In this document: positions 1 to 64,000 of the stretch, piece after piece
Numbering within the stretch: position 1 is the stretch's first letter
Layout of the letters: the number at the start of each line of letters is the position of its first letter
Origin: Kutzneria sp. 744
GTDB lineage: Bacteria; Actinomycetota; Actinomycetes; Mycobacteriales; Pseudonocardiaceae
NCBI RefSeq assembly: GCF_000568255.1
Contig: NZ_KK037166.1
Coordinates: 7,029,024-7,093,023 of the forward strand
DNA length: 64,000 nt
Direction of reading: 5' to 3'
The notes under the pieces: model-generated
Seen by the model: the letters and a program-made list of their open reading frames with translations, nothing else
Told to the model about the DNA's origin: nothing
Databases searched by the model: none
Program-made: the position numbers and the translations under genes

Positions 1-266
1 TCACGCGCGGGCGGTGGCGGCGGTGGCGCCTGCCGGACCTGCTCGACCTGGCCCTTGAGCTCCTCGATGCGCGCACGGGCCTGGTCGAGCTGCTTGGCCA
101 GCTCGTCGGCCTGACGCAGCGCGGCATCCCGGTCGGCGGCGAACAGCCGCACTTCCGAGGTGATGCGCTTGAGGTGGGTCTCGACCTCCATACGGTCATA
201 GCCACGCATGGCGACCGTGAAGCTGGGAATCGACTGGGTGATGTCTCGGTTCTCGGCCGGCGCCAT
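1..266 (-). CDS. DivIVA-domain protein, N-terminal part (runs off the window)
   Basis: The minus-strand reading frame starts at ATG 266 and stays open to the window edge, giving 88 residues. Residues about 15-32 carry the DivIVA N-terminal signature (FTVAMRGYDRMEVETHL), followed by an uninterrupted heptad-rich coiled coil (about 33-78) and a proline run (PPPPPP). DivIVA/Wag31 relatives bind curved membrane and scaffold polar growth or septum proteins in actinobacteria. The C-terminus is missing, so this could be a short DivIVA-like protein rather than Wag31 itself. It is divergent from metY and there is no operon evidence. Confidence 0.75.
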   Translation of the reverse strand, partial: MAPAENRDITQSIPSFTVAMRGYDRMEVETHLKRITSEVRLFAADRDAALRQADELAKQLDQARARIEELKGQVEQVRQAPPPPPPAR

Positions 267-300
267 GAGGCAAACCTACTCCCTCTTGTCCCACTGGGTG

Positions 301-329
301 ACGGGCCTTCTCGGGTGAACCTGGCCCGT
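301..329. other. short inverted repeat between divergent divIVA-like gene and metY
   Basis: ACGGGCC (301-307) pairs with GGCCCGT (323-329) across a 15-base loop in the 190-base gap between the two divergent starts. It could be an operator or a leader hairpin for metY. I could not match this leader to a SAM riboswitch consensus, so no riboswitch is called. Confidence 0.25.
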
Positions 330-455
330 CTAGCGTCGGGCCCATGGCCCTCCTGGTGTCCCGCCGGCACGTGGACTACGTGCGCGTCACCAGCATGGCG
401 TGTCGCGCTCACGGCTGACCTCCCCCACCTCACCCCCTCGCACCGGAGCACACCC

Positions 456-1754
456 ATGCCTTCTTCCTGGTCGTTCGAGACCCGTCAGATCCACGCCGGC
501 GCCGCGCCCGATCCCGCCACCGGGGCCCGGGCCACGCCCATCTACCAGACCACCTCCTACGTCTTCAGGGATACGGCCCACGCGGCCGCCCTGTTCAGCC
601 TGGCCGAGGCCGGCAACATCTACACCCGCATCAACAACCCCACCCAGGACGTGCTGGAGCAGCGGATCGCCGCCCTGGAGGGCGGGGTCGCGGCGGTGGC
701 CTTCGCGTCCGGGCAGGCGGCCGAGACGGCCGCGATCCTCAACCTGGCCAGCGCCGGCGACCACTTCGTGTCGAGCGCGTCCCTGTACGGCGGCACGTAC
801 AACCTCTTCCACTACACGCTGCCCAAGCTGGGCATCGAGGTCAGCTTCGTCGACGACCCCGACAACCTGGACGAGTGGCGGGCGGCGGTCCGGCCCAACA
901 CCAAGCTGTTCTTCGCCGAGACGCTCGGCAACCCGCGTAGCAACGTGCTCGACATCGAGGCCGTCGCCGCCGTCGCGCACGAGGTCGGGGTGCCGCTGGT
1001 CATCGACAGCACGGTGACGACGCCGTACCTGGTGCGGCCGCTGGAGCACGGCGCCGACATCGTCGTGCACTCGGCGACCAAGTTCCTCGGCGGCCACGGC
1101 ACGGCGATCGCCGGCGTGGTGGTGGACGGCGGCAAGTTCGATTTCGGGGCGCACGCGGATCGTTTCCCCGATTACAACGAGCCCGACCCGAGTTATCACG
1201 GCCTTCGCTACTGGCCGGCGCTCGGCCACGGGGCGTTCGCGGCCAAGCTGCGGGTGCAGCTGCTGCGCGACACCGGCGCGGCGATCGCGCCGCAGAACAG
1301 CTTCCTCATCCTCCAGGGCATCGAGACGCTGTCGCTGCGGATCGAGCGGCACGTGGCCAACGCCCAGGCGCTGGCCGAGTGGCTGGAGCAGCGGGACGAG
1401 GTGGAGACCGTGCACTACGCCGGCCTGCCGTCGAGCCCGTGGCACGAGGCGGCGCGCAAGTACCTGCCGGGCGGCGCGGGGGCGATCGTGTCCCTGGAGC
1501 TGCGCGGCGGCGCCGAGGCCGGCCGGGCGTTCGTGGACGGCACGGAGTTGTTCAGCCAGCTGGCCAACATCGGCGACGTGCGCAGCCTCATCGTGCATCC
1601 GGCCAGCACCACTCATTCCCAGCTGACGCAGGAGGAGCAACTTGTCACCGGCGTGACACCGGGTCTGGTGCGCCTGTCGGTCGGCCTGGAAGGTGTCGAG
1701 GATCTCAAGGCGGACCTCGAAGCCGGGTTCCGGGCCGCGAAGGCCGCGCTCTGA
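456..1754 (+). CDS. metY: O-acetylhomoserine sulfhydrylase (aminocarboxypropyltransferase)
   Basis: This 432-residue PLP enzyme of the Cys/Met metabolism family makes homocysteine from O-acetylhomoserine and sulfide in the cytoplasm. The start ATG 456 was chosen because the protein begins in the family-typical way (SWSFETRQIHAG) with a GGAG about 8 bases upstream; the frame is open further upstream but looks non-coding. The PLP lysine is K209 in HSATKFLGGHG, and the family motifs SGQAAE and YGGTYNLF are present. Length is normal for MetY. The stop overlaps the metX start, so the two are translationally coupled and form a direct sulfhydrylation route to methionine. Confidence 0.93.
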   Translation: MPSSWSFETRQIHAGAAPDPATGARATPIYQTTSYVFRDTAHAAALFSLAEAGNIYTRINNPTQDVLEQRIAALEGGVAAVAFASGQAAETAAILNLASAGDHFVSSASLYGGTYNLFHYTLPKLGIEVSFVDDPDNLDEWRAAVRPNTKLFFAETLGNPRSNVLDIEAVAAVAHEVGVPLVIDSTVTTPYLVRPLEHGADIVVHSATKFLGGHGTAIAGVVVDGGKFDFGAHADRFPDYNEPDPSYHGLRYWPALGHGAFAAKLRVQLLRDTGAAIAPQNSFLILQGIETLSLRIERHVANAQALAEWLEQRDEVETVHYAGLPSSPWHEAARKYLPGGAGAIVSLELRGGAEAGRAFVDGTELFSQLANIGDVRSLIVHPASTTHSQLTQEEQLVTGVTPGLVRLSVGLEGVEDLKADLEAGFRAAKAAL

Positions 1755-2857
1755 CTCCCCTCACGGAGAACGATCCGCCCGGCCGGCGGCAGTGGGTGCG
1801 GCTGGACCGCCCCCTGCCGCTGGAGCGCGGAGGCGAGCTGCCCGCCGTCCAACTCGCCTATGAGACGTGGGGGGCTCCTGCCCCGGACCGGTCCAACGCC
1901 GTCCTCGTCCTGCACGCGCTGACCGGCGACAGCCATGTCGCCGGTCCCGCCGGGCCGGGGCATCCGACCGCCGGCTGGTGGGATTCCCTGGTGCAGCCCG
2001 GAGTTCTCGATCCGTCGCGGTACTTCGTAGTGGCGCCCAACGTGTTGGGCGGCTGCCGGGGGAGCACCGGGCCGTCCTCGGTCAGCCCCGACGGAAAGCC
2101 CTGGGGCAGCCGGTTTCCGTCGTTGACCGTACGAGATCAGGTCGCCGCCGAGGTGGCCCTGGCCGACGCGTTGGGCATCGACCGGTGGGCCGCCGTGATC
2201 GGCGGTTCGATGGGTGGGATGCGGGCGTTGGAGTGGGCGGCTTCCACGCCGGAGCGGGTGGAGTCGTTGCTGCTGCTGGCTTGTCCGGCGCAGTCCTCGG
2301 CCGACCAGATCGCGTGGACGTATCCGCAGCTTGAGGCCATTCGGTCCGATCCCGGGTGGCACGGCGGCGACTACTACGGTTGCGGAGAGGGGCCCACCCG
2401 CGGACTTGGCGTCGCAAGGCGGATCGCGCACATCACGTATCGGAGCGAGGCCGAGCTGTCGGCTCGGTTCGGCCGCGATTCGCAGGGCGACGGCCGCTTC
2501 GCCGTCGAGTCCTATTTGGACCATCATGCCGAGAAGCTGGTGCGGCGCTTCGATGCCGGCAGCTACGTCGTGCTGGCCGAGGCGATGAACTCCCACGACG
2601 TCGGTCGCGGGCGTGGTGGCGTGAAGGCCGCTTTAGGTCGTGTGACGGCCCGGACGGTCGTCGGCGGCGTGACCACGGACCGGCTGTATCCGTTGGCGCA
2701 GCAGCAGGAACTGGCCGCCGGCATTCCCGGCGCGGACGGCGTGCGGGTGATCGACTCGCCGTACGGGCACGACGCGTTTCTCATCGAGACCGAGCAGATC
2801 GCCGCGATGGTGCGGGAGTTGTTCACAGGTAGCGAGTCCCGTGTGGGTTCCCGCTGA
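1751..2857 (+). CDS. metX: homoserine O-acetyltransferase
   Basis: This alpha/beta-hydrolase fold enzyme (368 residues) acetylates homoserine to feed MetY. The nucleophile is S153 in VIGGSMGG; the downstream GGVTTDRLYP (Asp) and SPYGHDAFL (His) complete the triad, and HALTGDSHV and NVLGGCRGSTGPSS are family-typical. No ATG or good GTG lies at the expected start. CTG 1751 overlaps the metY stop as CTGA and has GAAGG seven bases upstream, so a rare CTG start is proposed; GTG 1796 is the alternative but would cut conserved N-terminal sequence. Its 3' end overlaps the convergent TIR-NTPase gene by 35 bases. Confidence 0.9.
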   Translation: MTPLTENDPPGRRQWVRLDRPLPLERGGELPAVQLAYETWGAPAPDRSNAVLVLHALTGDSHVAGPAGPGHPTAGWWDSLVQPGVLDPSRYFVVAPNVLGGCRGSTGPSSVSPDGKPWGSRFPSLTVRDQVAAEVALADALGIDRWAAVIGGSMGGMRALEWAASTPERVESLLLLACPAQSSADQIAWTYPQLEAIRSDPGWHGGDYYGCGEGPTRGLGVARRIAHITYRSEAELSARFGRDSQGDGRFAVESYLDHHAEKLVRRFDAGSYVVLAEAMNSHDVGRGRGGVKAALGRVTARTVVGGVTTDRLYPLAQQQELAAGIPGADGVRVIDSPYGHDAFLIETEQIAAMVRELFTGSESRVGSR

Positions 2858-4669
2858 TCCGGCTCAGGTCCCGGATCACCGCCAGCAGCGGTTCCCGCAG
2901 CGCGTCGAGGGCGTTGCGCAGTTCGGCGGTCGGATCCCAGGCCGTGTCGTCGAACTGCGTGCGGTCCTCGTAGCGCCGCAGCGCCGGGTGCCACTCCGAC
3001 AGGAACGGCCGCAGCACCTCCTCCATCAGGCGCTCCGCGACCTCACCGAAGCGCTGCGACGAATCGGGGCCGCATTCCCGCAGCTGCTCCCGGGTGAACG
3101 CGAAGATGCTGTGCAGGGAGGAGATCGCCTCCCGCAGGCCGCCGCCGCCCAGCGGCCGCACGGGAACCCGGTGCGCCAGCTCGACCTGGACCCGGAACGC
3201 CGCCGCCCGCTCGCGTTCGTCCACCGCGAAGTCGTCCCGCTCGCGGCGGCCGGCCAGCGCGGCCGCGCTGACCCGCTCGTGCCGCGCCGGATCGGGATCG
3301 CTGTGCCGATCACGTGTGCGACCACCGCCGGTACCTCCAACGCGCCTCCGCCGACCAGCCGCACCACAGACTGCCTGGCCAGCCGGTCGACCGCCAGACC
3401 GACCGGGCCAAGACCATCCAGAACGGGTAACGGCATCGGCTCCGGCGCGAACGCCGCCACCGCGCGCAGCACGTCAAGACCGGCGTCGCCGGCCGCGTCC
3501 ACCTCGGCCAGCAGCCGCTTCGCGGTCGCCTCCAACACCGGCCAGTCCCGGGAGAACAGCCGCCGCCGCACCGAGTCCAGGCCCGCCGACCGGGCCGAGC
3601 CGGCCAGGTCCAGCAGGGCTCCCGGGTGCCCGCCGACGGCGTCCACCAGCTTGTGCGCCGACTCGCGGTCGCCCGGGGCCAAGGTCTCGACCTGGTTCAG
3701 CACGAGCTTGATCGCTTGCGCCGCCGGCAGTTCCGGGACCGGCACGCCCGTGCCGAGCTCGGCGTAGCTGGCGTCGGTCGTGGTGAGCACGCTGGCGGCG
3801 GTGGGGTGTGGGGACAGCAGCCGGCGGACTTCGTCCAGTTCGAGCCCGGCCGGCACGCCGTCGACCACCCAGAGGCTGGGTTCCCGGCTCCGGTCCAGGG
3901 CCAAGGCCACCCGATCGGCGGCGTGACCATTTCCGTTGGCCCCTAAAGCTTCCGCGATGGCCGTCAGCTGCTCCGGCCACGGATCCCCGGCCGACAGCCA
4001 GAACACGCCGCCGGGGAAGGTCGCCCCGAACTGCCGCGCGTACTCCGCGACCAGGGAGGACGTGCCGATGCCGCCGACACCGTGCACCACGGCGACCGGC
4101 TCGCCGCCGCCTTCGGTCAACGTCGCCGATTGCGGGTGCAGGGCCGAGTGCAGCCGCCACAGCTCGGCCGTGCGACCGACGAACTTCGGCGGCGGCCGAT
4201 GGCCCGGGGCCGGCAGCGACAGCGGGACGCGGCCGTGGTCCACGGCGCCGATGGTCGTCGGCAGCTCGTCGACCTTGCGCGTGACGGCCTCGGTGAGATG
4301 GCGCAGCTCGGCCGACGGGCTCCAGAATCGGGCGTCCCTCAGCTCGATCGGCTCGATGTGCCCGGTGCCGCGCTCCGGATTGACCACCAGCACCCGCCGC
4401 AGCGGATCGCCTTCCCGTTGTCCGGCAAGGAAAGCCGTGATGAGCTCCTGCTGGCAGGCGCGGCGCGTGGGATAGGTCTGGGAGTAGTAGGCGAGCAGCA
4501 GTCGGGAGCGGCCCAGCTCGGCCAGGATGGTCCGGGACACCGAGTCGAACCGGTGCACGCCGACCTCGTCCTGGAACACCCGCAGCCCCCGGGCGCGCAG
4601 CTCCGCGGCCAGCGCCTCGGCGGGCGTGGTGTCCGACCGGCAGTAGCTCAGGAACACATCGTGGGCCAT
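2823..4669 (-). CDS. TIR domain-NTPase (STAND/NB-ARC-like) protein with C-terminal helical domain, frameshifted
   Basis: Starts at ATG 4669 with AAGGAGG nine bases upstream. Residues 1-135 form a TIR domain: DVFLSYCRSD, then RACQQEL with Glu75 at the usual catalytic position of TIR NADases. FVGRTAEL (about 163-170) opens an NTPase region; its P-loop reads GVGGIGTSS (197-205), with Thr203 in place of the Walker A lysine, and SLWVVDG (265-271) looks like a weak Walker B. After about residue 455 the frame is lost near 3295-3310; shifting by one base recovers the natural continuation, which encodes a C-terminal helical domain (VELAHRVPV...VLRPFLSEWHPAL). That domain is homologous to the small protein at 5657-6139. 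The role is inferred as an immune sensor/effector. The frameshift may be real, programmed, or a sequencing error. Confidence 0.75.
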
Positions 4670-4970
4670 CCGTCCCGGCCTCCTTCGGTTAACTCCGATG
4701 GGGGACAGTGTCGAGCCTGACGGACGGGTGAATCGCAAGCCACCTGCTTGCCATAATTCACGCCGTAGCGCTACTCGGCGTGACGGATCATGGCATGCCG
4801 TCACGGTGGGTCGTCGACCTGCTGTCGGCAGTCCTCCACCGTTCGCCGGGGCCGGATCACTGTATGTCGGCTTTCCCTCTTATACGGGATTCGGCTGCGG
4901 TGCGTGACTATGGGCAATGCACTTGCACAGGGGCTACGCTCCCGCACTTGACACCGTCAGGGATGGGTGT
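4670..4970. promoter_or_regulatory. divergent promoter region of the TIR/SLATT module
   Basis: This gene-free stretch of about 300 bases lies between the TIR-NTPase and SLATT-like starts and is visibly less GC-rich than the flanks. An inverted repeat GTGACGG (4780-4786) / CCGTCAC (4798-4804) sits near its middle and could be an operator serving both directions. TTGACA at 4948-4953 has no matching -10 box. No small ORF in it looks real. Confidence 0.4.
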
Positions 4971-5660
4971 GTGGTGATAGACCCGTGGGTTGTGGGGCTT
5001 TGTGGCGTGACCGTTCTGGCTATATCCAGTGCGGTCGCGATTGCGGCCTACATGCGACCGAAATTTACCGTCGCAACGGCCGGCGGCGGCGCGGACGGAC
5101 CGTTCGCGGACGCCGACCTGATCGGTCCGGAACTGCGCGACTGGGCCGCCGCCCACTATCGGCGGACCGTGCCCGTGCTGCGGGTCTGGCAGCGCCGGGC
5201 CTGGCTGTACGGCGCGGCCCACTTCTATGCCGTCGGCTGGACCGTGCTGATCTCGCTGTCGCTGCCGTTCCTGATTCCGTACGTGACCGACGGCAACGGC
5301 TCGCGGCTGCTCGTGCAGGCCCTGTCCGTGTTCGGCGCGGTGGTGTTCGGCCTGCACAGGACCTTCAAGGCCGAGGAGAACTACGGCAAGTACCGCCTGC
5401 ACGAGTCCAGCGTCTACACCCTGGTCCGCAAGCTCGTCGACGACCCCGACCAGCTCGGCGCCTCCGACGCCGAGCGCCGTCGCCGCTACCTCGCGGAGAT
5501 CGAGCGGATCAGGGAACGCGCCCGCAACGACGAGATCAACAATCTGCCCAGTCCGTCCTCTCCGCCCCGCACCGGCCCGGTCACGCCCATTCCCGAGCAA
5601 CGGGTTGACGGTTATCGATCGGCCGCGCACGGGCCTTTGAGTGGAGGAGCTTCTCCGTGA
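4971..5660 (+). CDS. SLATT-like (DUF4231-type) multi-pass membrane protein, putative pore-forming effector
   Basis: About 229 residues from GTG 4971 (AGGGA a few bases upstream); an ATG at 4917 would add 18 residues and has no clear ribosome site. There is an N-terminal hydrophobic helix (VVGLCGVTVLAISSAVAIAA), then, after WQRRAWLYGAA, a hydrophobic pair (FYAVGWTVLISLSLPFLIPY; LVQALSVFGAVVFGL). This is followed by the charged stretch FKAEENYGKYRLHESSVYTL and a basic helix, an arrangement typical of SLATT domains. Such proteins are predicted membrane effectors of nucleotide-dependent or NTPase-dependent immune systems. Its stop overlaps the next gene (GTGA), indicating coupling. The tail is low-complexity Ser/Pro. 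The assignment rests on layout and motif likeness. Confidence 0.65.
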   Translation: MVIDPWVVGLCGVTVLAISSAVAIAAYMRPKFTVATAGGGADGPFADADLIGPELRDWAAAHYRRTVPVLRVWQRRAWLYGAAHFYAVGWTVLISLSLPFLIPYVTDGNGSRLLVQALSVFGAVVFGLHRTFKAEENYGKYRLHESSVYTLVRKLVDDPDQLGASDAERRRRYLAEIERIRERARNDEINNLPSPSSPPRTGPVTPIPEQRVDGYRSAAHGPLSGGASP

Positions 5661-6139
5661 GTCAGCGAAGCCGGGTGAGCGGCGTGTGGACGCCATCACC
5701 GAGAGAACGAGAGGCTGCGTGGGAGCTGTATGTCGAGCTCGCCACCAGGATTACGACCGTGGAACAAAAACCGGGGGCCGGAATCGTGAGGGAGGAACTG
5801 AACAGCATTTACTCGCTCTTCGCCTGCACCCGGGACATCCTGCGCAAGTACGGTCCCGAGCTCGCCCCGCGCGGCCGCGCCGGCGGCGTCACCTTCGCCG
5901 GCATCGCCGTGGAGATGGTCAACACCGTGCTCCGCCCGCTGCTGACCAAGTGGCACCCCGCCCTGGCCGAGTGGGAGGCCGCCCGCCTGCCCGGCGACAG
6001 CGTCGTCATGCACGAGCGCGCCTGGGAGCAGGTGGACGTGCTGCGTGCCGAGGTAGCCGACACCCGCCGGGTCCTGCTGGAGCTGGCCGCCGACCTCCAC
6101 GACGCCATGCAGATCGAGCCCTTGATCGGCGGGACGTGA
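5657..6139 (+). CDS. small helical protein homologous to the C-terminal domain of the TIR-NTPase
   Basis: 160 residues from GTG 5657, with GGAGGAG upstream at 5642-5648 and overlapping the SLATT-like stop. It is predicted all-helical and soluble, with no signal or membrane segment. Its core (VELATR, REELNSIYSLFACTRDILR, VLRPLLTKWHPALAEWE) aligns by eye with the last 130 residues of the TIR-NTPase across the frameshift (VELAHR, REAISSLHSIFAFTREQLR, VLRPFLSEWHPALRRYE). I do not recognise the domain. A shared domain on both sides of a divergent immune-like module suggests an adaptor or pairing surface joining sensor and membrane effector; that is inference. Confidence 0.7.
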   Translation: MSQRSRVSGVWTPSPREREAAWELYVELATRITTVEQKPGAGIVREELNSIYSLFACTRDILRKYGPELAPRGRAGGVTFAGIAVEMVNTVLRPLLTKWHPALAEWEAARLPGDSVVMHERAWEQVDVLRAEVADTRRVLLELAADLHDAMQIEPLIGGT

Positions 6140-6178
6140 TGACCCGGGACATGGTGTGAAATACCCGCGACATAGGAG

Positions 6179-6331
6179 AGTGCGAGGCCCCGCCGATGTT
6201 TCGCCTGGTTGGCGGATTTCGGCCGCCGCCACCTGACGCGCGCACCCACCTGGGCCGATGCGGCGGGCGAAATCCGGCAAGGGCGAGGCATCGGCTACCC
6301 GGGGGCCGAGCCCCGCGCGGAACGCGCGGCG
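6179..6331 (+). repeat. palindromic dispersed element, copy A
   Basis: Outer arms GCCGATG (6192-6198) / CATCGGC (6289-6295) and inner arms TTGGCGGATTTCG / CGAAATCCGGCAA make an imperfect long hairpin. It ends in a compact hairpin CCGCGCG-GAA-CGCGCGG (6313-6329). The terminal hairpin sits six bases beyond the stop of the minus-strand gene at 6337. Nearly identical to copy B at 50238-50391 and related to copies at 27.1, 32.5, 37.8 and 60.7 kb. Confidence 0.85.
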
Positions 6332-6336
6332 AAAGC

Positions 6337-6876
6337 TCAGTCCTCGGCGGCCGGGTCCTCGTCCGCTTCGAGGGCCTCGGCGATCCAGGCGGCCACCGGG
6401 AGGTCGCGGTTGGTGCACTCGGTGGCCAGCCGGATCGTCCAGCGCAGGGCCTGCATGACCACCGCCGCCACCTCGCTCGGGTCGGCGGTGCTCAGGGCGA
6501 TGTCGATCTGCGCGCGGGCCGCGTCCTGGTCGCCGTGCACCTCGGCGAGCAGGGTGCGGACCGCGGTGCGCACCGGCGGGTCGGCGTCATCGATGGAGAC
6601 TTCCTGGCCATCGGCGTCGTAGACCTGCATCTTGACCGGGGTGGCCCCGCCGGAGCCGAGCGCGGCGACCATCTCGCTGCACTCGCGGAACAGCATCAGG
6701 ACCAGCTCCTTGCCGTCCACATCACCCGCGGGCGACGTGTCGACGAAGGTGGTCAGCAGGCTGATCGCGGCGCCGTCGTCGCCCGCCTGGGCGGCGGCGA
6801 GCGCCTCACCCGCCGTGCTGACCATCCGCTGTCGTCGGTCCGGATCCTGTGGGTCCACCGGCCCATCTTGCAACAC
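6337..6876 (-). CDS. conserved hypothetical acidic protein
   Basis: 179 residues, start taken as GTG 6876; an in-frame ATG at 6825 is the alternative and neither has a strong ribosome site. Soluble, alanine-rich and acidic (C-terminus EALEADEDPAAED), with helices such as AGEALAAAQAGDDGAAISLL that recall repeat-type helical pairs. I recognise no catalytic motif. It stands alone between the TIR/SLATT module and a secreted protein gene; palindromic element A abuts its 3' end. Codon use looks native, so it is probably a real gene of unknown function. Confidence 0.6.
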   Translation of the reverse strand: MLQDGPVDPQDPDRRQRMVSTAGEALAAAQAGDDGAAISLLTTFVDTSPAGDVDGKELVLMLFRECSEMVAALGSGGATPVKMQVYDADGQEVSIDDADPPVRTAVRTLLAEVHGDQDAARAQIDIALSTADPSEVAAVVMQALRWTIRLATECTNRDLPVAAWIAEALEADEDPAAED

Positions 6877-6913
6877 AACCGCGACCGGCGGTGATCCAAT
6901 CGGCCGTCCGGGT

Positions 6914-7756
6914 TCAGGAGTGCTTGAAACGCCAGGTCTTCGAGTCGGTGAGCACGCAGAAGCCGGGCGACATCACGATCACGCGCAGGGTGCCGTCGCG
7001 CGTGTCGTAGTCCATGCCCTCGACCTCGAACGTGCCGCTGCACCCGCTCTGCAGGGGCAGCTGACCGAGAGCGCTCACGTGGGCCGTCACGTCGGCGCCG
7101 CCCAGCGGGCCGCTCAGATCCAGTTGCAGCAACGGCTTTGTCATGCCGTAGAGCGATCCGTCCGGGTCGTCCGACGCGCACAGCAGCTGGGTGGGGGAGG
7201 TGAAGTCGCAGCCCTGGACGTCGCGAATCGGGTGGTCCGGGCGAATCGCGAAGCCGTACGGCAGGTTCTGGCTCGGCGTGGTGAACCGGACGCCGGGCAT
7301 CGGGTAGACCAGCAGGCGATCCATCGTGCCCCACTCGCCGGACACCAGCCACTGCCCGTCGGGCGAGACCGCGGCGAAGGAGTTGTTCAGCGCCTCCCAC
7401 GACTCCAGCTTGTGCGTGTACTCCGACCAGCTGCCGTCGGGGGCCTGCACGCGGAACATCTTGGCCCCGTTGTTGTCGCTCTGGTACGGCTCGATGTAGT
7501 AGCCGAGCCGGGAACCCGGGTCGCCCACGTGGTTCCAGCCCTTGACCGAGTCCCCGATCGGCACCGTGGACAGGCCGGTGTACTGGATGAAGCTGGAGTT
7601 CGGCCGGACCACCGTGGCCAGCCCTTGGCTCTCGTCCAGCGCTCGCGCGTGGTCGGAGCCCTGGATCACCCAGGCCCCGGTGTCGGCGTGCGCGAAGCCC
7701 GGCACGATCACCGCGATCGCCACCGCCAGCGCGGCGGCCAGCGTCTTCCTGCCCAT
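6914..7756 (-). CDS. secreted beta-propeller-like hypothetical protein
   Basis: 280 residues with a clear Sec signal peptide (KTLAAALAVAIAVIVPGFAHA, cleavage about residue 24). The mature part is rich in short beta-strand segments and turn motifs (SPDGQWLVSGEWG, FAIRPDHPIRDVQGC, MDYDTRDGTLRVIV) and has a few cysteines that could pair outside the cell. It resembles secreted WD/YVTN-type propeller proteins by pattern only. No catalytic residues can be named. It is transcribed alone and ends 37 bases from the neighbour's start. Extracellular location is well supported; function is unknown. Confidence 0.6.
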   Translation of the reverse strand: MGRKTLAAALAVAIAVIVPGFAHADTGAWVIQGSDHARALDESQGLATVVRPNSSFIQYTGLSTVPIGDSVKGWNHVGDPGSRLGYYIEPYQSDNNGAKMFRVQAPDGSWSEYTHKLESWEALNNSFAAVSPDGQWLVSGEWGTMDRLLVYPMPGVRFTTPSQNLPYGFAIRPDHPIRDVQGCDFTSPTQLLCASDDPDGSLYGMTKPLLQLDLSGPLGGADVTAHVSALGQLPLQSGCSGTFEVEGMDYDTRDGTLRVIVMSPGFCVLTDSKTWRFKHS

Positions 7757-7910
7757 GAGCCCAACCCTTCCCTCAGCGGACGGCCGGGCAAGACGTACCA
7801 GTTCAGGGCAGGAATCTGAAGAATTTTCGCGATCCTGTCCGTGACGGGACGGATAACTGTGAACGATCCGGGCTTCTCGTGACCGTGGACGCGCTCCTAC
7901 CCTCGGCTGA

Positions 7911-7929
7911 GTTAGGGAAGTTTCCTAAC
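7911..7929. promoter_or_regulatory. 19-bp palindrome, CsnR/ROK-type operator candidate
   Basis: GTTAGGGAAGTTTCCTAAC is symmetrical except for one G-T pair. Its core matches the AGGAAA-TTTCCT pattern of ROK-family CsnR boxes in Streptomyces. It lies 26 bases upstream of the secreted protein start at 7956, a fitting place for a repressor of an extracellular hydrolase or binding protein. No ROK regulator is seen in the window. Confidence 0.5.
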
Positions 7930-7955
7930 CATATATGTGAATCGAGGAGGTGTGC

Positions 7956-8474
7956 ATGACAAGCAAGCTGCTCGCTGCCCTGCTCGGCATCGGCTTGCTC
8001 ATCGCGGGAGCCGCCCCTGCTGAAGCCAACACCGCCCAAGCTGCCGCTACACCGCACAGCACCACGTACACCATGTACGTGACGCTGTACGGCGCATTGG
8101 ACAACGACCCGCCCGGCAGCGCCGACATCGCCTATCCGCAGATCCACTCGAAGGCCGGCGGCACGGGCACGTACAGCAACCCGGTCACGTTCGCCACCAG
8201 CAGCTCCGAGCTGGCGCCGGGCACCCGGGTGTACTACTCGTACCTGAAGAAGTACTTCATCATGGAGGACAGCTGCGCCGCCTGTATCTCCGACTGGAAG
8301 AGCGGCAAGCGCCACATCGACATGTGGGCCGGCAACTCGACCAACTCGGCGATCCTCGGCTGTGAGGACAAGCTGACCCGCAGCGGTTCGGTGATCGTCA
8401 ACCCGGCGTCCAACCTGACGGTGGACACGACGCCGATCTTCAACACCAGCACGCACAAGTGCTACTCGCCGTGA
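7956..8474 (+). CDS. secreted double-psi beta-barrel-like protein
   Basis: 172 residues from ATG 7956, preceded by GAGGAGG at 7944-7950; a GTG inside the ribosome site was rejected. Signal peptide SKLLAALLGIGLLIAGAAPA with AxA-type cleavage near EAN-TAQ. The mature domain has GTRVYYSYLKKYFIMEDSC and KRHIDMWAGNST, a layout with a terminal HxDMW motif like RlpA/barwin-type double-psi barrels. Four cysteines may form disulfides. Such secreted barrels bind or cleave wall or plant/fungal polysaccharides; here the role is inferred. Likely controlled by the 7911-7929 palindrome and terminated by the hairpin after 8490. Confidence 0.6.
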   Translation: MTSKLLAALLGIGLLIAGAAPAEANTAQAAATPHSTTYTMYVTLYGALDNDPPGSADIAYPQIHSKAGGTGTYSNPVTFATSSSELAPGTRVYYSYLKKYFIMEDSCAACISDWKSGKRHIDMWAGNSTNSAILGCEDKLTRSGSVIVNPASNLTVDTTPIFNTSTHKCYSP

Positions 8475-8489
8475 TCGCACGGTGACGCA

Positions 8490-8517
8490 GCGGTCCGGTA
8501 ACGCCGCGCCGGACCGC
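8490..8517 (+). terminator. GC-rich hairpin after the secreted barrel gene
   Basis: GCGGTCCGG (8490-8498) pairs perfectly with CCGGACCGC (8509-8517) over a 10-base loop, 16 bases after the stop. There is no T-run, as is common for actinobacterial terminators. Confidence 0.5.
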
Positions 8518-8615
8518 CCGATGTGAGAATTCTCCGCCGTTGAACGCTGTCGCAAAAGGGTTGCAGGTACCAGAATCTTGCCTGTTGTTTTCCCGAGCCT
8601 GGAAGAGGCGGCGAC

Positions 8616-9707
8616 ATGGCGGACACCCTGCGGCCCGATCGGACCCGACCGCTCGACCGGTCGGAGTGGGCCAGCATCGGCGGCATGGCGGGTTTCGTGC
8701 TCGCCCTGCACGTGATCGGCTGGGGTTCGCTGATCTTCCTCATCTCGCCGGCCAACTACCAGATCGGCAACGGCCAGGTCTTCGGCATCGGGCTCGGGCT
8801 CACCGCGTACACGCTCGGTCTGCGCCATGCTTTCGACGCCGACCACATCGCCGCCATCGACAACACCACCCGGAAGCTGATGTCCGAGGGCAAGCGCCCT
8901 TTGTCGGTCGGTTTCTGGTTCTCTCTCGGTCATTCCTCTGTCGTGTTCGGTCTGTGCGTGTTGCTCGCCTTGGGTGTGCGGGCCTTGGCCGGCGAGGTCT
9001 CCGACGACGGTTCTCCCTTGCACAGCTGGACCGGCCTGGTCGGCACCCTCGTCTCCGGCGTCTTCCTCGTGCTCATCGGCGTCATCAACCTGGTGGTGAT
9101 GGCCCACATCATCAAGGTGTTCCGCAGGATGCGCGGCGGCGAGTTCGACGAGGCCGAGCTGGAGCGCCGCCTCGACGAGCGTGGCTTCATGAACCGCATC
9201 CTGCGCGGCCTGACCAAGGCCATCAGCCGCCCGTGGCAGATGTACCCCACCGGCCTCCTGTTCGGCCTCGGCTTCGACACCGCCACCGAGGTCTCCCTGC
9301 TGGTCCTGGCCGGCGGCGCCGCCGCGTTTTCCCTGCCCTGGTACGCCATCCTGACGCTGCCCGTCCTCTTCGCCGCCGGCATGAGCCTGTTCGACTCCAT
9401 CGACGGCTGCTTCATGAACTTCGCCTACGGCTGGGCCTTCGCCAAGCCCGTGCGCAAGGTCTTCTACAACATCACCGTCACCGGCTTGTCCGTCGTGGTC
9501 GCCCTCGTCATCGGCCTCATCGAGCTTTTCCAGCTACTGGCCGAGAAGCTGGAGGTCACCACCGGCGTCCTGGGCTGGATCGACACCCTCGACCTCAACG
9601 TCGTCGGCTACGTCATCGTCGGTCTCTTCGTGGTCACCTGGCTCGTCGCCCTGGCCGTCTGGCGCTTCGGCCGCATCGAGGAGCGCTGGGAAGTCAAGCC
9701 TTCCTAG
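8616..9707 (+). CDS. nickel/cobalt transporter, NiCoT (HoxN/NixA) family
   Basis: 363 residues from ATG 8616 in the inner membrane. Helix II carries the NiCoT signature GLRHAFDADHIAAIDN (about residues 68-83), where the His and Asp residues bind metal. Two further signatures, FSLGHSSVVF and LLFGLGFDTATEVSLL, follow in order, as does LFAAGMSLFDSIDG. Eight or so membrane helices are visible, with a polar cytoplasmic loop (MRGGEFDEAELERRLDERG). Length matches the family. Single gene with its own promoter region; no metallo-enzyme neighbour tells nickel from cobalt, and no B12 riboswitch was recognised upstream. Confidence 0.9.
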   Translation: MADTLRPDRTRPLDRSEWASIGGMAGFVLALHVIGWGSLIFLISPANYQIGNGQVFGIGLGLTAYTLGLRHAFDADHIAAIDNTTRKLMSEGKRPLSVGFWFSLGHSSVVFGLCVLLALGVRALAGEVSDDGSPLHSWTGLVGTLVSGVFLVLIGVINLVVMAHIIKVFRRMRGGEFDEAELERRLDERGFMNRILRGLTKAISRPWQMYPTGLLFGLGFDTATEVSLLVLAGGAAAFSLPWYAILTLPVLFAAGMSLFDSIDGCFMNFAYGWAFAKPVRKVFYNITVTGLSVVVALVIGLIELFQLLAEKLEVTTGVLGWIDTLDLNVVGYVIVGLFVVTWLVALAVWRFGRIEERWEVKPS

Positions 9708-9746
9708 TGCCGTTCCCCCTTGCCTGAGCCGGGTTTCGCGCCAGCT

Positions 9747-10892
9747 CTATGCCGTTTCCCCCAGCCCGTCCGAGAACACCGGCCTGTGGTCCACCATCTT
9801 CACCGTCCACCGACTGTGGTGAATCAATCGGTGATGCGCCCCGCACAGCAGCACCATGTTGTCCAGGCTGGTCGGCCCTCCGTTAGCCCACTCGACCACG
9901 TGGTGGGCGTGACACCGCGCCGGCTCCGCCTGACATCCCGGGAACGCACAAGTGCCGTCCCGCTCGATCAGCGCCTTGCGGATCCCCTTCGGAGCCGTCC
10001 GCTGCTGCCGACCCACATTCAGGATCTCCTTACCGGCTCCCAACACCAGGCGCATCACCGTGCTGTCACAGGCGATCCGACGAGCCTCCGCCGCGCTCAT
10101 CACGCCGCCGCCCTCGACCTTCGCCACACCCGTGTTGTCCATGAAGTCCTGGAAGGACATCGACAACGTCAGATGGGGGCGCTCGCCGCCCTGCTCCGGC
10201 AGGCCTTCACTGCGGGAGGCCAGCTCAATGATCTCCGCGAACGCATCTCCCTGCCGCTCGGCGGTGGTTCGGGGGTCTGTGCCCGAGGTGGGCTTGGCCA
10301 GCGCACTGAGCATCGCCGCGATCTTCGCCCCGTACTCCTGGTCGAGCCTTCCCCAGAACACCATGCTGCCGTCCAGCTTGCGTTCGAAGCGGAACTCCCG
10401 CTTCGGTGCCCGCAGTTCGCGGTCATCCGGGGCTTTGCCGTCCTGGTTGAGGTGGAACAGGATCCGCTGGGCGATGTTCTTGAACTCGCCCTCGTCGAAC
10501 TGGACGTTCTCCAACAGTGATGCTTCGACCCGGTCCCGCTCGACCGCCGGCGCTGTCCTCAGCGTCTCGTGGATGATCTTCAGATGCTGCCGATCCAACG
10601 CCCCGTCGCGACCCGCTTCGCGGATCGCCTCGCTGTGGAACAACTCCGCGAACCGAAGCCGCTCACGCGCTTCCCTGACCGTGAGCCGCCAGTGGAGCAC
10701 CATCGACGACACGATCGAGGTCCGGTCCTCCTTCGACCTGCACGACCGGTCCCACACCTCCCACACCCGCTCCAGCTGCTGGATGTAGAGCGCCCGATAC
10801 AGGGCTTCGGCTTCCTTGCCCGCTTGCCACAGCTCCAGTTCGCCGTACTGCCACCCTTCGGTGTCGACAGGGAATTCAGGATTCGCTGACAT
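9747..10892 (-). CDS. DUF222 / HNH endonuclease-signature protein (13E12-like family)
   Basis: 381 residues from ATG 10892. The N-terminal two thirds is helical DUF222 (RLTVREARERLRFAELF). The C-terminus is an HNH motif: RDGTCAFPGCQAEPARCHAHHVVEWANGGPT is followed by NMVLLCGAHHRLIH, with paired Cys and His zinc/metal ligands (about residues 310-360). These proteins are abundant and often repeated in actinobacterial genomes, sometimes with mobile introns or inteins; activity is rarely shown. It is convergent with the NiCoT gene and followed upstream by a long non-coding stretch. No direct evidence of mobility was seen here. Confidence 0.85.
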   Translation of the reverse strand: MSANPEFPVDTEGWQYGELELWQAGKEAEALYRALYIQQLERVWEVWDRSCRSKEDRTSIVSSMVLHWRLTVREARERLRFAELFHSEAIREAGRDGALDRQHLKIIHETLRTAPAVERDRVEASLLENVQFDEGEFKNIAQRILFHLNQDGKAPDDRELRAPKREFRFERKLDGSMVFWGRLDQEYGAKIAAMLSALAKPTSGTDPRTTAERQGDAFAEIIELASRSEGLPEQGGERPHLTLSMSFQDFMDNTGVAKVEGGGVMSAAEARRIACDSTVMRLVLGAGKEILNVGRQQRTAPKGIRKALIERDGTCAFPGCQAEPARCHAHHVVEWANGGPTSLDNMVLLCGAHHRLIHHSRWTVKMVDHRPVFSDGLGETA

Positions 10893-11460
10893 ACCCCCAT
10901 TCTACTACCCTTATGTGATCGACTTCCGTTACACACCAACCTATACACGATCGTGGCGGCCTTCGGACCCCTCACAGGAAAGCGCCTTCCATCCCTCCGT
11001 TACAACGCTTCCTTCACGGAGATCAGTCCCCACCTTCCGGCCCGTCCCAAGCCTTCTGTAAACGCGCGCACCCCACCCAACCCTTGTCGCGCAACGCAAC
11101 CAGCTCACACGCCCACCTCGTGCCCCTCTACTCCAGCACCGCATGCCGAAGAGAGAATGATTGTTGTATAGGCGGAGACGGCAACCGCGCGGTGCGGACG
11201 CCCGACGCACCACCGGGCTCAAGAGCCAGCGACGGTCAGGGAGGGGTGTGGCCACCGATTTCCAGGCGACGGCGGCCGTTTCTCTGCCATACCTGGCCAC
11301 CAGCCGACCGGCAACCGCGCGGTGCGGACACCCGACGCACCACCACACCACCGCATCAACACCGCGCAACACCAACAACACCAGGTTCAACCACCGCACC
11401 CCCAGCCGCCCAGCCCCCCAGCCCTTCAACCTCACCCCCTAAACCCCCACCCTCAACCCC
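10893..11460. repeat. 568-base gap with a 35-bp direct repeat
   Basis: No convincing gene. The right part of the plus strand is strongly C-rich, with long CCCCA-type runs. A 35-bp sequence beginning GGCAACCGCGCGGTGCGGAC occurs at 11180-11214 and, with one mismatch, at 11310-11344. A 164-codon minus-strand ORF here lacks coding character (arginine/tryptophan-rich, no domain) and was rejected. The gap may hold the HNH gene promoter at its left end. Confidence 0.55.
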
Positions 11461-12540
11461 CTACCTCAACGCCGCCCAACCAGCACCACGCACAATCCCT
11501 TCCTTGATCAGCGCACCGACTCGCCCCGTGATGACCCTCTCCTTGGGACGGTCCAACGCGTCGACCACCTGCACCAGCCCATCCCGCCGTCCGAGGCTGA
11601 TGCACTGGATGTGGTACCGGTAACCAAACGCCCGAGGCTCCTGCCCGCGCAGCCGGGCAGCGATGGCCTTGGCGGTGTACTCGGCCATGGGCTCGGCGGT
11701 GGCGCAGGCCATGCGCAGTTCCTGCCCGTTCACCCGAACGACCGCGCTGTCCCCGACGGCATAGATGTCAGGATGTGAGACCGACCGCTGAGTGCCGTCG
11801 ACCACAATCCGTCCACTGTGGTCGGTCTCGACCCCGGCATCGGCAGCCACCGGCGAAACACGGAACCCCGTGGTCCACACGGTAACGTCCGTCGGCAGCT
11901 CAACACCGTCCGTCAACACGACGCTGTCGGCCAACACCTTGGCGACGCGGGCGCCGGTGCGGACCTCAATGCCCAGGCGGGCGAACACCCGGCCCAGGTG
12001 CTGGCGTCCCCGGGCGGAGAGGCGGCTGCCGGGGGCGTGGCCGGCGACGATGCGGACGTGCAGGTGGGGGTGCTGCTCGGCGAGCTCGGTGGCGGCCTCG
12101 ATGGCGGTGAGGCCGCCGCCGATGACGGTGACGGTGCCCTTGCGCGGCAACGACTCCCGAAGCCGGGTGGCGTCGGTGTGGTCGGAGACGGTGAACGCGT
12201 TCTCGGCGACGCCGGGGATGCCGTGGTCGTCGGCGATGCTGCCGAGGGCGTAGACCAGCGTGTCGTAGCCGATCAGACGGCCGTCGACGTCGACCGTCTT
12301 ACCAACGGGGTCGAGAGCCTGGACCCGGCCGATGACGAGGTCGATGCCGGTGCCCCGCACGGACTCGGCCAGCGGACGCACGCGAAGGCCCTCGCCTGCG
12401 GCGTGCTGGTGAAGGCGGATGCGCTCGACGAAATGCGGCGAAGCGTTGACGAGGGTCACGCGAGCGTCGGTGCGACGGGCCAGGCGGTGGGCGGCGATGA
12501 GACCCGAGTAGCCGGCCCCGATGACGACGATGGTGGTCAT
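11461..12540 (-). CDS. FAD-dependent pyridine nucleotide-disulfide/NDH-2-like oxidoreductase
   Basis: 359 residues. ATG 12540 was chosen because a GAAGGGA site lies eight bases upstream; a TTG two codons earlier is less likely. An N-terminal Rossmann fold binds FAD (IVVIGAGYSGLIAAHRLA), a second one binds NAD(P)H (VTVIGGGLTAIEAATELAE), and the C-terminal flavin motif DIYAVGDSAVV is present. It lacks a redox-active CxxC, so it is like NDH-2 or AIF-type oxidoreductases. It lies 67 bases downstream of an ECF41 sigma gene on the same strand, the genomic context known for ECF41 targets, so the sigma factor probably controls it. Confidence 0.85.
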   Translation of the reverse strand: MTTIVVIGAGYSGLIAAHRLARRTDARVTLVNASPHFVERIRLHQHAAGEGLRVRPLAESVRGTGIDLVIGRVQALDPVGKTVDVDGRLIGYDTLVYALGSIADDHGIPGVAENAFTVSDHTDATRLRESLPRKGTVTVIGGGLTAIEAATELAEQHPHLHVRIVAGHAPGSRLSARGRQHLGRVFARLGIEVRTGARVAKVLADSVVLTDGVELPTDVTVWTTGFRVSPVAADAGVETDHSGRIVVDGTQRSVSHPDIYAVGDSAVVRVNGQELRMACATAEPMAEYTAKAIAARLRGQEPRAFGYRYHIQCISLGRRDGLVQVVDALDRPKERVITGRVGALIKEGIVRGAGWAALR

Positions 12541-12607
12541 GTCCAAGTCCCTTCAACTGTGATGACGGGACTTGAACCGGGCAGCGGCCCGATTCCTGAC
12601 AGGGCGG

Positions 12608-13471
12608 CTATGTGGGCTGCGTCACCTGCTGCGCGACGTGGGTGAGCTTGTCGGGGTTGACGACGGCGCGGAAGTCGGTGATGAGGCCGTCGACGATCTG
12701 GAGGTTGATCACGACCGACAGCTCGCCGTGGATGAGCGCAAGGATGGCGGGCTCGCCGTTGACCTCATCGACGCGGATCTCCAGGCCGTCGACGTTGCCG
12801 GCCAGCCAGTTGAGGTACACCGCCGCCCGCTGACGGCCGCGGATGGGCTTGCGTGCGGCCTGCCGCTTGCCGCCGCCGTCGGCCCAGGCGACGACGTTCT
12901 CGGCCAGCATGCCTTCCAGCGCGGCCATGTTCCCGCTGCGCGCGGCGACGAGGAAGTTCTTGGTGATGCGGAGCTTCTCGGTGCCGTCGGCGTCGTAGCG
13001 GTGCCGGTCCTGGGCCACGCGCTGCTTGGCGCGGTGGTAGAGCTGCTGGCAGTTGGCCTCGGTCAGGTCGAGCACGTCGGCGATCTCGCGGTGGCTGTAC
13101 TCGAACGCCTCGCGCAGCACGAACACGGCCCGCTCGGCCGGAGTGAGGCGTTCCATCAGCAGCAGGAAGGCCATCGACACTGATTCGCGCAGCTCCAACG
13201 GGTCGGCCGGGGTGTATGCGGTGAGCAGCGGCTCGGGCAGCCACGGGCCGACATAGCTCTCACGGCGGGCGCGCGCGGAGGTCAGCCTGGTCAGGCAGAG
13301 GTTGGTGAGCACCTTGGTCAGCCACGCGGCGGGCTCGCGGATCTCGTCCTGGACGGCGGCATGCCAGCGGAGGTAGGTGTCCTGCACGGCGTCCTCGGCC
13401 TCGGCGGCCGAACCGAGCAGCCGGTAGGCGACCGCGAACAGGCGCGCCCGGTGCTGCTCGAAGTCCGCCAC
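12608..13471 (-). CDS. RNA polymerase sigma factor, ECF41 (SigJ-like) group
   Basis: 287 residues from GTG 13471. Sigma region 2 (RLFAVAYRLLGSAAEAEDAVQDTYLRW) and region 4 (ERLTPAERAVFVLREAFEYSHREIADVLDL) are followed by a C-terminal SnoaL-like extension (about 175-287) ending DFRAVVNPDKLTHV; the short NPDKL-type motif is typical of ECF41, where the extension replaces an anti-sigma factor. These sigma factors usually drive an adjacent oxidoreductase/decarboxylase gene. Here the flavoprotein at 11461-12540 follows on the same strand. No separate promoter was identified in the 67-base gap. Confidence 0.9.
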   Translation of the reverse strand: MADFEQHRARLFAVAYRLLGSAAEAEDAVQDTYLRWHAAVQDEIREPAAWLTKVLTNLCLTRLTSARARRESYVGPWLPEPLLTAYTPADPLELRESVSMAFLLLMERLTPAERAVFVLREAFEYSHREIADVLDLTEANCQQLYHRAKQRVAQDRHRYDADGTEKLRITKNFLVAARSGNMAALEGMLAENVVAWADGGGKRQAARKPIRGRQRAAVYLNWLAGNVDGLEIRVDEVNGEPAILALIHGELSVVINLQIVDGLITDFRAVVNPDKLTHVAQQVTQPT

Positions 13472-13507
13472 GCGGCCGATTCTAGGCGTGACTTGACCCT
13501 CTTGTAG

Positions 13508-13774
13508 CGAGAATCCCTACTGCTGCGGCTGCAGGAGATCCTGCTGATGCGGCAGCTGGACATGGATCTGCCGACCATCGCCCGGATCCTCGACGGGGAA
13601 CACGACCGGCTCGCGGCGCTGCGTGACCACCGCGAGCGCCTGCTGGCCCAACGCGAGCACCTGGACGTGCTGGTGCGCACGGTGGCCAGAACCATCAGCG
13701 ACCTGGAAGGAACGCAGGCCATGCCCGATCACGAGCTGTTCGACGCATGGCCGGCGTCGGCGCGCGGTCGATGA
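13508..13774 (+). pseudogene. MerR-family regulator remnant lacking its DNA-binding N-terminus
   Basis: The in-frame sequence after a TAG at 13505 begins inside the MerR second helical region (LLRLQEILLMRQLDMDLPTIARIL) and continues through the coiled-coil dimer helix (DHRERLLAQREHLDVLVRTVARTI). It then stops after MPDHELFDAW, where TipA-like proteins would continue. The winged-helix part that should precede it is absent. It is read as a decayed MerR/TipA gene, perhaps joined by deletion to the small ORF that follows. Translation from ATG 13547 is possible, but the product would not bind DNA. Confidence 0.6.
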
Positions 13775-13983
13775 TGACGGTGAGCCAGATCCACCGCGTG
13801 GAGCCGGTCGCCGACAGCCTCTCGGCCACCCTGTTCCTCCAGTTCCCGGTGGAGCGCACGTGGACCCGGGTGTTCGTGGAGTCCTGGCGGCCCGCCTCGA
13901 CGGCGACGAGGAGCTTGCGCCGTCCCGAGCCGGTGGAGCTGGCCGGTTGCCTGAGCCGCCTGGCGCTGAGTGTGGCCCGGTGA
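13771..13983 (+). CDS. small hypothetical ORF overlapping the MerR remnant
   Basis: 70 residues from ATG 13771, which overlaps the remnant's stop as ATGA. The product (SQIHRVEPVADSLSATLFLQ and onward) has no recognised domain. The coupling could be a relic of a former operon, and the frame may simply be debris of the same deletion. It ends two bases before the 3' end of the convergent tetR gene. Weakly supported. Confidence 0.3.
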   Translation: MMTVSQIHRVEPVADSLSATLFLQFPVERTWTRVFVESWRPASTATRSLRRPEPVELAGCLSRLALSVAR

Positions 13984-13984
13984 G

Positions 13985-14563
13985 TCAGGTCAGGGAGTGC
14001 ACGGCGGCGTAGGCCATGGCCGCCAGCAGGTCGGACATCTGGGCCCGGTCGAGGTGGGCCGAGTGCGGCGTGGAGTTGATCAGCCCGAACAGGGCGTGCG
14101 CGGCGGCGCGGGCGGCGGGCTCGCCGACCTCGGGCCGGGCACGGCGGATGGTGGTGACCCAGACCTCGACGTATCGGCGTTGCAGGGCCCGCACCCGCTG
14201 CCGGTCGGCGTCGGCCAGGTTGCCGAGGTCCCGCTCCTGCACGGTGATCAGAGCGGGGTGGTCCAGGGCGAAGTCGACCTGCCAGCGGATGAGCGTGCTG
14301 ATCGAGTTCTCGGCGTCGGTGGCCTCGCGCACGCGGGCCTGCGCGCCGGACAGCAGCAGCTCGCTGATGGACGTGAGCATCTCGCCGAGCACGGCGTCCT
14401 TGCTGCGGAAGTGCCGGTAGAGGGCGGGCCCGGAGATGCCGACGGCCGCGCCGATGTCGTTGATGCCGACGCCGTGGAAGCCGTGCCGGGCGAACAGCTC
14501 GGCGGCGGCGGCCAGGATCTGCTCCCGCCGGCTCGGCGGCGCGGTCTGTTCGGCGAACGGCAC
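13985..14563 (-). CDS. TetR-family regulator of the acyl-CoA carboxylase operon
   Basis: 192 residues from GTG 14563. The N-terminal helix-turn-helix (REQILAAAAELFARHGFHGVGINDIGAAVGISGPALYRHF, read with short gaps) is followed by a helical ligand domain. It is divergent from the SGNH gene. A 16-bp palindrome just upstream of its start (14586-14601) recurs twice in front of the accD1 operon, strong evidence that this protein represses both itself and that operon. The arrangement is like mycobacterial Rv2506 with accD1-accA1-fadE19. The likely ligand is an acyl-CoA of leucine breakdown. Confidence 0.85.
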   Translation of the reverse strand: MPFAEQTAPPSRREQILAAAAELFARHGFHGVGINDIGAAVGISGPALYRHFRSKDAVLGEMLTSISELLLSGAQARVREATDAENSISTLIRWQVDFALDHPALITVQERDLGNLADADRQRVRALQRRYVEVWVTTIRRARPEVGEPAARAAAHALFGLINSTPHSAHLDRAQMSDLLAAMAYAAVHSLT

Positions 14564-14585
14564 GCCACCGATGGTAGACGAGCAA

Positions 14586-14601
14586 GTTAACGATCGCTAA
14601 C
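14586..14601. promoter_or_regulatory. TetR operator 1 (autoregulatory)
   Basis: GTTAACGATCGCTAAC, a 16-bp near-perfect palindrome 22 bases upstream of the tetR start. It shares the form GTTA-R-CG-NN-CGCTAAC with both sites before accD1. Confidence 0.75.
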
Positions 14602-14750
14602 CGCGGTATCGAACGGTGGAGTGACCGGGGGAGTTTCGTGCCCAAAAGGCGAATATGTCATCAACTCTTGACGGAACTCTTCCGGTGGAAACCTTGTTGC
14701 TGCAACGATTATCCGGCCCCGGCACACCTCAACGGAGAGGCCTCCCTGCC

Positions 14751-15539
14751 ATGCGCCTGTCTCGTGCCCTCCCCTGCCTTGCGGTCGCCGTCGCGGCCGC
14801 ACTGTCCACAACAGCCGTCGCCCATGCGGCGCCGGCTGCCGTCAACTACGCCGCCGTCGGCGACTCCTACGCGTCCGGTGTCGGCACCCAGAGCTCGTAC
14901 GACAACAGCTGCGACCGCAGCAGCAAGGGCTACCCGAGCTTGTGGGCGGCCGCGCACTCGGCGTCCGCGTTCACGGACGTCGCCTGCTCGGGCGCAAAAA
15001 CCAGCGACGTGATCAGCAGCCAGGTCGGCTCGCTGAGCTCGGCCAACACCGTGGTCACGGTGACCATCGGCGGCAACGACGCGGGCTTCTCCAGCACCAT
15101 GGAGTCCTGCATCGTCGGCGGCGACTCGGGCTGCAACACGGCGGTCAACAAGGCCAAGGCCTACGTCAGCAGCACCCTGCCCGGCCTGCTGGACAACACC
15201 TACAACGCGATCCGCGGCCACGCCCCCAACGCGACGGTCTACGTGGTGGGCTACCCGCGCTTCTACCAGCTCGGCGGCTCGTGCAGCGTGGGCCTGAGCG
15301 ACACCTCCCGCGGCTACATCAACAGCGGCGCGGACGCCCTGGACACGGCCATCTCGGCCGCAGCGAGCCGGCACGGCTTCCGGTTCGTCGACGTCCGCAC
15401 CGCGTTCGCCAACCACGGCATCTGCTCGTCGGCGGCGTGGTTGAACAGCGTGACCTGGCCGGTGGTCAACTCCTACCACCCGAACTCGTCGGGCTACGCC
15501 AGCGGCTACCTGCCGGCGCTCACGGCCGTGACCGGCTGA
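14751..15539 (+). CDS. secreted SGNH-hydrolase (lipase/esterase)
   Basis: 262 residues from ATG 14751, with CGGAGAGG about ten bases upstream. Signal peptide RLSRALPCLAVAVAAALS with AHA-A cleavage. SGNH blocks appear in order: GDSYASG (nucleophile Ser), CSGAKTSDV (block II Gly), TIGGNDAGF (block III Asn), and NSYHPNSSGY (catalytic His). Conserved cysteine pairs match the Streptomyces coelicolor/rimosus type secreted lipase. It probably hydrolyses ester lipids outside the cell. It lies between tetR and the accD1 operon in the same direction as the latter; whether the operator at 14586 also controls it is unclear. Confidence 0.9.
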   Translation: MRLSRALPCLAVAVAAALSTTAVAHAAPAAVNYAAVGDSYASGVGTQSSYDNSCDRSSKGYPSLWAAAHSASAFTDVACSGAKTSDVISSQVGSLSSANTVVTVTIGGNDAGFSSTMESCIVGGDSGCNTAVNKAKAYVSSTLPGLLDNTYNAIRGHAPNATVYVVGYPRFYQLGGSCSVGLSDTSRGYINSGADALDTAISAAASRHGFRFVDVRTAFANHGICSSAAWLNSVTWPVVNSYHPNSSGYASGYLPALTAVTG

Positions 15540-15560
15540 GTGGCCTGACTGGACGAAGCT

Positions 15561-15604
15561 GTTAGCGACCGCTAACCTGGAGACCTGGGTTAACGGTCGC
15601 TAAC
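15561..15604 (+). promoter_or_regulatory. paired TetR operators in front of accD1
   Basis: Two palindromes, GTTAGCGACCGCTAAC (15561-15576) and GTTAACGGTCGCTAAC (15589-15604), 28 bases centre to centre, sit immediately upstream of the ribosome site (GAGGAG) of accD1. Both match operator 1 at the tetR gene. Confidence 0.8.
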
Positions 15605-15618
15605 AGCTGAGGAGCGTC

Positions 15619-17223
15619 ATGGTCGCGCCGGCACTGGCCAGCGCCGCGGATCCGACCGATCCGGGCTACCAGCGCAACGTCAAAGAACACGCCGAGCTGG
15701 TAGCGCAGTTGCGGTCGCGGCTGGCCGACACCGCGCTGGGCGGCCCCGAGAAGTCGCGCATCCGCCATGTGGAACGGGGCAAGCTGCTGCCGCGCGACCG
15801 CGTGGACTCGCTGCTCGACCCCGGCTCGCCGTTCCTGGAGCTCTCCCCGCTGGCCGCCAACGGCATGTACGACGACCAGGCCCCGGCCGCCGGCATCATC
15901 ACCGGCGTCGGCCGGGTCGAGGGCCGCGAGTGCGTGATCGTCGCCAACGACGCGACGGTCAAGGGTGGCACCTACTACCCGATCACCGTCAAGAAGCACC
16001 TGCGCGCCCAGGAAGTGGCGCTGCACAACAACCTTCCGTGCCTCTACCTGGTGGACTCCGGCGGCGCGTTCCTGCCCCGGCAAGACGACGTGTTCCCGGA
16101 CCGCGAGCACTTCGGCCGGATCTTCTTCAACCAGGCCACCATGTCCGCCCGGGGCATCCCGCAGATCGCCGCCGTGCTGGGCTCCTGCACCGCGGGCGGC
16201 GCGTACGTGCCGGCGATGAGCGACGAGGCGATCATCGTGCGCGGCCAGGGCACGATCTTCCTCGGCGGCCCGCCGCTGGTGAAGGCGGCCACCGGCGAGA
16301 TCGTCACGGCCGAGGAGCTGGGCGGCGGCGAGCTGCACTCGCGCACCTCCGGAGTGACCGACCACCTCGCCGAGGACGACGCGCACGCGCTGCGGATCAT
16401 GCGGCAGATCGTCGGCACCTTCGGCCCGCGCGTGGCCAAGCCGTGGGAGGTCACGCCGACCGAGGCGCCGGCCGTCGACCCCGAGCAGCTCTACGGCGTG
16501 GTCCCGATCGACACCCGCACCCCCTACGACGTGCGCGAGGTCATCGCCCGCGTGGTCGATGGCAGCCGGTTCGCGGAGTTCAAGTCGGAGTACGGCACCA
16601 CGCTGGTCACCGGGTTCGCCCGGATCCACGGCCACCCGGTCGGCATCATCGCCAACAACGGCATCCTGTTCGGCGAGTCGGCGGTCAAGGGCGCGCACTT
16701 CATCGAGCTGTGTGACCAGCGCGGCATCCCGCTGGTGTTCCTGCAGAACATCTCCGGCTTCATGGTCGGCCGCGAGTACGAGGCCGGCGGCATCGCCAAG
16801 CACGGCGCGAAGATGGTCACCGCGGTGGCCTGCGCCCGGGTGCCCAAGTTCACGGTGGTCATCGGCGGCTCGTTCGGCGCCGGCAACTACTCGATGTGCG
16901 GCCGGGCCTACTCGCCCCGGTTCATGTGGATGTGGCCCAACGCCCGGATCTCGGTCATGGGCGGCGAACAGGCGGCATCCGTGTTGGCCACGGTCCGCCG
17001 CGACCAGCTCGGCGACGAATGGTCCATGCAGGACGAAGAGGCGTTCAAGCAGCCGATCCGGGACCAGTACGAGAGCCAGGGCAACCCGTACTACTCGACC
17101 GCCCGGCTGTGGGACGACGGCGTGATCGACCCCAAGGACACCAGGACCGTGTTGGGTCTGGCGTTGTCCGCCGCGGCCAACGAGCCGCTGCCTCCCGTCC
17201 GCTACGGCGTCTTCAGGATGTGA
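15619..17223 (+). CDS. accD1: acyl-CoA carboxylase beta subunit, methylcrotonyl-CoA carboxylase type
   Basis: 534-residue carboxyltransferase of the ACC/PCC/MCC beta family. The MCC-type motifs [33 protein letters not shown] and [20 protein letters not shown], and a late [18 protein letters not shown], line both acyl-CoA and biotin sites. With AccA1 it should carboxylate 3-methylcrotonyl-CoA in leucine degradation. It starts at ATG 15619 after GAGGAG and two operators. It is the first gene of a tight three-gene operon with a biotin carboxylase and an acyl-CoA dehydrogenase, matching the mycobacterial accD1-accA1-fadE19 order. Confidence 0.92.
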
Positions 17224-17225
17224 GC

Positions 17226-19175
17226 ATGTTCGACACCGTACTGATCGCCAACCGCGGCGAGATCGCCGTCCGCGTCACGAACTCCTTGCGACGCATGGGG
17301 ATTCGCAGCGTCGCCGTGTACAGCGACGCCGACGAGGGCGCCCGGCACGTGCGCGAGGCCGACGTCGCCGTGCGCATCGGGCCGGCCGCCGCGCGCGAGA
17401 GCTACCTGTCGATCGAGCGCATCATCGACGCCGCTCTCCGAACCGGGGCCCAGGCCGTGCACCCCGGATATGGCTTCCTGGCCGAGAATGCGGCCTTCGC
17501 CCGGGCCTGCGCCGAGGCGGGGCTGGTGTTCGTCGGCCCGCCGCCGTCGGCGATCGACGCCATGGGCGACAAGATCCGCGCCAAGCAGACCGTGACCGCC
17601 GCCGGCGTGCCCGTGGTGCCGGGCGCCTTCGGCGACGACATCGAGCACGCGGTGGCCGAGATCGGCTTTCCCGTGCTGCTCAAGCCTTCCGCCGGCGGCG
17701 GCGGCAAGGGCATGCGGCTGGTGCACTCGCTCGACGAGCTGCCGGCTGCCATCGAGTCGGCCCAGCGCGAGGCCCGGAACTCCTTCGGCGACGACACGCT
17801 GCTGGCCGAGCGCTTCGTGCTCAACCCGCGGCACATCGAGATCCAGGTCCTGGCCGACAACCACGGCACGGTGCTGCATCTGGGCGAGCGGGAGTGCAGC
17901 CTCCAGCGCCGGCACCAGAAGATCATCGAAGAGGCGCCCTCGCCGCTCCTGGACGAAAAAACCCGTGCGCGCATGGGGAAGTCGGCCGCCGACGCCGCCG
18001 CGTCGGTCGGCTACAGCGGCGCCGGCACCGTGGAGTTCATCGTCTCCGCCGACCGGCCCGACGAGTTCTTCTTCATGGAGATGAACACCCGGCTCCAGGT
18101 CGAGCACCCGGTGACCGAGCTGGTCACCGGCGTCGACCTCGTCGAGCAGCAGCTGCGGGTGGCCGCCGGGGAGAAGCTTTCCCTTACACAGGAGGACATC
18201 CGGCTCACCGGCCACGCCGTCGAGGCCCGCATCTACGCCGAGGACCCATCTCACGGCTTCCTGCCCACCGGCGGCACGCTGCTGGCGCTGGAGGAGCCGA
18301 CCGGCCGGATTCGCGTGGATTCCGGGGTTTCCGAGGGCTCGGTCGTCGGCAGCGACTACGACCCCATGCTGGCCAAGCACATCGCGTACGCGTCCACACG
18401 AGACGATGCGCTGCGCCGGCTGCGGTCGGCCCTCGGCGACGTCACGATCCAGGGCGTCACCACGAACATCCCGTTCCTGCGGGCCCTGCTGGGTGACGAG
18501 GACGTCGTCGCCGGACGCCTCGACACCGGCCTGGTGGAACGCAAGCTGGAAGCCCTCGTCGCCAACCCGATGCCCGAGGACGTGCTCGTCGCGGCGGCCC
18601 TGGAGCGGGCGCTGGCGCTGGAGCCGCAGGGTGAAACCGTCGACCCGTGGGACATTCCCGGCGGGTGGCGGATGGGCGAGCCGGCCTGGACGACCTGGCT
18701 GATCGGCGCGCCCGGCGACGAGCCGGCGCGCGTACGCCTGCGCGGGCGGGCATCCGACGCCGAAGTCGTCGTCGGCGACGGCGAGCCGGTCAAGGCCGGC
18801 GCCTGGCGCGACGGCAATCGTCTCCACGTCCGCTGCGCGGGTGTGACCCGGTCGTACCGGCACGCCCGTGACGGCGAGATCACCTGGATCGGCAACTGGC
18901 CGCTCCAGGAGCCGGAACAGCTGTCCCGCAAGGGCGCGGCCGGCGCGGCCGGCGGCGCGGTCACCAGCCCCATGCCGGGCACGGTGCTGCTGCTCAAGGT
19001 GGCCGCGGGCGAACGGGTCAACGCCGGCCAGCCGCTGCTGGTCGTCGAGGCCATGAAGATGGAACACACGGTCGTCGCGCCCATCGATGGCGCGGTCGCG
19101 GAGCTGGCGGTGCACGCGGGCCAACAGGTTCGGCTCGGTCAGCAGCTCGCGGTGGTTGCACCCCTACAGGAGTGA
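17226..19175 (+). CDS. accA1: acyl-CoA carboxylase alpha subunit (biotin carboxylase-BCCP)
   Basis: 649 residues from ATG 17226, three bases after accD1. The biotin-carboxylase domain begins [16 protein letters not shown] and has the ATP-grasp loop [13 protein letters not shown] and [15 protein letters not shown] middle linker domain is followed by a C-terminal biotinyl domain with VVEAMKMEH, the biotin attached at K611. It charges biotin with bicarbonate and passes CO2 to AccD1. Length is that of the mycobacterial AccA1. Co-transcribed under the TetR operators. Its stop lies four bases before the next start. Confidence 0.93.
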
Positions 19176-19179
19176 CGAG

Positions 19180-20328
19180 ATGGACACCAGGATCAGCCCC
19201 GAGCACGAGGCGCTGCGCAAGACGGTCGAGGAGTTCGCCCGCGAGGAGGTCGCGCCGGTCATCGGCGACTTCTACGAGCGGGAGGAGTTCCCGTACGAGA
19301 TCGTGGCCAAGATGGGCCGGATGGGCCTGTTCGGCCTGCCGTTCCCCGAGGAGCACGGCGGCATGGGCGGCGACTACTTCGCCCTCTGCCTGGTCCTGGA
19401 GGAGCTGGCCCGGGTCGACTCCTCGGTCGCGGTCACGCTGGAGGCCGGCGTCTCGCTGGGCGCCATGCCGATCTTCCGCTTCGGCACCGAGGAGCAGAAG
19501 CGGGAGTGGCTGCCCCGCCTGACCTCGGGCGAGGCGCTGGCCGGCTTCGGACTGACCGAGGCCGGCGGCGGCTCCGACGCCGGCGCCACCCGGACCACCG
19601 CCAAACTCGACGGCGACACCTGGGTGATCAACGGCTCCAAGTGCTTCATCACCAACTCCGGCACCGACATCACCGCCGCGGTCACGGTCACCGCCGTGAC
19701 CGGGCAGCGGGCCGACGGCGGCAAGGAGATCTCCTCGATCATCGTGCCGTCCGGGACGCCCGGCTTCACCGTGTCGAAGAAGTACTCCAAGGTCGGCTGG
19801 AACGCCTCCGACACCCGTGAGCTGTCCTTCTCCGACGTCCGCGTGCCGGCCGCCAACCTGCTCGGCGAGCGCGGCCGGGGCTACGCCCAGTTCCTGCGCA
19901 TCCTCGACGAGGGCCGCATCGCCATCGCCGCGCTCGGTGTGGGCCTGGCCCAGGGCTGCGTCGACGAGTGCCTGCGCTACGTCAAGGAGCGCGAGGCGTT
20001 CGGCCACAAGATCGGCACCTACCAGGCGATCCAGTTCAAGATCGCCGACATGGAGACCCGGGCCCACACCGCGCGGCTGGCCTACCACCACGCGGCCGAC
20101 AAGATGCTGCGCGGCGAGCCGTTCAAGCGGGAGGCGTCCATCGCCAAACTGGTGTCGTCCAACGCGGCCATGGACAACTCGCGGGACGCCACCCAGATCT
20201 TCGGCGGCTACGGCTTCATGAACGAGTACCCGGTCGGGCGCTTCTACCGTGACGCCAAGATTCTCGAGGTCGGGGAGGGTACGAGCGAGGTGCAGCGCAT
20301 GCTCATCGCTCGCGATCTGGGCCTGTAG
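19180..20328 (+). CDS. acyl-CoA dehydrogenase (isovaleryl/short branched-chain type)
   Basis: 382 residues from ATG 19180, preceded by CAGGAGTGA. The flavin-binding motifs GFGLTEAGGGSDAG and INGSKCFITNSG are present, with EVGEGTSEVQ near the C-terminus and QIFGGYGFMNEYPVGRFYRDAKI typical of FadE-type enzymes. It removes two hydrogens from isovaleryl-CoA or a similar acyl-CoA, one step before the carboxylase of the same operon. It corresponds in position to fadE19 of Mycobacterium tuberculosis. Exact chain specificity cannot be read from the sequence. No oddities. Confidence 0.9.
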   Translation: MDTRISPEHEALRKTVEEFAREEVAPVIGDFYEREEFPYEIVAKMGRMGLFGLPFPEEHGGMGGDYFALCLVLEELARVDSSVAVTLEAGVSLGAMPIFRFGTEEQKREWLPRLTSGEALAGFGLTEAGGGSDAGATRTTAKLDGDTWVINGSKCFITNSGTDITAAVTVTAVTGQRADGGKEISSIIVPSGTPGFTVSKKYSKVGWNASDTRELSFSDVRVPAANLLGERGRGYAQFLRILDEGRIAIAALGVGLAQGCVDECLRYVKEREAFGHKIGTYQAIQFKIADMETRAHTARLAYHHAADKMLRGEPFKREASIAKLVSSNAAMDNSRDATQIFGGYGFMNEYPVGRFYRDAKILEVGEGTSEVQRMLIARDLGL

Positions 20329-20420
20329 GGTCCGGGGCTCAAGATCCGGTCCTGTAGTCGCCCGACTACGATTGGCGACACTGAGGGTTTCGGTGCGCCG
20401 AACCCGGGTACTACAGTGAG

Positions 20421-20516
20421 GTCGGTACGAAGCTCCCGCCGTGTTCCTCCCCCCTCGACATGGCGGGTTACCCCGGCGCCCCCGCTCACCCCCGTGCGGG
20501 GGCGCCGGCTTTTTCC
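20421..20516 (+). ncRNA. 6C RNA candidate, copy 1
   Basis: Two consecutive hairpins. CCCGCC (20435-20440) pairs with GGCGGG (20462-20467), and its loop contains CCTCCCCCC. CCGGCGCCCCCGC (20473-20485) pairs with GCGGGGGCGCCGG (20496-20508) over the loop TCACCCCCGT, then CTTTTTCC follows. C-rich loops on two stems are the hallmark of actinobacterial 6C RNA. A possible promoter is TTTCGG, 18 bases, TACAGT. The 3' hairpin overlaps the end of the convergent gene at 20486. Confidence 0.8.
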
Positions 20517-21289
20517 TCCACGGCCGGTTCCCGCTGCTCGGCCACGTGCACCAGCGGCTCTTCGAGCAGGTCGTGCCGGCCGGAGATGAACTCCTGGATG
20601 CGGATCTTGAGCAGGATCAGGGGCTGTCGGTAGCGGGCCTCCCGCCGGATCGCCACGCTGAGCTTGCGCGACCCCGCGCGGTAGCGCCAGCGGGCCCACG
20701 GCGAGTTCGGGCGGGCCAGCCGCAGCGCGCCGATCTCGGCCAGCGGCGGCAGCAACAGCCCGAGCAGCCCGGTCCAGATCTTGCCCTTGAGCAGGGCGAC
20801 CACCGCGAAGCCAAGGTCAACCAGCGCCACCAGGCCGGTGGCCACGTGCGGCGGCAGGTTGAAGTCCGGCAGCAGGCCGTAGTCCAGGGGCTTGGCGCCG
20901 AGCAGTAACAGTCCCGTCAGGCCGACGGCCAGGAACACGGCGTCCACCGACAGCCGGCCGGCCTGCGTCCAGTAGACGTCACGCAGATGCAGGATGAGCG
21001 CGAACTCGTCGAGCACGAGGGCCGTGCCCACGCCGAACAGGCCCGCCGACCACAGTCGCCAGTCGCCGGCGTCGTCCGGGGTGGCCAGGCCGATCACGCC
21101 GCCCAGCATCATCGCCACGACGCCGAACACCACGTGGTGGATGTGGGTGCCACCGGACGACACGTTCCCCGGCCACCAGCGCACCTTCGCTCTGATCATC
21201 CGCACGCTGATCCTGATCAGCACGAACGCGATGACCAGGCCGAGGAAGAACCAGAGCAGGCGCTCGTGTCCTGGATCCCAGTGGCCCAT
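20486..21289 (-). CDS. integral membrane protein with HIHH motif
   Basis: 267 residues. ATG 21289 was preferred to TTG 21310 because GAAGGGTGG precedes it. About six to seven hydrophobic helices, beginning LLWFFLGLVIAFVLIRI; GGTHIHHVVFGVVAMM has a histidine cluster at a membrane edge and is a recognisable mark of an actinobacterial family without an assigned job. The C-terminal third is cytoplasmic and arginine-rich (RRYRAGSRKL-like), ending in EEPLVHVAEQREPAVEE. Function unknown; metal or heme binding by the histidines is a guess. Its 3' end overlaps the terminator of the 6C RNA on the other strand. Confidence 0.7.
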   Translation of the reverse strand: MGHWDPGHERLLWFFLGLVIAFVLIRISVRMIRAKVRWWPGNVSSGGTHIHHVVFGVVAMMLGGVIGLATPDDAGDWRLWSAGLFGVGTALVLDEFALILHLRDVYWTQAGRLSVDAVFLAVGLTGLLLLGAKPLDYGLLPDFNLPPHVATGLVALVDLGFAVVALLKGKIWTGLLGLLLPPLAEIGALRLARPNSPWARWRYRAGSRKLSVAIRREARYRQPLILLKIRIQEFISGRHDLLEEPLVHVAEQREPAVEEKAGAPARG

Positions 21290-21502
21290 GTGCCGACCAC
21301 CCTTCGCCAAGTGGTTGTCGCCGAAGGTTACGCCCGGGGGCCCTGGTCGGTTGCCAGTTTGCGAAGTCCGGGCCGCGGGCGGGTTCCAAAACCAGTACTG
21401 GGGTACCCCGTGACGGACAGCACTGGCACTGTCGTGCCTTCACCAGCGTTGAACATGACAAAATCCATGCGGCATCGTGGGCGGCGGCGCGGAGGTCGTG
21501 TT

Positions 21503-22171
21503 TTGCTGTACTGGTTCATGAAACGGGTTGCGGGACGGTTGGGCCGGGCGGTCTACCGCCCCAAGGTCGAGGGTCTGGAGAACATTCCGGCCACCGGCGC
21601 GGTGATGCTTGCCAGCAACCACCTGGCGTTCGTGGACAGCATCGTCATCCCGATGGTGGTTCCCCGTCGGGTGAACTTCCTGGCCAAGGCCGAGTACTTC
21701 GAGGGCAAGGGCGTCAAGGGCGCGCTGATGCGCGGCTTCTTCGGCGGCCTCGGGCACATCCCCGTCCAGCGCGGCAGCGGCCGCGCGGCGCGGGCGGCCC
21801 TGGACACCGCCGAGGAGGTGCTGAACAAGGGCGGCGCCTTCGCCATCTACCCCGAGGGCACCCGCTCGCCGGACGGCCGGCTCTACCGCGGCCACGCCGG
21901 CGTGGCCCGGATCGCCCTCGCGACCGGCGCCCCGGTGATCCCCGTCGGCGTGATCGGCACCGACCAGGTCCAGAAGAACGGTCGGGGCCTGCCCCGCATC
22001 CGTCCGATGACCATCCGGTTCGGCAAGCCGCTGGACTTCTCCCGCTACGAGGGCATGGCCGAGTCGACCATGATCCACCGTGCCGTCACCGACGAGATCA
22101 TGTACGCCATCCTGGAGCTCACCGGCCAGGAATACGTGGACAGCTACCGCCCCCACCCAAAAGCCGCGTGA
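21503..22171 (+). CDS. plsC: 1-acyl-sn-glycerol-3-phosphate acyltransferase
   Basis: 222 residues from TTG 21503 with GGAGG at 21491-21495. Family members start in the same place (LLYWFMKRV), although upstream ATGs at 21455 and 21467 are in frame. The acyltransferase block I NHLAFVD (N-H-x4-D), the acyl-acceptor block FAIYPEGTRSPDGRLY, and the VQRGSGR and PVIPVGVIGT blocks are all present. It adds the second acyl chain to lysophosphatidate at the membrane. It stands alone; a 25-bp hairpin follows the stop. Confidence 0.9.
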   Translation: MLYWFMKRVAGRLGRAVYRPKVEGLENIPATGAVMLASNHLAFVDSIVIPMVVPRRVNFLAKAEYFEGKGVKGALMRGFFGGLGHIPVQRGSGRAARAALDTAEEVLNKGGAFAIYPEGTRSPDGRLYRGHAGVARIALATGAPVIPVGVIGTDQVQKNGRGLPRIRPMTIRFGKPLDFSRYEGMAESTMIHRAVTDEIMYAILELTGQEYVDSYRPHPKAA

Positions 22172-22203
22172 CCGACTGAAAGCAGCGTGACCGCCGCCCT
22201 CCT

Positions 22204-22264
22204 TGATGCGGGGAAGGACGCCTTACCCTCGTTCAACGCGGGTAAGGCGTCCTTCCCCGCATCA
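22204..22264. terminator. 25-bp perfect hairpin between convergent genes
   Basis: Bases 22204-22228 are the exact reverse complement of 22240-22264, separated by an 11-base loop (TCGTTCAACGC). It lies between the 3' ends of plsC (+) and hmuO (-), so it can act as a shared terminator. There is no T-run on either strand. Confidence 0.65.
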
Positions 22265-22286
22265 GGGGGTGCATCAAGGGCCGAGG

Positions 22287-22937
22287 TCAGGCGTTGACCA
22301 GGTACTGGGGCAGGTGGCGCTCCAGGTCGGTGAAGACCGCGGCGTTGTGGCGGTAGGCGATGCGGGACTCCTCGATGACCCGCTCGCGCTCGGCCTCGTC
22401 CCACGGGGCGGTGTCGAGCAGCTCGTGGTACCGGGCCTTGAAGGCCTTGCGGTCGGGGATCTGGTCGAAGACGTAGAACCGTGTGCCGGCGTGGTCGACG
22501 AGGCCGTGCTGACGCTCGGTGACCGCGCCGACGGCTTGGCCGCCGGAGATGTCGCCGAGGTAGCGGGTGTAGTGGTGGGCCACGAAGCCGCCGGGCCAGG
22601 TGAAGGCGACCTCACGCAGCCGGTCGGTGTAGGCGACGGTGGCCGGGCCGGGCTCCACGATGCTCGCCCAGTCCGGGCCGTAGAGATGGGCGAGGTCCTG
22701 CTCCAACGAGGGCAGTCGCCTCAGCTCGGGACGGGCGAAGGGACCGGCCACCGGGTCGTCGGCCATCGCGTCGGTGGCCTCTTCCAACACCCGGTAGATG
22801 AAGTAGTGCTGAGCCACGAGGGCGGCGAAGCCGGCGAGGCTCAGCTGCTTGTCGAACAGCACGCGCACGAATTCGGCGCCGTTGGCCACCTGGTGGTCGG
22901 CCATCGTCTCGGCCCGGAGGGTCGCGGAGAAGGTCAC
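22287..22937 (-). CDS. hmuO: biliverdin-producing heme oxygenase
   Basis: 216 residues from GTG 22937. The distal helix signature YLGDISGGQAVG is typical of heme oxygenases, where the glycines allow heme and oxygen to bind; the proximal histidine is probably in MADHQVANGAEF (about residue 15). It opens heme to biliverdin, CO and Fe2+, giving iron from host or soil heme. It lies 33 bases downstream of a tetR-type gene on the same strand, so heme- or iron-dependent control by that regulator is likely. Length is normal for bacterial HmuO. Confidence 0.92.
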   Translation of the reverse strand: MTFSATLRAETMADHQVANGAEFVRVLFDKQLSLAGFAALVAQHYFIYRVLEEATDAMADDPVAGPFARPELRRLPSLEQDLAHLYGPDWASIVEPGPATVAYTDRLREVAFTWPGGFVAHHYTRYLGDISGGQAVGAVTERQHGLVDHAGTRFYVFDQIPDRKAFKARYHELLDTAPWDEAERERVIEESRIAYRHNAAVFTDLERHLPQYLVNA

Positions 22938-22970
22938 GCCTGCGAGTCTGCTGATGCCGACGCGGTGTCG

Positions 22971-23588
22971 TCAAGATTGTGACGACAGGTCGTCATAAAA
23001 AGCGCCCACTCCGCGTAGCACGAAGCGCACGGTCGACTCGACGGCGTGGTCGAGCTCGGGACCGGACAGCTCGGCGACGGTGCGGCCGCTGATGCAGGCG
23101 GTGACCAGCCCGACCAGGGTGTCCACGTCGTCGTCGGGCAGCAGGCCCTCGCGGATGCCGGCGGCCAGGATGCCGCGCAGGATCAGCTCCAGCGCGCTGA
23201 CGTGCTCGATCATGTGCCGGTAGGTCTGCTCGGACATCAGCGACCGCAGGGCGGTGCCGGGCGGCAGGTGGTTGCGGGCGACGTGCCGCAGCTGGCTGCG
23301 CACGTAGGTGGCCAGGCCGTCGACCGGATCGCGCACCCCGGACAGCGCCGAGACCAGCTCGGCCATGTACTGCTCGGTGGCGTGCTCGGCGTAGGCCAGC
23401 AGCAGCGACTCCTTGTCGGCGAAGTAGTTGTACATCGCCGTCCGGCCCACCTCGGCCGCCGCCGCGATGTCGGCGAGCGAGATCGCGTCGAAGCCGCGCT
23501 GGTACATCAGTGTCGACAGCGCCGCGAAGATCCGTTCCCGGGTGCGTTCCCGGTGTTCGCCCAACGACCTGCCGGTGATCTTCGGCAC
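22971..23588 (-). CDS. TetR-family regulator upstream of heme oxygenase
   Basis: 205 residues from GTG 23588. The N-terminal HTH reads RIFAALSTLMYQRGFDAISL then DIAAAAEVGRTAMYNYF. The ligand domain is helical with no distinctive motif. It is the first gene of a two-gene unit with hmuO and starts 11 bases from the preceding lipoprotein stop on the same strand, so it may also be read through from the cse-like operon. No operator palindrome stands out in the short gaps. A heme-sensing role is inferred from position only. Confidence 0.8.
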   Translation of the reverse strand: MPKITGRSLGEHRERTRERIFAALSTLMYQRGFDAISLADIAAAAEVGRTAMYNYFADKESLLLAYAEHATEQYMAELVSALSGVRDPVDGLATYVRSQLRHVARNHLPPGTALRSLMSEQTYRHMIEHVSALELILRGILAAGIREGLLPDDDVDTLVGLVTACISGRTVAELSGPELDHAVESTVRFVLRGVGAFYDDLSSQS

Positions 23589-23598
23589 GACTTCCAGG

Positions 23599-24177
23599 TT
23601 ACGGGGTGTCGAGCGGGCAGCCCTGGGGCGGCCGCGGCTCGCCGCCGCTGTCGAACACCGCCACCTGGTACCTGGGCTTGGTGTCGCTGTAGCTGTTGAC
23701 GGCCAGGGAGGTGATCACGGTGCAGGCGATCTGGTCCACCGCGTGCTTGGACAGCGACTCCCCGGAGGCCGTCTTGACGAACACGGGGACGACGTTGCCC
23801 GGGCTCTGGCCCTGGTTCTGGCCGACGGTGGCGAACACGTTGTTCGGCACCTCGCTGGTCATGCCGGCCGCCGCCTCGGTGGCGCTCGGCCCCCGCACGA
23901 GCTCGCTGAGCGCCTGTTGCTCGGGCGGCACGTAGGGAATGACCTTGTTGGTGCCGTCCGGGTTCGTCGTCGAGGTCGGCGGCAGCGGCCGGGCCACGGC
24001 CCGCAGCGTGCCGTGGTCGATCAGGTAGACGACCAGGCTGGTGATCGCGCCCTGCGGCGCGTCCTGGCCGCGGATCACCGCGGTCGGCCGGATGCCGCAG
24101 CCCGCCACGAGCAGGCCGACGACCGCGCCGGTCACCGCCAGCGAGGCCAGGCTGACCAGGCCGTTCCTGCGCGTCAC
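23599..24177 (-). CDS. CseA-like lipoprotein of the two-component operon
   Basis: 192 residues from GTG 24177, which overlaps the kinase stop as GTGA. Lipoprotein signal AVVGLLVAGC with the modified Cys at about residue 27. The mature part has a GerMN-like strand pattern (SLVVYLIDHGTLRAVARPLP). Streptomyces CseA is a lipoprotein that damps the CseB/CseC cell-envelope response; this neighbour of a CseB/CseC pair is likely its counterpart, though gene order differs (cseB-cseC-cseA here) and no sigE is adjacent. Attached to the outer face of the membrane. Confidence 0.7.
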   Translation of the reverse strand: MTRRNGLVSLASLAVTGAVVGLLVAGCGIRPTAVIRGQDAPQGAITSLVVYLIDHGTLRAVARPLPPTSTTNPDGTNKVIPYVPPEQQALSELVRGPSATEAAAGMTSEVPNNVFATVGQNQGQSPGNVVPVFVKTASGESLSKHAVDQIACTVITSLAVNSYSDTKPRYQVAVFDSGGEPRPPQGCPLDTP

Positions 24178-25619
24178 ACCGGTTCCTCATCCATCACGCG
24201 GGGCAGGCGGAGGGTGAACACCGCGCCTCCTTCCGGACGATTGGCCGCCTCCAGACTGCCATGGAGGTGGCCGACGCTGTGCAGTCGCGCGTTCTCCCAG
24301 GCGATGGCCAGGCCCAGGCCGCTGCCCTCGGACCGGGCCCGGGAGAAGTCGGCCTTGTAGAACCGGTCGAACACGTGCGGCAGCACCTCCGGGGGCAGGC
24401 CGGGGCCGTTGTCGGCGACCCGCAGCTCGATCCAGTCGTGGTTGGCCCACAGCCGCATCTGCACCGGCGGCGCGCCGTGCTTGAGCGCGTTGCCGACGAG
24501 ATTGGCCACGATCACGTCCAGCCGGCGCGGGTCGAGCCGGGCGATGACGCCGGCCGGCAGCTCGGCGTGGACCCGGCCCAGCCAGCCCCGCGCCCGTAGC
24601 GTCGCCCCGATCGCGCTGGCCACGTCGATGTCGTCCAACGCCAGCTTGGCCGCGCCGGCGTCGAACCGGGAGACCTCCATCAGGTCCTCGACCAGCCGGG
24701 TCAGCTTGCGGGTCTCCTGGCTGACCAGCCGCGCCGCCTGCCCGGCGTCGTCGCCGAGCTGCGGGGCCTCCTCGTCCAGCACGTCGGTGACGGCGGTCAT
24801 CGCGGCCAGCGGCGTGCGCAGCTCATGCGACACGTCAGCGACGAAGCGCCGCGCGTCGGCCTCCATTCGCCGCAGCTGACCGACGTGCTGCTCCAGCGCG
24901 GCGGCGGTGTCGTTGAACGTCCGGGCCAGCTCGGCCATCTCGTCGTTGCCGCGCACGGTCAGCCGGGCCGACAGGTCGCCCTCGCCGAGCTGGCGCGCGG
25001 TGATGCCCAGCCGGCGGACCGGCCGCAGCACACCACGGGCGGCCACCAGCGCGACGATCACCGCGAACAGGGCGGCCAGCGAGCCGTACAACCAGGCGCT
25101 GGTGGCCAGCTCCTCGACGGCCGTCTGCTGGTCGCTCATGCTGACCAGGGCGTAGACCTCAAGGCCGGAGGACTTCCACGTGTTGTCGGTCTGCCAGGCC
25201 AGGATCGGGATGCCGACCACCATCATCGGCAGGCCCTTGTAGTCGATGCGCTGCCAGAGCACCGCGTGGCCGTTGCGCATCTCGTCGCGCATCTCCGGCG
25301 TGACCGCGGACATGTCGAAGTAGCTGTTCTGGGAGCGCATGTCCTGGTAGATCGCGATGGCGTCGCTGTTGGCGGAGTTGGCCATGCCGTTCAGGTCGTC
25401 CTGCCGCGGCGGCAGCTTCTGGTGGGTCCACTGCTTCATCCGGTCGATCATCGGCAGCACCACGGAGTTGGTGGCGTCGGTCTCGATCGTGCGCCGGGCG
25501 GCCACGTAGATCGCGCCGGACGCCGCCGCGGCGCTGATGGCGGCGATCAGCACGAACGCGACGACCAGGCGCGGGCGCAGGCCCCACGCCACCCCGAGGA
25601 ACCGCCGCAGCCGGCTCAT
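24174..25619 (-). CDS. cseC: sensor histidine kinase, CseC-like
   Basis: 481 residues from ATG 25619, overlapping the response regulator stop as ATGA. Two membrane helices (VVAFVLIAAISAAAASGAIY; SLAALFAVIVALVAA) flank an extracytoplasmic sensor of about 140 residues, then HAMP, a HisKA with FVADVSHELRTPLAAM (His is the phospho-acceptor) and a HATPase with NALKHG, DNGPGL and GSGLGLAI. It senses cell-envelope stress and phosphorylates the adjacent regulator. The wrong-frame extension upstream was ignored. Cell-wall enzymes such as VanY are encoded next door. Confidence 0.88.
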   Translation of the reverse strand: MSRLRRFLGVAWGLRPRLVVAFVLIAAISAAAASGAIYVAARRTIETDATNSVVLPMIDRMKQWTHQKLPPRQDDLNGMANSANSDAIAIYQDMRSQNSYFDMSAVTPEMRDEMRNGHAVLWQRIDYKGLPMMVVGIPILAWQTDNTWKSSGLEVYALVSMSDQQTAVEELATSAWLYGSLAALFAVIVALVAARGVLRPVRRLGITARQLGEGDLSARLTVRGNDEMAELARTFNDTAAALEQHVGQLRRMEADARRFVADVSHELRTPLAAMTAVTDVLDEEAPQLGDDAGQAARLVSQETRKLTRLVEDLMEVSRFDAGAAKLALDDIDVASAIGATLRARGWLGRVHAELPAGVIARLDPRRLDVIVANLVGNALKHGAPPVQMRLWANHDWIELRVADNGPGLPPEVLPHVFDRFYKADFSRARSEGSGLGLAIAWENARLHSVGHLHGSLEAANRPEGGAVFTLRLPRVMDEEPV

Positions 25620-26290
25620 ACCGGGCCGAACCGGTAGCCGAAGCCGCGCACGGTCTGCACGTAGAGCGGGTCGGCCGCGTTGTCCTCGATCTTGGACCGC
25701 AGCCGCTGCACGCAGGCGTCGACCAGGCGGGAGTCGCCCAGGTAGTCGTGCTCCCAGACCGCTTCCAGCAGCTGTTGGCGACTGAGCACGCGGCCCGGCG
25801 TGCCGGACAGCTCCAGCAGCAGCCGCAGCTCGGTCGGGGTCAGGCCGATCTGCGCGCCGTCCTTGGTGACCACCAGCGCCGCCCGGTCGATGACCAGTTT
25901 TCCGTGCTTCTCCTGCTCGGAGCGCTCGGCGCCGGTGCGACGCAGCACCGCGCGGATGCGGGCGTCCAGCACCCGCGGCTGCACCGGCTTGACCACGTAG
26001 TCGTCCGCGCCGGCCTCCAGGCCGCCGACGATGTCGAAGTCGTCGCTGCGTGCGGTCAGCATGATGATCGGGGTGTCGCCCAGCGCCCTGATCCGCCGGC
26101 ACACCTCGAAGCCGTCGATACCCGGCAGCATCAGGTCGAGCACGACGATGTCCGGCGCCTCCGCCCGCAGCCGGGTGAGACCTTCCTCACCGGACTCGGC
26201 GGCGTGGATGGTGTGGCCCTGCCGGCGCAGGGCCAGCTGCAAGCCCTCGCGCACTGCACGGTCGTCCTCTATCAACAGAACCCTGGACAC
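25616..26290 (-). CDS. cseB: OmpR-family response regulator, CseB-like
   Basis: 224 residues from GTG 26290. The receiver domain starts SRVLLIEDDRAVREGL and has the phospho-Asp in VVLDLMLPG, the Thr in IIMLTARSD and the Lys in DYVVKPVQ. The winged helix ends with YVQTVRGFGYRFGPV. The KPVQ-RVLDARIRAVLRR stretch is as in Streptomyces CseB, which activates sigE. First gene of a coupled operon with the kinase and lipoprotein. It is divergent from vanY-like 26381, sharing a 90-base promoter gap, so it may control it. Confidence 0.9.
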   Translation of the reverse strand: MSRVLLIEDDRAVREGLQLALRRQGHTIHAAESGEEGLTRLRAEAPDIVVLDLMLPGIDGFEVCRRIRALGDTPIIMLTARSDDFDIVGGLEAGADDYVVKPVQPRVLDARIRAVLRRTGAERSEQEKHGKLVIDRAALVVTKDGAQIGLTPTELRLLLELSGTPGRVLSRQQLLEAVWEHDYLGDSRLVDACVQRLRSKIEDNAADPLYVQTVRGFGYRFGPV

Positions 26291-26380
26291 GATCGAAGAT
26301 TATTCGGTTATGGTCGCGGCGACGCTGGCCGTAAGCCTTTGCCGCGGGCTCTTGTAGCGAAACCATGACGTGCCGAGGAC

Positions 26381-26968
26381 GTGGGAGTGACGTACGTGCG
26401 CCGCCGACGTGGGGGCGAGCAACTGGTCGGGCAGATGCCGGTTCGCCGCCGCGATCATGCCTATCGCCACCTGACCGTGCTGGTGGCGACGGTGCTGCTG
26501 CCGCTGGCCGCCCTGGTCACCGGCGGCGGCAGAGTGCGCGAACGGGCATGTGAATGGGCCTTTCGGGTGCGGTATCCGTTCGAGGATCTGACCGGACTTA
26601 CGCCCGGCACCCGGGCGGCGTTCATCGCGGCCCGCTGCGCCGCGCTGTGGCATGACGCCGAGCTCATCGGCCTCACCTCCGGTCACCGAATGTACGCCGA
26701 GCAGCGCGAACTGTTCGAGGAAGCGGTGCGCAGCTACGGGTCCGAGAGCGCCGCCCGGCAGTGGGTGCTGCCACCCGAGGAGTCCTCGCATGTGCGGGGC
26801 CGGGCACTGGACGTCCGGCCGACCGAGGGCGCCCGCTGGCTGGAGCGCAACGGCGACCGCTTCGGCCTGTATCGGACATATGCCAACGAATGGTGGCACT
26901 TCGAGTACTGGCCCGAATACCGCGGCACCGGCCGCCAGCCCCCCATGCGCCCCACCCCGGGCGGCTGA
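26381..26968 (+). CDS. VanY-type D-Ala-D-Ala carboxypeptidase, M15B
   Basis: 195 residues from GTG 26381 (GAGGA just upstream). An N-terminal membrane anchor (LTVLVATVLLPLAALV) places it outside the cell. Zinc ligands are in SSHVRGRALDV (His and Asp) and EWWHFEY (catalytic Glu and His). It trims the terminal D-Ala of peptidoglycan peptides. Divergent from the Cse-like response regulator, which fits a cell-wall stress role. Upstream starts at 26386 and ATG forms further in are possible. Confidence 0.82.
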   Translation: MGVTYVRRRRGGEQLVGQMPVRRRDHAYRHLTVLVATVLLPLAALVTGGGRVRERACEWAFRVRYPFEDLTGLTPGTRAAFIAARCAALWHDAELIGLTSGHRMYAEQRELFEEAVRSYGSESAARQWVLPPEESSHVRGRALDVRPTEGARWLERNGDRFGLYRTYANEWWHFEYWPEYRGTGRQPPMRPTPGG

Positions 26969-27113
26969 GCCCCCATCGGCTGCGCTCACCACGAACGGCT
27001 GCGCCCACCACACGAGCGGCTGAGCCCCCCTCACCTGCGCCTTTCCCCATCCAACCGATAAATCGCCCCACCTGCCCCCTTTCTGCCGTCCGACCAGAGA
27101 ACCGCTCGGCCCC
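26969..27113 (+). other. non-coding stretch with short degenerate repeats
   Basis: After the vanY stop there is a loose tandem array based on CGGCTGCGCTCACCACGAA (about 19 bases, 2-3 units) and GGCTGAGCCCCC, then C-rich spacer up to element copy C. No gene is seen; may be a 3' untranslated region. Confidence 0.4.
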
Positions 27114-27258
27114 GCCCCTGCTTCGCCCGGTTGCTGGATTTTTCGAGGCCCGCCACCCAACTCGCCCCACCACCCGAGCCGCTGCGGGCCTCGAAAAATC
27201 CAGCAAGGGCGAGGCAGGGGCTTAAGGGGGGCCGAGCCCCCGCCGAAGGCGGGGAAAT
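27114..27258 (+). repeat. palindromic dispersed element, copy C
   Basis: Arms TTGCTGGATTTTTCGAGG... (27131-27153) and its exact complement at 27184-27206 give 23 perfect base pairs, extended outward by GCCCCTG / CAGGGGC with CTTCGCCC / GGGCGAGG. The terminal hairpin CCCCGCC-GAA-GGCGGGG (27238-27254) follows. It lies in the gap between vanY and the sigma factor gene. Same layout as copies A, B, D, E and F but with different arm bases. Confidence 0.85.
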
Positions 27259-27327
27259 TAAGCACTGTGACACGGCTGTGACACAGTCAGCATGGGATGC
27301 GGACACCGGTCGGCGATCGTTTGGGCC

Positions 27328-27876
27328 ATGCAGCAAACGCAGCTCAGGTCCGTTTCGTCCATCCGACAGCCGCTGACGCTGGAAGACCTGTACCGGCAGC
27401 ACCGGGTCCGTCTGCTCGGTCTGGCCCGCAAGCTGGTCGACGACATGGCCAGCGCCGAGGACGTCGTCCAGGACGCGTTCGCGGCACTGCACCGCAACTG
27501 GGGCGGCCTGCGCGACGAGTCGTCGGCTGCCGCGTACCTGTCGGCCGCCGTGGTCAACGGCAGCCGGTCCATGCTCCGCCGCCGCAAGCGCGCCCGCGAC
27601 TACGTGCCGCCGCACGAGGTGCCGGCCCGTTCCGCCGAGTCGCTGGCCATGCTGACCACCGACCAGCAGGCCGTGATGGACGCCTTGGCCCAGCTCGCGC
27701 CCCGGCAGCGTGAGGTGCTGGTGCTGCGCTACTACGGCGGCATGACCGAGGCTGAGATCGCCCGCGCCACCAGCATCTCCCAGGGCGCCGTGAAGTCCAC
27801 CGCCAGCCGCGCCCTCGACAAGATGGAGCGCCTCATGGCCGAGCACCGCCCCGTCCACCTCGGCCGAACTGCGTAA
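27328..27876 (+). CDS. SigE-family ECF RNA polymerase sigma factor
   Basis: 182 residues from ATG 27328; ATG 27292 in frame would add 12 residues. Region 2 (LEDLYRQHRVRLLGLARKLV, then DVVQDAFAALHRNW) and region 4 (PRQREVLVLRYYGGMTEAEIARATSISQGAVKST) are both well conserved. Short ECF factors of this group respond to envelope or other stress in actinobacteria. CTGTGACAC occurs twice in tandem at about 27264-27284, just upstream, which may be promoter or operator. No anti-sigma gene follows. Copy C of the palindromic element lies immediately before. Confidence 0.85.
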   Translation: MQQTQLRSVSSIRQPLTLEDLYRQHRVRLLGLARKLVDDMASAEDVVQDAFAALHRNWGGLRDESSAAAYLSAAVVNGSRSMLRRRKRARDYVPPHEVPARSAESLAMLTTDQQAVMDALAQLAPRQREVLVLRYYGGMTEAEIARATSISQGAVKSTASRALDKMERLMAEHRPVHLGRTA

Positions 27877-27933
27877 ACCCCCGCGAGTCCCGCCCAGCGT
27901 CACACCGAAACACGCTTTCGCGCACACCCGATC

Positions 27934-27992
27934 GCCACATGTGCGCCACATTCGACTCCCAGCGCCACATGTGGACCACATGTGGCAAAAAA
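27934..27992. repeat. CCACATGTGG element, copy 1
   Basis: Between the 3' ends of convergent genes. It consists of a box CCACATGTGCGCCACATTCG and a second box that is the 23-bp palindrome at 27964-27986 (GCCACATGTGG / CCACATGTGGC around one A), followed by AAAAAA. The same arrangement recurs at 46619-46674, again between convergent 3' ends. Confidence 0.7.
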
Positions 27993-28055
27993 TCGGGGGT
28001 GGGGGTGCGTGCGGCAGAGGGCGGCAGCGAGGCCGGCCCGGGCGCGAACCGGGCC

Positions 28056-28862
28056 TTACGGCTTGCGGGCGACCATGGCGTAGGTGCTGGACTTCTCGGG
28101 GTGGTCCTCGACCTCTTCAGGGGAGTCCGGGCGCCAGGACGGCAGGTAGACCACGCCGGGCTCGATCAGCTCCAGGCCGTCGGCCAGGGCGCTGACCTGG
28201 GCCTGGTTGCGGGGGTAGAACGGGTTGTCGGTGCGGGTGTAGAGGCGTTCCACCTGCTTGCCCCGCTCGCCGACGACCTCGTGCGTGCCGTGGGAGACCA
28301 CGAGGTAGCTGCCCGAGGGCACGGCGGCCATGTAGCCCCGCACGGTGTCGCGGGCCAGCTTGTCGGTGTCGACGAAGTGCAGCACCGCGAACATCAGCAC
28401 ACCGACGGGCTCGGCCGGGTCGATGAGCCGGGCGACGGCCTCGTCGGCCAGCACGGACTGCACGTCACGCATGTCGGCCAGCAGCACGGCGGCGCCGGCG
28501 TTGCCTTCCAACATCACCTGGCTGTGCGCCACGGCGACGGGGTCCTTGTCCACGTAGACGACGCGTGACTCGGGGGCGGCCCCCTGGGCGATCTCGTGCA
28601 CGTTGCCGACGGTGGGGATGCCGGAGCCGAGGTCGAGGAACTGCCGGACGCCCTGTGCCACCAGGTGTCGCACGGAGCGCCGCAGGAAGGCCCGGTTGGT
28701 GCGCATGATCAGCGGCAGTTCGGGCATGGCGAGCATGGCCTGTTCGGCGAACTCCCGGTCGACGGCGAGGTTGTGGTAGCCGCCGAGGTAGTAGTCGTAG
28801 ACCCGGGCCGCGCTCGGCCGCTCCAGGTCGACCTCGCCCGGGGCCCACGTAGGCCGCTCCAT
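28056..28862 (-). CDS. SAM-dependent methyltransferase, DUF574 family
   Basis: 268 residues from ATG 28862, with GGGAGG seven bases upstream. The family mark PSAARVYDYYLGGYHNLAVD is near the N-terminus, followed by QFLDLGSGIPT (SAM-binding glycine loop) and RVVYVDKDPVAV. C-terminal motifs SYLVVSHGTHE and VVYLPSWRPD are typical of this actinobacterial group. Substrate unknown. It lies 37 bases downstream of the fatty-acyl-AMP ligase on the same strand, so both may act on one lipid product. Confidence 0.85.
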   Translation of the reverse strand: MERPTWAPGEVDLERPSAARVYDYYLGGYHNLAVDREFAEQAMLAMPELPLIMRTNRAFLRRSVRHLVAQGVRQFLDLGSGIPTVGNVHEIAQGAAPESRVVYVDKDPVAVAHSQVMLEGNAGAAVLLADMRDVQSVLADEAVARLIDPAEPVGVLMFAVLHFVDTDKLARDTVRGYMAAVPSGSYLVVSHGTHEVVGERGKQVERLYTRTDNPFYPRNQAQVSALADGLELIEPGVVYLPSWRPDSPEEVEDHPEKSSTYAMVARKP

Positions 28863-28899
28863 CCGCCCGCCTCCCAAAAAATCACTCGACCGAGCGACC

Positions 28900-30669
28900 C
28901 TAGTGCAGGGTGGAGACGATCACGGTCGTCGGCTCGCCGTGCACCAGGCCGGATTCGAACGCCTCGCGGCACGCCTGCCGCCGCACCTTGCCGCTGGTGG
29001 TCTTCCTGACCAGGCCGTTCAACCCGAGCACCACGGTGTGACAGGCCAGCCGGTGGTCCCCGTACACGGCCCGCCGCACGGCCCGCACCACCTCGTCGAT
29101 CACGGCCTCGCTCGGCCGCCGCTGCCTGAGCTCGACGAACAGCACCAGGCGTTCCCCGGTGGGCTCGTCCTCCCCGGTGGTCACGGCGAACGCGGCGACG
29201 CCACCGGCCCGCACCGCCGCGTGGCAGCCGCGGACGCTGTCCTCGATGTCCTGGGGGTAGTGGTTGAGGCCGTGGACGATGATCAGGTCCTTGAGCCGCC
29301 CGGTGACGAAGAGCTCGCCGTCGTGCAGGAAGCCGAGATCGCCGGTGCGCAGGAACTCGCCCTCACTGTCATCGGCCAGGGTGGCCCGGAACGTCTCGGC
29401 GGTCTCGTCGGGCAGCTCGTAGTAGCCCAGCGCCTTGCTCGGGCCGTCGACCCAGATCTCCCCGACCCGGTTGGGCGCGCACGGCAGCCGCGTCTCCGGA
29501 TCGACGATCAGCAGGGTGGTGTCCGGCTTGGTGACGGGACCGCAGCCGACGTAGCGGGCGCTGCGGGTCACCGAGCCCTCGGCCACCGGCACCACCCAGT
29601 TGCCGTCCAGGGCGTCCCGGTCGACGCGGAGCACGCTGCCGCCGCCCATGGTGATGCTGCCGGAGTTCTCGGCCAGCCCGTACGCGGGGTAGAAGGCATG
29701 GGGCGCAAGGCCGGAGACGGCGAACGCCTTCACGAAAGCGTCCACTGTGGAGGCTCGGATGGGCTCGGCGGCGCACATGGCCACCCGCAGGGCGGACAGG
29801 TCCCACGACGCCCGCTGCTGCTCGGTGGTCTTGCGCACGATCAGGTCGTAGGCGAAGTTCGGGGCCGCGGTGTGGGTGGCGCCGACCCGGGACACCACGT
29901 CCAGCCACACGGTGGGCCGGTGCAGGAAGGTCAAGGGGGACATCATGTACACGTGCCCGCTGCCGACCAGCGCGCCCAGCGTCATGGAGATCAGGCCCTG
30001 GTCGTGGAAGTGCGGCAGCCATGACACCGCCCGGGTGGCCGGGCCGCGCAGGTCGGTGTCGGCCAGGTTCTGGGCCAGCTCGCAGTGCAGGTTTCGGTGG
30101 GAGACAAGGACTCCGCGCGGGGAGCCGGTGGAGCCGGAGGTGTAGGTCAGCAGCGCCGGTTTGTCCAGTGTGGACGGTTGGTGCCAGGTGGTCTCGCGGT
30201 CGGCCTCGGGTCTGTCCCGGTCCGTTCGGTGCCAGGGCAGCGCCGGCCACAGCTGGCCGGCGCCGACCGTCGTGCGGATCCGGTCGTAGGCCCCGTGGGT
30301 CAGCACCGCCCGCGCGCCCGAGCTGCCGGCGATCGCAGTGAACGCCTCCAGGTCGTGCCGCATGGTGAAGGGGTTGGGCGGCGCGGCCGGCACCGGCACC
30401 ACGCCGGCGGCCAGACAGCCGAGCAGGGTGATCGCGAAGTCGGGGGACGGCAGGTGCACCAGCAGCGCCCGGTCGCCGGGCTCCAGCCCGCGGGCCCGCA
30501 GCTCGGCCGCCACCCGGTCGGCCTGGTGGCCCAGCTGGCCGGCGGTCCAGGTCGTCTCGGCCACGCCGTCGTCGGCCACGTAGGTGAGGATCGGCTGGTC
30601 GGGGCGCTCACGGCGGATCCGGGTGAAGGCGGCCGCCACCGTCTCGGGTGAGTCGATCCGAATCGTCAT
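28900..30669 (-). CDS. fatty-acyl-AMP ligase (FAAL-like, adenylate-forming)
   Basis: 589 residues from ATG 30669; GTG 30678 is in frame but too close to the GAGGG site. The ATP-binding loop LLTYTSGSTGSPRGV and motifs PAYGLAENSG, EFLRTGDLGFL, GRLKDLIIVHGLNHYP are as in FAAL/FadD proteins. The C-terminal domain ends in a lysine motif NGLVRKTTSGKVRR. FAALs activate fatty acids and pass them to a carrier or polyketide synthase. No carrier, PKS or NRPS is in the window, so it is a lone loading enzyme or a FadD-like CoA ligase. Confidence 0.85.
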   Translation of the reverse strand: MTIRIDSPETVAAAFTRIRRERPDQPILTYVADDGVAETTWTAGQLGHQADRVAAELRARGLEPGDRALLVHLPSPDFAITLLGCLAAGVVPVPAAPPNPFTMRHDLEAFTAIAGSSGARAVLTHGAYDRIRTTVGAGQLWPALPWHRTDRDRPEADRETTWHQPSTLDKPALLTYTSGSTGSPRGVLVSHRNLHCELAQNLADTDLRGPATRAVSWLPHFHDQGLISMTLGALVGSGHVYMMSPLTFLHRPTVWLDVVSRVGATHTAAPNFAYDLIVRKTTEQQRASWDLSALRVAMCAAEPIRASTVDAFVKAFAVSGLAPHAFYPAYGLAENSGSITMGGGSVLRVDRDALDGNWVVPVAEGSVTRSARYVGCGPVTKPDTTLLIVDPETRLPCAPNRVGEIWVDGPSKALGYYELPDETAETFRATLADDSEGEFLRTGDLGFLHDGELFVTGRLKDLIIVHGLNHYPQDIEDSVRGCHAAVRAGGVAAFAVTTGEDEPTGERLVLFVELRQRRPSEAVIDEVVRAVRRAVYGDHRLACHTVVLGLNGLVRKTTSGKVRRQACREAFESGLVHGEPTTVIVSTLH

Positions 30670-30718
30670 CGTGTCCACCGGCCCTCGGGGCGACGCGCTC
30701 GGTCCTACTCTGCCATGG

Positions 30719-31570
30719 TCAGCCCTTGATGCCGGTCTCGGCCACGCCTCGAACGAGGAAGCGCTGCAAGACCACGAAAACCAGCACCAACGGCAGGATG
30801 CCCACGGCGGCGGCCACGAAAAGCTCATGGATGTTCACGTTCTGTGCCGTGAGGAACGTGGACATGGCCACCTGGACGGTCCAGGCATCCTCGTCCTGGC
30901 CTATCACCAGCGGCCAGAGGAAGGCATTCCAGCTGCCGATGAACTGGATCACCGCCACGGCCGCGAAGAAGCCGCAGGAGTTGGGCACCACGATCCGCCA
31001 GTACGTGCCCCAGTAGCCGAGGCCGTCGATGCGGGCGGCCTCCTCCAGCTCACGGGGGAAGGACAGGAAGTACTGCCGGAACATGAACGCCGTGAAGCCG
31101 GCGAACAGACCCGGGATCACCAGGCCGCGCAGCGAGCTCACCCAGCCGAGTGACGAGACCAGCACGAAGCTCGGCACGAAGGTCACCGCGGCCGGCACCA
31201 TGAGCGTGGCCACGATCAGGTAGAAGATCTTGTTCGCGTGCTTGTACGGGATGCGGGCCAGGCCGTAGCCGCACAGCGACCCCAGCAGCAGCTGCCCTCC
31301 GGTCTGCAATACGGCGATCACCAGCGAGTTCCACAGCGCGTGGGCCATCGGCACGCTGGGGTCGTCGAACAGCTCGGTGATGTTCTCCCAGTGCAGGGAA
31401 CTCGGGAACAGGGACCATTCCGGCGAGGTGATATCGGCCTCTGTGGACAGTCCATTGCGGACGATCAGGTAGAACGGCAGCAGGAACAGCAGCGCCGCCA
31501 CGGTCAGCGCCAGGTACCGCAGCGAGGTGCCGACGACGCCGGGGCGCAGGCCGACCGGTTGCTTGTCCAC
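30719..31570 (-). CDS. carbohydrate ABC transporter permease (MalG type)
   Basis: 283 residues from GTG 31570, starting three bases after the stop of the other permease. About six helices, with a typical EAA-loop (ELEEAARIDGLGYWGTYWRIVVPN) that contacts the ATPase. It forms the channel with 31574-32611. No ATPase is encoded in this operon, so it must borrow a shared one (MsiK in streptomycetes). Third gene of a substrate-binding protein-permease-permease operon. No terminator identified downstream; FAAL starts 49 bases later on the same strand. Confidence 0.88.
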   Translation of the reverse strand: MDKQPVGLRPGVVGTSLRYLALTVAALLFLLPFYLIVRNGLSTEADITSPEWSLFPSSLHWENITELFDDPSVPMAHALWNSLVIAVLQTGGQLLLGSLCGYGLARIPYKHANKIFYLIVATLMVPAAVTFVPSFVLVSSLGWVSSLRGLVIPGLFAGFTAFMFRQYFLSFPRELEEAARIDGLGYWGTYWRIVVPNSCGFFAAVAVIQFIGSWNAFLWPLVIGQDEDAWTVQVAMSTFLTAQNVNIHELFVAAAVGILPLVLVFVVLQRFLVRGVAETGIKG

Positions 31571-31573
31571 GCC

Positions 31574-32611
31574 TCAGGCCTCCTGTCGTCCGAAGCCGAG
31601 CAGCCGCCCCTGCGCCAGCGTGACCAGGGCGATCAGCAGCGCCAGGATCAGCGCGCCGGCGCTGCCGTGCCCGTAGTCCTGGGTCTGCCCCAGCGCCAGG
31701 TAGTACAGGTAGACCAGCGGCGGCCGGCCGAAGTCGGGGTAGCCGCGGGCGGTGCCGAGCAGGTTGTAGAACTCGTCGAACGCCTGGTACGCGGCGATCA
31801 AGCTGAGCAGCAGCACCGCGATGGAGGTGGGCCGCAGCTGCGGGAAGGTGACGTGCCGGAATACCTGCCAGCCCGGTTTGGCCCCGTCCACGAAGGCCGC
31901 CTCGTACAGCGAGTCGGGGATGCGCTGGAGGCCGGCGATGAACAGGATCATGTAGAAGCCGACCTGCAGCCACAGCCGGGCCGTCACCAGCACCACCCAG
32001 TACCAGGGCGGATCGGGGTTGGACAGCCAGGCCACCGGGTCCTGCCCGAACCAGTCCAGCACGGTGTTGGCCAGCCCGAACCGCACGCCGCTGAACAGCG
32101 ACAGCTTCCACACCATCGCCGCCACCACGTACGAGCAGGCGGTGGGCAGGAAGAACACCGAGCGGAAGAACGTCCGGGCGAAGCGGATCCGGTTGACCGC
32201 CACCGCCAGGCCCAGGGCCAGGGCAAACGTCAGCGGCACGATGAACAGGGCGAACACGCTGAAGGTCAGCAGGCTCTGCGCGAACGGGCCGGTCAGCATG
32301 TCCGCGTAGTTGCTCAGGCCGACGAAGGTGTCCGGGGTGACGGTGCCCTGCGCGTCGAAGAAGCTGAGGTAGGCGCTCCAGCCGATCGGGATGTAGTTGA
32401 AGATCAGCAACCCGATCAGGAACGGGGCCACGAACAGCCAGAACGCGGCGGATCGCGCCGATGCCTGGAGCCGCAGGCCGGAAAGATCGCTGCCGCGCGG
32501 AAGGCGCATGTCGGCACTGTCGAGCGATCTTTCCGGACCAGGCGAAGGCATCGGCTCAGAGCGATCCGCACCCGCGCGGAACGCGCGGAAAAGGCGCTGG
32601 CGCCTGGTCAT
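31574..32611 (-). CDS. carbohydrate ABC transporter permease (MalF type) with repeat-encoded N-terminus
   Basis: 345 residues from ATG 32611, which overlaps the binding-protein stop as ATGA. The first about 52 residues come mainly from palindromic element F (MTRRQRL, then RSEPMPSPGPERSL); the conserved permease begins near SARSAAFWLFVAPFLIGLLI. There are about six membrane helices and an EAA-loop SLYEAAFVDGAKPG. Because element F length keeps the frame open, the insert adds a cytoplasmic tail rather than breaking the protein. A start within the element is the alternative. Confidence 0.82.
   Translation of the reverse strand: MTRRQRLFRAFRAGADRSEPMPSPGPERSLDSADMRLPRGSDLSGLRLQASARSAAFWLFVAPFLIGLLIFNYIPIGWSAYLSFFDAQGTVTPDTFVGLSNYADMLTGPFAQSLLTFSVFALFIVPLTFALALGLAVAVNRIRFARTFFRSVFFLPTACSYVVAAMVWKLSLFSGVRFGLANTVLDWFGQDPVAWLSNPDPPWYWVVLVTARLWLQVGFYMILFIAGLQRIPDSLYEAAFVDGAKPGWQVFRHVTFPQLRPTSIAVLLLSLIAAYQAFDEFYNLLGTARGYPDFGRPPLVYLYYLALGQTQDYGHGSAGALILALLIALVTLAQGRLLGFGRQEA
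32457..32590 (+). repeat. palindromic dispersed element, copy F, inside a permease gene
   Basis: GCCGATGCC (32457-32465) / GGCATCGGC (32547-32555) outer arms and CCGGAAAGATCGCT (32478-32491) / AGCGATCTTTCCGG (32523-32536) inner arms. The terminal hairpin CCGCGCG-GAA-CGCGCGG (32572-32588) has the same bases as copies A and E. The entire copy lies in the 5' end of the permease coding region and about 20 bases after the upstream stop. Confidence 0.85.
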
Positions 32612-33861
32612 CCGTTGAGTCGCTTCAGCTCGTCCTGGACCTGGGTCACCGTGTTCTTCAGCTCGGTGGTCGCGTTGCCGCCGCTGCGCACGATCTTGTT
32701 CAGGGAGTCGCTCAGCGCCAGCTGCATCTTGGCCGTCCACGGCGGCGGGTTGGAAGGCTTGCCCAGGTCCTGCACGAAGCGCACGGCGTCGGCGGCCGGC
32801 CCCGACTTGAGCTTGTCGGCCTTGGCCGCCAGGCTCTTGCGGGCCGGGATGTGGAAGCCGTAGCTGAGGTCGAAGTCCTGCTGGTAGTCGCCGCGCTCGA
32901 TCCACAGCCACTTCACGTAGGCCTTGGCCGCGTCGATCTTCTTGCTCTTGGCGTTGACCATCGACCCGTACGCGCCGAACGGCACCGACGCCTTGCCGGC
33001 GCCGTTCAAAGCCGGCCAGGGCAGCACGCCGAAGTCGTCGCCCAGGGCCTTCTGCACGGCCGGCACGGTCCACAGTCCGGTCCACTGCATGGCGGTCAGG
33101 CCCTGCGTGAACGCCGACGGGTCCGACCAGTCGGCCGGGGCGCCGAGCAGCAGGCTGTTGCTGGTGAACAGGGTCCGCAGCTTGCCGACGGACTCCGCGG
33201 CCAGCGGGTCGTCGAAGCCGACCTTGTTGTCGGGGGTGAGGTAGTCGAGGCCGGCCGACCACAGCGCCGGCCCGGCCAGCACGCCGACGCCGCCGTCGTT
33301 GCCGAGGAACAGGCCCTTCACCTTGCCGGTGGTCAGTTTGTGGGCCGCGTCGATCAGCTCGTCCACGCTGCGCGGCGGCTGGAGCCCGGCCTTCTGGAGC
33401 AGGCTCTTGCGGTAGAACAGCATCTGCATGTCCACCGCCTGCGGGATGCCGTAGACCTGCCCGTCCACGGTGTGGCTGGCCAGCACCGACTCGGTGAAGT
33501 CGCTGCGGGCGTCGCCCAGCAGGTCGTCCAGGGACACGATCTGCTTGCTGCGCACCATGTCCACCCGCAGCGTGGACTCGAACACGTCCGGGCCGCTGCT
33601 GGCGGCCAGCGCGCTGGCGATCTTCGAGTCGTAGTCGCCGGGATTCCACTGCACGTGGACCGTGCCCTTGTCGTACGCCTTGGCGTAGCGCTCGACCGCC
33701 TGCTGGACCCCGGTCTCGCCGTAGGCGTGGTACCACTGCTCGATCGTGTCGCCGCCGCTTCCGCCGCCGCGTCCCGTGTTCGAACCGCAGGCCGCAAGCA
33801 GGCCGGCCGCTGTGACGCCGCCCGCCATCCCGAGGAATCCACGCCGGCTGTACCCGCGCAT
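32608..33861 (-). CDS. sugar ABC transporter substrate-binding lipoprotein (CUT1)
   Basis: 417 residues from ATG 33861. The signal has twin arginines (YSRRGFLGMAGG) and a lipobox (GLLAACGS), so it is probably exported by Tat and lipid-anchored. The mature protein is a type 1 extracellular binding protein (DTIEQWYHAYGETGVQ at the start, then GNDGGVGVLAGPALWSAG). First gene of the operon with two permeases. Substrate unknown; the neighbouring glycosidase and transporter genes suggest plant or fungal sugars. No clear DasR site upstream. Confidence 0.88.
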   Translation of the reverse strand: MRGYSRRGFLGMAGGVTAAGLLAACGSNTGRGGGSGGDTIEQWYHAYGETGVQQAVERYAKAYDKGTVHVQWNPGDYDSKIASALAASSGPDVFESTLRVDMVRSKQIVSLDDLLGDARSDFTESVLASHTVDGQVYGIPQAVDMQMLFYRKSLLQKAGLQPPRSVDELIDAAHKLTTGKVKGLFLGNDGGVGVLAGPALWSAGLDYLTPDNKVGFDDPLAAESVGKLRTLFTSNSLLLGAPADWSDPSAFTQGLTAMQWTGLWTVPAVQKALGDDFGVLPWPALNGAGKASVPFGAYGSMVNAKSKKIDAAKAYVKWLWIERGDYQQDFDLSYGFHIPARKSLAAKADKLKSGPAADAVRFVQDLGKPSNPPPWTAKMQLALSDSLNKIVRSGGNATTELKNTVTQVQDELKRLNG

Positions 33862-34027
33862 CACGTCCACCCCTTCGTTGGAATTCCCTTGGCGCACACC
33901 GCGTGACAACCCCATCACGCGAGCCCGGACTCCGTCAGCCGATCCCTCGATGTGGAACCGGGCCGCCGGTCACAGTGATTTACTCCATGTTTTGGCCCAT
34001 GGCGGCCGATCGGTCGTATCGTGGAAC

Positions 34028-34118
34028 GCGTACCGAGACTCCCGCCGCTCCCTCCCCCCTGAGCGGCGGGCCTAGTGCCGGAGCCCCGCTCACCCCCGTG
34101 CGGGGCTCCGGTCATTTC
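34028..34118 (+). ncRNA. 6C RNA candidate, copy 2
   Basis: CCCGCCG (34041-34047) / CGGCGGG (34064-34070) encloses a loop with CCTCCCCCC. CCGGAGCCCCGC (34078-34089) / GCGGGGCTCCGG (34100-34111) encloses the same TCACCCCCGT loop as copy 1. Both stems carry compensating differences relative to copy 1. A weak T-rich end follows (TCATTTCT). A likely promoter lies upstream (TTGGCC ... TATCGT). Confidence 0.75.
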
Positions 34119-34133
34119 TGAGGGAGTCCTGTG

Positions 34134-34385
34134 ATGGCGACCACCTTCCACGAGGCTGCCGACGCCGCTGATCTCGTGGTGGACGTGCTGCTCGACGCTC
34201 TGGTTCCGGCCGATGAGGGCACGGCCGAGAGCCGCATCGAGCTGCTGAACGGCCTGGCCCTGGCGGCCGAGGCGCTGCGCGCGGCGGGCCGCGGCGACCA
34301 GGCCCTGGCCGACGAGCTGGGCCGCTCGGCCAGCGCCAACTTCGACCGGGTGGACCCGATCGAACTGATGCTGCTGCGCGGCTGA
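34134..34385 (+). CDS. small hypothetical protein
   Basis: 83 residues from ATG 34134, with GAGGGAG upstream (a GTG directly before is in frame). Acidic and leucine/alanine-rich, helical, without signal or membrane segment (RIELLNGLALAAEALRAAG, then NFDRVDPIELMLLRG). Function not recognised. It directly follows 6C RNA copy 2, from which it may be read through. Codon use is native, and the strong ribosome site supports a real gene. Confidence 0.65.
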   Translation: MATTFHEAADAADLVVDVLLDALVPADEGTAESRIELLNGLALAAEALRAAGRGDQALADELGRSASANFDRVDPIELMLLRG

Positions 34386-34404
34386 CACCCGGCACATCGC
34401 CGCG

Positions 34405-35328
34405 TTACCGCCGGGCCCGGGACAACAGGGTCTGCAGCACCACGACAACCACCAGCACCGCGCCGCTGACCACGTTCTGCATGTTCGAGTTGAACCGCCC
34501 GAGCTGGTTGATCAGCTCCTGGATCACGAACAGCAGGGCCACCCCGGCCAGCGTGCCGCTGACCGCGCCGCTGCCGCCGGTCAGCATCGTGCCGCCGATC
34601 ACCACCGCGGCGATGGCGTTGAGCTCAAGGCCCACCCCGATCACCGTCACGCCGGAGCCCAGCTGTGCGGCGGACATCACGCCGGCGCAGCCGGCCAGCA
34701 GCCCGGAGATCACGTACACGCTGATCTTGGTGCGGGCCACCGGCAATCCCATCAGCGAGGCCGCGTCCTCGTTGCCGCCCACCGCGAACAGCCGCATGCC
34801 GAACGGTGTGCGTTGCAGCACAAGGCCTCCGACCAGATAGGCGACGACGGCGATCACCACCAGCACGGTGCCGTCGCCCAGCCAGCGGAACGCGGAGCCG
34901 GCCGGCACCAGGTAGGTGGTGGAGCCCTCGCTGGTGATCAGCTGGAGCAGGCCGCGGGCGAACAGCAGCCCGCACAGCGTCACGATGAACGGCGCCATCC
35001 GCAGCCGCGCGATCAGCGTGCCCTGGATGAGCCCGATCACGGCGCTGACCACCAGCGGCAGGATCAGCGCGCCGGCCAGACCCCAGCGCGTCGAGCCGTA
35101 CGCCGCCAGCACGCCGGACAGCGCGTACACCGAGCCGACCGACAGGTCGATGCCGCCGCTGATGATCACCAGCGTCATGCCGAGCGCGATCATGGCCAGG
35201 AAACTGGCCTGCACGGCCAGGTTGCCCAGCGTGTAGGTGGTGAGGAAGGTGCGGAACAGCAGGCCGCCGAGGGCCAGCAGGATCACGAGCACGACCAGCG
35301 CGCCCTGGCGTTGCAGCCGGACGATCAC
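34405..35328 (-). CDS. sugar ABC transporter permease (YjfF/RbsC-like)
   Basis: 307 residues from GTG 35328, overlapping the previous stop (GTGA). Typical RbsC-type membrane protein with eight or so helices, VYALSGVLAAYGS-type loops, and the LSVGSVYALSG and GTMLTGGSGAVSGTLAG motifs where the ATPase contacts. Fourth gene of a YtfQ-ATPase-permease-permease set. With 35325-36269 it forms a heterodimeric channel; the order matches E. coli ytfQRT-yjfF, the galactofuranose transporter. Substrate is likely furanose or galactose-like, by order only. Confidence 0.87.
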   Translation of the reverse strand: MIVRLQRQGALVVLVILLALGGLLFRTFLTTYTLGNLAVQASFLAMIALGMTLVIISGGIDLSVGSVYALSGVLAAYGSTRWGLAGALILPLVVSAVIGLIQGTLIARLRMAPFIVTLCGLLFARGLLQLITSEGSTTYLVPAGSAFRWLGDGTVLVVIAVVAYLVGGLVLQRTPFGMRLFAVGGNEDAASLMGLPVARTKISVYVISGLLAGCAGVMSAAQLGSGVTVIGVGLELNAIAAVVIGGTMLTGGSGAVSGTLAGVALLFVIQELINQLGRFNSNMQNVVSGAVLVVVVVLQTLLSRARR

Positions 35329-36269
35329 TTCCCGGTCCTCCTTTCCCGCTGCACCAGCACGGCCGCGGCGATCAGCGCCGCCTCCAGCATCTGGGTCACC
35401 GAGGCCGGCACGTCGTGCTTGATCAGCGTGGCGGCGATCAGCTGCATCAGCAGCGCGCCGGCCACGGTGCCGATCACCCGCACCCGGCCGCCGGTCAGCG
35501 GCGTGCCGCCGACCACGACGGCGGTGATCGCGGAGAGCTCGATCAGCAGGCCGAGGCTGGACGGGTCGCTCGCGGTCAGCCGGGCGCTGGCCAGCACGCC
35601 CGCGATTGCCGCGAACACCCCGGATAGCATGTACACCGACAGCAGCGTTCGTTTCACCGGCAGGCCGGCGAACTCCGCCGCCCGGCGGTTGCCGCCCACC
35701 GCGACCAACTGCCGGCCGAAGGTCGTGCGCTCGACCAGCAACGCCACGACGACCACCAGCACCAGCGCGACCAGGACGGTCAGCGGGATGCCGACCACCG
35801 AGGACGAGCCCAGCGCCAGCAGGTCCGGGTTGTAGAGCTGCTTGAGCTGCCCGTTGGCGATCACCAGCGCCAGCCCTCGTCCGCCGACGAGCAGCGCCAG
35901 CGTCGCCACAATCGGTTGCACGCCGGCAAAAGTGACCAGTGATCCGTTCAGGAGCCCGGCCAGGGCACCGGCGATGAGGCAGACCAGGATCGACGCCACC
36001 ACGCCGTAGCCCAGATAGAGCGGCAGCAGCGCGGCGGCGATCGCCATCACCGAGCCGACCGACAGGTCGATGCCCTCGGTGCCGATCACCAGGGCCATGC
36101 CCAGCGCCACCACCAGCGTCGGCACCACCTGCACCAACTGGGTGCGGAGATTGTCGCCGGTCAGGAAGTTGGGGGTGATCACGACGTTGATGACGACCAG
36201 GACCAGCAGCGCCAGGTAGACGCCGTAGTCCCGGATGGCGGTTCTTCTGAGCAGGGGGCTAATGGTCAT
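35325..36269 (-). CDS. sugar ABC transporter permease (YtfT/RbsC-like)
   Basis: 314 residues from ATG 36269; it overlaps the ATPase stop by 11 bases and its own stop overlaps the next gene. The LSVGSVMAIAAALLPLYLGYG and VVGGTPLTGGRVRVIG motifs are RbsC-family. Membrane helices occur throughout. Paired with 34405-35328 as the channel of the sugar importer. Confidence 0.87.
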   Translation of the reverse strand: MTISPLLRRTAIRDYGVYLALLVLVVINVVITPNFLTGDNLRTQLVQVVPTLVVALGMALVIGTEGIDLSVGSVMAIAAALLPLYLGYGVVASILVCLIAGALAGLLNGSLVTFAGVQPIVATLALLVGGRGLALVIANGQLKQLYNPDLLALGSSSVVGIPLTVLVALVLVVVVALLVERTTFGRQLVAVGGNRRAAEFAGLPVKRTLLSVYMLSGVFAAIAGVLASARLTASDPSSLGLLIELSAITAVVVGGTPLTGGRVRVIGTVAGALLMQLIAATLIKHDVPASVTQMLEAALIAAAVLVQRERRTGK

Positions 36270-37746
36270 CGGCGATCACCGCCATCACGCCGTCCACCGT
36301 GACCTGGTCGCCGGTCAGCTCGGCCACCGACGCCCCTTCCCGCAGCACGATCACCCGGTCCGCGCCCTCCACCAGCTCCTCCAGGTCGCTGGACACCATC
36401 ACGATGCCCAGGCCCTGCCCGGCCAGCTCGTCCACCAGCGCCTGCACCTCGGCCTTCGCGCCGACGTCGATGCCCCGCGTCGGCTCGTCCAGCAGCAACA
36501 CCTTGGGGCTCATGGCCAACCAGCGGGCCAGCATCACCTTCTGCTGGTTGCCGCCGGACAGCTCGCCCACCTTCTGCTCGGGGCTGGCGGCCTTGATCCG
36601 CAGCCGCCGCATGAACGTGTCGACGATCTCGCGCTGCTTTCGTTTGGACACAATGCCGGCCACCGACAGCCGGGGCAGCGCGGCCAGCACGATGTTCTCC
36701 CGCACGGACAGCGTGGGGATGATGCCCTCGGCCTTGCGGTCCTCCGGCACCAGCACCAGGCCGGCCCGGATGGCCGCCGGTGTCGAGCCCGCGCGGATCT
36801 TCTTGCCGGCCACCTCGATCTCGCCGGAGTCCAGCGGTTGCAGCCCGACCAGGGCCTTCATCGTCTCGGTGCGGCCGGAGCCCAGCAGGCCGCCCAGGCC
36901 GACGACCTCGCCGGGATGCACGGTCAGGTCCACCCCGTCGAGCACGGTCCGGCGGCGCAAATCCTTGCCGCTCAACACCGTCGCCTCGCGGCTGTCGTGC
37001 TCGCCGGCGAACACCGTGCGCTCCCCGGACAGCTCGCGGCCGAGCATGGTGGCCACCAGCTCCAGCCGGCCGATCTCGGCCAGCGGTCCACTGTGGACAA
37101 CGCGGCCGTCACGCAGAACAGTGACGGTGTCGCAGATCTGGTACAGCTCTTCCAGGCGGTGGCTGACGTAGAGCACGGCCACGTCGCGCTCGTGCAGCCG
37201 CCGGATCACGTCGAAAAGGGTTTCCACCTCACGGGGTTCGAGCGACGAGCTGGGCTCGTCCATGATCACGACCTTGGCCCTGGCCCGTACCGCCCGGGCC
37301 ACCGCGATCATCTGCTGCACGCCCAGGCCCAGCGTGCGCAGCGCCCGCCGGGGATCCACGCTGATGCCCAGCTCCGACAGCAGCTGCCTGGCCTGCGCCT
37401 GCATGCCCGGGAAGTCGATGAGCCCCACCCGGTTGCGCGGCTCGTGGCCCAGGAACAGGTTCTGCGCCACCGACATCGACGGCACCAGGTTGACCTCCTG
37501 GTACACCGTGCTGATGCCGGCCGCCTGCGCGTCCAGCGGACGCCCGAACGCCACCGGCTCGCCGTCCAGCAGCAGCTCGCCGGCATCGGGCTGGTAGACG
37601 CCGGTGAGCACCTTGATCAGGGTCGACTTGCCGGCGCCGTTCTCGCCGACCAGGGTGTGCACCTGGCCGGGGCGCAGCTCGAAATCCACCTCCCGCAGCG
37701 CCTGCACGCCCGCGAAGTGCTTGCTCACCCCGACTGCCTGCAGCAA
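36259..37746 (-). CDS. sugar ABC transporter ATPase with two nucleotide-binding domains (RbsA/YtfR-like)
   Basis: 495 residues from TTG 37746, with AGGGAGG five bases upstream; the open frame extends into element D and was not used. N-domain: Walker A GENGAGKSTLIK, signature LGLGVQQMIAVARA, Walker B VVIMDEPSSSLEP. C-domain: GLLGSGRTETMK in place of Walker A, LSGGNQQKVMLARW, LLLDEPTRGID. The second Walker A being degenerate is normal for RbsA. It powers uptake of the sugar bound by the lipoprotein 37945-39006. The coding sequence is separated from that gene by palindromic element D. Confidence 0.9.
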   Translation of the reverse strand: MLQAVGVSKHFAGVQALREVDFELRPGQVHTLVGENGAGKSTLIKVLTGVYQPDAGELLLDGEPVAFGRPLDAQAAGISTVYQEVNLVPSMSVAQNLFLGHEPRNRVGLIDFPGMQAQARQLLSELGISVDPRRALRTLGLGVQQMIAVARAVRARAKVVIMDEPSSSLEPREVETLFDVIRRLHERDVAVLYVSHRLEELYQICDTVTVLRDGRVVHSGPLAEIGRLELVATMLGRELSGERTVFAGEHDSREATVLSGKDLRRRTVLDGVDLTVHPGEVVGLGGLLGSGRTETMKALVGLQPLDSGEIEVAGKKIRAGSTPAAIRAGLVLVPEDRKAEGIIPTLSVRENIVLAALPRLSVAGIVSKRKQREIVDTFMRRLRIKAASPEQKVGELSGGNQQKVMLARWLAMSPKVLLLDEPTRGIDVGAKAEVQALVDELAGQGLGIVMVSSDLEELVEGADRVIVLREGASVAELTGDQVTVDGVMAVIADDH

Positions 37747-37789
37747 TCGGACCTCCCTGTAGTAGCCACTGAACGACCGCCAACCCCCA

Positions 37790-37942
37790 GAGTGCGAGGC
37801 CGCGCCGGTGCCTGGACCGTCGCCGCATTTCGATCGCCCGCCACCCGACGCGCGCACTGCGTGAGCTGACGCGGGCGATCGAAATGCGGCCAGGGAAGGC
37901 ACCGGTCACGAGCGGTCGAGCCGCGACGCCGAAGGCGGCGCC
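37790..37942 (+). repeat. palindromic dispersed element, copy D
   Basis: GCCGCATTTCGATCGCCCGC (37822-37841) pairs perfectly with 37871-37890; outer GCCGGTGCC / GGCACCGGT arms follow. The terminal hairpin GCGACGCC-GAA-GGCGGCGC (37923-37941) is shared with copy B. It sits between the stop of the sugar-binding lipoprotein (37945) and the start of the ATPase, within the operon. Confidence 0.85.
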
Positions 37943-37944
37943 AT

Positions 37945-39006
37945 TCAATACGCGTTGCCGACCTGGGCGGCGGCGTTGGAGCTGTCGTACTCCTTGTCCT
38001 GGATGGTGATCGTCTGCGGGATGGCCTTGCCGTCGAGGAAGTCCTTCAGCGTGGACAGGGCCAGCGGGCCGAACCGCGGGTTGGACTCCACGTCCCCGTT
38101 GATCGTGCCGCTGACGATGTCCTGCACCACGTTCTTGGTGCCGTCCACCGAGAACACCTTGATGTCGGTGCCGGCCTTCTTGCCGGCGCCGTTGATCGCG
38201 GTCACCGCGCCCAGGGCCATCTCGTCGTTCTCGGCGTAGATCGCGGTGATCTCCGGGTGGGCCTGCAGCAGCTGCTCGGTCACCGACTGGCCCTTCTCCC
38301 GGGTGAAGTCGCCGGTCTGCTGGGCGACGACCTGCACGTTCGGGGCGTTGGCCTTGAGGTAGTCGGTGAAGCCGCTGGTGCGGTCCGTGGTCACGTTGTT
38401 GCCGGTGGCGCCGAGCAGGATCGCCACCTTGGCCGTGCCGTTGGTGGCCTTCACCAGCTGGGTCGCGGCCCGCTTGCCCTGGGTCACGAAGTCCGAGCCG
38501 ATGAACGTGAGGTAGTCCTTGCAGGCCGTGGCCGAGGACAGCTTGCGGTCGATGGTCACCACCGGCACGTGCTTGTCCCGGGCCGCCTGCAGCGCCGGCT
38601 CCAGCCCCTCCGAGTTCAGCGGGGCCACGATGAGCAGGTTCGCGCCCTGCGCCAGCAGGCCCTGGATGTCGGAGATCTGCTGGCTCAGGTTGGAGTTGGC
38701 GTTGCGCTTGAGCAGCTGCACGCCCTGCTTCTGGGCCTCGTCGGTGATCGACTGGGTCTCGGTGATCCGGAACGGGTTGGCCTCGGCCTCGGACTGCGAG
38801 AAGCCCACGATCGCCTTGCTGAAGTCCACCTTGGTCGCGCCGTAGGCGTCGATCGTGCAGGTGGGTCCGGCCGCGTTGGACGCGGTCTGCTGCCCGCCGC
38901 CGGATGTGCTCCCCGGCCCGCCGCTACCGCTGCCCTCCGGGTTGGCACACCCGCTGACCACCAGCAACGCGGCTACCGCGACGGCCGCCCCAAGGGAAGA
39001 CTTCAT
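37945..39006 (-). CDS. sugar ABC transporter substrate-binding lipoprotein (YtfQ-like)
   Basis: 353 residues from ATG 39006. Lipobox ALLVVSGC then a Gly/Ser linker. The type 2 periplasmic-binding fold reads IVGFSQSEAEANPFRITETQ, IAPLNSEGLEPAL, TIDRKL and QTGDFTREKGQ, close to YtfQ of E. coli. Binds a sugar outside the cell and hands it to the two-permease/ATPase machine. First gene of the operon with an upstream near-palindrome; element D separates it from the rest. Confidence 0.88.
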   Translation of the reverse strand: MKSSLGAAVAVAALLVVSGCANPEGSGSGGPGSTSGGGQQTASNAAGPTCTIDAYGATKVDFSKAIVGFSQSEAEANPFRITETQSITDEAQKQGVQLLKRNANSNLSQQISDIQGLLAQGANLLIVAPLNSEGLEPALQAARDKHVPVVTIDRKLSSATACKDYLTFIGSDFVTQGKRAATQLVKATNGTAKVAILLGATGNNVTTDRTSGFTDYLKANAPNVQVVAQQTGDFTREKGQSVTEQLLQAHPEITAIYAENDEMALGAVTAINGAGKKAGTDIKVFSVDGTKNVVQDIVSGTINGDVESNPRFGPLALSTLKDFLDGKAIPQTITIQDKEYDSSNAAAQVGNAY

Positions 39007-39040
39007 CGTCAACACCCTCCTACCCGCTTCGCACCAAACT

Positions 39041-39056
39041 AACGGAAAACTTCGTT
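39041..39056 (-). promoter_or_regulatory. near-palindrome upstream of the YtfQ-like gene
   Basis: AACGGAAAACTTCGTT, with matching AACG ... CGTT ends, lies 35 bases before the start. The form is that of LacI/ROK operators, but it has two or three mismatches in the middle and no cognate regulator is nearby. Confidence 0.35.
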
Positions 39057-39089
39057 TCGCTGTCAAGCGGTCACGCAATGTTTGTCCGA

Positions 39090-39655
39090 TCAGGTGTCCG
39101 ACCGGTACAGCTGATCGATCTCCGCCGGTGACAGCGCCCGGTCGTACACGTGCACGGAGTCCAGCGAGCCGTGCCAGAAATCCACCTGCGCCTTGTTGTA
39201 GAGGGCGCGCCCGAGCACCGTGTGCCCGGCGGCGGCGCGGCCCGGACAGTACGGCGCGGTGCCCGCGGCCTGGCCGTTCACGTACAGCCTGATCTGCGAG
39301 TGCACCGAGTCGTACTCGCCGACCAGGTGGTACCAGACCCCGGTCTGCGGGATCGGCCCCACCGCCCGCACCGTCGGCGTGCTGAAGGCGAACCGGTTGT
39401 CCTGGGCCGAGTACTGGAGGAAGAACTCGCTCACGCCGTCGGAGCGGTCCTGGCTGACCGCCGTCGCGAACCGGCCGAGCTGGTCCAGCCGCACCCAGGC
39501 CGCCACCGAGTAGTCCGTGGTCGTGTCCAGAATGGACGCATTGGTGTCGGCCCACTGGTTGACGCCGTTGAACTCCAGCGCCTGCCCGCTGTGGCCGGGT
39601 GTCCACAACGGACCGTTCTGCAGCGCGACCGAGTGGCCGTGGCCCGAGGTGTATT
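39090..39655 (-). pseudogene. LamG-like domain fragment, probable C-terminus of the GH2 gene
   Basis: The frame codes for a LamG/ConA-like jelly roll (TSGHGHSVALQNGPLW, then YSVAAWVRLDQLGRFATAVS, then WYHLVGEYDSVHSQIRLYVN, ending YDRALSPAEIDQLYRSDT). Coding quality collapses upstream of about 39655; the usual start of such a domain is missing, and the remaining open frame is low-GC sequence with no homology pattern. GH2-LamG fusions are known in actinobacteria; the GH2 gene just beyond ends in a proline linker. The two parts are best read as one gene split by the anomalous tract. Confidence 0.6.
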
Positions 39656-40124
39656 CACTCCGTGGGTCTCCTTTAGGGCTCTTGGCCGTCGTTAGCGCTT
39701 CCGCACATCCTGACCACTTACCACCCCTTGAAAAACATTGACAATCACCGTTTGAGCGGGCTTGAACCGGCTCTTGTCCCGATAACTGATGGGGCGCGTG
39801 AGTGTCACGAGCTCCCATTCATCTAGTGCAGCGCCGGAGAAAACCCCGTTAAGGACAGTTGATTGCTCTGAGGGTGCCCGACTAGCCATGTGCGAACACC
39901 TCGTACAGAAGTGCGCCGACACCAATTTCTGTAAGCAATACAAATTCACGTTAGCACTACTGAGTGCTGGTAAATTCGACGAGTACTTTGCAGCATTGTG
40001 CGACGAGTTTTGAATACCGGTTATGCTAAACATTGGAGAATGTTGCCGCGGTAGTCAGTAACCAGAGTGCCTACCTTGACCTTTGCCTCCGTGAGGCAGT
40101 ATCACGGCAACGAGCGTTACTCCT
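39656..40124. other. anomalous about-50% GC tract splitting the GH2-LamG gene
   Basis: About 469 bases of near-even base composition with no ORF that looks real, no terminal inverted repeats and no target-site duplication. Ordinary GC-rich coding sequence stops abruptly at both ends. Likely non-native or filler sequence in a draft gap, or a chimera. Confidence 0.6.
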
Positions 40125-41960
40125 TCACTGCGGCGGGGGCGGCGGCTGCGTGGCCTGCCCGGAGGCGGCGATCACGGCCCGGTTGACCGCCCGGACCTGG
40201 GCCAGGTCGGGCTTGAGCACCTTGCGGTCGTAGGTGAACAGGCCGTTGACCTCGTTCTCCACGTCGGTGGCCTGGGTGTAGATGGCCGCCGACAGCCCGC
40301 ACTTGACCTCGCAGTCCTTGACCTGGTTGAGGATCTGCACATAACGGCTGGTCAGCGTGGCCTTGTCCGGTTCCATCTCGTAGCTGCCGCCCTTGCCCGG
40401 CTGCCACTCGTGGCCGGGCTCGATCAGGCCGAGGCCGCCGAACTCGCCGTCCACCGCGGCCCGCGTGTCGGTCGGTACGGGGCTGCCGGGGCCGACGTAG
40501 GCGTGGTTGTCGTAGACGTCGCCGTTGCCGCCGTCGAACGAGTAGCAGCAGTTCAGGCCGCTGTTGTTGTTGACGAGGCGGCTCGGGTCCCAGGCCTTGA
40601 CCTGGTCGGCGATGGCCGCCGGGGAGAACTCGCCCCAGCCCTCGTTGAACGGCACCCACTCCACGATCGACGGGTGGCTCAGGTGCTGGGTGATCATGCT
40701 GTGCAGCTCGACGGTGAACTGCTGCTGGGCCTCGGGCGTCGGGCGCGGCGTGCTGGGCACCGTCGGCCCGAAGTCGGCGTTCATCGACGGCATGTCCTGC
40801 CACACCATCAGGCCCAGCTTGTCGGCCCAGTAGTACCAGCGGTCCGGCTCCACCTTGATGTGCTTGCGGACCGTGTTGAAGCCCAACGACTTCTGCTCGG
40901 CCAGGTCGAAGCGCAGCGCGGAATCCGTTGGGGCGGTGTAGATCCCGTCCGGCCAGAAGCCCTGGTCCAGCGTGCCCAGGCTGAACGTGAACTGGCCGTT
41001 GAGCAGCGTGCGCAGCTTGCCGTCGGGGCCCTTGCCGATGGACACCGAGCGCATGCCGAAGTAGCTGGTCACGCGGTCGCCGCCGACGCGGACGGACAGG
41101 TCGTAGAGGAACGGGTCGTCCGGGCTCCACAGGTGCGGGCGCTTGATCGGGATGGTCAGCTGCGTGTCGGCCGTGCCGGTGGCGCGGGCCACGGTTCGGC
41201 CGTGATCACTGGCCTCGACCTGGACCGGCTGCCCCGGCGTGCCGGCGGTGTGCACGGTCAGCTTCAGCGAGTTCGTGGCCAGATCCGGCACGGCGTCCAG
41301 CGCGGTGACGTGGGTCGTCGGCACGGGCTCCATCCACACCGACTGCCAGATACCGGAGCTCGGCGTGTACACGATGCTGTTGACCGGATTCACCCGCTGC
41401 TTGCCGATCGGCTGGCCGCCGGCCTCGGTGGGATCCACCACGCCGACCACGAGCTCCTGGTCGCCGTGCCGGTTCAGCGCATCCGTCACATCCACGCTGA
41501 ACGCGTCGTAGCCGCCCTTGTGCGTGGCCAGCTCGTGGCCGTTGACCGAGACCGTGGCCTGGTAGTCGACGGCGCCGAAGTTGAGCACCACGCGCTGTCC
41601 GCGCCAGGCCTGCGGCACGGTGAAGGTGCGCCGGTACCACATGGTGCTTTCGTGTCGCATGATGCCGGAGAGGGCGGATTCCACCGGGTACGGCACGAGA
41701 ATCCGTTCCGGCAGGGAATGTCCGTCCGGCGGTGTGGTCCCGAACTGCCAGACCCCGTTGAGGCTGCGCCAGTCGTGGCGGACCAGCTGCGGCCGCGGGT
41801 ACTCCGGCAGCGCGTTGTCCGGGCCGACCTGGTTGGTCCACGGCGTCGACAGCGGCGGCGACTTCCGGTGCCAGCCGCCGTCCGGCGCGGCCGCGGCCGG
41901 CAGGGTGAAGACCGACAAAGCGGCCAGCAGGACGACGAACACACTAGCGAATCTGCGCAT
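40125..41960 (-). CDS. glycoside hydrolase family 2 enzyme (beta-galactosidase/glucuronidase-like), 3' truncated
   Basis: 611 residues from ATG 41960 (AAGGAG upstream). Signal peptide RRFASVFVVLLAALSVFTLPAAAA. Sugar-binding N-terminal domain, then a (beta/alpha)8 barrel with the acid-base Glu in WVPFNEGWGEF and the nucleophile candidate Glu in AVDGEFGGLG. C-terminus ends in a linker QATQPPPPPQ at the anomalous tract, so a following LamG domain was probably lost from the frame. Secreted; cuts beta-galactoside or glucuronide chains. Sits next to the YtfQ-type sugar importer, which could take up its product. Confidence 0.85.
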   Translation of the reverse strand: MRRFASVFVVLLAALSVFTLPAAAAPDGGWHRKSPPLSTPWTNQVGPDNALPEYPRPQLVRHDWRSLNGVWQFGTTPPDGHSLPERILVPYPVESALSGIMRHESTMWYRRTFTVPQAWRGQRVVLNFGAVDYQATVSVNGHELATHKGGYDAFSVDVTDALNRHGDQELVVGVVDPTEAGGQPIGKQRVNPVNSIVYTPSSGIWQSVWMEPVPTTHVTALDAVPDLATNSLKLTVHTAGTPGQPVQVEASDHGRTVARATGTADTQLTIPIKRPHLWSPDDPFLYDLSVRVGGDRVTSYFGMRSVSIGKGPDGKLRTLLNGQFTFSLGTLDQGFWPDGIYTAPTDSALRFDLAEQKSLGFNTVRKHIKVEPDRWYYWADKLGLMVWQDMPSMNADFGPTVPSTPRPTPEAQQQFTVELHSMITQHLSHPSIVEWVPFNEGWGEFSPAAIADQVKAWDPSRLVNNNSGLNCCYSFDGGNGDVYDNHAYVGPGSPVPTDTRAAVDGEFGGLGLIEPGHEWQPGKGGSYEMEPDKATLTSRYVQILNQVKDCEVKCGLSAAIYTQATDVENEVNGLFTYDRKVLKPDLAQVRAVNRAVIAASGQATQPPPPPQ

Positions 41961-42214
41961 CGGCACTCCTTAGACGCGGGTGCTGGGTGCGCGTTCCCGG
42001 GTGGGACCAGCCGTCGTCACGCAGGATGCTAAGGCCGGCACGCTAGGTCATCAACCGCCGTTCGTGCCCCCTGGTGTCCGGTCGCGTCGGCGAACTGGGC
42101 TACGGTACGGCCGGAAAATCGCTGGGCTGGGGAGTTCCGGCATCGACAAATCCCGCGTGACTACCTGCTGTGGGCACGCGGGTGGACGCTGAGATCGCCG
42201 GGAGGTGGACGCCT

Positions 42215-44080
42215 GTGGACAGCAATTTCGGGAGCCAGCCGCCCCGACGCCCCGGACCTCCGGCGGGCGCGGGTGGACGCCCGCAACCGCCGCGCCAGCC
42301 CGGCGGCCGGCCGCAGCCCCCGCAGCCTCCGCGTGCGGCGGGGCAGCAGCCGCCGGCCCGCAAGCCGGCACCGCCGAGTGCTGCTCAGAAGCCGCCGGCC
42401 CCGCAGGCCTCGCCCCCGAAGCCGCCGGCCCAGAAGTCTCCCGGCCGGAATGCCCAGGTGCCGAAGGCTTCCGCTCAGCAGCCGGCCGGTCCGAAGGCCG
42501 CCGCTCAGAAGCCCCCGGCCGCCAAGCCGCAGCCGAAGTCGGCCCCGGCCAAGTCCGCTGCCGAGAAGCCGCTCGCTCGTAAGCAAGCCCCGTCGCGCCC
42601 CACGCTGGGCGGGGGCACCGTGGCCAAGCGGGCCGGCCTGGTCACGCTCGCCGTCGTGTCCACGGTGGTGTTATTGGTCACCGGCTACGGCTACGCGACC
42701 CTGGACAGCCTCACCTCCGGCCTGGCCACCGACAACGTGATCAAGGCCGAGAAGCCGGCCGACGGCGCCATCGACGTGCTGCTGGTCGGCCTGGACAGCC
42801 GGACCGACGCGCACGGCAACCCGCTGGACCCCAAGCTGCTGGCCCAGCTCAACGCCGGCGGCGACGACGGCGAGCTGAACACCGACACGCTGATCCTGGT
42901 GCACATCCCCAACGACACCAGCAAGCCGGCCGCGCTGCTGTCCATCCCGCGCGACTCCTACGTCGACATCCCCGGCGGCTACGGCAAGCACAAGATCAAC
43001 TCGGCCTACGCCCGCGCCATGAACGACGAGGCCTCCGACCTGCGCAACAAGGGCGTGACCGACACCAAGCAGATCGCCCAGCAGTCCCAGTCGGCCGGGC
43101 GCAAGGAGCTGATCGCCACCATCGAGCAGCTCACCGGGGCCAGCATCGACCACTACGCCGAGATCAACCTGTTCGGCTTCAGCGAGATCACCCAGGCCAT
43201 CGGCGGCGTCAAGGTGTGCCTCAAGGCGGCCACCAAGGACAGCTTCTCCGGCGCCGACTTCCCGGCCGGCGTGCAGACCGTCTCCGGCGTCAACGCGCTG
43301 AAGTTCGTGCGCCAGCGCCACGAGCTGCCCAACGGCGACCTGGACCGGATCAAGCGCCAGCAGGTGTTCATGGCCGGCCTGGCCAGCACCGTGCTGTCCG
43401 GCGGCACGCTGACCAACCCCGGCAAGCTGGCCGGCCTGATCAACGCCATCAAGAACGCCGTGGTGCTGGACCAGGGCTGGGACCTGCTCGGTTTCGCCAC
43501 CCAGCTCAAGGGCATGACCGGCGGTGGCCTGCACTTCCAGACCATTCCCACCGGACGGCCCGACCTGCCCACCCCCAACGACGGCCAGGCCGTCGAGGTG
43601 ACGCCGTCGGAGGTCAAGGCCTTCGTGCAGCAGCTGACCGGGACCAAGCCCACCGGCTCCGCCGGCGCCCCGACCAGCGGCTCCACCACGGGCAACGGCA
43701 TCACCGTCGAGGTGCGCAACGCCAACGGCACCCCCGGCCTGGCCGACGCCGTGATGTCGGCGCTGGTGGCCAAGGGCTTCACCCAGGGCGACACCGGCAA
43801 CGCCACCAAGCGGTCCAAGTCGGTCATCCGGTACCCCAAGGGCGGCGCCGCCGATGCTGAGAAGGTGTCCGCGGCGCTGGGCGGTGGCTACGACACCGAG
43901 CAGGACGACGCCGACGGCATCGAGCCCGGCCACGTGCGGCTCTTCGTGTCCACGGCCTACGACGGCCCCGGCGCCCAGGGCTTCACCGGCCCCCACGCCT
44001 ACGCCCTCGCCCCGACGACCACCCCCGCCGCGCCGGCCAGTGACACGATCACGGCAGATGGCGTGACCTGCGTGAATTAA
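42215..44080 (+). CDS. LytR-CpsA-Psr (LCP) family glycopolymer transferase with LytR_C domain
   Basis: 621 residues from GTG 42215 (GGGAGG upstream at 42200-42205). An N-terminal cytoplasmic Pro/Lys/Ala-rich region of about 130 residues, one membrane helix (LVTLAVVSTVVLLVTGYGY), then an LCP domain (VLLVGLDSRTDAHG, DTLILVHIPND, LLSIPRDSYVDIPG, KINSAYARA, LNGDLDRIKRQQ-like NGDLDRIKRQQ). A LytR_C domain ends the protein (VEVRNANGTPGLADAVMSAL). LCP enzymes attach teichoic acid, arabinogalactan or other polymers to peptidoglycan. Convergent with 44128. Confidence 0.9.
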   Translation: MDSNFGSQPPRRPGPPAGAGGRPQPPRQPGGRPQPPQPPRAAGQQPPARKPAPPSAAQKPPAPQASPPKPPAQKSPGRNAQVPKASAQQPAGPKAAAQKPPAAKPQPKSAPAKSAAEKPLARKQAPSRPTLGGGTVAKRAGLVTLAVVSTVVLLVTGYGYATLDSLTSGLATDNVIKAEKPADGAIDVLLVGLDSRTDAHGNPLDPKLLAQLNAGGDDGELNTDTLILVHIPNDTSKPAALLSIPRDSYVDIPGGYGKHKINSAYARAMNDEASDLRNKGVTDTKQIAQQSQSAGRKELIATIEQLTGASIDHYAEINLFGFSEITQAIGGVKVCLKAATKDSFSGADFPAGVQTVSGVNALKFVRQRHELPNGDLDRIKRQQVFMAGLASTVLSGGTLTNPGKLAGLINAIKNAVVLDQGWDLLGFATQLKGMTGGGLHFQTIPTGRPDLPTPNDGQAVEVTPSEVKAFVQQLTGTKPTGSAGAPTSGSTTGNGITVEVRNANGTPGLADAVMSALVAKGFTQGDTGNATKRSKSVIRYPKGGAADAEKVSAALGGGYDTEQDDADGIEPGHVRLFVSTAYDGPGAQGFTGPHAYALAPTTTPAAPASDTITADGVTCVN

Positions 44081-44127
44081 GCCGGTCCGCGCTTCCGGCC
44101 GGCCAGACCATCACCGTCATGAACTCA

Positions 44128-44472
44128 TCACCGGGCTTGGTGCTCGCCGCCGGTGTCGAAGTAGTTGTCCAGATACGCGTCCGGTTTGAGCTCGCTGTCC
44201 CGTAACAGCGAGAACACCTCGGTGCCCTGGGTGATCCGGTCCTCCGAGAGCGAGTAGGCCTGCGCGAAGTTCAGCTGCTCGAAGCGGTTGTCCCGGGCGT
44301 AGTCGCGGCCCTCGCGCTCGGCGAGCTCGATCGCCTGGGCGGCGGATGCCGCGCGCCACAGGGTGATCCGCTCCTCGTACGGTCGGTGCTCGCGGTCGTT
44401 CCAGCGGAACACGCAGCGCACCCCGTACCAGCCGAGCCCGTCGTCGGTCACGGCGTCGATTATCCCCGTCAC
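44128..44472 (-). CDS. DUF4288-family small protein
   Basis: 114 residues from GTG 44472, overlapping the stop of the gene before it (GTGA). The family pattern GWYGVRCVFRWN, ERITLWRAASAAQAIELAE and EVFSLLRDSELKPDAYLD is clear. Soluble, cytoplasmic. Function unknown. Second gene of a coupled pair with a membrane PH-like protein. A weak GC hairpin lies at its convergent 3' end with the LCP gene. Confidence 0.75.
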   Translation of the reverse strand: MTGIIDAVTDDGLGWYGVRCVFRWNDREHRPYEERITLWRAASAAQAIELAEREGRDYARDNRFEQLNFAQAYSLSEDRITQGTEVFSLLRDSELKPDAYLDNYFDTGGEHQAR

Positions 44473-44888
44473 TCGATCAGGTCCGCGCGAAGTTCCTCGC
44501 GCAGCGCCTCCAGTTGCCGGTAGGACCACAGGTCCCGGAACGCGGTGAGCCGGCGGCCGTCGGTGTCGAGCACGAAGTGCGTGCCGCGGCGGGCCATGGT
44601 GATCGCCCCGATCCGCTCCCGGTCGATCTTGCTGGTGGGGCCGATCAGCACGTGCACACGCAGCTGGCGGTCGTCCAGTTCGAGCCGGGTCCGGCGCAGG
44701 TAGGCCACCGGGATCAGGGCGAAGACGGCGACGATCAGCAGCCAGATCACGATCTGGAGCGGGCCGAGCGTGGTGACCGTGGTGAGTCCGGCGATCAGGG
44801 TGGCCAGGGACAACAGTCCCATCAGGACGATCACGGACAACACACGCGGATTGGTCGGCGAGCAGTGGATCACCAGCGGATCGGGCAT
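44469..44888 (-). CDS. membrane protein with PH-like C-terminus
   Basis: 139 residues from ATG 44888. Two adjacent helices (VLSVIVLMGLLSLATLIAGL; LQIVIWLLIVAVFALIPVAY) followed by a small beta domain (RLELDDRQLRVHVLIGP, RIGAITMARRG) of the bacterial PH type. First gene of the pair with the DUF4288 protein. Divergent from the secreted peptidase at 45022. Function not known. Confidence 0.65.
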   Translation of the reverse strand: MPDPLVIHCSPTNPRVLSVIVLMGLLSLATLIAGLTTVTTLGPLQIVIWLLIVAVFALIPVAYLRRTRLELDDRQLRVHVLIGPTSKIDRERIGAITMARRGTHFVLDTDGRRLTAFRDLWSYRQLEALREELRADLIE

Positions 44889-45021
44889 GACTGCACCCCA
44901 GCACGAAAAGGACCCGATCGGGGATAACGCTTTCGTAACGCGCGGCCCGTCGCGCTGGGGGCTCGGCCGGGGTTCGCGATCAACTCTGGCGTCGGTTGCG
45001 GGAAAGCGAGGGGACCTCACT

Positions 45022-46590
45022 GTGAAATCGACCTTGGCGCTGGTCGTTGTCCTGTTGGGCTCGTTGGTCGGGGCCGTGCCGGCATCGGCCGACACACCGT
45101 CCACACCCCGCCCCGCCGCCTCCGACAAGGTGTTCACGCATCGCTGCGAGAAGTACCCGCGGTACGACTGCGGCACGATCACCGTGCCGATGGACTACTC
45201 GCGGCCGTCCGGTCTCAAACTGACCATCGCGGTGTCCCGGTTCAAGGCCACTGGCAGTGCGCGCCAGGGCGTGATCGTGTTCAACCCCGGCGGTCCCGGC
45301 GGCAGCGGTCTGTTCGACGCCGGCGCGGTGCCGGCCAGCGTGCGTGCCGCCTACGACTTCATCGGCTTCGACCCGCGCGGCGTCGGCGAGAGCAGCCCCA
45401 TCAGCTGCGTCGACCCGTCCTTCTTCGCCACCCCCGCGGCCGATCCCACGCCGGCGACCGAGGCCGCCAAGGTCCCGTTCGTCAAGCGGGCACGGTCCTA
45501 TGCGGACGGTTGCGCCGCCCGCTCCGGCGCGGAGCTGCCGTACATCAACACCGCCAACACCGCTCGCGACATCGACGAGATCCGCAAGGCCATCGGCGAG
45601 ACCCGGATCTCGTACTTCGGCGTTTCGTACGGGACCTATCTCGGCGCCGTGTACGGGCAGATGTTCCCGGGCAGCGTGCGGCGGATGATGCTCGACAGCA
45701 GCGTCAACGCCGATCCCGCCTCCGTCTGGTACCAGGACAACCTCGACCAGGACGTGGCGTTCCAGAAGCGGACCGACATCTGGTTCGACTGGATCGGGCG
45801 CTACGACAGCGTTTTCCACCTCGGTGTCGGCGGACAGGCCGTGTACGCCACCTATCTCAAGGCCCGTTCCGGGCTCGCCGCCAAGGCCGCCGGGCCGGTA
45901 GGTCCGGCCGAGCTGGACTCGATCGTCGTGAACTCCGGGTACTACGACATCAACTGGGTCAGCAACGCCAAGGCCCTGAGCGCCTTCGTGACCAAGGGCG
46001 ACGCTTCCGGTCTCGTGTCGTATACGCGGGCCAACGACCCCGCCACCGCCGACAGTGAGAACGGCAACGCCGTCTACACCGCCGTCGAGTGCAACGACGC
46101 CCGGTGGCCGCGCAGTTGGTCGGTGTGGAACCACGACAACATCGCCGTGGCCCGGCAGGCTCCTTTGGAGACTTGGTCCAACGCCTGGATGAACCTGCCC
46201 TGCGCCTTCTGGACCTCGTCGCAGTCCTCCGCCATGCGCATCACCGGCGCCGGCCTGCCGCCCATCCTGATGCTCCAGGGCACCCAGGACGCCGCCACCC
46301 CGTACCAGGGCGCGCTGCGCACCCACCAGCTCCTGCCCAGCTCGCGGATGATCATCGAGCAGGGCGGCGGCTCCCACGGCCTGTACAACTCCCCGTGGGT
46401 CGGCAACACCTGCATCGACGGCTACGCCACCGCGTACTGGCTCAACGGCACCGTCCCCGCCGCCGACGTCAACTGCGCCGGCCACCCCCAGCCCAACCCC
46501 ACGGCCTCCCGCTCGACGGCCGCCCGCTCCCTGGCCGCCCCGTCGGCTCCTTCAGCTCCATCGGCTCCGCGCACCCTCCTTCGCCCCTGA
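45022..46590 (+). CDS. secreted tripeptidyl aminopeptidase-like alpha/beta hydrolase
   Basis: 522 residues from GTG 45022. Signal peptide KSTLALVVVLLGSLVGAVPASA. The catalytic Ser is in YFGVSYGTYLGAVYG; the Asp is in LQGTQDAATPYQ; the His in GGGSHGLYN. FNPGGPGGSGL and FDPRGVGESSPI form the oxyanion area, as in Streptomyces SlpD/SlpE and Tap. A Ser/Ala/Pro tail ends the protein. It removes short N-terminal peptides from proteins outside the cell. The CCACATGTGG element follows. Confidence 0.88.
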   Translation: MKSTLALVVVLLGSLVGAVPASADTPSTPRPAASDKVFTHRCEKYPRYDCGTITVPMDYSRPSGLKLTIAVSRFKATGSARQGVIVFNPGGPGGSGLFDAGAVPASVRAAYDFIGFDPRGVGESSPISCVDPSFFATPAADPTPATEAAKVPFVKRARSYADGCAARSGAELPYINTANTARDIDEIRKAIGETRISYFGVSYGTYLGAVYGQMFPGSVRRMMLDSSVNADPASVWYQDNLDQDVAFQKRTDIWFDWIGRYDSVFHLGVGGQAVYATYLKARSGLAAKAAGPVGPAELDSIVVNSGYYDINWVSNAKALSAFVTKGDASGLVSYTRANDPATADSENGNAVYTAVECNDARWPRSWSVWNHDNIAVARQAPLETWSNAWMNLPCAFWTSSQSSAMRITGAGLPPILMLQGTQDAATPYQGALRTHQLLPSSRMIIEQGGGSHGLYNSPWVGNTCIDGYATAYWLNGTVPAADVNCAGHPQPNPTASRSTAARSLAAPSAPSAPSAPRTLLRP

Positions 46591-46618
46591 CCGTCACCCT
46601 TTCGGCCCAACGGTTTTT

Positions 46619-46674
46619 CCACATGTGGACCACATTCGACTCTGGGGCCCACATGTGGACCACATGTGGCAAAA
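46619..46674. repeat. CCACATGTGG element, copy 2
   Basis: Same arrangement as 27934-27992: CCACATGTGGACCACATTCG then the palindrome CCACATGTGG-A-CCACATGTGG (46649-46669) followed by CAAAA. Lies between convergent 3' ends (peptidase and small gene 46709). Confidence 0.7.
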
Positions 46675-46708
46675 CCTGGTGGCAGAGAGTGGGGGTGGTG
46701 GTGGGGAT

Positions 46709-46933
46709 TCACCAGATGGGGGTAGCCCGGGCGGGGGATTCGGGGCAGTTGACCAGGAGCACGCAGCGGAAGCAGCGCATGCCGTCGGCCGTGTCGAGGA
46801 TGAGGTCGCGGTGGGCGGAGTGGGAGCAGCGGGCGGCGAGAGTGCGGCTTCCGACCTGGGTGATCTGGGCCAGGGGAAAGGCGTGCACCTGGTCGTCGTA
46901 GCGGCTGTGCCACCAGATGAACGGACCGGTCAT
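46709..46933 (-). CDS. small hypothetical protein with Cys/His residues
   Basis: 74 residues from ATG 46933. Three cysteines and several histidines (ARCSHSAHRDLI; GMRCFRCVLLVNC) suggest metal or disulfide, but no family is recognised. GPFIWWHSRYDDQVHAFPL is at the N-terminus. Native GC-rich codon use supports a gene. Confidence 0.5.
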   Translation of the reverse strand: MTGPFIWWHSRYDDQVHAFPLAQITQVGSRTLAARCSHSAHRDLILDTADGMRCFRCVLLVNCPESPARATPIW

Positions 46934-47025
46934 GCCGCCGAGGCTAAAAGCACGGCGGGGCCTCGTTTCGCCATCGGGCGCACGTCACCTCGCCATCGCA
47001 CGCACGGATCGCTAGCGTCACGCCT

Positions 47026-47934
47026 GTGCAGCGCAATGAGCGCCTGGAAGCCATGCAGGAAGCCGCATCGGTGGCCTTCGCGCCGCTTCGACTGACCACA
47101 GAGGACTTCGACTTCGACGGGTCTATCCGGTACGCGAGCGCGGGCGGGCTGCTGGTCGCGGACATCACCGGCAACCCGGGCGGGGTGTGGCGGCCTCAGC
47201 GGCTGATCACGTCCACCGACAGCGAGCTGTACAAGTTCTCCTTGCACCTGAGCGGATCCTGCGCGCTGGGACAGGACGGCCGGCACGCGGCGATCAACCC
47301 CGGCGATCTCGTGGTCTACGACACGACCCGACCGTACGGCCTCGTCTACGGCACCGCTTATCGCACGGTGGTCGTCGGCGTGCCACGGGAACGCCTGGCC
47401 GGCCAGGCATCGGCGTTGCGCCAAGCCATCGCGAGGCCGACCCGCACCGACGGCGGCCTGCGGCGAGTGGTCGCCGGCATGCTCAACGGCCTGGCCGAGG
47501 ACCTTGACGGCACGGTGGCCGAGGGCGGCACGCAGCTGGCCGACGCCTTGCTTTCCTTGCTGGGAAAGGTTTTCACCGGCGACGTCGAGCTGACGGATCC
47601 CCGAACGTCCACGCGCGAACGGGTTCTGGCCTACTGCGAGGCCAATCTCGGCGATCCCGGCCTGTCCGTGGAGAGCATCGCCCAGGCACACGGGGTTTCC
47701 GCGCGGTACCTGCACAAGGTGTTCGCCGGCACCGGCACCACCATCGCCGCCCTGATCAGAACCCGCCGCCTGCAACGGATTCGCGACGACCTGGCCGACC
47801 CGGGGCAGATGACCGTCCCGGTCGCGGTCATCGCCGCACGCTGGGGCGTGCTGGATCCGACGCACGTGAGCCGCCTGTTCCGGGCGGCCTACGGCACGTC
47901 GCCGGTGGGCTACCGGCGTCAGTTGCTGCGCTGA
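47026..47934 (+). CDS. AraC-family transcription regulator
   Basis: 302 residues from GTG 47026. An N-terminal cupin-like sensor (about 1-190, INPGDLVVYDTTRPYGLVYG) precedes a double helix-turn-helix: LSVESIAQAHGVSARYLHKVF and WGVLDPTHVSRLFRAAYGTSP. AraC/XylS-like activators of this type control sugar or stress genes. It overlaps the 3' end of 47919 by 16 bases. Target unknown; no obvious operon. Confidence 0.9.
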   Translation: MQRNERLEAMQEAASVAFAPLRLTTEDFDFDGSIRYASAGGLLVADITGNPGGVWRPQRLITSTDSELYKFSLHLSGSCALGQDGRHAAINPGDLVVYDTTRPYGLVYGTAYRTVVVGVPRERLAGQASALRQAIARPTRTDGGLRRVVAGMLNGLAEDLDGTVAEGGTQLADALLSLLGKVFTGDVELTDPRTSTRERVLAYCEANLGDPGLSVESIAQAHGVSARYLHKVFAGTGTTIAALIRTRRLQRIRDDLADPGQMTVPVAVIAARWGVLDPTHVSRLFRAAYGTSPVGYRRQLLR

Positions 47935-48254
47935 ACAGGCATCCAGGCGGCGGCCTGCACTCGGGCCAGGCCGCTGCGTACGGCGGCGGCGAAGCGCTGG
48001 GCCTGCTCGAAGGGCACGCCGGTGCAGCGGAGTTCGGTGTGCTCGGCCCGGATCGACAGCGCGCCGCCGGACAGCGAATTGCCGGCCGTGGCCACGGACA
48101 CGACCTCGGTCAACGGAATGTGCATGCCTTCGGCCAGCACACGGAAGTCGGTGGCCACCAGCGTGATGCCGGGGCCGGACAGAACGGCACGCACCTGCTC
48201 GGTCGGACCGAGCCGGTCGGTGAACTCGGCGGAAAGCTCAATGGTGTCGGCCAT
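47919..48254 (-). CDS. hypothetical PH-like small protein
   Basis: 111 residues from ATG 48254. Beta-rich pattern (VRAVLSGPGITLVATDFRVL, IPLTEVVSVATAG, ALSIRAEHTELRCTGV) resembles bacterial PH-fold proteins that read SRPBCC or lipid signals, without a membrane anchor. Convergent with the AraC gene, and near a short low-GC stretch (about 48335-48400) that precedes the RarD gene. Function unknown. Confidence 0.6.
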   Translation of the reverse strand: MADTIELSAEFTDRLGPTEQVRAVLSGPGITLVATDFRVLAEGMHIPLTEVVSVATAGNSLSGGALSIRAEHTELRCTGVPFEQAQRFAAAVRSGLARVQAAAWMPVQRSN

Positions 48255-48404
48255 CGGCCCAGGATCCGGTGGCGGGCGGCGATCGTCACTAGCCTGTTGG
48301 AGTGAGCGCCTCGGTCACACGCCGTGAGATCGTGAAGCCGAACTTCAAGAACCGTGCAGAAATTATTAATAGAGGTTCGCAGTCGACCGAGGTTAGCTGA
48401 CTGC

Positions 48405-49343
48405 GTGGTCACATCCCGGTCAACTCAGGTCGAAACGCCCATCACCGCCGACCGGTCCCGGGAGGGCCTGTGGCTCGCGATCGCCGCGTACGGCATGTGG
48501 GGCGTGTTCCCGCTCTACTTCCCGCTGCTCGAACCGGCCGGCGCGGTCGAGATCCTGGCCCAGCGCATCGTCTGGTCGCTGGCCCTGATCCTCGTGATCC
48601 TGCTGATTCGCCGCCGTTGGGCGTGGGCCGGCCGGCTCCTGCGCCAACCCCGCCAGCTCGGCATGCTGTCGCTGGCCGCGGTGATGATCGCGGTCAACTG
48701 GGGCACCTACATCTACGGCGTGAACTCCGGCGACGTGGTGGAGACCTCGCTCGGCTACTTCATCAACCCGCTGCTGACGATCGCGCTCGGCGTGGTGGTG
48801 CTGCGTGAGCGGCTCGGGGCGGCCCAGTGGATCGCGGTCGGCATCGGCCTGGTCGCCGTGCTGGTGCTCACGTTCGGTTACGGCCGGCCGCCGTGGATCG
48901 CCCTCGTCCTGGCCGTCGCCTTCGCGATCTACGGCTTCGTCAAGAAGCAGGTCAACCTGCCCGCGCTCGAAGGCCTGGCGGCCGAGACGGCGGTGCTGAC
49001 CGTGCCGGCGCTGGTGTACCTGGTCGTGCTGGAGGCGATCGGCGTCGGCACGTTCCTCGGTCATGGCGCCGGCCACTCGCTGCTGCTCGTCCTGACCGGT
49101 CTGCTCACGGTCGTCCCGCTCGTCTGCTTCGGCGCGTCGGCCACCCGGCTGCCGCTGTCGACGCTGGGCCTGGTGCAGTACCTGGGTCCGGTGCTCCAGT
49201 TCCTGGTCGGTGTGGTGATCAACCACGAGCAGATGACCGTGACCCGGTGGGTCGGATTCGGCCTGGTCTGGCTGGCGCTGGCCGTCCTCATGGCGGACGC
49301 CGTCCGGCGGTTGTACGATGTGCGTCGTACCAATGTGCGGTGA
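48405..49343 (+). CDS. rarD: EamA/RarD-type drug-metabolite transporter
   Basis: About 312 residues from GTG 48405; the 5' end is uncertain because a low-GC stretch precedes it. Ten helices from LAIAAYGMWGVFPLYFPLLE to VGFGLVWLALAVLMADA, and RarD motifs NWGTYIYGVNSG and LGYFINPLLTIALGV. RarD relatives export small metabolites or drugs; chloramphenicol resistance is known for some. A possible start of another gene (GTG 48302) may have been lost just before. Confidence 0.85.
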   Translation: MVTSRSTQVETPITADRSREGLWLAIAAYGMWGVFPLYFPLLEPAGAVEILAQRIVWSLALILVILLIRRRWAWAGRLLRQPRQLGMLSLAAVMIAVNWGTYIYGVNSGDVVETSLGYFINPLLTIALGVVVLRERLGAAQWIAVGIGLVAVLVLTFGYGRPPWIALVLAVAFAIYGFVKKQVNLPALEGLAAETAVLTVPALVYLVVLEAIGVGTFLGHGAGHSLLLVLTGLLTVVPLVCFGASATRLPLSTLGLVQYLGPVLQFLVGVVINHEQMTVTRWVGFGLVWLALAVLMADAVRRLYDVRRTNVR

Positions 49344-49367
49344 CGGTCGTGCCAACGGGAGGTCGGC

Positions 49368-50201
49368 GTGGAGCTGGGTCGGGTAGGCATCTGGAACCGG
49401 GTGGTCGCGGAGGGGCGGCCGGACTCGGCCGAGGCCGCCGCCGAGCTGGAGGAGCTCGGGTACGGCGCGGTGTGGATCGGCGGCAGCCCGCCGGTGTCCA
49501 TGGCCGAGAACGTGCTCGCCGCCACCGAACGGATCGTCGTCGGCACGTCCATCCTCAACATCTGGCAGCACGAGCCGGCCGACGTGGCGGCGCAGTCCCA
49601 GGCCGCCAACGAGAAGTACAACGACCGCTTCGTGCTGGGCCTCGGCGCCAGCCACGGGCCGGCGGTGGCCAACTACGCCAAGCCGCTGTCCAAGATGCGC
49701 GAGTTCCTGGCCGGCCTGGAGGCGGCCGGGCACCCCAGGGAGAAGCGCGTGCTGGCGGCCCTCGGGCCGAAGATGCTGGAGCTGTCGGCCACTGAAGCCG
49801 CCGGGGCCGTGCCGTACCTGACCACGCCCGAGCACACCGCCCGGGCCCGCGACATTCTCGGCGCCGGTCCCCTGCTGGTGCCCGAGCTGAAGGTGGCGCT
49901 GACCAACGACCCGGCCGAGGGTCGCGAGATCGCCCGCGAGCACCTGTCGATCTATCTGAAGCTGCCGAACTACGTGAACAACCTGCGCACCCTCGGCTTC
50001 GACGAGGCCGACCTCACCGACGGTGGCAGCGACCGGTTCGTGAACGGGACCGTGGCCATCGGCGACGAGAACGTCGTCGACGAGTGGGTGCAGCGGCACC
50101 TCGACGCCGGCGCCGACCACGTGGCCATCCAGGTGCTCAACGACCCGCTGCCGCGCGCCGAGTGGCGAGCCTTGGCCGGGTTGACCGAGGGTCGTCCCTG
50201 A
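49368..50201 (+). CDS. LLM-class F420-dependent oxidoreductase
   Basis: 277 residues from GTG 49368. A luciferase-like TIM barrel (ELGRVGIWNRVVAEG, YGAVWIGGSP, LGLGASHGPA, VGTSILNIW) with F420-binding loops. Probably reduces an unknown substrate with F420H2. It begins 25 bases after rarD. A copy of the palindromic element B follows its stop at 36 bases. Confidence 0.85.
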   Translation: MELGRVGIWNRVVAEGRPDSAEAAAELEELGYGAVWIGGSPPVSMAENVLAATERIVVGTSILNIWQHEPADVAAQSQAANEKYNDRFVLGLGASHGPAVANYAKPLSKMREFLAGLEAAGHPREKRVLAALGPKMLELSATEAAGAVPYLTTPEHTARARDILGAGPLLVPELKVALTNDPAEGREIAREHLSIYLKLPNYVNNLRTLGFDEADLTDGGSDRFVNGTVAIGDENVVDEWVQRHLDAGADHVAIQVLNDPLPRAEWRALAGLTEGRP

Positions 50202-50237
50202 CACACGGGCGATCCGCGCTGGTCAGGCCGCACACTG

Positions 50238-50391
50238 ATGCGAGGCCCCGCCGATGCTTCGCCCGGTTGGCGGATTTCGGCCGCCGCCACCTGACGCGCG
50301 CACCCACCTGGGCCGATGCGGCGGGCTAAATCCGGCAAGGGCGAGGCGTCGGCTACCCGGGGGCCGAGCCGCGACGCCGAAGGCGGCGCCA
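50238..50391 (+). repeat. palindromic dispersed element, copy B
   Basis: Nearly identical to copy A over about 120 bases (GCCGATG 50250-50256; GGCGTCGGC 50345-50353 with a G-T pair). Its terminal hairpin is GCGACGCC-GAA-GGCGGCGC (50371-50389), as in copy D. Between the LLM gene and the mtnA start. Confidence 0.85.
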
Positions 50392-50492
50392 TGTCACTGT
50401 CAAGTGTTCTCGTCCACTGGAAGACGGCTAACGCCCGGGCGGGTGAGCATGCAGACTGGGGACTGCTCTGCCCACCGTCGGCTGGAGGACCA

Positions 50493-52042
50493 TTGGAGCG
50501 GACACTGGCCTGGGACGGGGCCGCCGTCGTGGCCGTGGACCAGTGCGCGCTGCCGCACGAGCGGACCGTGCTACGCCTGACGACACCGGACGAGGTCATC
50601 GACGCGATCAAGCGCCTGGCCATTCGCGGGGCACCCGCGATCGGGGTGGCCGGGGCGCTGGCGGTCGCGCTGTCGGCACAGCTCAGCGACGGCGACGAGC
50701 AGGCCCGTTGAGGACGCCGAGCGCAGCACGCCCCGGACCGACCGCGGTGAACCTGAGCTGGGCGGTGCGCAGAGTCCTGACAAAACTGCCCGGCGGCGCG
50801 GGGCGTGCTGGACGAGGCCTCGCGATGCTGGAGGAGGACGAGCAGACCAATCGCGCCATGGCCGCCCGCGCCGCCGATGCCGTGCTCGGGCTCACGAGCC
50901 GGCGCCCGCTGCGGATCCTGACCCACTGCAACACCGGGGCCCTGGCCGCGGTGGCGGTGGGCACGGCTTTGGGCGGTATCAAGGAATTGGCCGAGCGTGG
51001 ACTGGTCGAGTCCGTGCTCGCCGGCGAGACGCGGCCGTTGCTGCAAGGCGCACGGCTGACGGCGTGGGAGCTGACGCAGGCGGGGATTCCGTTCCGGCTG
51101 TGCGTCGACTCCGCCGGTCCCGCGGCCATCGCCGCCGGCCTGGTCGACGTGGTGATGGTCGGCGCGGATCGGATCACCGCCAACGGCGACGTGGCCAACA
51201 AGGTCGGCACCTACTCGCTGGCCGTTGCCGCGCACCGCAGCGGGATTCCCTTTGTCGTCGTCGCCCCTGAGTCCACTGTGGACGTGTCCATTGCCGACGG
51301 TTCACAGATCGTCATCGAGCAGCGGCACGCCGACGAGGTGATCGCCTTCCACGGGCACCCGGTGGCGCCGGCGGAGACGCCGGTGTTCAACCCGGCCTTC
51401 GACGTCACGCCGAACGACCTCGTGACGGCGATCGTCACCGAGGACCGCGTGTGGCCGCAGCGGCCGGCCGGGCATCTGGCCGAGGTCGCGCGGGGCCTGT
51501 ACCAGCGCGGTTGGCTGGACGGCACCGCCGGCAACCTGTCCGTGCGCATCGGGGCCCAGGCGCTGATCACGGCCAGCGGGCGCAGCAAAGGCGAGCTCAC
51601 CAACGCCGATGTGGTGCTGGTGGAGGCGGAGACCGGGGTGCGGATCTCGGGCCCCAAGCCGTCGGCCGAGACGTCCATCCACGCCGCGATCTACCAGGCA
51701 TTCCCGGACTGCGGCGCGGTTGTGCACGCACACCCGCCGTATGCCACTGCTGTCGCGGCCAAGGCCATGGCGGCCGGGCAGGACTCCGTGCGCTTCACCG
51801 ACTTCGAGATCATCAAGGGCTTCGGCGTCGCCGACCCGAGCGCGCTGGACGTGCCCGTCTTCACCAACTGGTCGGACGTGCCCCGCATCGCCGCCGAAGT
51901 GGGCAAGCGTCTCGACGGATCGGTGCCCGTGCTGCTGATCGGCCATCACGGCGTCACAGCCTGGGGACCTACGCTGGAGATCGCCCGCAACCGCGTGGAG
52001 TGCATCGAGGCCCTCTGCCGGCTGCACCTGCTCACGAACTAG
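50493..52042 (+). CDS. mtnAB: fused methylthioribose-1-phosphate isomerase / methylthioribulose-1-phosphate dehydratase, with frameshifts
   Basis: Two methionine-salvage enzymes joined. The start is TTG 50493, with GGAGG upstream. MtnA half: RGAPAIGVAGALAVALS, then LTHCNTGALA and GADRITANGDVANKVGTYSLA; an active-site Cys and Asp are in these. MtnB half from about 51450: NLSVRIGAQALITASGRSKGEL, VVHAHPPYATAV (zinc His) and GHHGVTAWG. The MtnA part breaks near 50700-50830: at least two net shifts, plus a stretch read off-frame (GRAGRG where GVLDEA is expected). Whether the protein is intact cannot be settled. Fused mtnAB is a known actinobacterial arrangement in methylthioadenosine recycling. 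Confidence 0.75.
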
Positions 52043-52052
52043 GAGAATCCTG

Positions 52053-52616
52053 ATGACGCTGTTGCAGGTCATGGCCGACGGCGACCGCGACGAGGTGTTG
52101 CTGCGCACCACCGACCTCGCGACCATCGCCGCCGAGCTGGCGCCGTTCGACATCACCCTGGAGCAGTGGGACACCGTCGAGCTGTCCGACAGCGCCGGGC
52201 AGGACGAGGTCCTGGAGGCGTACAGGGCGGACGTGGAGAAGGTGTCCAAGGAGGGCGACTTCCGGCTGGTCGACGTCGTCCGGATGAAGCCGTCGGACGA
52301 CCCGGAGTGGAAGGCGTTGGCCAAGGGCGCCAGGGAGAAGTTCCTCAACGAGCACACCCACGACGAGGACGAGGTCCGCTTTTTCGTCGAGGGCAAGGGC
52401 TGCTTCTACCTGCACCTGGACGGCAAGGTGTACGCCGTGGTGTGCGAGCGCGGCGACCTGATGTCGGTGCCGGCCGGCACCACGCACTGGTTCGACATGG
52501 GCTCGAACCCGGAGTTCTGCGCCATCCGGTTCTTCCAGGAGGAGGACGGCTGGGTCGCCGGCTTCACCGGTGACGGCATCTCCACGCGCATGCCGACCCT
52601 GGACGAGCTGGTGTGA
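52053..52616 (+). CDS. mtnD: acireductone dioxygenase
   Basis: 187 residues from ATG 52053 with AGGAGA upstream. Cupin fold with metal ligands H101, H103 and E107 in HTHDEDEVRFF and H145 in TTHWFDMG. It converts the acireductone to the keto acid of methionine and formate (Fe form) or to a CO-producing off-pathway route (Ni form). Third step from the right in the salvage operon mtnAB-mtnD-mtnC. Its stop overlaps the mtnC start (GTGTGA). Confidence 0.93.
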   Translation: MTLLQVMADGDRDEVLLRTTDLATIAAELAPFDITLEQWDTVELSDSAGQDEVLEAYRADVEKVSKEGDFRLVDVVRMKPSDDPEWKALAKGAREKFLNEHTHDEDEVRFFVEGKGCFYLHLDGKVYAVVCERGDLMSVPAGTTHWFDMGSNPEFCAIRFFQEEDGWVAGFTGDGISTRMPTLDELV

Positions 52617-53122
52617 TCGTCACCGACATCGAGGGCACCACCAGCTCCATCGCCCACGTGCACGACGTGCTGTTCCCGTACTCGCGGGCGCGCATCTCCT
52701 CGTGGGTGCGGCGCCCCGAGGCGGCGGCCGTCGTGCGTGAGGTGGCGGCCGACCCGGACGAGGCGGCCTCCGTGCTGGTCGGGTGGATCGACGCCGACGT
52801 CAAGGCCACGCCGCTGAAGACGTTGCAGGGCTTGATCTGGGCCGAGGGTTACGCGTCGGGGGAGCTCACCGCGCACGTGTACGACGACGTGCCGCCGGTG
52901 CTCGCGCGGTGGTCGGCGGCCGGGGTGCCGGTGTACGTGTACTCGTCGGGATCCGAGCTGGCGCAACGGTTGTGGTTCCGGCACACCCAGCACGGGGACC
53001 TGTTGGGGCACTTCGCCGGGCACTTCGACACCGTGACCGCCGGCCCGAAGCGCGAAGTCGCTTCGTACGAGGCGATCGCCGGCAAGATCGGCGTCGCGCC
53101 GGGGGAGCTGACGTTCCTGTCT
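52613..53122 (+). pseudogene. mtnC: enolase-phosphatase E1, truncated 3' end
   Basis: HAD-family enzyme with DIEGTTSSIAHVH (phosphatase Asp loop) near the start at GTG 52613 and YVYSSGSELAQRLWF after it. The sequence follows the family up to LTFLS, then stops at SGSC: the HAD motif IV Asp that follows in the family (FLSD) and about 60 residues are missing. The break coincides with the start of the about-50% GC tract at 53123. The gene would be inactive as given; the break may be artefact. Last of the mtn operon. Confidence 0.8.
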
Positions 53123-53841
53123 GGCTCCTGTTAGGCCGAGTTGTGCCCTTTTCGATTTCACCATATAGGAATAAGACCCACAGCTACGCATCAAGGCACG
53201 TTCTTAGATACTCCTAGCTTTGTCTCAGAGATTAAGCCTTTTTAGGAGCAACGCCAACCCGAGCGGGCGTTGACTTATGTCGAGATGTTCGACTGAAGGT
53301 TCGAATCCCTGTGATATAAGTTGAGTGATACGCGGGCCGGACTCAGACAATTAGCGTCGAGGTGAAATAAGTAAATCTCCAACCGTTTGTAAGGCATTAC
53401 TGGCGCCAGATGCCGTATGGCCGCGCAGACGCTATCGCAAGGTGAGAGCCTTGAAACGTGCCGCGCCCGCATCACCAGGCGTGCGGAGACTTTAAAGTCG
53501 TTCTTGTGTGGAAAATCTGACTTGCAGTTCATTGAAGATGGGTAGCACCTAGCGTCCAGTGCTGTTATCCGCTGTATCAGCGGAAGGCGATTCTCTCTAT
53601 CAGGGCACTCTACTCGACCGGAGCCCGCCACGCAGACGCGATGGTAACGCTAGAGTTGATGATAGTGGCGTCTGCCCTCCGTCTAAGATTTCGTCTCAGT
53701 GCAGACTAAGTGGCATATAGATTGCCACCCTTAGGTAAACTCGGAAGCGCGCCCGTTGGCAAAACCGGCGTAACTGGCGATATCGTCCGCATTGCGATGA
53801 GTCACGCTCTCCGGCAGTGCGAGTTACAGGTTCGGGCAGCG
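53123..53841. other. anomalous about-50% GC tract truncating mtnC
   Basis: About 719 bases of even base composition, no long ORF, no inverted ends, no target duplication. It contains one T-loop-like 11-mer (GGTTCGAATCC, 53299-53309), but the stem does not pair. It ends abruptly at the stop of the fadB gene. Likely non-native fill or chimera. Confidence 0.6.
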
Positions 53842-56016
53842 TTATTCGAAGGTCTCGCCGGCGGCGGCCTTCTTGCGCAGCAGCTCCGGCGGGGCGAACC
53901 GGTCGCCGTAGCGCTGGGCCAGCTCCTCGGCCCGGGCGACGAAGCCGTTCAGGCCGCCCTCGTAGCCGTTGATGTACTGGAGCACGCCGCCGGTCCAGGC
54001 CGGGAAGCCGATGCCGAAGATGGAGCCGATGTTGGCGTCGGCGACGGCGGTGATCACGCCCTCCTCGACGCACTTCACCGTCTCGATGGCCTCGGCGAAC
54101 AGCATGCGCTCCTGCATGTCCTTGAAGGGAATGTCATCGCCTTCACGGATGATGCCGGGCTTGCCGAAGTTCTCGACCAGACCCGACCACAGGCCGGCGC
54201 GCTTGCCGTCGGCGTAGTCGTAGAAGCCCTTGCCGTAGGCGCGGCCGCCGCGGTCGAAGTCCACCACCATGCGGTCGATGACCTGCTCGGCCGGGTGTGA
54301 CACCCACGTGCCGCCGGCCGCCTCCACCGCCTTGCGGGACTCGTCGCGGATCTTGCGCGGCAGGGTCAGCGTCAGCTCGTCCATCAGCGACAGCACCGGG
54401 GCCGGGTAGCCGGCCTGCATGCTGGCCTGCTCGATGGACGGAGCCGGCAGGCCCTCGCCGAGCATGGCCACGCCCTCGTTGATGAACGTGCCGATGACGC
54501 GGCTGGTGAAGAAGCCGCGGCTGTCGTTGACCACGATCGGCGTCTTCTTCAGCTGCAGCACCACGTCGAACGCCTTGGCCAGGGCCTCGTCGCTCGTGTT
54601 GGCGCCGCGGATGATCTCCACCAGCGGCATCTTGTCCACCGGCGAGAAGAAGTGCAGGCCCACGAAGTCGGCCTGCCGCTTGACGCCCTCGGCCAGGCCG
54701 GTGATCGGCAGCGTGGAGGTGTTGGAGCACAGCAGGGCGTCCGGCTCGACGACGTTCTCGATCTCGGCGAACACCTTGTGCTTGAGCTCGGTGTTCTCGA
54801 AGACCGCCTCGATCACCAGGTCGCAGCCGGCCAGGTCGGCGGCGTCCGCGGTGGGCGTGATGCGGGCCAGGATCTCGTCCCGCTTCTCCTGGGTCATCTT
54901 GCCGCGGCTGATCGCCTTGTCCAGCAGGCCGACCGAGTAGTTCTTGCCCTTCTCCGCCGCCTCCGCGGAGACGTCCTTGAGCACGACCTGCATGCCCGAG
55001 CGGGCCGCGGAGTAGGCGATGCCCGCGCCCATCATGCCGGCGCCCAGCACGGCGACCTTGCGGGCCGTGTACTGCGGCACGCCCTGCGGGCGGCTGCCGC
55101 CCTTGTTGATCGTCTGGAGGTCGAAGAAGAACGCCTTGATCATGTTCTTCGAGACCTGGCCGGCCGACAGCTGGAGCATGTAGCGGGACTCGATGCGCAG
55201 GGCCGACTCGAAGTCGACCTGGCTGCCCTCGACCGCGGCCGACAGGATCGCCTTCGGCGCCGGCATCGGCGCGCCCTTGAGCTGCTTGCGCAGGTTGGCC
55301 GGGAAGGCCGGCAGGTTGGCCGCGAACTTCGGCACCGACGGCGTGCCGCCGGGAATCCGGTAGCCCTTGACGTCCCACGGCTGCACGGCGTCCGGGTTGT
55401 CCTTGATCCACTGCTTGGCCCGGGCGACCATCTCCTCCGGCGTCGCCACGATCTCGTCGACGATGCCGGTCTCCTTGGCCGCTGCCGGGGCCAACTGCTG
55501 GCCCTGCAACAGCAGCTTCAGCAGCGCGTCGGCGATGCCGAGCATGCGGACCGTGCGCACCACGCCCCCCGCGCCGGGCAGCAGGCCCAGCGTCACCTCG
55601 GGGAAACCGAAGCGGGACTTGGGGTTGTCCAGCGCCACCCGGTGGTGGCAGGACAGCGCGATCTCCAGGCCGCCGCCCAGCGCCGAGCCGTTCAGCGCCG
55701 CCACGACCGGCCGGCCGAGCGTCTCCAGGCCGCGCAGGGCGGCCTTGGTGCTGGTCAGCGTGGCCATGAAGGTGTCGCCGTCGGCCGGCGTCACGCGGCG
55801 CAGGTCGTTCAGGTCGCCGCCGGCGAAGAAGGTCTTCTTGGCCGAGGCCACCACCACGCCCGTGATGTCGTCACGCTCGCGGCGCAGCCGCTCCACGACC
55901 TTGGTGACCGCCGCCGTGAACTCCGGGTTCATGGTGTTGGCCGACTGGCCCGGCGCGTCCATCGTCAGCGTGACGATGCCGTCAGAGTCCTTGTCCCACT
56001 GGAAGTACTCGCTCAT
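53842..56016 (-). CDS. fadB: fatty-acid oxidation complex: enoyl-CoA hydratase / 3-hydroxyacyl-CoA dehydrogenase
   Basis: 724 residues from ATG 56016. N-terminal crotonase domain ([29 protein letters not shown] with the catalytic Glu in ETVKCVEE-type positions), then NAD-binding 3-hydroxyacyl-CoA dehydrogenase ([51 protein letters not shown]). It carries out the two middle steps of beta-oxidation. Forms an operon with the thiolase 11 bases upstream in transcription. Its C-terminus is intact to ...AAAGETFE at the tract edge. Confidence 0.9.
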
Positions 56017-56027
56017 GACCTCGTCCC

Positions 56028-57242
56028 TCAGATGCGCTCGACGATGGTGGCGAGGCCCATGCCGCCGCCGATGCACAGGGTGACCATTCCGTACCGCAGC
56101 TCGCGGCGCTCCAGCTCGTCCACGACCGTGCTCAGGATCATCGCGCCGGTCGCGCCCAGCGGGTGGCCCAGCGCGATCGCGCCGCCGTTGACGTTGACCT
56201 TCTCCCACGGGATGTCCATGTCCCGCATGAAGCGCAGCACCACCGCCGCGAACGCCTCGTTCATCTCGACCAGGTCGATGTCGTCCACCGTCAGCCCGGC
56301 CTTGGCCAGCGCCTTGCGGCAGGCCGGGGCCGGGCCGGTCAGCATGATCGTCGGGTCCGCGCCGCTGACCGCCGTGGCCACGATGCGGGCCCTCGGCGTG
56401 AGGCCGAAGTCCTTGCCGATCTGCTCGCTGCCGATCGCCACCAGCGCCGCGCCGTCCACGATGCCCGAGGAGTTGCCGGCGGTGTGCACGTGGTTGATGC
56501 GCTCCACCCAGTGGTACTTCTGCAGCGCCACCGCGTCGAAGCCGCCCATCTCGCCGATGCCCGCGAACGAGGGCTTCAGCTCGCCGAGGCCCTCCAGCGT
56601 GGTGCCCGGGCGGATGAACTCGTCGCGCTCCAGCACCGTCAGGCCGTTGTGGTCGCGGACCGGCACCACCGAGCGGTCGAAGTAGCCGTTGCTCTGCGCC
56701 TTCGCCGCGCGGGCCTGCGACTCACACGCGTAGGCGTCCACGTCCTCGCGGGAGAAGCCCTCGATCGAGGCGATCAGGTCTGCGCCGATGCCCTGCGGCA
56801 CGAAGCTCGTGTCATAGGCCGTCTCCGGGTCCATCGCCCAGGCGCCGCCGTCCGAGCCCATCGGGACCCGGGACATCGACTCCACGCCGCCGGCCAGGAT
56901 CAGGTCGTCCCAGCCCGAGCGCACCTTCTGCGCCGCGATGTTCACCGCCTCCAGGCCCGAGGCGCAGAACCGGTTCAGCTGCACGCCCGCCACCGTGTTC
57001 GGCAGGCCCGCGGCCAGCGCCGCCGTCTTGGCGATGTCGGCGCCCTGGTCGCCGACCGGGGTCACACAGCCCAGCACCACGTCGTCGATGCGGGCCGGGT
57101 CGAGGTTCGGGTTGCGGGTGCGCAGCTCGTCGATCAGGCCGACGAGCAGGGATACGGGCTTGACCTCGTGCAGCGACCCGGTCTGCTTGCCCTTCCCCCG
57201 CGGGGTCCGGACCGCGTCGAACACAAAAGCTTCAGTGCTCAT
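56028..57242 (-). CDS. fadA: acetyl-CoA acetyltransferase (thiolase)
   Basis: 404 residues from ATG 57242. The acyl-accepting Cys is in [14 protein letters not shown]; the second active-site area [16 protein letters not shown] and the final [15 protein letters not shown] (Cys) complete the catalytic set. It removes acetyl-CoA from 3-ketoacyl-CoA. First gene of the fadA-fadB unit, divergent from the RelE-type pair. Length normal. Confidence 0.93.
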
Positions 57243-57418
57243 GGCTGTGGCGCCTCCTGGCTCGGGCATCACGGTCGACGGTAGCGCCGCCCCAAGTAAC
57301 AATCAATCCGGCCTGCATGTATCACATACCGCCCGGAATGTGAGTTGGGTCTCCCCGATCCGGGCTGTGTTCACGTTCCGCGGGTGTCAACAGCCACCAA
57401 CCGCGTTATCGTGACGAT

Positions 57419-57784
57419 ATGGCTGCTCCCGCCCACTTCCCGTACCCCGATCGGTCGGCCGGGGCGCAGCAGCAGTGGGCCGGCGACGAGGAGGCAGCGG
57501 CCAGGTTCGGCTCGCCGGCCGCGATCCGCGCCGCGCTGCTGCCCGAGCAGGTGCTCGAGTTCGACGCCGCCTACGACGCGGCACTGACCACGGCGCGCCA
57601 GGCGCTGCGCTTGGACCAGCTGCACCAAGTACTGCGGGTCTGGCGACGAGTGGCCTGGCAGACCGAGGCCGACGCCCATGCCGTCAAGGAAATGGCTGAC
57701 GCCGTTGCCGAGGTCCGGCGCACGGGTAATCCCCGCGAGGGCAGCGTCTCCTGGGACGACCTGAAGGCCGAGCTCGGCGTCTGA
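57419..57784 (+). CDS. DUF6247-like antitoxin partner
   Basis: 121 residues from ATG 57419. A helical protein (SPAAIRAALLPEQVLEFDAAYD, LHQVLRVWRRVAWQTEADA) ending in a short charged tail. Such proteins sit directly before RelE-like genes in actinobacteria. Expected to bind and quiet the toxin. 12 bases separate the two genes. Confidence 0.6.
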   Translation: MAAPAHFPYPDRSAGAQQQWAGDEEAAARFGSPAAIRAALLPEQVLEFDAAYDAALTTARQALRLDQLHQVLRVWRRVAWQTEADAHAVKEMADAVAEVRRTGNPREGSVSWDDLKAELGV

Positions 57785-57796
57785 CGGTTCCGCTCC

Positions 57797-58063
57797 ATGT
57801 CCTACGAGCTCGACATCGATCCAAACGCGCGTGCGCAGATTCGGGCGCTGCCGCCGGCGGCGCTCGACGCGTTGGCCGACGCGTTCAAGGTCCTCGCACT
57901 CGTGCCAGAACGCGGTGAGCCGCTGCACGCCGACAATCCGGACGGCGGAGTCTTCCAGCTGGTGTTCGGCGGCGGTCCAGGCCTTGTCACGTACCTGTTG
58001 CCGGCCGAGCGGCGTCGGGTCGACGTGCTTGTGGTCGACTGGGTGCAGATCGAGCAGCCATAA
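57797..58063 (+). CDS. RelE/ParE-like toxin
   Basis: 88 residues from ATG 57797. A short beta-alpha fold with LDIDPNARAQIRALPPAALD and the C-terminal strand YLLPAERRRVDVLVVDW typical of RelE/ParE. Probably a ribosome-linked RNase or gyrase toxin; no catalytic residues can be fixed by eye. Second gene of the module. Confidence 0.6.
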   Translation: MSYELDIDPNARAQIRALPPAALDALADAFKVLALVPERGEPLHADNPDGGVFQLVFGGGPGLVTYLLPAERRRVDVLVVDWVQIEQP

Positions 58064-58463
58064 CCCCAAAGCTCAGAGGTATCGGATTTGGAGCCGGCCC
58101 TCGCTACTGTCACCGCATGCGCACGCCTGCCGACATCGTGGACTTCCTGATCGGGTTCTCCGGGCGGCAGGCGACGGATGTGATCGAGGTGCCCGGCGGG
58201 GTCGCGGTGCGCCACCGGAAGTTCCCCTCCTCGTACAACAACAACCGGGTTCTGGTGCGCGGCCCGGTCGATCCGGGGGAACTGCTGGCCGCGGTGGACG
58301 AGGTGATGGCCGACCTGGACTACCGGGTGATCGTGTTCCTCGACGACGAAGCGGGCCGGGCGTTCGCGCCGGCGGCGGTGGAGGCGGGGTACACGCCGCA
58401 CGAGCTGGTGCCGATGCGGGTTCGAGGGAGCCGTGCCGCCGGCGCCGTCTACCACGGTCCCAG

Positions 58464-58692
58464 GTTAATAGCCCAGCGTCCATGCCAACAGTAGCGTACC
58501 GCATTCGTCGCGGCCATTCGTACCGAACCAAGCGATATCGATACCCGCTCACCAAAGAAGGCGGGACCTCGGCGGACCACTTACCATTCGATTCAAATGA
58601 TTACAATTCCACCACCGATCTGGGACCATGTGTTCAGCGTTATTCCGAAAGACCAACGAATAAGATCGCGTAGGACACCTTCAATCTATTAC
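58464..58692. other. anomalous about-48% GC tract inside the GNAT gene
   Basis: Even base composition, no ORF, no terminal repeats, no target duplication. Sharp edges with normal GC-rich coding sequence on both sides. Same style as the tracts at 39.7 and 53.1 kb. Confidence 0.55.
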
Positions 58693-58966
58693 GAGGTGGA
58701 GCAGCTGGCCACGCGGGATCGCGGTGCGGCGACAGGGCGCGGACGAGGTGCACTTCCTCGGTGTGATGGCCGATGGCCATCCGGTGGCATGGGCGGATCT
58801 CTATCTGCACCAAGGAATTGCCCAGATCGAGTACGTGCTGACCGTGCCCGGGCACCAGGGCCGGGGCTACTCCACGGCGATCATGCGCGAGGCGCTGCGA
58901 CGGGCCCGTGACTGCGACACGGTGTTCCTGTTCGCCGACGGCGAGGACTGGCCCCAGAACTGGTAC

Positions 58967-58999
58967 GGCCGACTGGGGTTCACCCCAGTCGGCCGTTTT
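58967..58999 (+). terminator. perfect 13-bp hairpin with T-run inside the GNAT 3' end
   Basis: GGCCGACTGGGGT (58967-58979) pairs with ACCCCAGTCGGCC (58982-58994) over a 2-base loop, then GTTTT. It lies within coding sequence (YGRLGFTPVGR) and just before the convergent GH20 3' end. Likely serves as the terminator for one or both. Confidence 0.5.
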
Positions 59000-59018
59000 C
59001 ACGAGTACGTCAGGACAG

Positions 59019-60596
59019 CTACTTGACCCACGGCACCTGCGGGGAGGCGTAGAAGTTCACGCCCTGCGCCTTCCAGCGCGGTCCCTGCGCGGCCAAGCGG
59101 TTCTTGAAGGTGTTCCAGTCGTGCGCGGCGGCCTGCGACCAGCCCAGCTCGGCCAGCTCGGCCAGGCGCGGGAACGCCATGTACTGGATGTCGGCCAGCT
59201 TGACGATCGTCTCCGTCCACAGAGGACCCTCGACGCCGTTGATCACGTTGGTGTTGACGCCGGTCAGGTACTTGCCCGGATCCCAGTTGTAGGCGGTCTT
59301 GGCCTCGATCAGGCCGGCCCAGTCCTGGCCGAGCGGCGTGCTGGAGGTGTACTTCATGTCCAGGTAGGCCAGATTCGCCGGGGACAGCACGAAGTGCGTG
59401 CCCTTCTTGGCCGCCGCCTGCACGGCCGCGTTGGTCGGCGTGGTGTCCCAGTACTGGCCGATGGTCGAGGGCAGCAGGGCCGCCTTGCTGATGTCGTGCC
59501 AGCCGATGGCGATCTTGCCGTGGTTGGCCACGATCTGCTGCACCTTGCCGACGAACGTCTTGTAGTCGGTGTCGGTGGTGGACTGCGACTCGTCGCCGCC
59601 GATGTGGATGTACGGGCCGGGGGTCAGCGCCGCGATCTCGCCGATGACGTCGTCGAGGAACTTGTAGGTGACGTCCTTGGACACGCACAGCGTGCTGAAG
59701 CCGACGTCGGTGCCGGTGTAGAGCGGCGGGGCCACGCCGTTGCAGTTCAGCTCCGCGTACGAGGCCAGGGCCGCGTTGGTGTGCCCCGGCATGTCGATCT
59801 CCGGGATGATCGTGATGTACCGGCTCGCCGCGTACGCCACGATGTCCTTGTACTGCGCCTGCGTGTAGTAGCCGCCCGCGCCGCCGCCGACCTCGGTGCT
59901 GCCGCCGTAGGTGGCCAGCCGCGGCCAGCTGTTGATCTGCAGCCGCCAGCCCTGGTCGTCGCTCAGGTGCAGGTGCAGGGTGTTGACCTTGTAACGGGCG
60001 ATCTCGTCGATGTAGGTCTTGACCGTGTCCACGCCGAAGAAGTGGCGGGCCACGTCCAGCATCGCGCCGCGGTAGCCGAAGCGGGGGTGGTCGCTGATCT
60101 TGCCGCCCTGGATCGTCCAGGGGCCCGGCTGCTTCGTGCTGGCGTCGATGCTCGCCGGCAGCAGCTGGCGCAGCGTCTGCACGCCCTCGAACAGGCCCGC
60201 CGGCTTGTTCGCCGTGAGCACCACCGAGGCGCCGTTCACCGTCAGCTGGTAGCCCTCGTCGCCGAGCGAGGCGTTCGGGGCGACCGTCAGCTGGATCGGG
60301 TCCACCGCGCGGGCGATGAACGAGTGGTCCACCGGCAGGGCGAAGCCCGTGGCCGGGCGCAGCACGCCGGCCAGGTAGTCGCCGACCGACGCCGCCTGGC
60401 CGCCGGCCGCGATCCTGGCGCCGCTGCCCAGCGTGAACGTCGAGCTCGCCTGGGTCGCCGACGCGGGAGCCGGCACCACACTGGCGTACGGCACCGCCTT
60501 CGGCTTCACCGGAGCCGCCTGCGCGGCTGCCCCCGTCGTCCCGAGCATCGTGATGGCGGCGGCCGCGACAACCAGCCGCCGGGGGATCGTTGACAT
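59019..60596 (-). CDS. secreted beta-N-acetylhexosaminidase, GH20
   Basis: 525 residues from ATG 60596. Signal peptide RRLVVAAAAITMLGTTGAAAQA. Catalytic Asp-Glu pair in YIHIGGDESQ; HLHLSDDQGWRLQI and IPEIDMPGHTNAALA line the barrel. It releases N-acetylglucosamine from chitobiose or glycan chains outside the cell. Upstream, at 60672-60687, a DasR-like site suggests GlcNAc control. Overlaps the GNAT end by 8 bases (convergent). Confidence 0.93.
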   Translation of the reverse strand: MSTIPRRLVVAAAAITMLGTTGAAAQAAPVKPKAVPYASVVPAPASATQASSTFTLGSGARIAAGGQAASVGDYLAGVLRPATGFALPVDHSFIARAVDPIQLTVAPNASLGDEGYQLTVNGASVVLTANKPAGLFEGVQTLRQLLPASIDASTKQPGPWTIQGGKISDHPRFGYRGAMLDVARHFFGVDTVKTYIDEIARYKVNTLHLHLSDDQGWRLQINSWPRLATYGGSTEVGGGAGGYYTQAQYKDIVAYAASRYITIIPEIDMPGHTNAALASYAELNCNGVAPPLYTGTDVGFSTLCVSKDVTYKFLDDVIGEIAALTPGPYIHIGGDESQSTTDTDYKTFVGKVQQIVANHGKIAIGWHDISKAALLPSTIGQYWDTTPTNAAVQAAAKKGTHFVLSPANLAYLDMKYTSSTPLGQDWAGLIEAKTAYNWDPGKYLTGVNTNVINGVEGPLWTETIVKLADIQYMAFPRLAELAELGWSQAAAHDWNTFKNRLAAQGPRWKAQGVNFYASPQVPWVK

Positions 60597-60671
60597 GTCT
60601 GGGTTGTCCTCCCGAGCGGGGACCTGGACAGGCGGCGGAAGCCCATTGGATACAGCCCCTCAGCGCACTGT

Positions 60672-60687
60672 CAAGGTATAGACCACT
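60672..60687 (-). promoter_or_regulatory. DasR-responsive element (dre) candidate
   Basis: Minus strand AGTGGTCTATACCTTG, against the consensus AGTGGTCTAGACCACT: 12 of 16 match including the whole left half. 76 bases upstream of the GH20 start, the expected place for DasR, a GntR-type repressor released by glucosamine-6-P. Confidence 0.55.
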
Positions 60688-60725
60688 TGGACCGGATTTG
60701 TGTCTCGGTGGCAACGCAGGAGAGT

Positions 60726-60803
60726 GCGAGGCCGCGCCGGTGCCAATCCGGCTAGGGAAGGCACCGGTCACGAGCGGCCTCGCCCCGCGCGGAACGCGCG
60801 GAG
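60726..60803 (+). repeat. palindromic dispersed element, copy E (internally shortened)
   Basis: GCCGGTGCC (60736-60744) / GGCACCGGT (60760-60768) and GAGGCCGC (60728-60735) / GCGGCCTC (60774-60781), with only a short loop; the inner arms are lost. Terminal hairpin CCGCGCG-GAA-CGCGCGG (60785-60801). Abuts the 3' end of the P450 gene. Confidence 0.8.
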
Positions 60804-60813
60804 AAGGCACAGC

Positions 60814-61989
60814 TCAAGCGCGGACGTGCAGGGCGGAGACGCCGCGCAGGATGAAGTGGTCACGGTAGGCGGGTTGCTCGTCGACGAGTTCGAGCGCGGG
60901 CAGGGCGGTGGCGAGGCCGGCGAGGGCGAGCTGGCCCTCCAGGCGGGCCAAGGGGGCGCCGAGGCAGAAGTGGATGCCCTGGCCGAAGGAGACGAGGCGG
61001 CCGGACTGGCGGGTGAGGTCGAGGCGGTCGGGGTCGGGGAACGCGGAGGGGTCGCGGTTGGCGGCGCCGAGGATCATGGAGACGATCTCGCCGGCGGCGA
61101 CGGGGTGGCCGGCGACGGTGGTGTCGGCGAGGGCGACGCGGGAGACGAACTGCACGGGGGAGTCGTAGCGGAGCAACTCCTCGGTGGCGGACGGCGCTAG
61201 GGAAGGGTCCTCCCGCAGGAGCTGGAGCTGCGAAGGGTTGCGGAGCAGGGCAAGGGCGCCGTTGCCGATGAGGTTGACGGTGGTCTCGTGCCCGGCGACG
61301 AGCAGCAGCGCGAGGATGTCGAGCAGCTCCTGCTCGTCGAGCTTGTCGCCGTCCTGCTCGGCGGCGACGAGGCCGGTCAGCAGGTCGTCGGCGGGCCGGC
61401 CGCGGCGGGCGGCGATGAGCTCGCGGAAGTAGTTGTCGAACTCGAGTTTGGCCTGGTCACGGCGGACGAGCTGGTCGGGCGTCTGGAGGAAGTCGGGGTC
61501 GATGCCCCGGGCCATCTCCTCGGACCACCCGCTGAACCGGCTCTGGTCCTCGACGGGCACGCCGATGAGCTCGCTGATGACCATCACGGGCAGGGGATAG
61601 GCGAAGCCGCTGATCAGGTCGAACTCACCGCCGTCGCGCAGCGGGGCCAGCAGTTCGGTCACCCGCTGCTCGATGCGGGGCCGCAGCTCGCGGATGACCT
61701 TGGGCGTGAAGGCCCGGCTGACCAGGCCGCGGAGCCGGGTGTGGTCGGGCGGGTTCAGGGTGAGGAACGACAGGTGGTCGGAGCCGTTGATGCCGTCGCC
61801 GTGCCCGAGTTTCTGGTCGCGCAGGGCGGCCTCGCAGTCGGCGTGGCGGGTCAGCGTCCAGATGCCCATGGGGCTGTGGTGCACGGGATCGGTCTCGCGC
61901 TGCCGCCGGTAGACGGAGTACGGGTCGGCCCGGAATCCGGGGTTCAGCGGGTCGAAGCCGAACGGCGTCTCGTCCACGGTCAGCGTCAT
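60814..61989 (-). CDS. cytochrome P450
   Basis: 391 residues from ATG 61989. Bacterial class P450 with I-helix LLVAGHETTVNL, ExxR-type ELLRYDSPVQFVSRV, and heme loop VSFGQGIHFCLGAPLARLEG (Cys ligand). Needs a ferredoxin, not encoded here. Divergent from the TetR gene at 62076. Substrate unknown; CYP107-like by pattern. Element E abuts the stop. Confidence 0.9.
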   Translation of the reverse strand: MTLTVDETPFGFDPLNPGFRADPYSVYRRQRETDPVHHSPMGIWTLTRHADCEAALRDQKLGHGDGINGSDHLSFLTLNPPDHTRLRGLVSRAFTPKVIRELRPRIEQRVTELLAPLRDGGEFDLISGFAYPLPVMVISELIGVPVEDQSRFSGWSEEMARGIDPDFLQTPDQLVRRDQAKLEFDNYFRELIAARRGRPADDLLTGLVAAEQDGDKLDEQELLDILALLLVAGHETTVNLIGNGALALLRNPSQLQLLREDPSLAPSATEELLRYDSPVQFVSRVALADTTVAGHPVAAGEIVSMILGAANRDPSAFPDPDRLDLTRQSGRLVSFGQGIHFCLGAPLARLEGQLALAGLATALPALELVDEQPAYRDHFILRGVSALHVRA

Positions 61990-62025
61990 GTCTCCACTGT
62001 GGCCCCGCCTCCGGCCCAGAGTCAA

Positions 62026-62055
62026 CACAGTGTCGAAAAAAGTCGTCACGGTGTC
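62026..62055. promoter_or_regulatory. two CAC-N-GTGTC boxes between P450 and TetR
   Basis: CACAGTGTC (62026-62034) and CACGGTGTC (62047-62055) are direct repeats 21 bases apart, in the divergent promoter. Each is itself near-palindromic (ACAC-N-GTGT). Candidate operators for the TetR. Confidence 0.4.
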
Positions 62056-62075
62056 TGAAAGGGTAGGATCGGCTG

Positions 62076-62681
62076 GTGTCCGCACCTGTCCGCCGCAAAG
62101 GCCCCAGCAAGGGAGACCGCAAGCAGGAAGCGCTGCTGGAGACGGCGGAGCGGCTGCTGGCGACCAAGCCGCTGGCCGAGATCGGCATCGAGGAGCTGGC
62201 CCGTGGCGCCGGCATCTCCCGGTCCAGCTTCTACTTCTACTTCGAGTCCCGGCAGGCGATGCTGCTGGCGCTGCTGTCCCGCGTCTCCGACGACCTGGTG
62301 ACGCAGGTGGTCGAGTGCTGGCTGGAGCCCCAGTCGGACATGCGCACGACGGTCGGCACGAGCATCGGGCTGGCCGTGCAGATGTGGGACGAGCACGGCG
62401 CGGTGCTGCTGGCGGCGCAGAACCCGGACGCCCCGCCGGAGGCCCAGGAGTTCATGGCCGACCTCAACGGCCGGCTGGTCGCGGCGACCGAGGACATGAT
62501 CGACCGCAATCGCGCGACGGGGGCGGCCCCGGCGGGACCGCCCTCCGCGCACTCGCTGGCCACCATGCTGGTGGGCATGACCGAGCACACCATCTCGCAC
62601 AACGCGGGAGCGCTGGGCCGGGCCGAGCTCGTGGACACGCTGACCGCGATCTGGCACCGCGCGATCTTCGCCGCTGACTGA
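62076..62681 (+). CDS. TetR-family regulator (EthR-like) of the P450 gene
   Basis: 201 residues from GTG 62076. HTH: ALLETAERLLATKPLAEIGI then ELARGAGISRSSFYFYFESR. Ligand domain helical, with LAVQMWDEHGAVLLAA as in EthR-like repressors of oxidative enzymes. Divergent from the P450 gene, with paired boxes in the shared gap. Effector unknown. Confidence 0.85.
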   Translation: MSAPVRRKGPSKGDRKQEALLETAERLLATKPLAEIGIEELARGAGISRSSFYFYFESRQAMLLALLSRVSDDLVTQVVECWLEPQSDMRTTVGTSIGLAVQMWDEHGAVLLAAQNPDAPPEAQEFMADLNGRLVAATEDMIDRNRATGAAPAGPPSAHSLATMLVGMTEHTISHNAGALGRAELVDTLTAIWHRAIFAAD

Positions 62682-62692
62682 GGATCGAGTGC

Positions 62693-63358
62693 CTAGGCCT
62701 CGGTCGGCGCGGCCTGAGTCTGTTGCGCGGCCCGGAGTTCGGCGAACCGGGCCTGTGCGCGGGTGGCGTACCACTTGTTCCACACGGCCAGCAGCACGAA
62801 CACAGCGATGATCATCACCGTCGACACGGTGACCATGACCTCCACCGGCAGCACGAAAACCAGCGGAATGCGCAGCAGAGCTTCGAAAACCAGCCCGAAT
62901 CCCCACACCGCCGACATCACGGTGAAGCTGCGCCGGAACTGCGGCATGGTCGCCCACAGCTGCGCGAACTCGGCCTCCCGGGCCGGCTGCATGCGCAGCG
63001 CCGCGAAGTAGACGAGCGGCTTGCCCATCAGGCAGCTGACCAGGAAGGCGACACCGGCGACGAAGGTGCCGGCGGACTCCTTCACCAGCAGGAACCGCAC
63101 ATCGCCGGTGACGAAGGACAGCACGAGGCCGACGGTGAACACGCCGACCATCACGGCCGAGAACAGCTCGAACTTGCGGTGCCGGGCCGCCACGAACAGT
63201 GTGCGCAGCAGGGCGATCAGCGAGCCGGCCAGCAGAGCCACGAAGTCGCTCGCCCCCAGCCAGTGCGCGACGAAGTAGGTCAGCGCCGGCACCCCCACGT
63301 CCACCAGCAGCGACCTGAGGATCGTCAGCACGCCGGGCGCCTTCGTGGACTCGCTCAT
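62693..63358 (-). CDS. VC0807-family (septation protein A-like) membrane protein
   Basis: 221 residues from ATG 63358, overlapping the stop of the next gene upstream (ATGA). About five helices (LVDVGVPALTYFVAHWLG, DFVALLAGSLIALLRTLFVA, VMVGVFTVGLVLSFVTG and more) and a polar loop KPLVYFAALRMQPAREAEFAQLW. Related to VC0807/YciB-type proteins. Coupled with the carotenoid oxygenase gene; role unknown. Confidence 0.75.
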   Translation of the reverse strand: MSESTKAPGVLTILRSLLVDVGVPALTYFVAHWLGASDFVALLAGSLIALLRTLFVAARHRKFELFSAVMVGVFTVGLVLSFVTGDVRFLLVKESAGTFVAGVAFLVSCLMGKPLVYFAALRMQPAREAEFAQLWATMPQFRRSFTVMSAVWGFGLVFEALLRIPLVFVLPVEVMVTVSTVMIIAVFVLLAVWNKWYATRAQARFAELRAAQQTQAAPTEA

Positions 63359-64000
63359 CGCGACAGTTCTCCGTCCGAGATCCAGGACCCGTGGAAGCCG
63401 GCCGGCACCCGACGGGGCAGTTGCACCGAGGCGACCGGCTTGGCCGCCACGTCGGTGGCATCGTGCACGAGCAGTTGGGAGGCGACGGTCGGATCGGTGT
63501 TGGTGACGATCGACAGCAGCCAGCCCTCATCCTCCCCGGCGGAGTCCGTGGCCGGGACGAAAACTGCCTCACCGGCCCGCCAGTCTGCCCCGAGTTCGTG
63601 CCGGGCGATCTGGCCGCGGTCGCTGTCGTACTTGATGATCGCGTGGTCGGACACCGCGTACAGGTAGCGGTTGGGCAGGCCGACGCGGCGGTCGTCGACG
63701 GTCGGGAACTCGGCGCTGCCGTCGTCCAGCTGCTGCTCGGTGACCTTGCCGGTGGCCGGGTCGAGGATCCAGCGGTGCAGCTTGCTCACGGCCGCGGCGG
63801 CGGCCTGCTCGGCCTGCGGCGTCGCGCCGCCGGTGCGGGACCAGGTCTTGAACCAGGCCTCGCGGCTGTACCGGATGGCGTCCAGCACGATCCGCCCCTG
63901 CTCGTCCTCGCGGGCGTTGCCGACGTGGAAGACATAGCACGGCTCGACCTCGAACCACTGCACGGTCGCGCTGTCCTTGCCCATCACGCCGATCCGTGAC
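63355..64000 (-). CDS. carotenoid oxygenase (RPE65 family), C-terminal part (runs off the window)
   Basis: Open frame from the window edge to the stop at 63355. About 215 residues: RIGVM at the edge, then VEPCYVFHVGNA (iron-binding His), SREAWFKTWSRTG, and FHGSWISDGELSR near the end, as in carotenoid/stilbene cleavage oxygenases. Four histidines bind iron in the family; this part holds two. Splits carotenoids with O2. Coupled with the VC0807-family gene. Confidence 0.8.
   Translation of the reverse strand, partial: SRIGVMGKDSATVQWFEVEPCYVFHVGNAREDEQGRIVLDAIRYSREAWFKTWSRTGGATPQAEQAAAAAVSKLHRWILDPATGKVTEQQLDDGSAEFPTVDDRRVGLPNRYLYAVSDHAIIKYDSDRGQIARHELGADWRAGEAVFVPATDSAGEDEGWLLSIVTNTDPTVASQLLVHDATDVAAKPVASVQLPRRVPAGFHGSWISDGELSR

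Follow-up and report, generated by a model that had tools for sequence, protein, structure and literature searches.

A four-helix domain common to a TIR-NTPase and a small neighboring protein in Kutzneria: a candidate TIR-based conflict module

Genes of the locus and the break in the TIR-NTPase frame

Three genes were confirmed in the window, the 64,000-nucleotide stretch of Kutzneria sp. 744 DNA that was analyzed: a TIR-NTPase gene on the minus strand and, divergent from it, a two-gene unit in which the gene for a SLATT-like membrane protein overlaps that for a small helical protein by 4 bases (Table 1). This facing layout had been noticed in a first-pass annotation, and it stands, except that the C-terminal domain of the TIR-NTPase is out of frame in the window. 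The layout is preserved in six of the seven Kutzneria genomes searched, and in all six the locus is syntenic, occupying one conserved chromosomal place; the three neighboring genes belong together as one module, and the SLATT-like and small-protein genes may be translationally coupled. The flanking genes are presumably metY, metX and NiCoT, names that come from reading the sequences and not from a family search. Neither a tRNA nor, at gathering score, an Rfam family was found in the window. The probable start of the TIR-NTPase is the ATG at 4669, preceded by AAGGAGG, while a GTG at 4971 or 4974 may be the true start of the SLATT-like gene, because the preceding frame is not kept in two sister loci (L048, L053). 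Folding of the leader of the TIR-NTPase gene (4670–4765) gave a z of −2.05; the stretch surrounding its inverted repeat is conserved for the most part in Kutzneria, though to a lesser degree in L053.

Table 1. Features of the locus, with positions in the window
Feature	Position	Strand	Basis
TIR-NTPase-helical-domain gene	2823..4669	-	ORF and profile matches; two pieces in the window
TIR domain	4331..4660	-	TIR_2, 5.7e-13; Glu of 'CQQE' by alignment
STAND/AP-ATPase-like NTPase region	3692..4186	-	AAA_16 and NF040586, both below cut-off; Walker A Lys replaced
C-terminal four-helix (TIR-associated) domain copy	2826..3269	-	own HMM, 2.7e-43, this sequence being itself a row of the HMM; other frame than the TIR-NTPase piece
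SLATT-like membrane protein	4917..5660	+	hydrophobic stretches at aa 16-48, 100-124 and 128-147
Stand-alone four-helix (TIR-associated) domain protein	5657..6139	+	GTG start; structure model with mean pLDDT 85.5
Inverted repeat, TIR-NTPase leader	4728..4761	-	alignment of 6 Kutzneria; RNA fold

The TIR domain exceeds the curated TIR_2 cut-off (49.9 bits against 28), and the Glu of its 'CQQE' motif aligns with the RUN1 Glu (Ala in the 7s2z chain), which we take to be catalytic; a Glu occupies this column in 20 of 20 aligned rows. The earlier description of a TIR domain with an NADase-type Glu is thus borne out, and the TIR-NTPase may cleave NAD+. The second half of the name is less secure. The NTPase models scored below their cut-offs (AAA_16, 3e-5, 25 bits against 32.6; NF040586, 7.4e-21, 74.3 bits against 300), as they did for relatives (L050, AAA_16, 28.1 bits; L135, NB-ARC, 16.9 against 23.5), and the Walker A Lys is missing from the window protein (GVGGIGTSSL), its position being T or A in all six Kutzneria rows and K in the other 14 of the 20. 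The Kutzneria NTPase is probably a scaffold rather than an ATP switch; alternatively, loss of the Lys could signify decay.

The TIR-NTPase ORF of the window spans 3026–4804, and because the reading frame changes at about 3270–3310 the gene is split there into two pieces, with the C-terminal domain in the second. In five sister Kutzneria (L048, L050, L051, L052, L053), TIR, NTPase and C-terminal domain form one open frame, which disfavors a programmed frameshift. The C-terminal domain is still constrained behind the break (dN 0.003 and dS 0.308 between the window and L050), and the break is therefore either very recent or a sequence error. The same comparison yielded dN/dS values of 0.11 for the TIR-NTPase, 0.011 for its C-terminal domain, 0.16 for the SLATT-like protein and 0.17 for the small protein, showing that the genes of the locus are under purifying selection.

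The shared domain and its linkage to TIR genes

The homology claimed earlier between the small protein and the TIR-NTPase C-terminus was confirmed: a search of the organism's own genome matched the two at 1.3e-14 with 40% identity, a single HMM recovers both, and the two copies could be placed in the same tree. The domain is predicted to form a four-helix bundle. Pfam searches with 18 A1 members, taken up to an E-value of 0.1, listed eight families, the best at 0.0031 for a single member and none of them an EAD, and NCBIfam and PADLOC each returned one weak, unrelated match for these 18. No description of the domain was found in the accessible part of the openly licensed literature, a body that leaves preprints aside. 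The domain is apparently unnamed and undescribed, and may be remotely homologous to known families.

Most often the domain is a separate small protein. In the tree, which was built without L010, L013, L014 and copies shorter than about 100 aa, the C-terminal copies of 19 intact TIR-NTPase fusions and that of the window form one clade (support 100/99). A second, separate copy is present in 19 of 20 TIR-NTPase loci (that of L056 has an internal stop), and three loci (L049, L054, L055) carry, in addition to the fused copy, two that stand alone. Elsewhere the domain is joined to patatin (L068, L069, L074; two of the three above the Patatin cut-off). In a simple hydropathy scan of the 76 copies not situated far C-terminal, 12 have one or two TM segments immediately ahead of the domain and the other 64 have none; ORFs were taken from stop to stop for this count, so some starts are unsure, and in L072 the first hydrophobic segment lies outside the annotated start. 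HeLo, RPW8 and MLKL are four-helix killer domains, and the predicted bundle, together with its recurrent association with membrane segments, would fit a helical protein that is itself the membrane-acting executioner, with the TIR protein as its switch; we consider this the least probable of the readings weighed here.

The association of the shared domain with TIR genes extends well beyond this locus. Of 72 distinct loci, 59 have a TIR domain at most 3 kb from the four-helix domain and 57 have one at most 1.5 kb away; with Kutzneria left out, the former count is 53 of 66. These loci exclude the duplicates L132 (= L010) and L168 (= L011), as well as L004–L007, which are the same loci as L048, L052, L053 and L049. 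As a control, 30 SLATT_1 loci were examined with 1.5 kb on either side, and TIR was found in 3; these loci came partly from the same genomes, and five of them scored below the SLATT_1 cut-off. Since the TIR HMMs had been iterated on the domain loci themselves, the linkage was rechecked with curated Pfam TIR_2. Of the 49 genomes that carry the domain, 44 were used, and at least 33 of these have a TIR_2 match no more than 3 kb from it. The 197 TIR_2 matches in the roughly 350 Mb of these 44 genomes lead to a chance expectation of about 0.4%. Thirteen of the 72 loci have no TIR within 3 kb; five of these (L017, L020, L137, L148, L155) lie no more than 1.6 kb from the end of the examined stretch, and TIR was found at 3.25 kb in L137 and, beyond an IS, at 4.3 kb in L070.

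The TIR partners vary, and include ThsB_TIR and TIR joined to TPR, WD40, SLOG cluster2 or pentapeptide repeats. In six loci (L008, L021, L022, L163, L075, L076) a short TIR gene directly precedes the domain gene, as in toxin-antitoxin operons, and in three of these pairs (L021, L163, L076) the TIR is ThsB_TIR by Pfam. The TIR could accordingly be a latent toxin kept in check by a dedicated inhibitor, the helical partner, which stays while the TIR architecture varies and would be removed by a phage product; the fused copy would then serve as a docking seat, and the SLATT-like protein would be a passenger. We regard this arrangement as unlikely, as the patatin fusions, the copies preceded by TM segments and the loci with two stand-alone copies are easier to reconcile with an adaptor than with an antitoxin that pairs one-to-one.

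The domain is spread over several bacterial phyla and also occurs in archaeal MAGs; several of its holders are MAGs, whose contigs may be misassigned. It occurs in 11 of 249 genomes of the taxonomic family, six of them Kutzneria, in 24 of 200, 5 of 299, 3 of 119 and 6 of 119 genomes of four further samples, and in 2 of 396 genomes sampled evenly across the phylum, one of them the organism's own. The L021 domain protein matches 11 plasmid records, and in seven of the nine that were examined TIR lies within 3 kb, the remaining two being L070, with its TIR at 4.3 kb, and L071, with none; two further plasmid searches added no genus. Two domain loci were found on viral contigs in the A1 search, both with TIR within 3 kb, and phage records contained no match to the L021 domain protein, the only query used. 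This patchy distribution outside Kutzneria and the TIR genes of the plasmid and viral-contig loci argue against a locus that regulates housekeeping or development in Kutzneria and has no part in defense. Such a locus, inherited vertically and carrying an NTPase that has probably ceased to use ATP, would agree with the same place in six species, with purifying selection, with loss of the Walker A Lys and with presence in six of seven genomes of the genus, and we hold it to be distinctly improbable.

The membrane protein and its kinship to SLATT

The membrane protein scored below the curated cut-offs of NF033634 (SLATT; 4e-4, 20.3 bits against 41) and DUF4231 (0.24, 12.3 bits against 24.7). Profile-profile comparison by hhalign with the SLATT profile gave 62–74% for all six Kutzneria proteins (E 3e-5 to 8e-5 over 74–102 columns), compared with at most 5.6% for 18 other membrane pieces of the window and at most 1.2% for 30 shuffles. 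An HMM built from 25 true SLATT_1 matches missed the Kutzneria membrane proteins at E 10, and a curated SLATT_1 search of the organism's own genome (E 1e-5) hit two other places but did not detect this protein. The SLATT-like character first assigned to it thus falls short in the curated models, and by profile-profile comparison a kinship to SLATT is likely, though a remote one.

Among 249 genomes of the taxonomic family, seven were found to have a relative of the membrane protein, and six of these are Kutzneria; among 241 genomes of the class there is one, the organism's own. The seventh (L169) belongs to another genus and is remote (2.2e-11); it reached just 1.5% in the SLATT comparison, and its 10.2 kb contain neither a domain match nor a TIR match, so that it lends no support to the SLATT pairing. 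A profile of the Kutzneria type had no match in domain loci outside Kutzneria. Across the domain loci the SLATT_1 HMM listed only L167 (0.047, in a 61-aa frame) and L143 (1.4); because this HMM is blind to the Kutzneria proteins, distant SLATTs may be present there. The pairing of a SLATT-like protein with the four-helix domain was seen in Kutzneria only, at one syntenic place. Co-occurrence of the three genes, which the first-pass annotation had proposed to count, thus holds within the genus, and the pairing with the membrane protein was found in no other.

A possible adaptor of TIR outputs

Three known themes resemble this locus in part. EAD systems, whose principle has been published as a prediction (Kaur et al. 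2020, 2021; PMC7159879, PMC8195603), have a small, mostly helical domain common to a core protein and its neighbor and tied to TIR or other effectors. Here, likewise, the same domain occurs in core protein and neighbor in 19 of the 20 TIR-NTPase loci, and also inside effector proteins, namely the domain-patatin and TIR-NTPase fusions. Unlike in EAD systems, the 18 A1 members lack a convincing Pfam match, the domain usually stands alone as a small protein, and no vWA, MoxR or VMAP component was noticed without a profile search. TIR-SLATT gene pairs in phages of Firmicutes have also been published as a prediction, with SLATT as a membrane effector regulated by ADPr derivatives (PMC9503650). The Kutzneria neighborhood similarly holds a TIR and a SLATT-type protein, but it differs from the pairs described there in having a TIR-NTPase and a third, domain-sharing protein, and its SLATT match is remote. 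As in Thoeris, matches to ThsB_TIR occur among several TIR partners of the domain (L021, 1.7e-19; L163, 1e-19; L073, 4.9e-18; L076, 2.3e-19), whereas the window TIR is TIR_2, reaches only 0.047–0.073 with the PADLOC ThsB models, and scores 20.5 bits against 220 (1.8e-4) with the NCBIfam Thoeris type III model.

We propose, at a probability of about 0.48, that the locus is a TIR-based conflict module, probably anti-phage, in which the four-helix domain acts as an effector-associated adaptor. One adaptor copy would be the TIR-NTPase C-terminus and the other the small protein, whose gene overlaps the SLATT-like gene; contact of the two copies, or a common ligand, would keep the TIR protein in a membrane complex. 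Upon a trigger, presumably phage, the TIR domains would assemble and cleave NAD+, perhaps making a nucleotide signal, and the SLATT-like protein, which may be a second output, would then open the membrane, possibly as a pore. TIR linkage, varied TIR partners, membrane links, the C-terminal clade and purifying selection speak for the adaptor module; against it stand synteny in all six Kutzneria, unlike a mobile defense island, rarity in the phylum, remote SLATT membership, the 13 loci with no TIR inside 3 kb and the 64 of 76 copies with no preceding TM segment. The original idea that a shared domain pairs a TIR sensor with a membrane effector accordingly retains the domain-TIR linkage and the Kutzneria layout, and is weakened by a SLATT kinship that is remote and a pairing confined to Kutzneria.

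As a natural variant that combines the domain with a membrane protein and with an NTPase lacking the Walker A Lys, Kutzneria would offer two outputs that can be tested separately. Because the domain stands beside TIR genes across bacterial phyla and in archaeal MAGs, it offers a way to locate complete TIR systems and raises the question of whether the partner silences, assembles or relays the TIR output. More doubtfully, the four-helix domain may be a general partner of prokaryotic TIR proteins that joins varied TIR architectures to varied membrane-acting outputs, so that one trigger would bring about both NAD loss and membrane damage. If this is true, the outputs recruited by the domain would be SLATT-like proteins, TM hairpins and patatin lipases, and a general TIR-partner domain would give prokaryotes an equivalent of adaptor-coupled TIR cell death.

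The domain family and its linkage to TIR genes

The four-helix, TIR-associated domain shared by the small protein and the TIR-NTPase C-terminus has nine invariant positions (A, E, R, G, S, R, P, W and L) in alignments A1 (18 rows) and A3 (25 rows). The predicted structure of the small protein consists of four long helices (mean pLDDT 85.5, pTM 0.80), and the structural neighbours of the domain model were generic helical ones only. Comparison of 18 members with Pfam, NCBIfam and PADLOC, and of A3 with solved sequences, yielded no convincing match, and the portions of the literature searched contained no description of the domain. At a match threshold of E 1e-5, with search centres chosen as carriers, it was detected in 11 of 249 genomes of the host's own family, 2 of 396 in the phylum sample (own genome included) and 24 of 200 in the family of a Streptomyces genome, as well as in the phyla of a Burkholderiaceae MAG (5/299), a Terriglobia MAG (3/119) and an anammox MAG (6/119). 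Further holders include archaeal, Lachnospiraceae and Syntrophaceae records, cyanobacterial and proteobacterial plasmids, and two viral contigs.

Scanning of 75 sources, the window included, located the domain in all except L169, which holds a remote relative of the SLATT-like protein from another genus of the family; removal of two duplicates left 72 loci. In keeping with the first-pass annotation, the domain mostly lies near TIR: within 3 kb in 59 of these loci (53/66 with Kutzneria excluded) and within 1.5 kb in 57. Curated TIR_2 was found within 3 kb of the domain, among the matches listed, in at least 33 of 44 genomes, a sample of the 49 domain-bearing genomes that leaves out four search centres and one partial hit. 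Because these 44 genomes hold 197 TIR_2 matches in about 350 Mb, the expectation at a random place is ~0.4%. Among 30 control loci built around SLATT_1 genes with 1.5 kb flanks, TIR occurred in three (L170, L173 and L177); there the TIR domains adjoin the SLATT_1 genes, a possible TIR-SLATT pairing. TIR partners seen by Pfam are of the ThsB_TIR kind, and others occur with TPR (L142), WD40 (L009), SLOG cluster2 (L157, L162) or pentapeptide repeats (L164). One TIR protein of L067, a Calothrix plasmid with six TIR domain matches and two domain copies in 12 kb, is annotated GUN4. On a Streptomyces longwoodensis plasmid (L070), an IS5 family transposase annotated at 3652-4469 separates the TIR gene from the domain gene.

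The locus in Kutzneria

The window genome is a single contig of 11.6 Mb; among named organisms Kutzneria comes closest, with the small protein matching at 89%. The divergent arrangement described at first pass was confirmed, with the membrane and small protein genes overlapping.

Features of the locus and of the wider window
Feature	Position	Strand	Remark
TIR-NTPase gene	probable ATG start at 4669	-	TIR_2 5.7e-13 and NTPase-like region
C-terminal domain	2826-3269	-	other frame than TIR-NTPase ORF
Frame change	about 3270-3310		between C-terminal domain and TIR-NTPase ORF
Membrane protein	4917-5660	+	divergent from TIR-NTPase gene
Small protein	5657-6139	+	four-base overlap with membrane protein gene
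Inverted repeat	4728-4761		in conserved TIR-NTPase leader
Conserved block	4931-4954		ends TTGACAC, precedes SLATT-like gene
HAD-family ORF	52613-53134		PF00702 3.4e-6
Low-GC stretch	53001-54000		0.579

The domain is present in six of seven Kutzneria-assigned genomes, own included, and the SLATT-like gene in the identical six, with unchanged layout. All five sister loci share metY- and metX-like genes on one flank and a NiCoT-like gene plus two more on the other (names read off the sequences), except for one unmatched gene in L053. Relative to the sister locus L050, dN/dS was 0.11 for the TIR-NTPase, 0.16 for the SLATT-like protein and 0.17 for the small protein; relative to L053, the most distant, it was 0.36, 0.25 and 0.34, respectively. 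In the five sister genomes a single open frame of 615-652 aa, stop to stop, spans TIR, NTPase and C-terminal domain. Because of this, and because the C-terminal domain differs from that of L050 with dN 0.003 and dS 0.308, the frame break in the window is either a sequence error or a very recent event.

In an alignment of 20 TIR-NTPases, all six Kutzneria rows have T or A in place of the Walker A Lys, which the remaining 14 keep, and the TIR-domain Glu is retained in every row. The column of this Glu aligns with the catalytic Glu of RUN1, replaced by Ala in chain 7s2z. A hairpin is predicted at the inverted repeat (z -2.05 for 4670-4765), and the TTGACAC block, kept in six aligned Kutzneria, is a possible promoter element. 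Elsewhere in the window, the HAD-family ORF appears shortened ahead of the low-GC stretch and adjoins what is presumably an acireductone-dioxygenase-like ORF.

Membrane partners and the proposed coupling

The membrane protein scored 4e-4 and 20.3 bits against NF033634 (SLATT_1; cut-off 41) and 0.24 against DUF4231, and is not a SLATT member by the curated model. The six Kutzneria proteins each reached 62-74% probability when compared with a profile built from 25 NF033634 matches of the family, where 18 window membrane pieces reached no more than 5.6% and 30 shuffles no more than 1.2%; a plain HMM made from those 25 sequences failed to list any of the six. Taken together, these sequence comparisons make the protein a likely but remote SLATT relative. 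Relatives were found in 7 of 249 genomes of the family, of which the one outside Kutzneria is weak and located elsewhere, and in 1 of 241 class genomes, its own. Across family genomes, class genomes and domain loci, the SLATT-like protein and the domain occur together in Kutzneria only, and a profile of the Kutzneria-type protein found none at other domain loci. The three-gene co-occurrence that the first-pass annotation asked about was seen in six Kutzneria genomes.

The claimed homology of the small protein to the TIR-NTPase C-terminus was upheld, both being copies of one domain. The C-terminal copy in the window groups in a single clade (100/99) with those of 19 intact TIR-NTPases. A second, separate copy is present in 19 of the 20 loci concerned; L153 lacks one, and that of L056 has one internal stop. 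One or two hydrophobic segments immediately precede the domain in 12 of 76 non-far-C-terminal copies, ten of them actinobacterial, by a simple hydropathy scan in which some starts are unsure. A patatin domain follows it in L068 (slightly under the Pfam cut-off), L069 and L074. A membrane link of another kind occurs in Kutzneria, where the small protein gene overlaps that of the SLATT-like protein.

In effector-associated domain (EAD) systems, according to two reports, a core protein and its neighbour have a small helical domain in common that is tied to varying effectors (PMC7159879, PMC8195603). The present pattern fits this principle, with a helical domain in TIR-NTPase and neighbour and effectors that change. 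Since TIR-SLATT neighbourhoods are also in print as a prediction (PMC9503650), the general kind of system is already known. The main rival explanation makes the small protein an inhibitor. Our best model is that the domain would act as an adaptor coupling the TIR protein to a membrane output, to which we give slightly less than even odds (about 0.48); the absence of the Kutzneria proteins from the plain SLATT_1 HMM result took this down from 0.50. It is an inference that the system serves in defence, cleaves NAD, relies on binding and opens the membrane.
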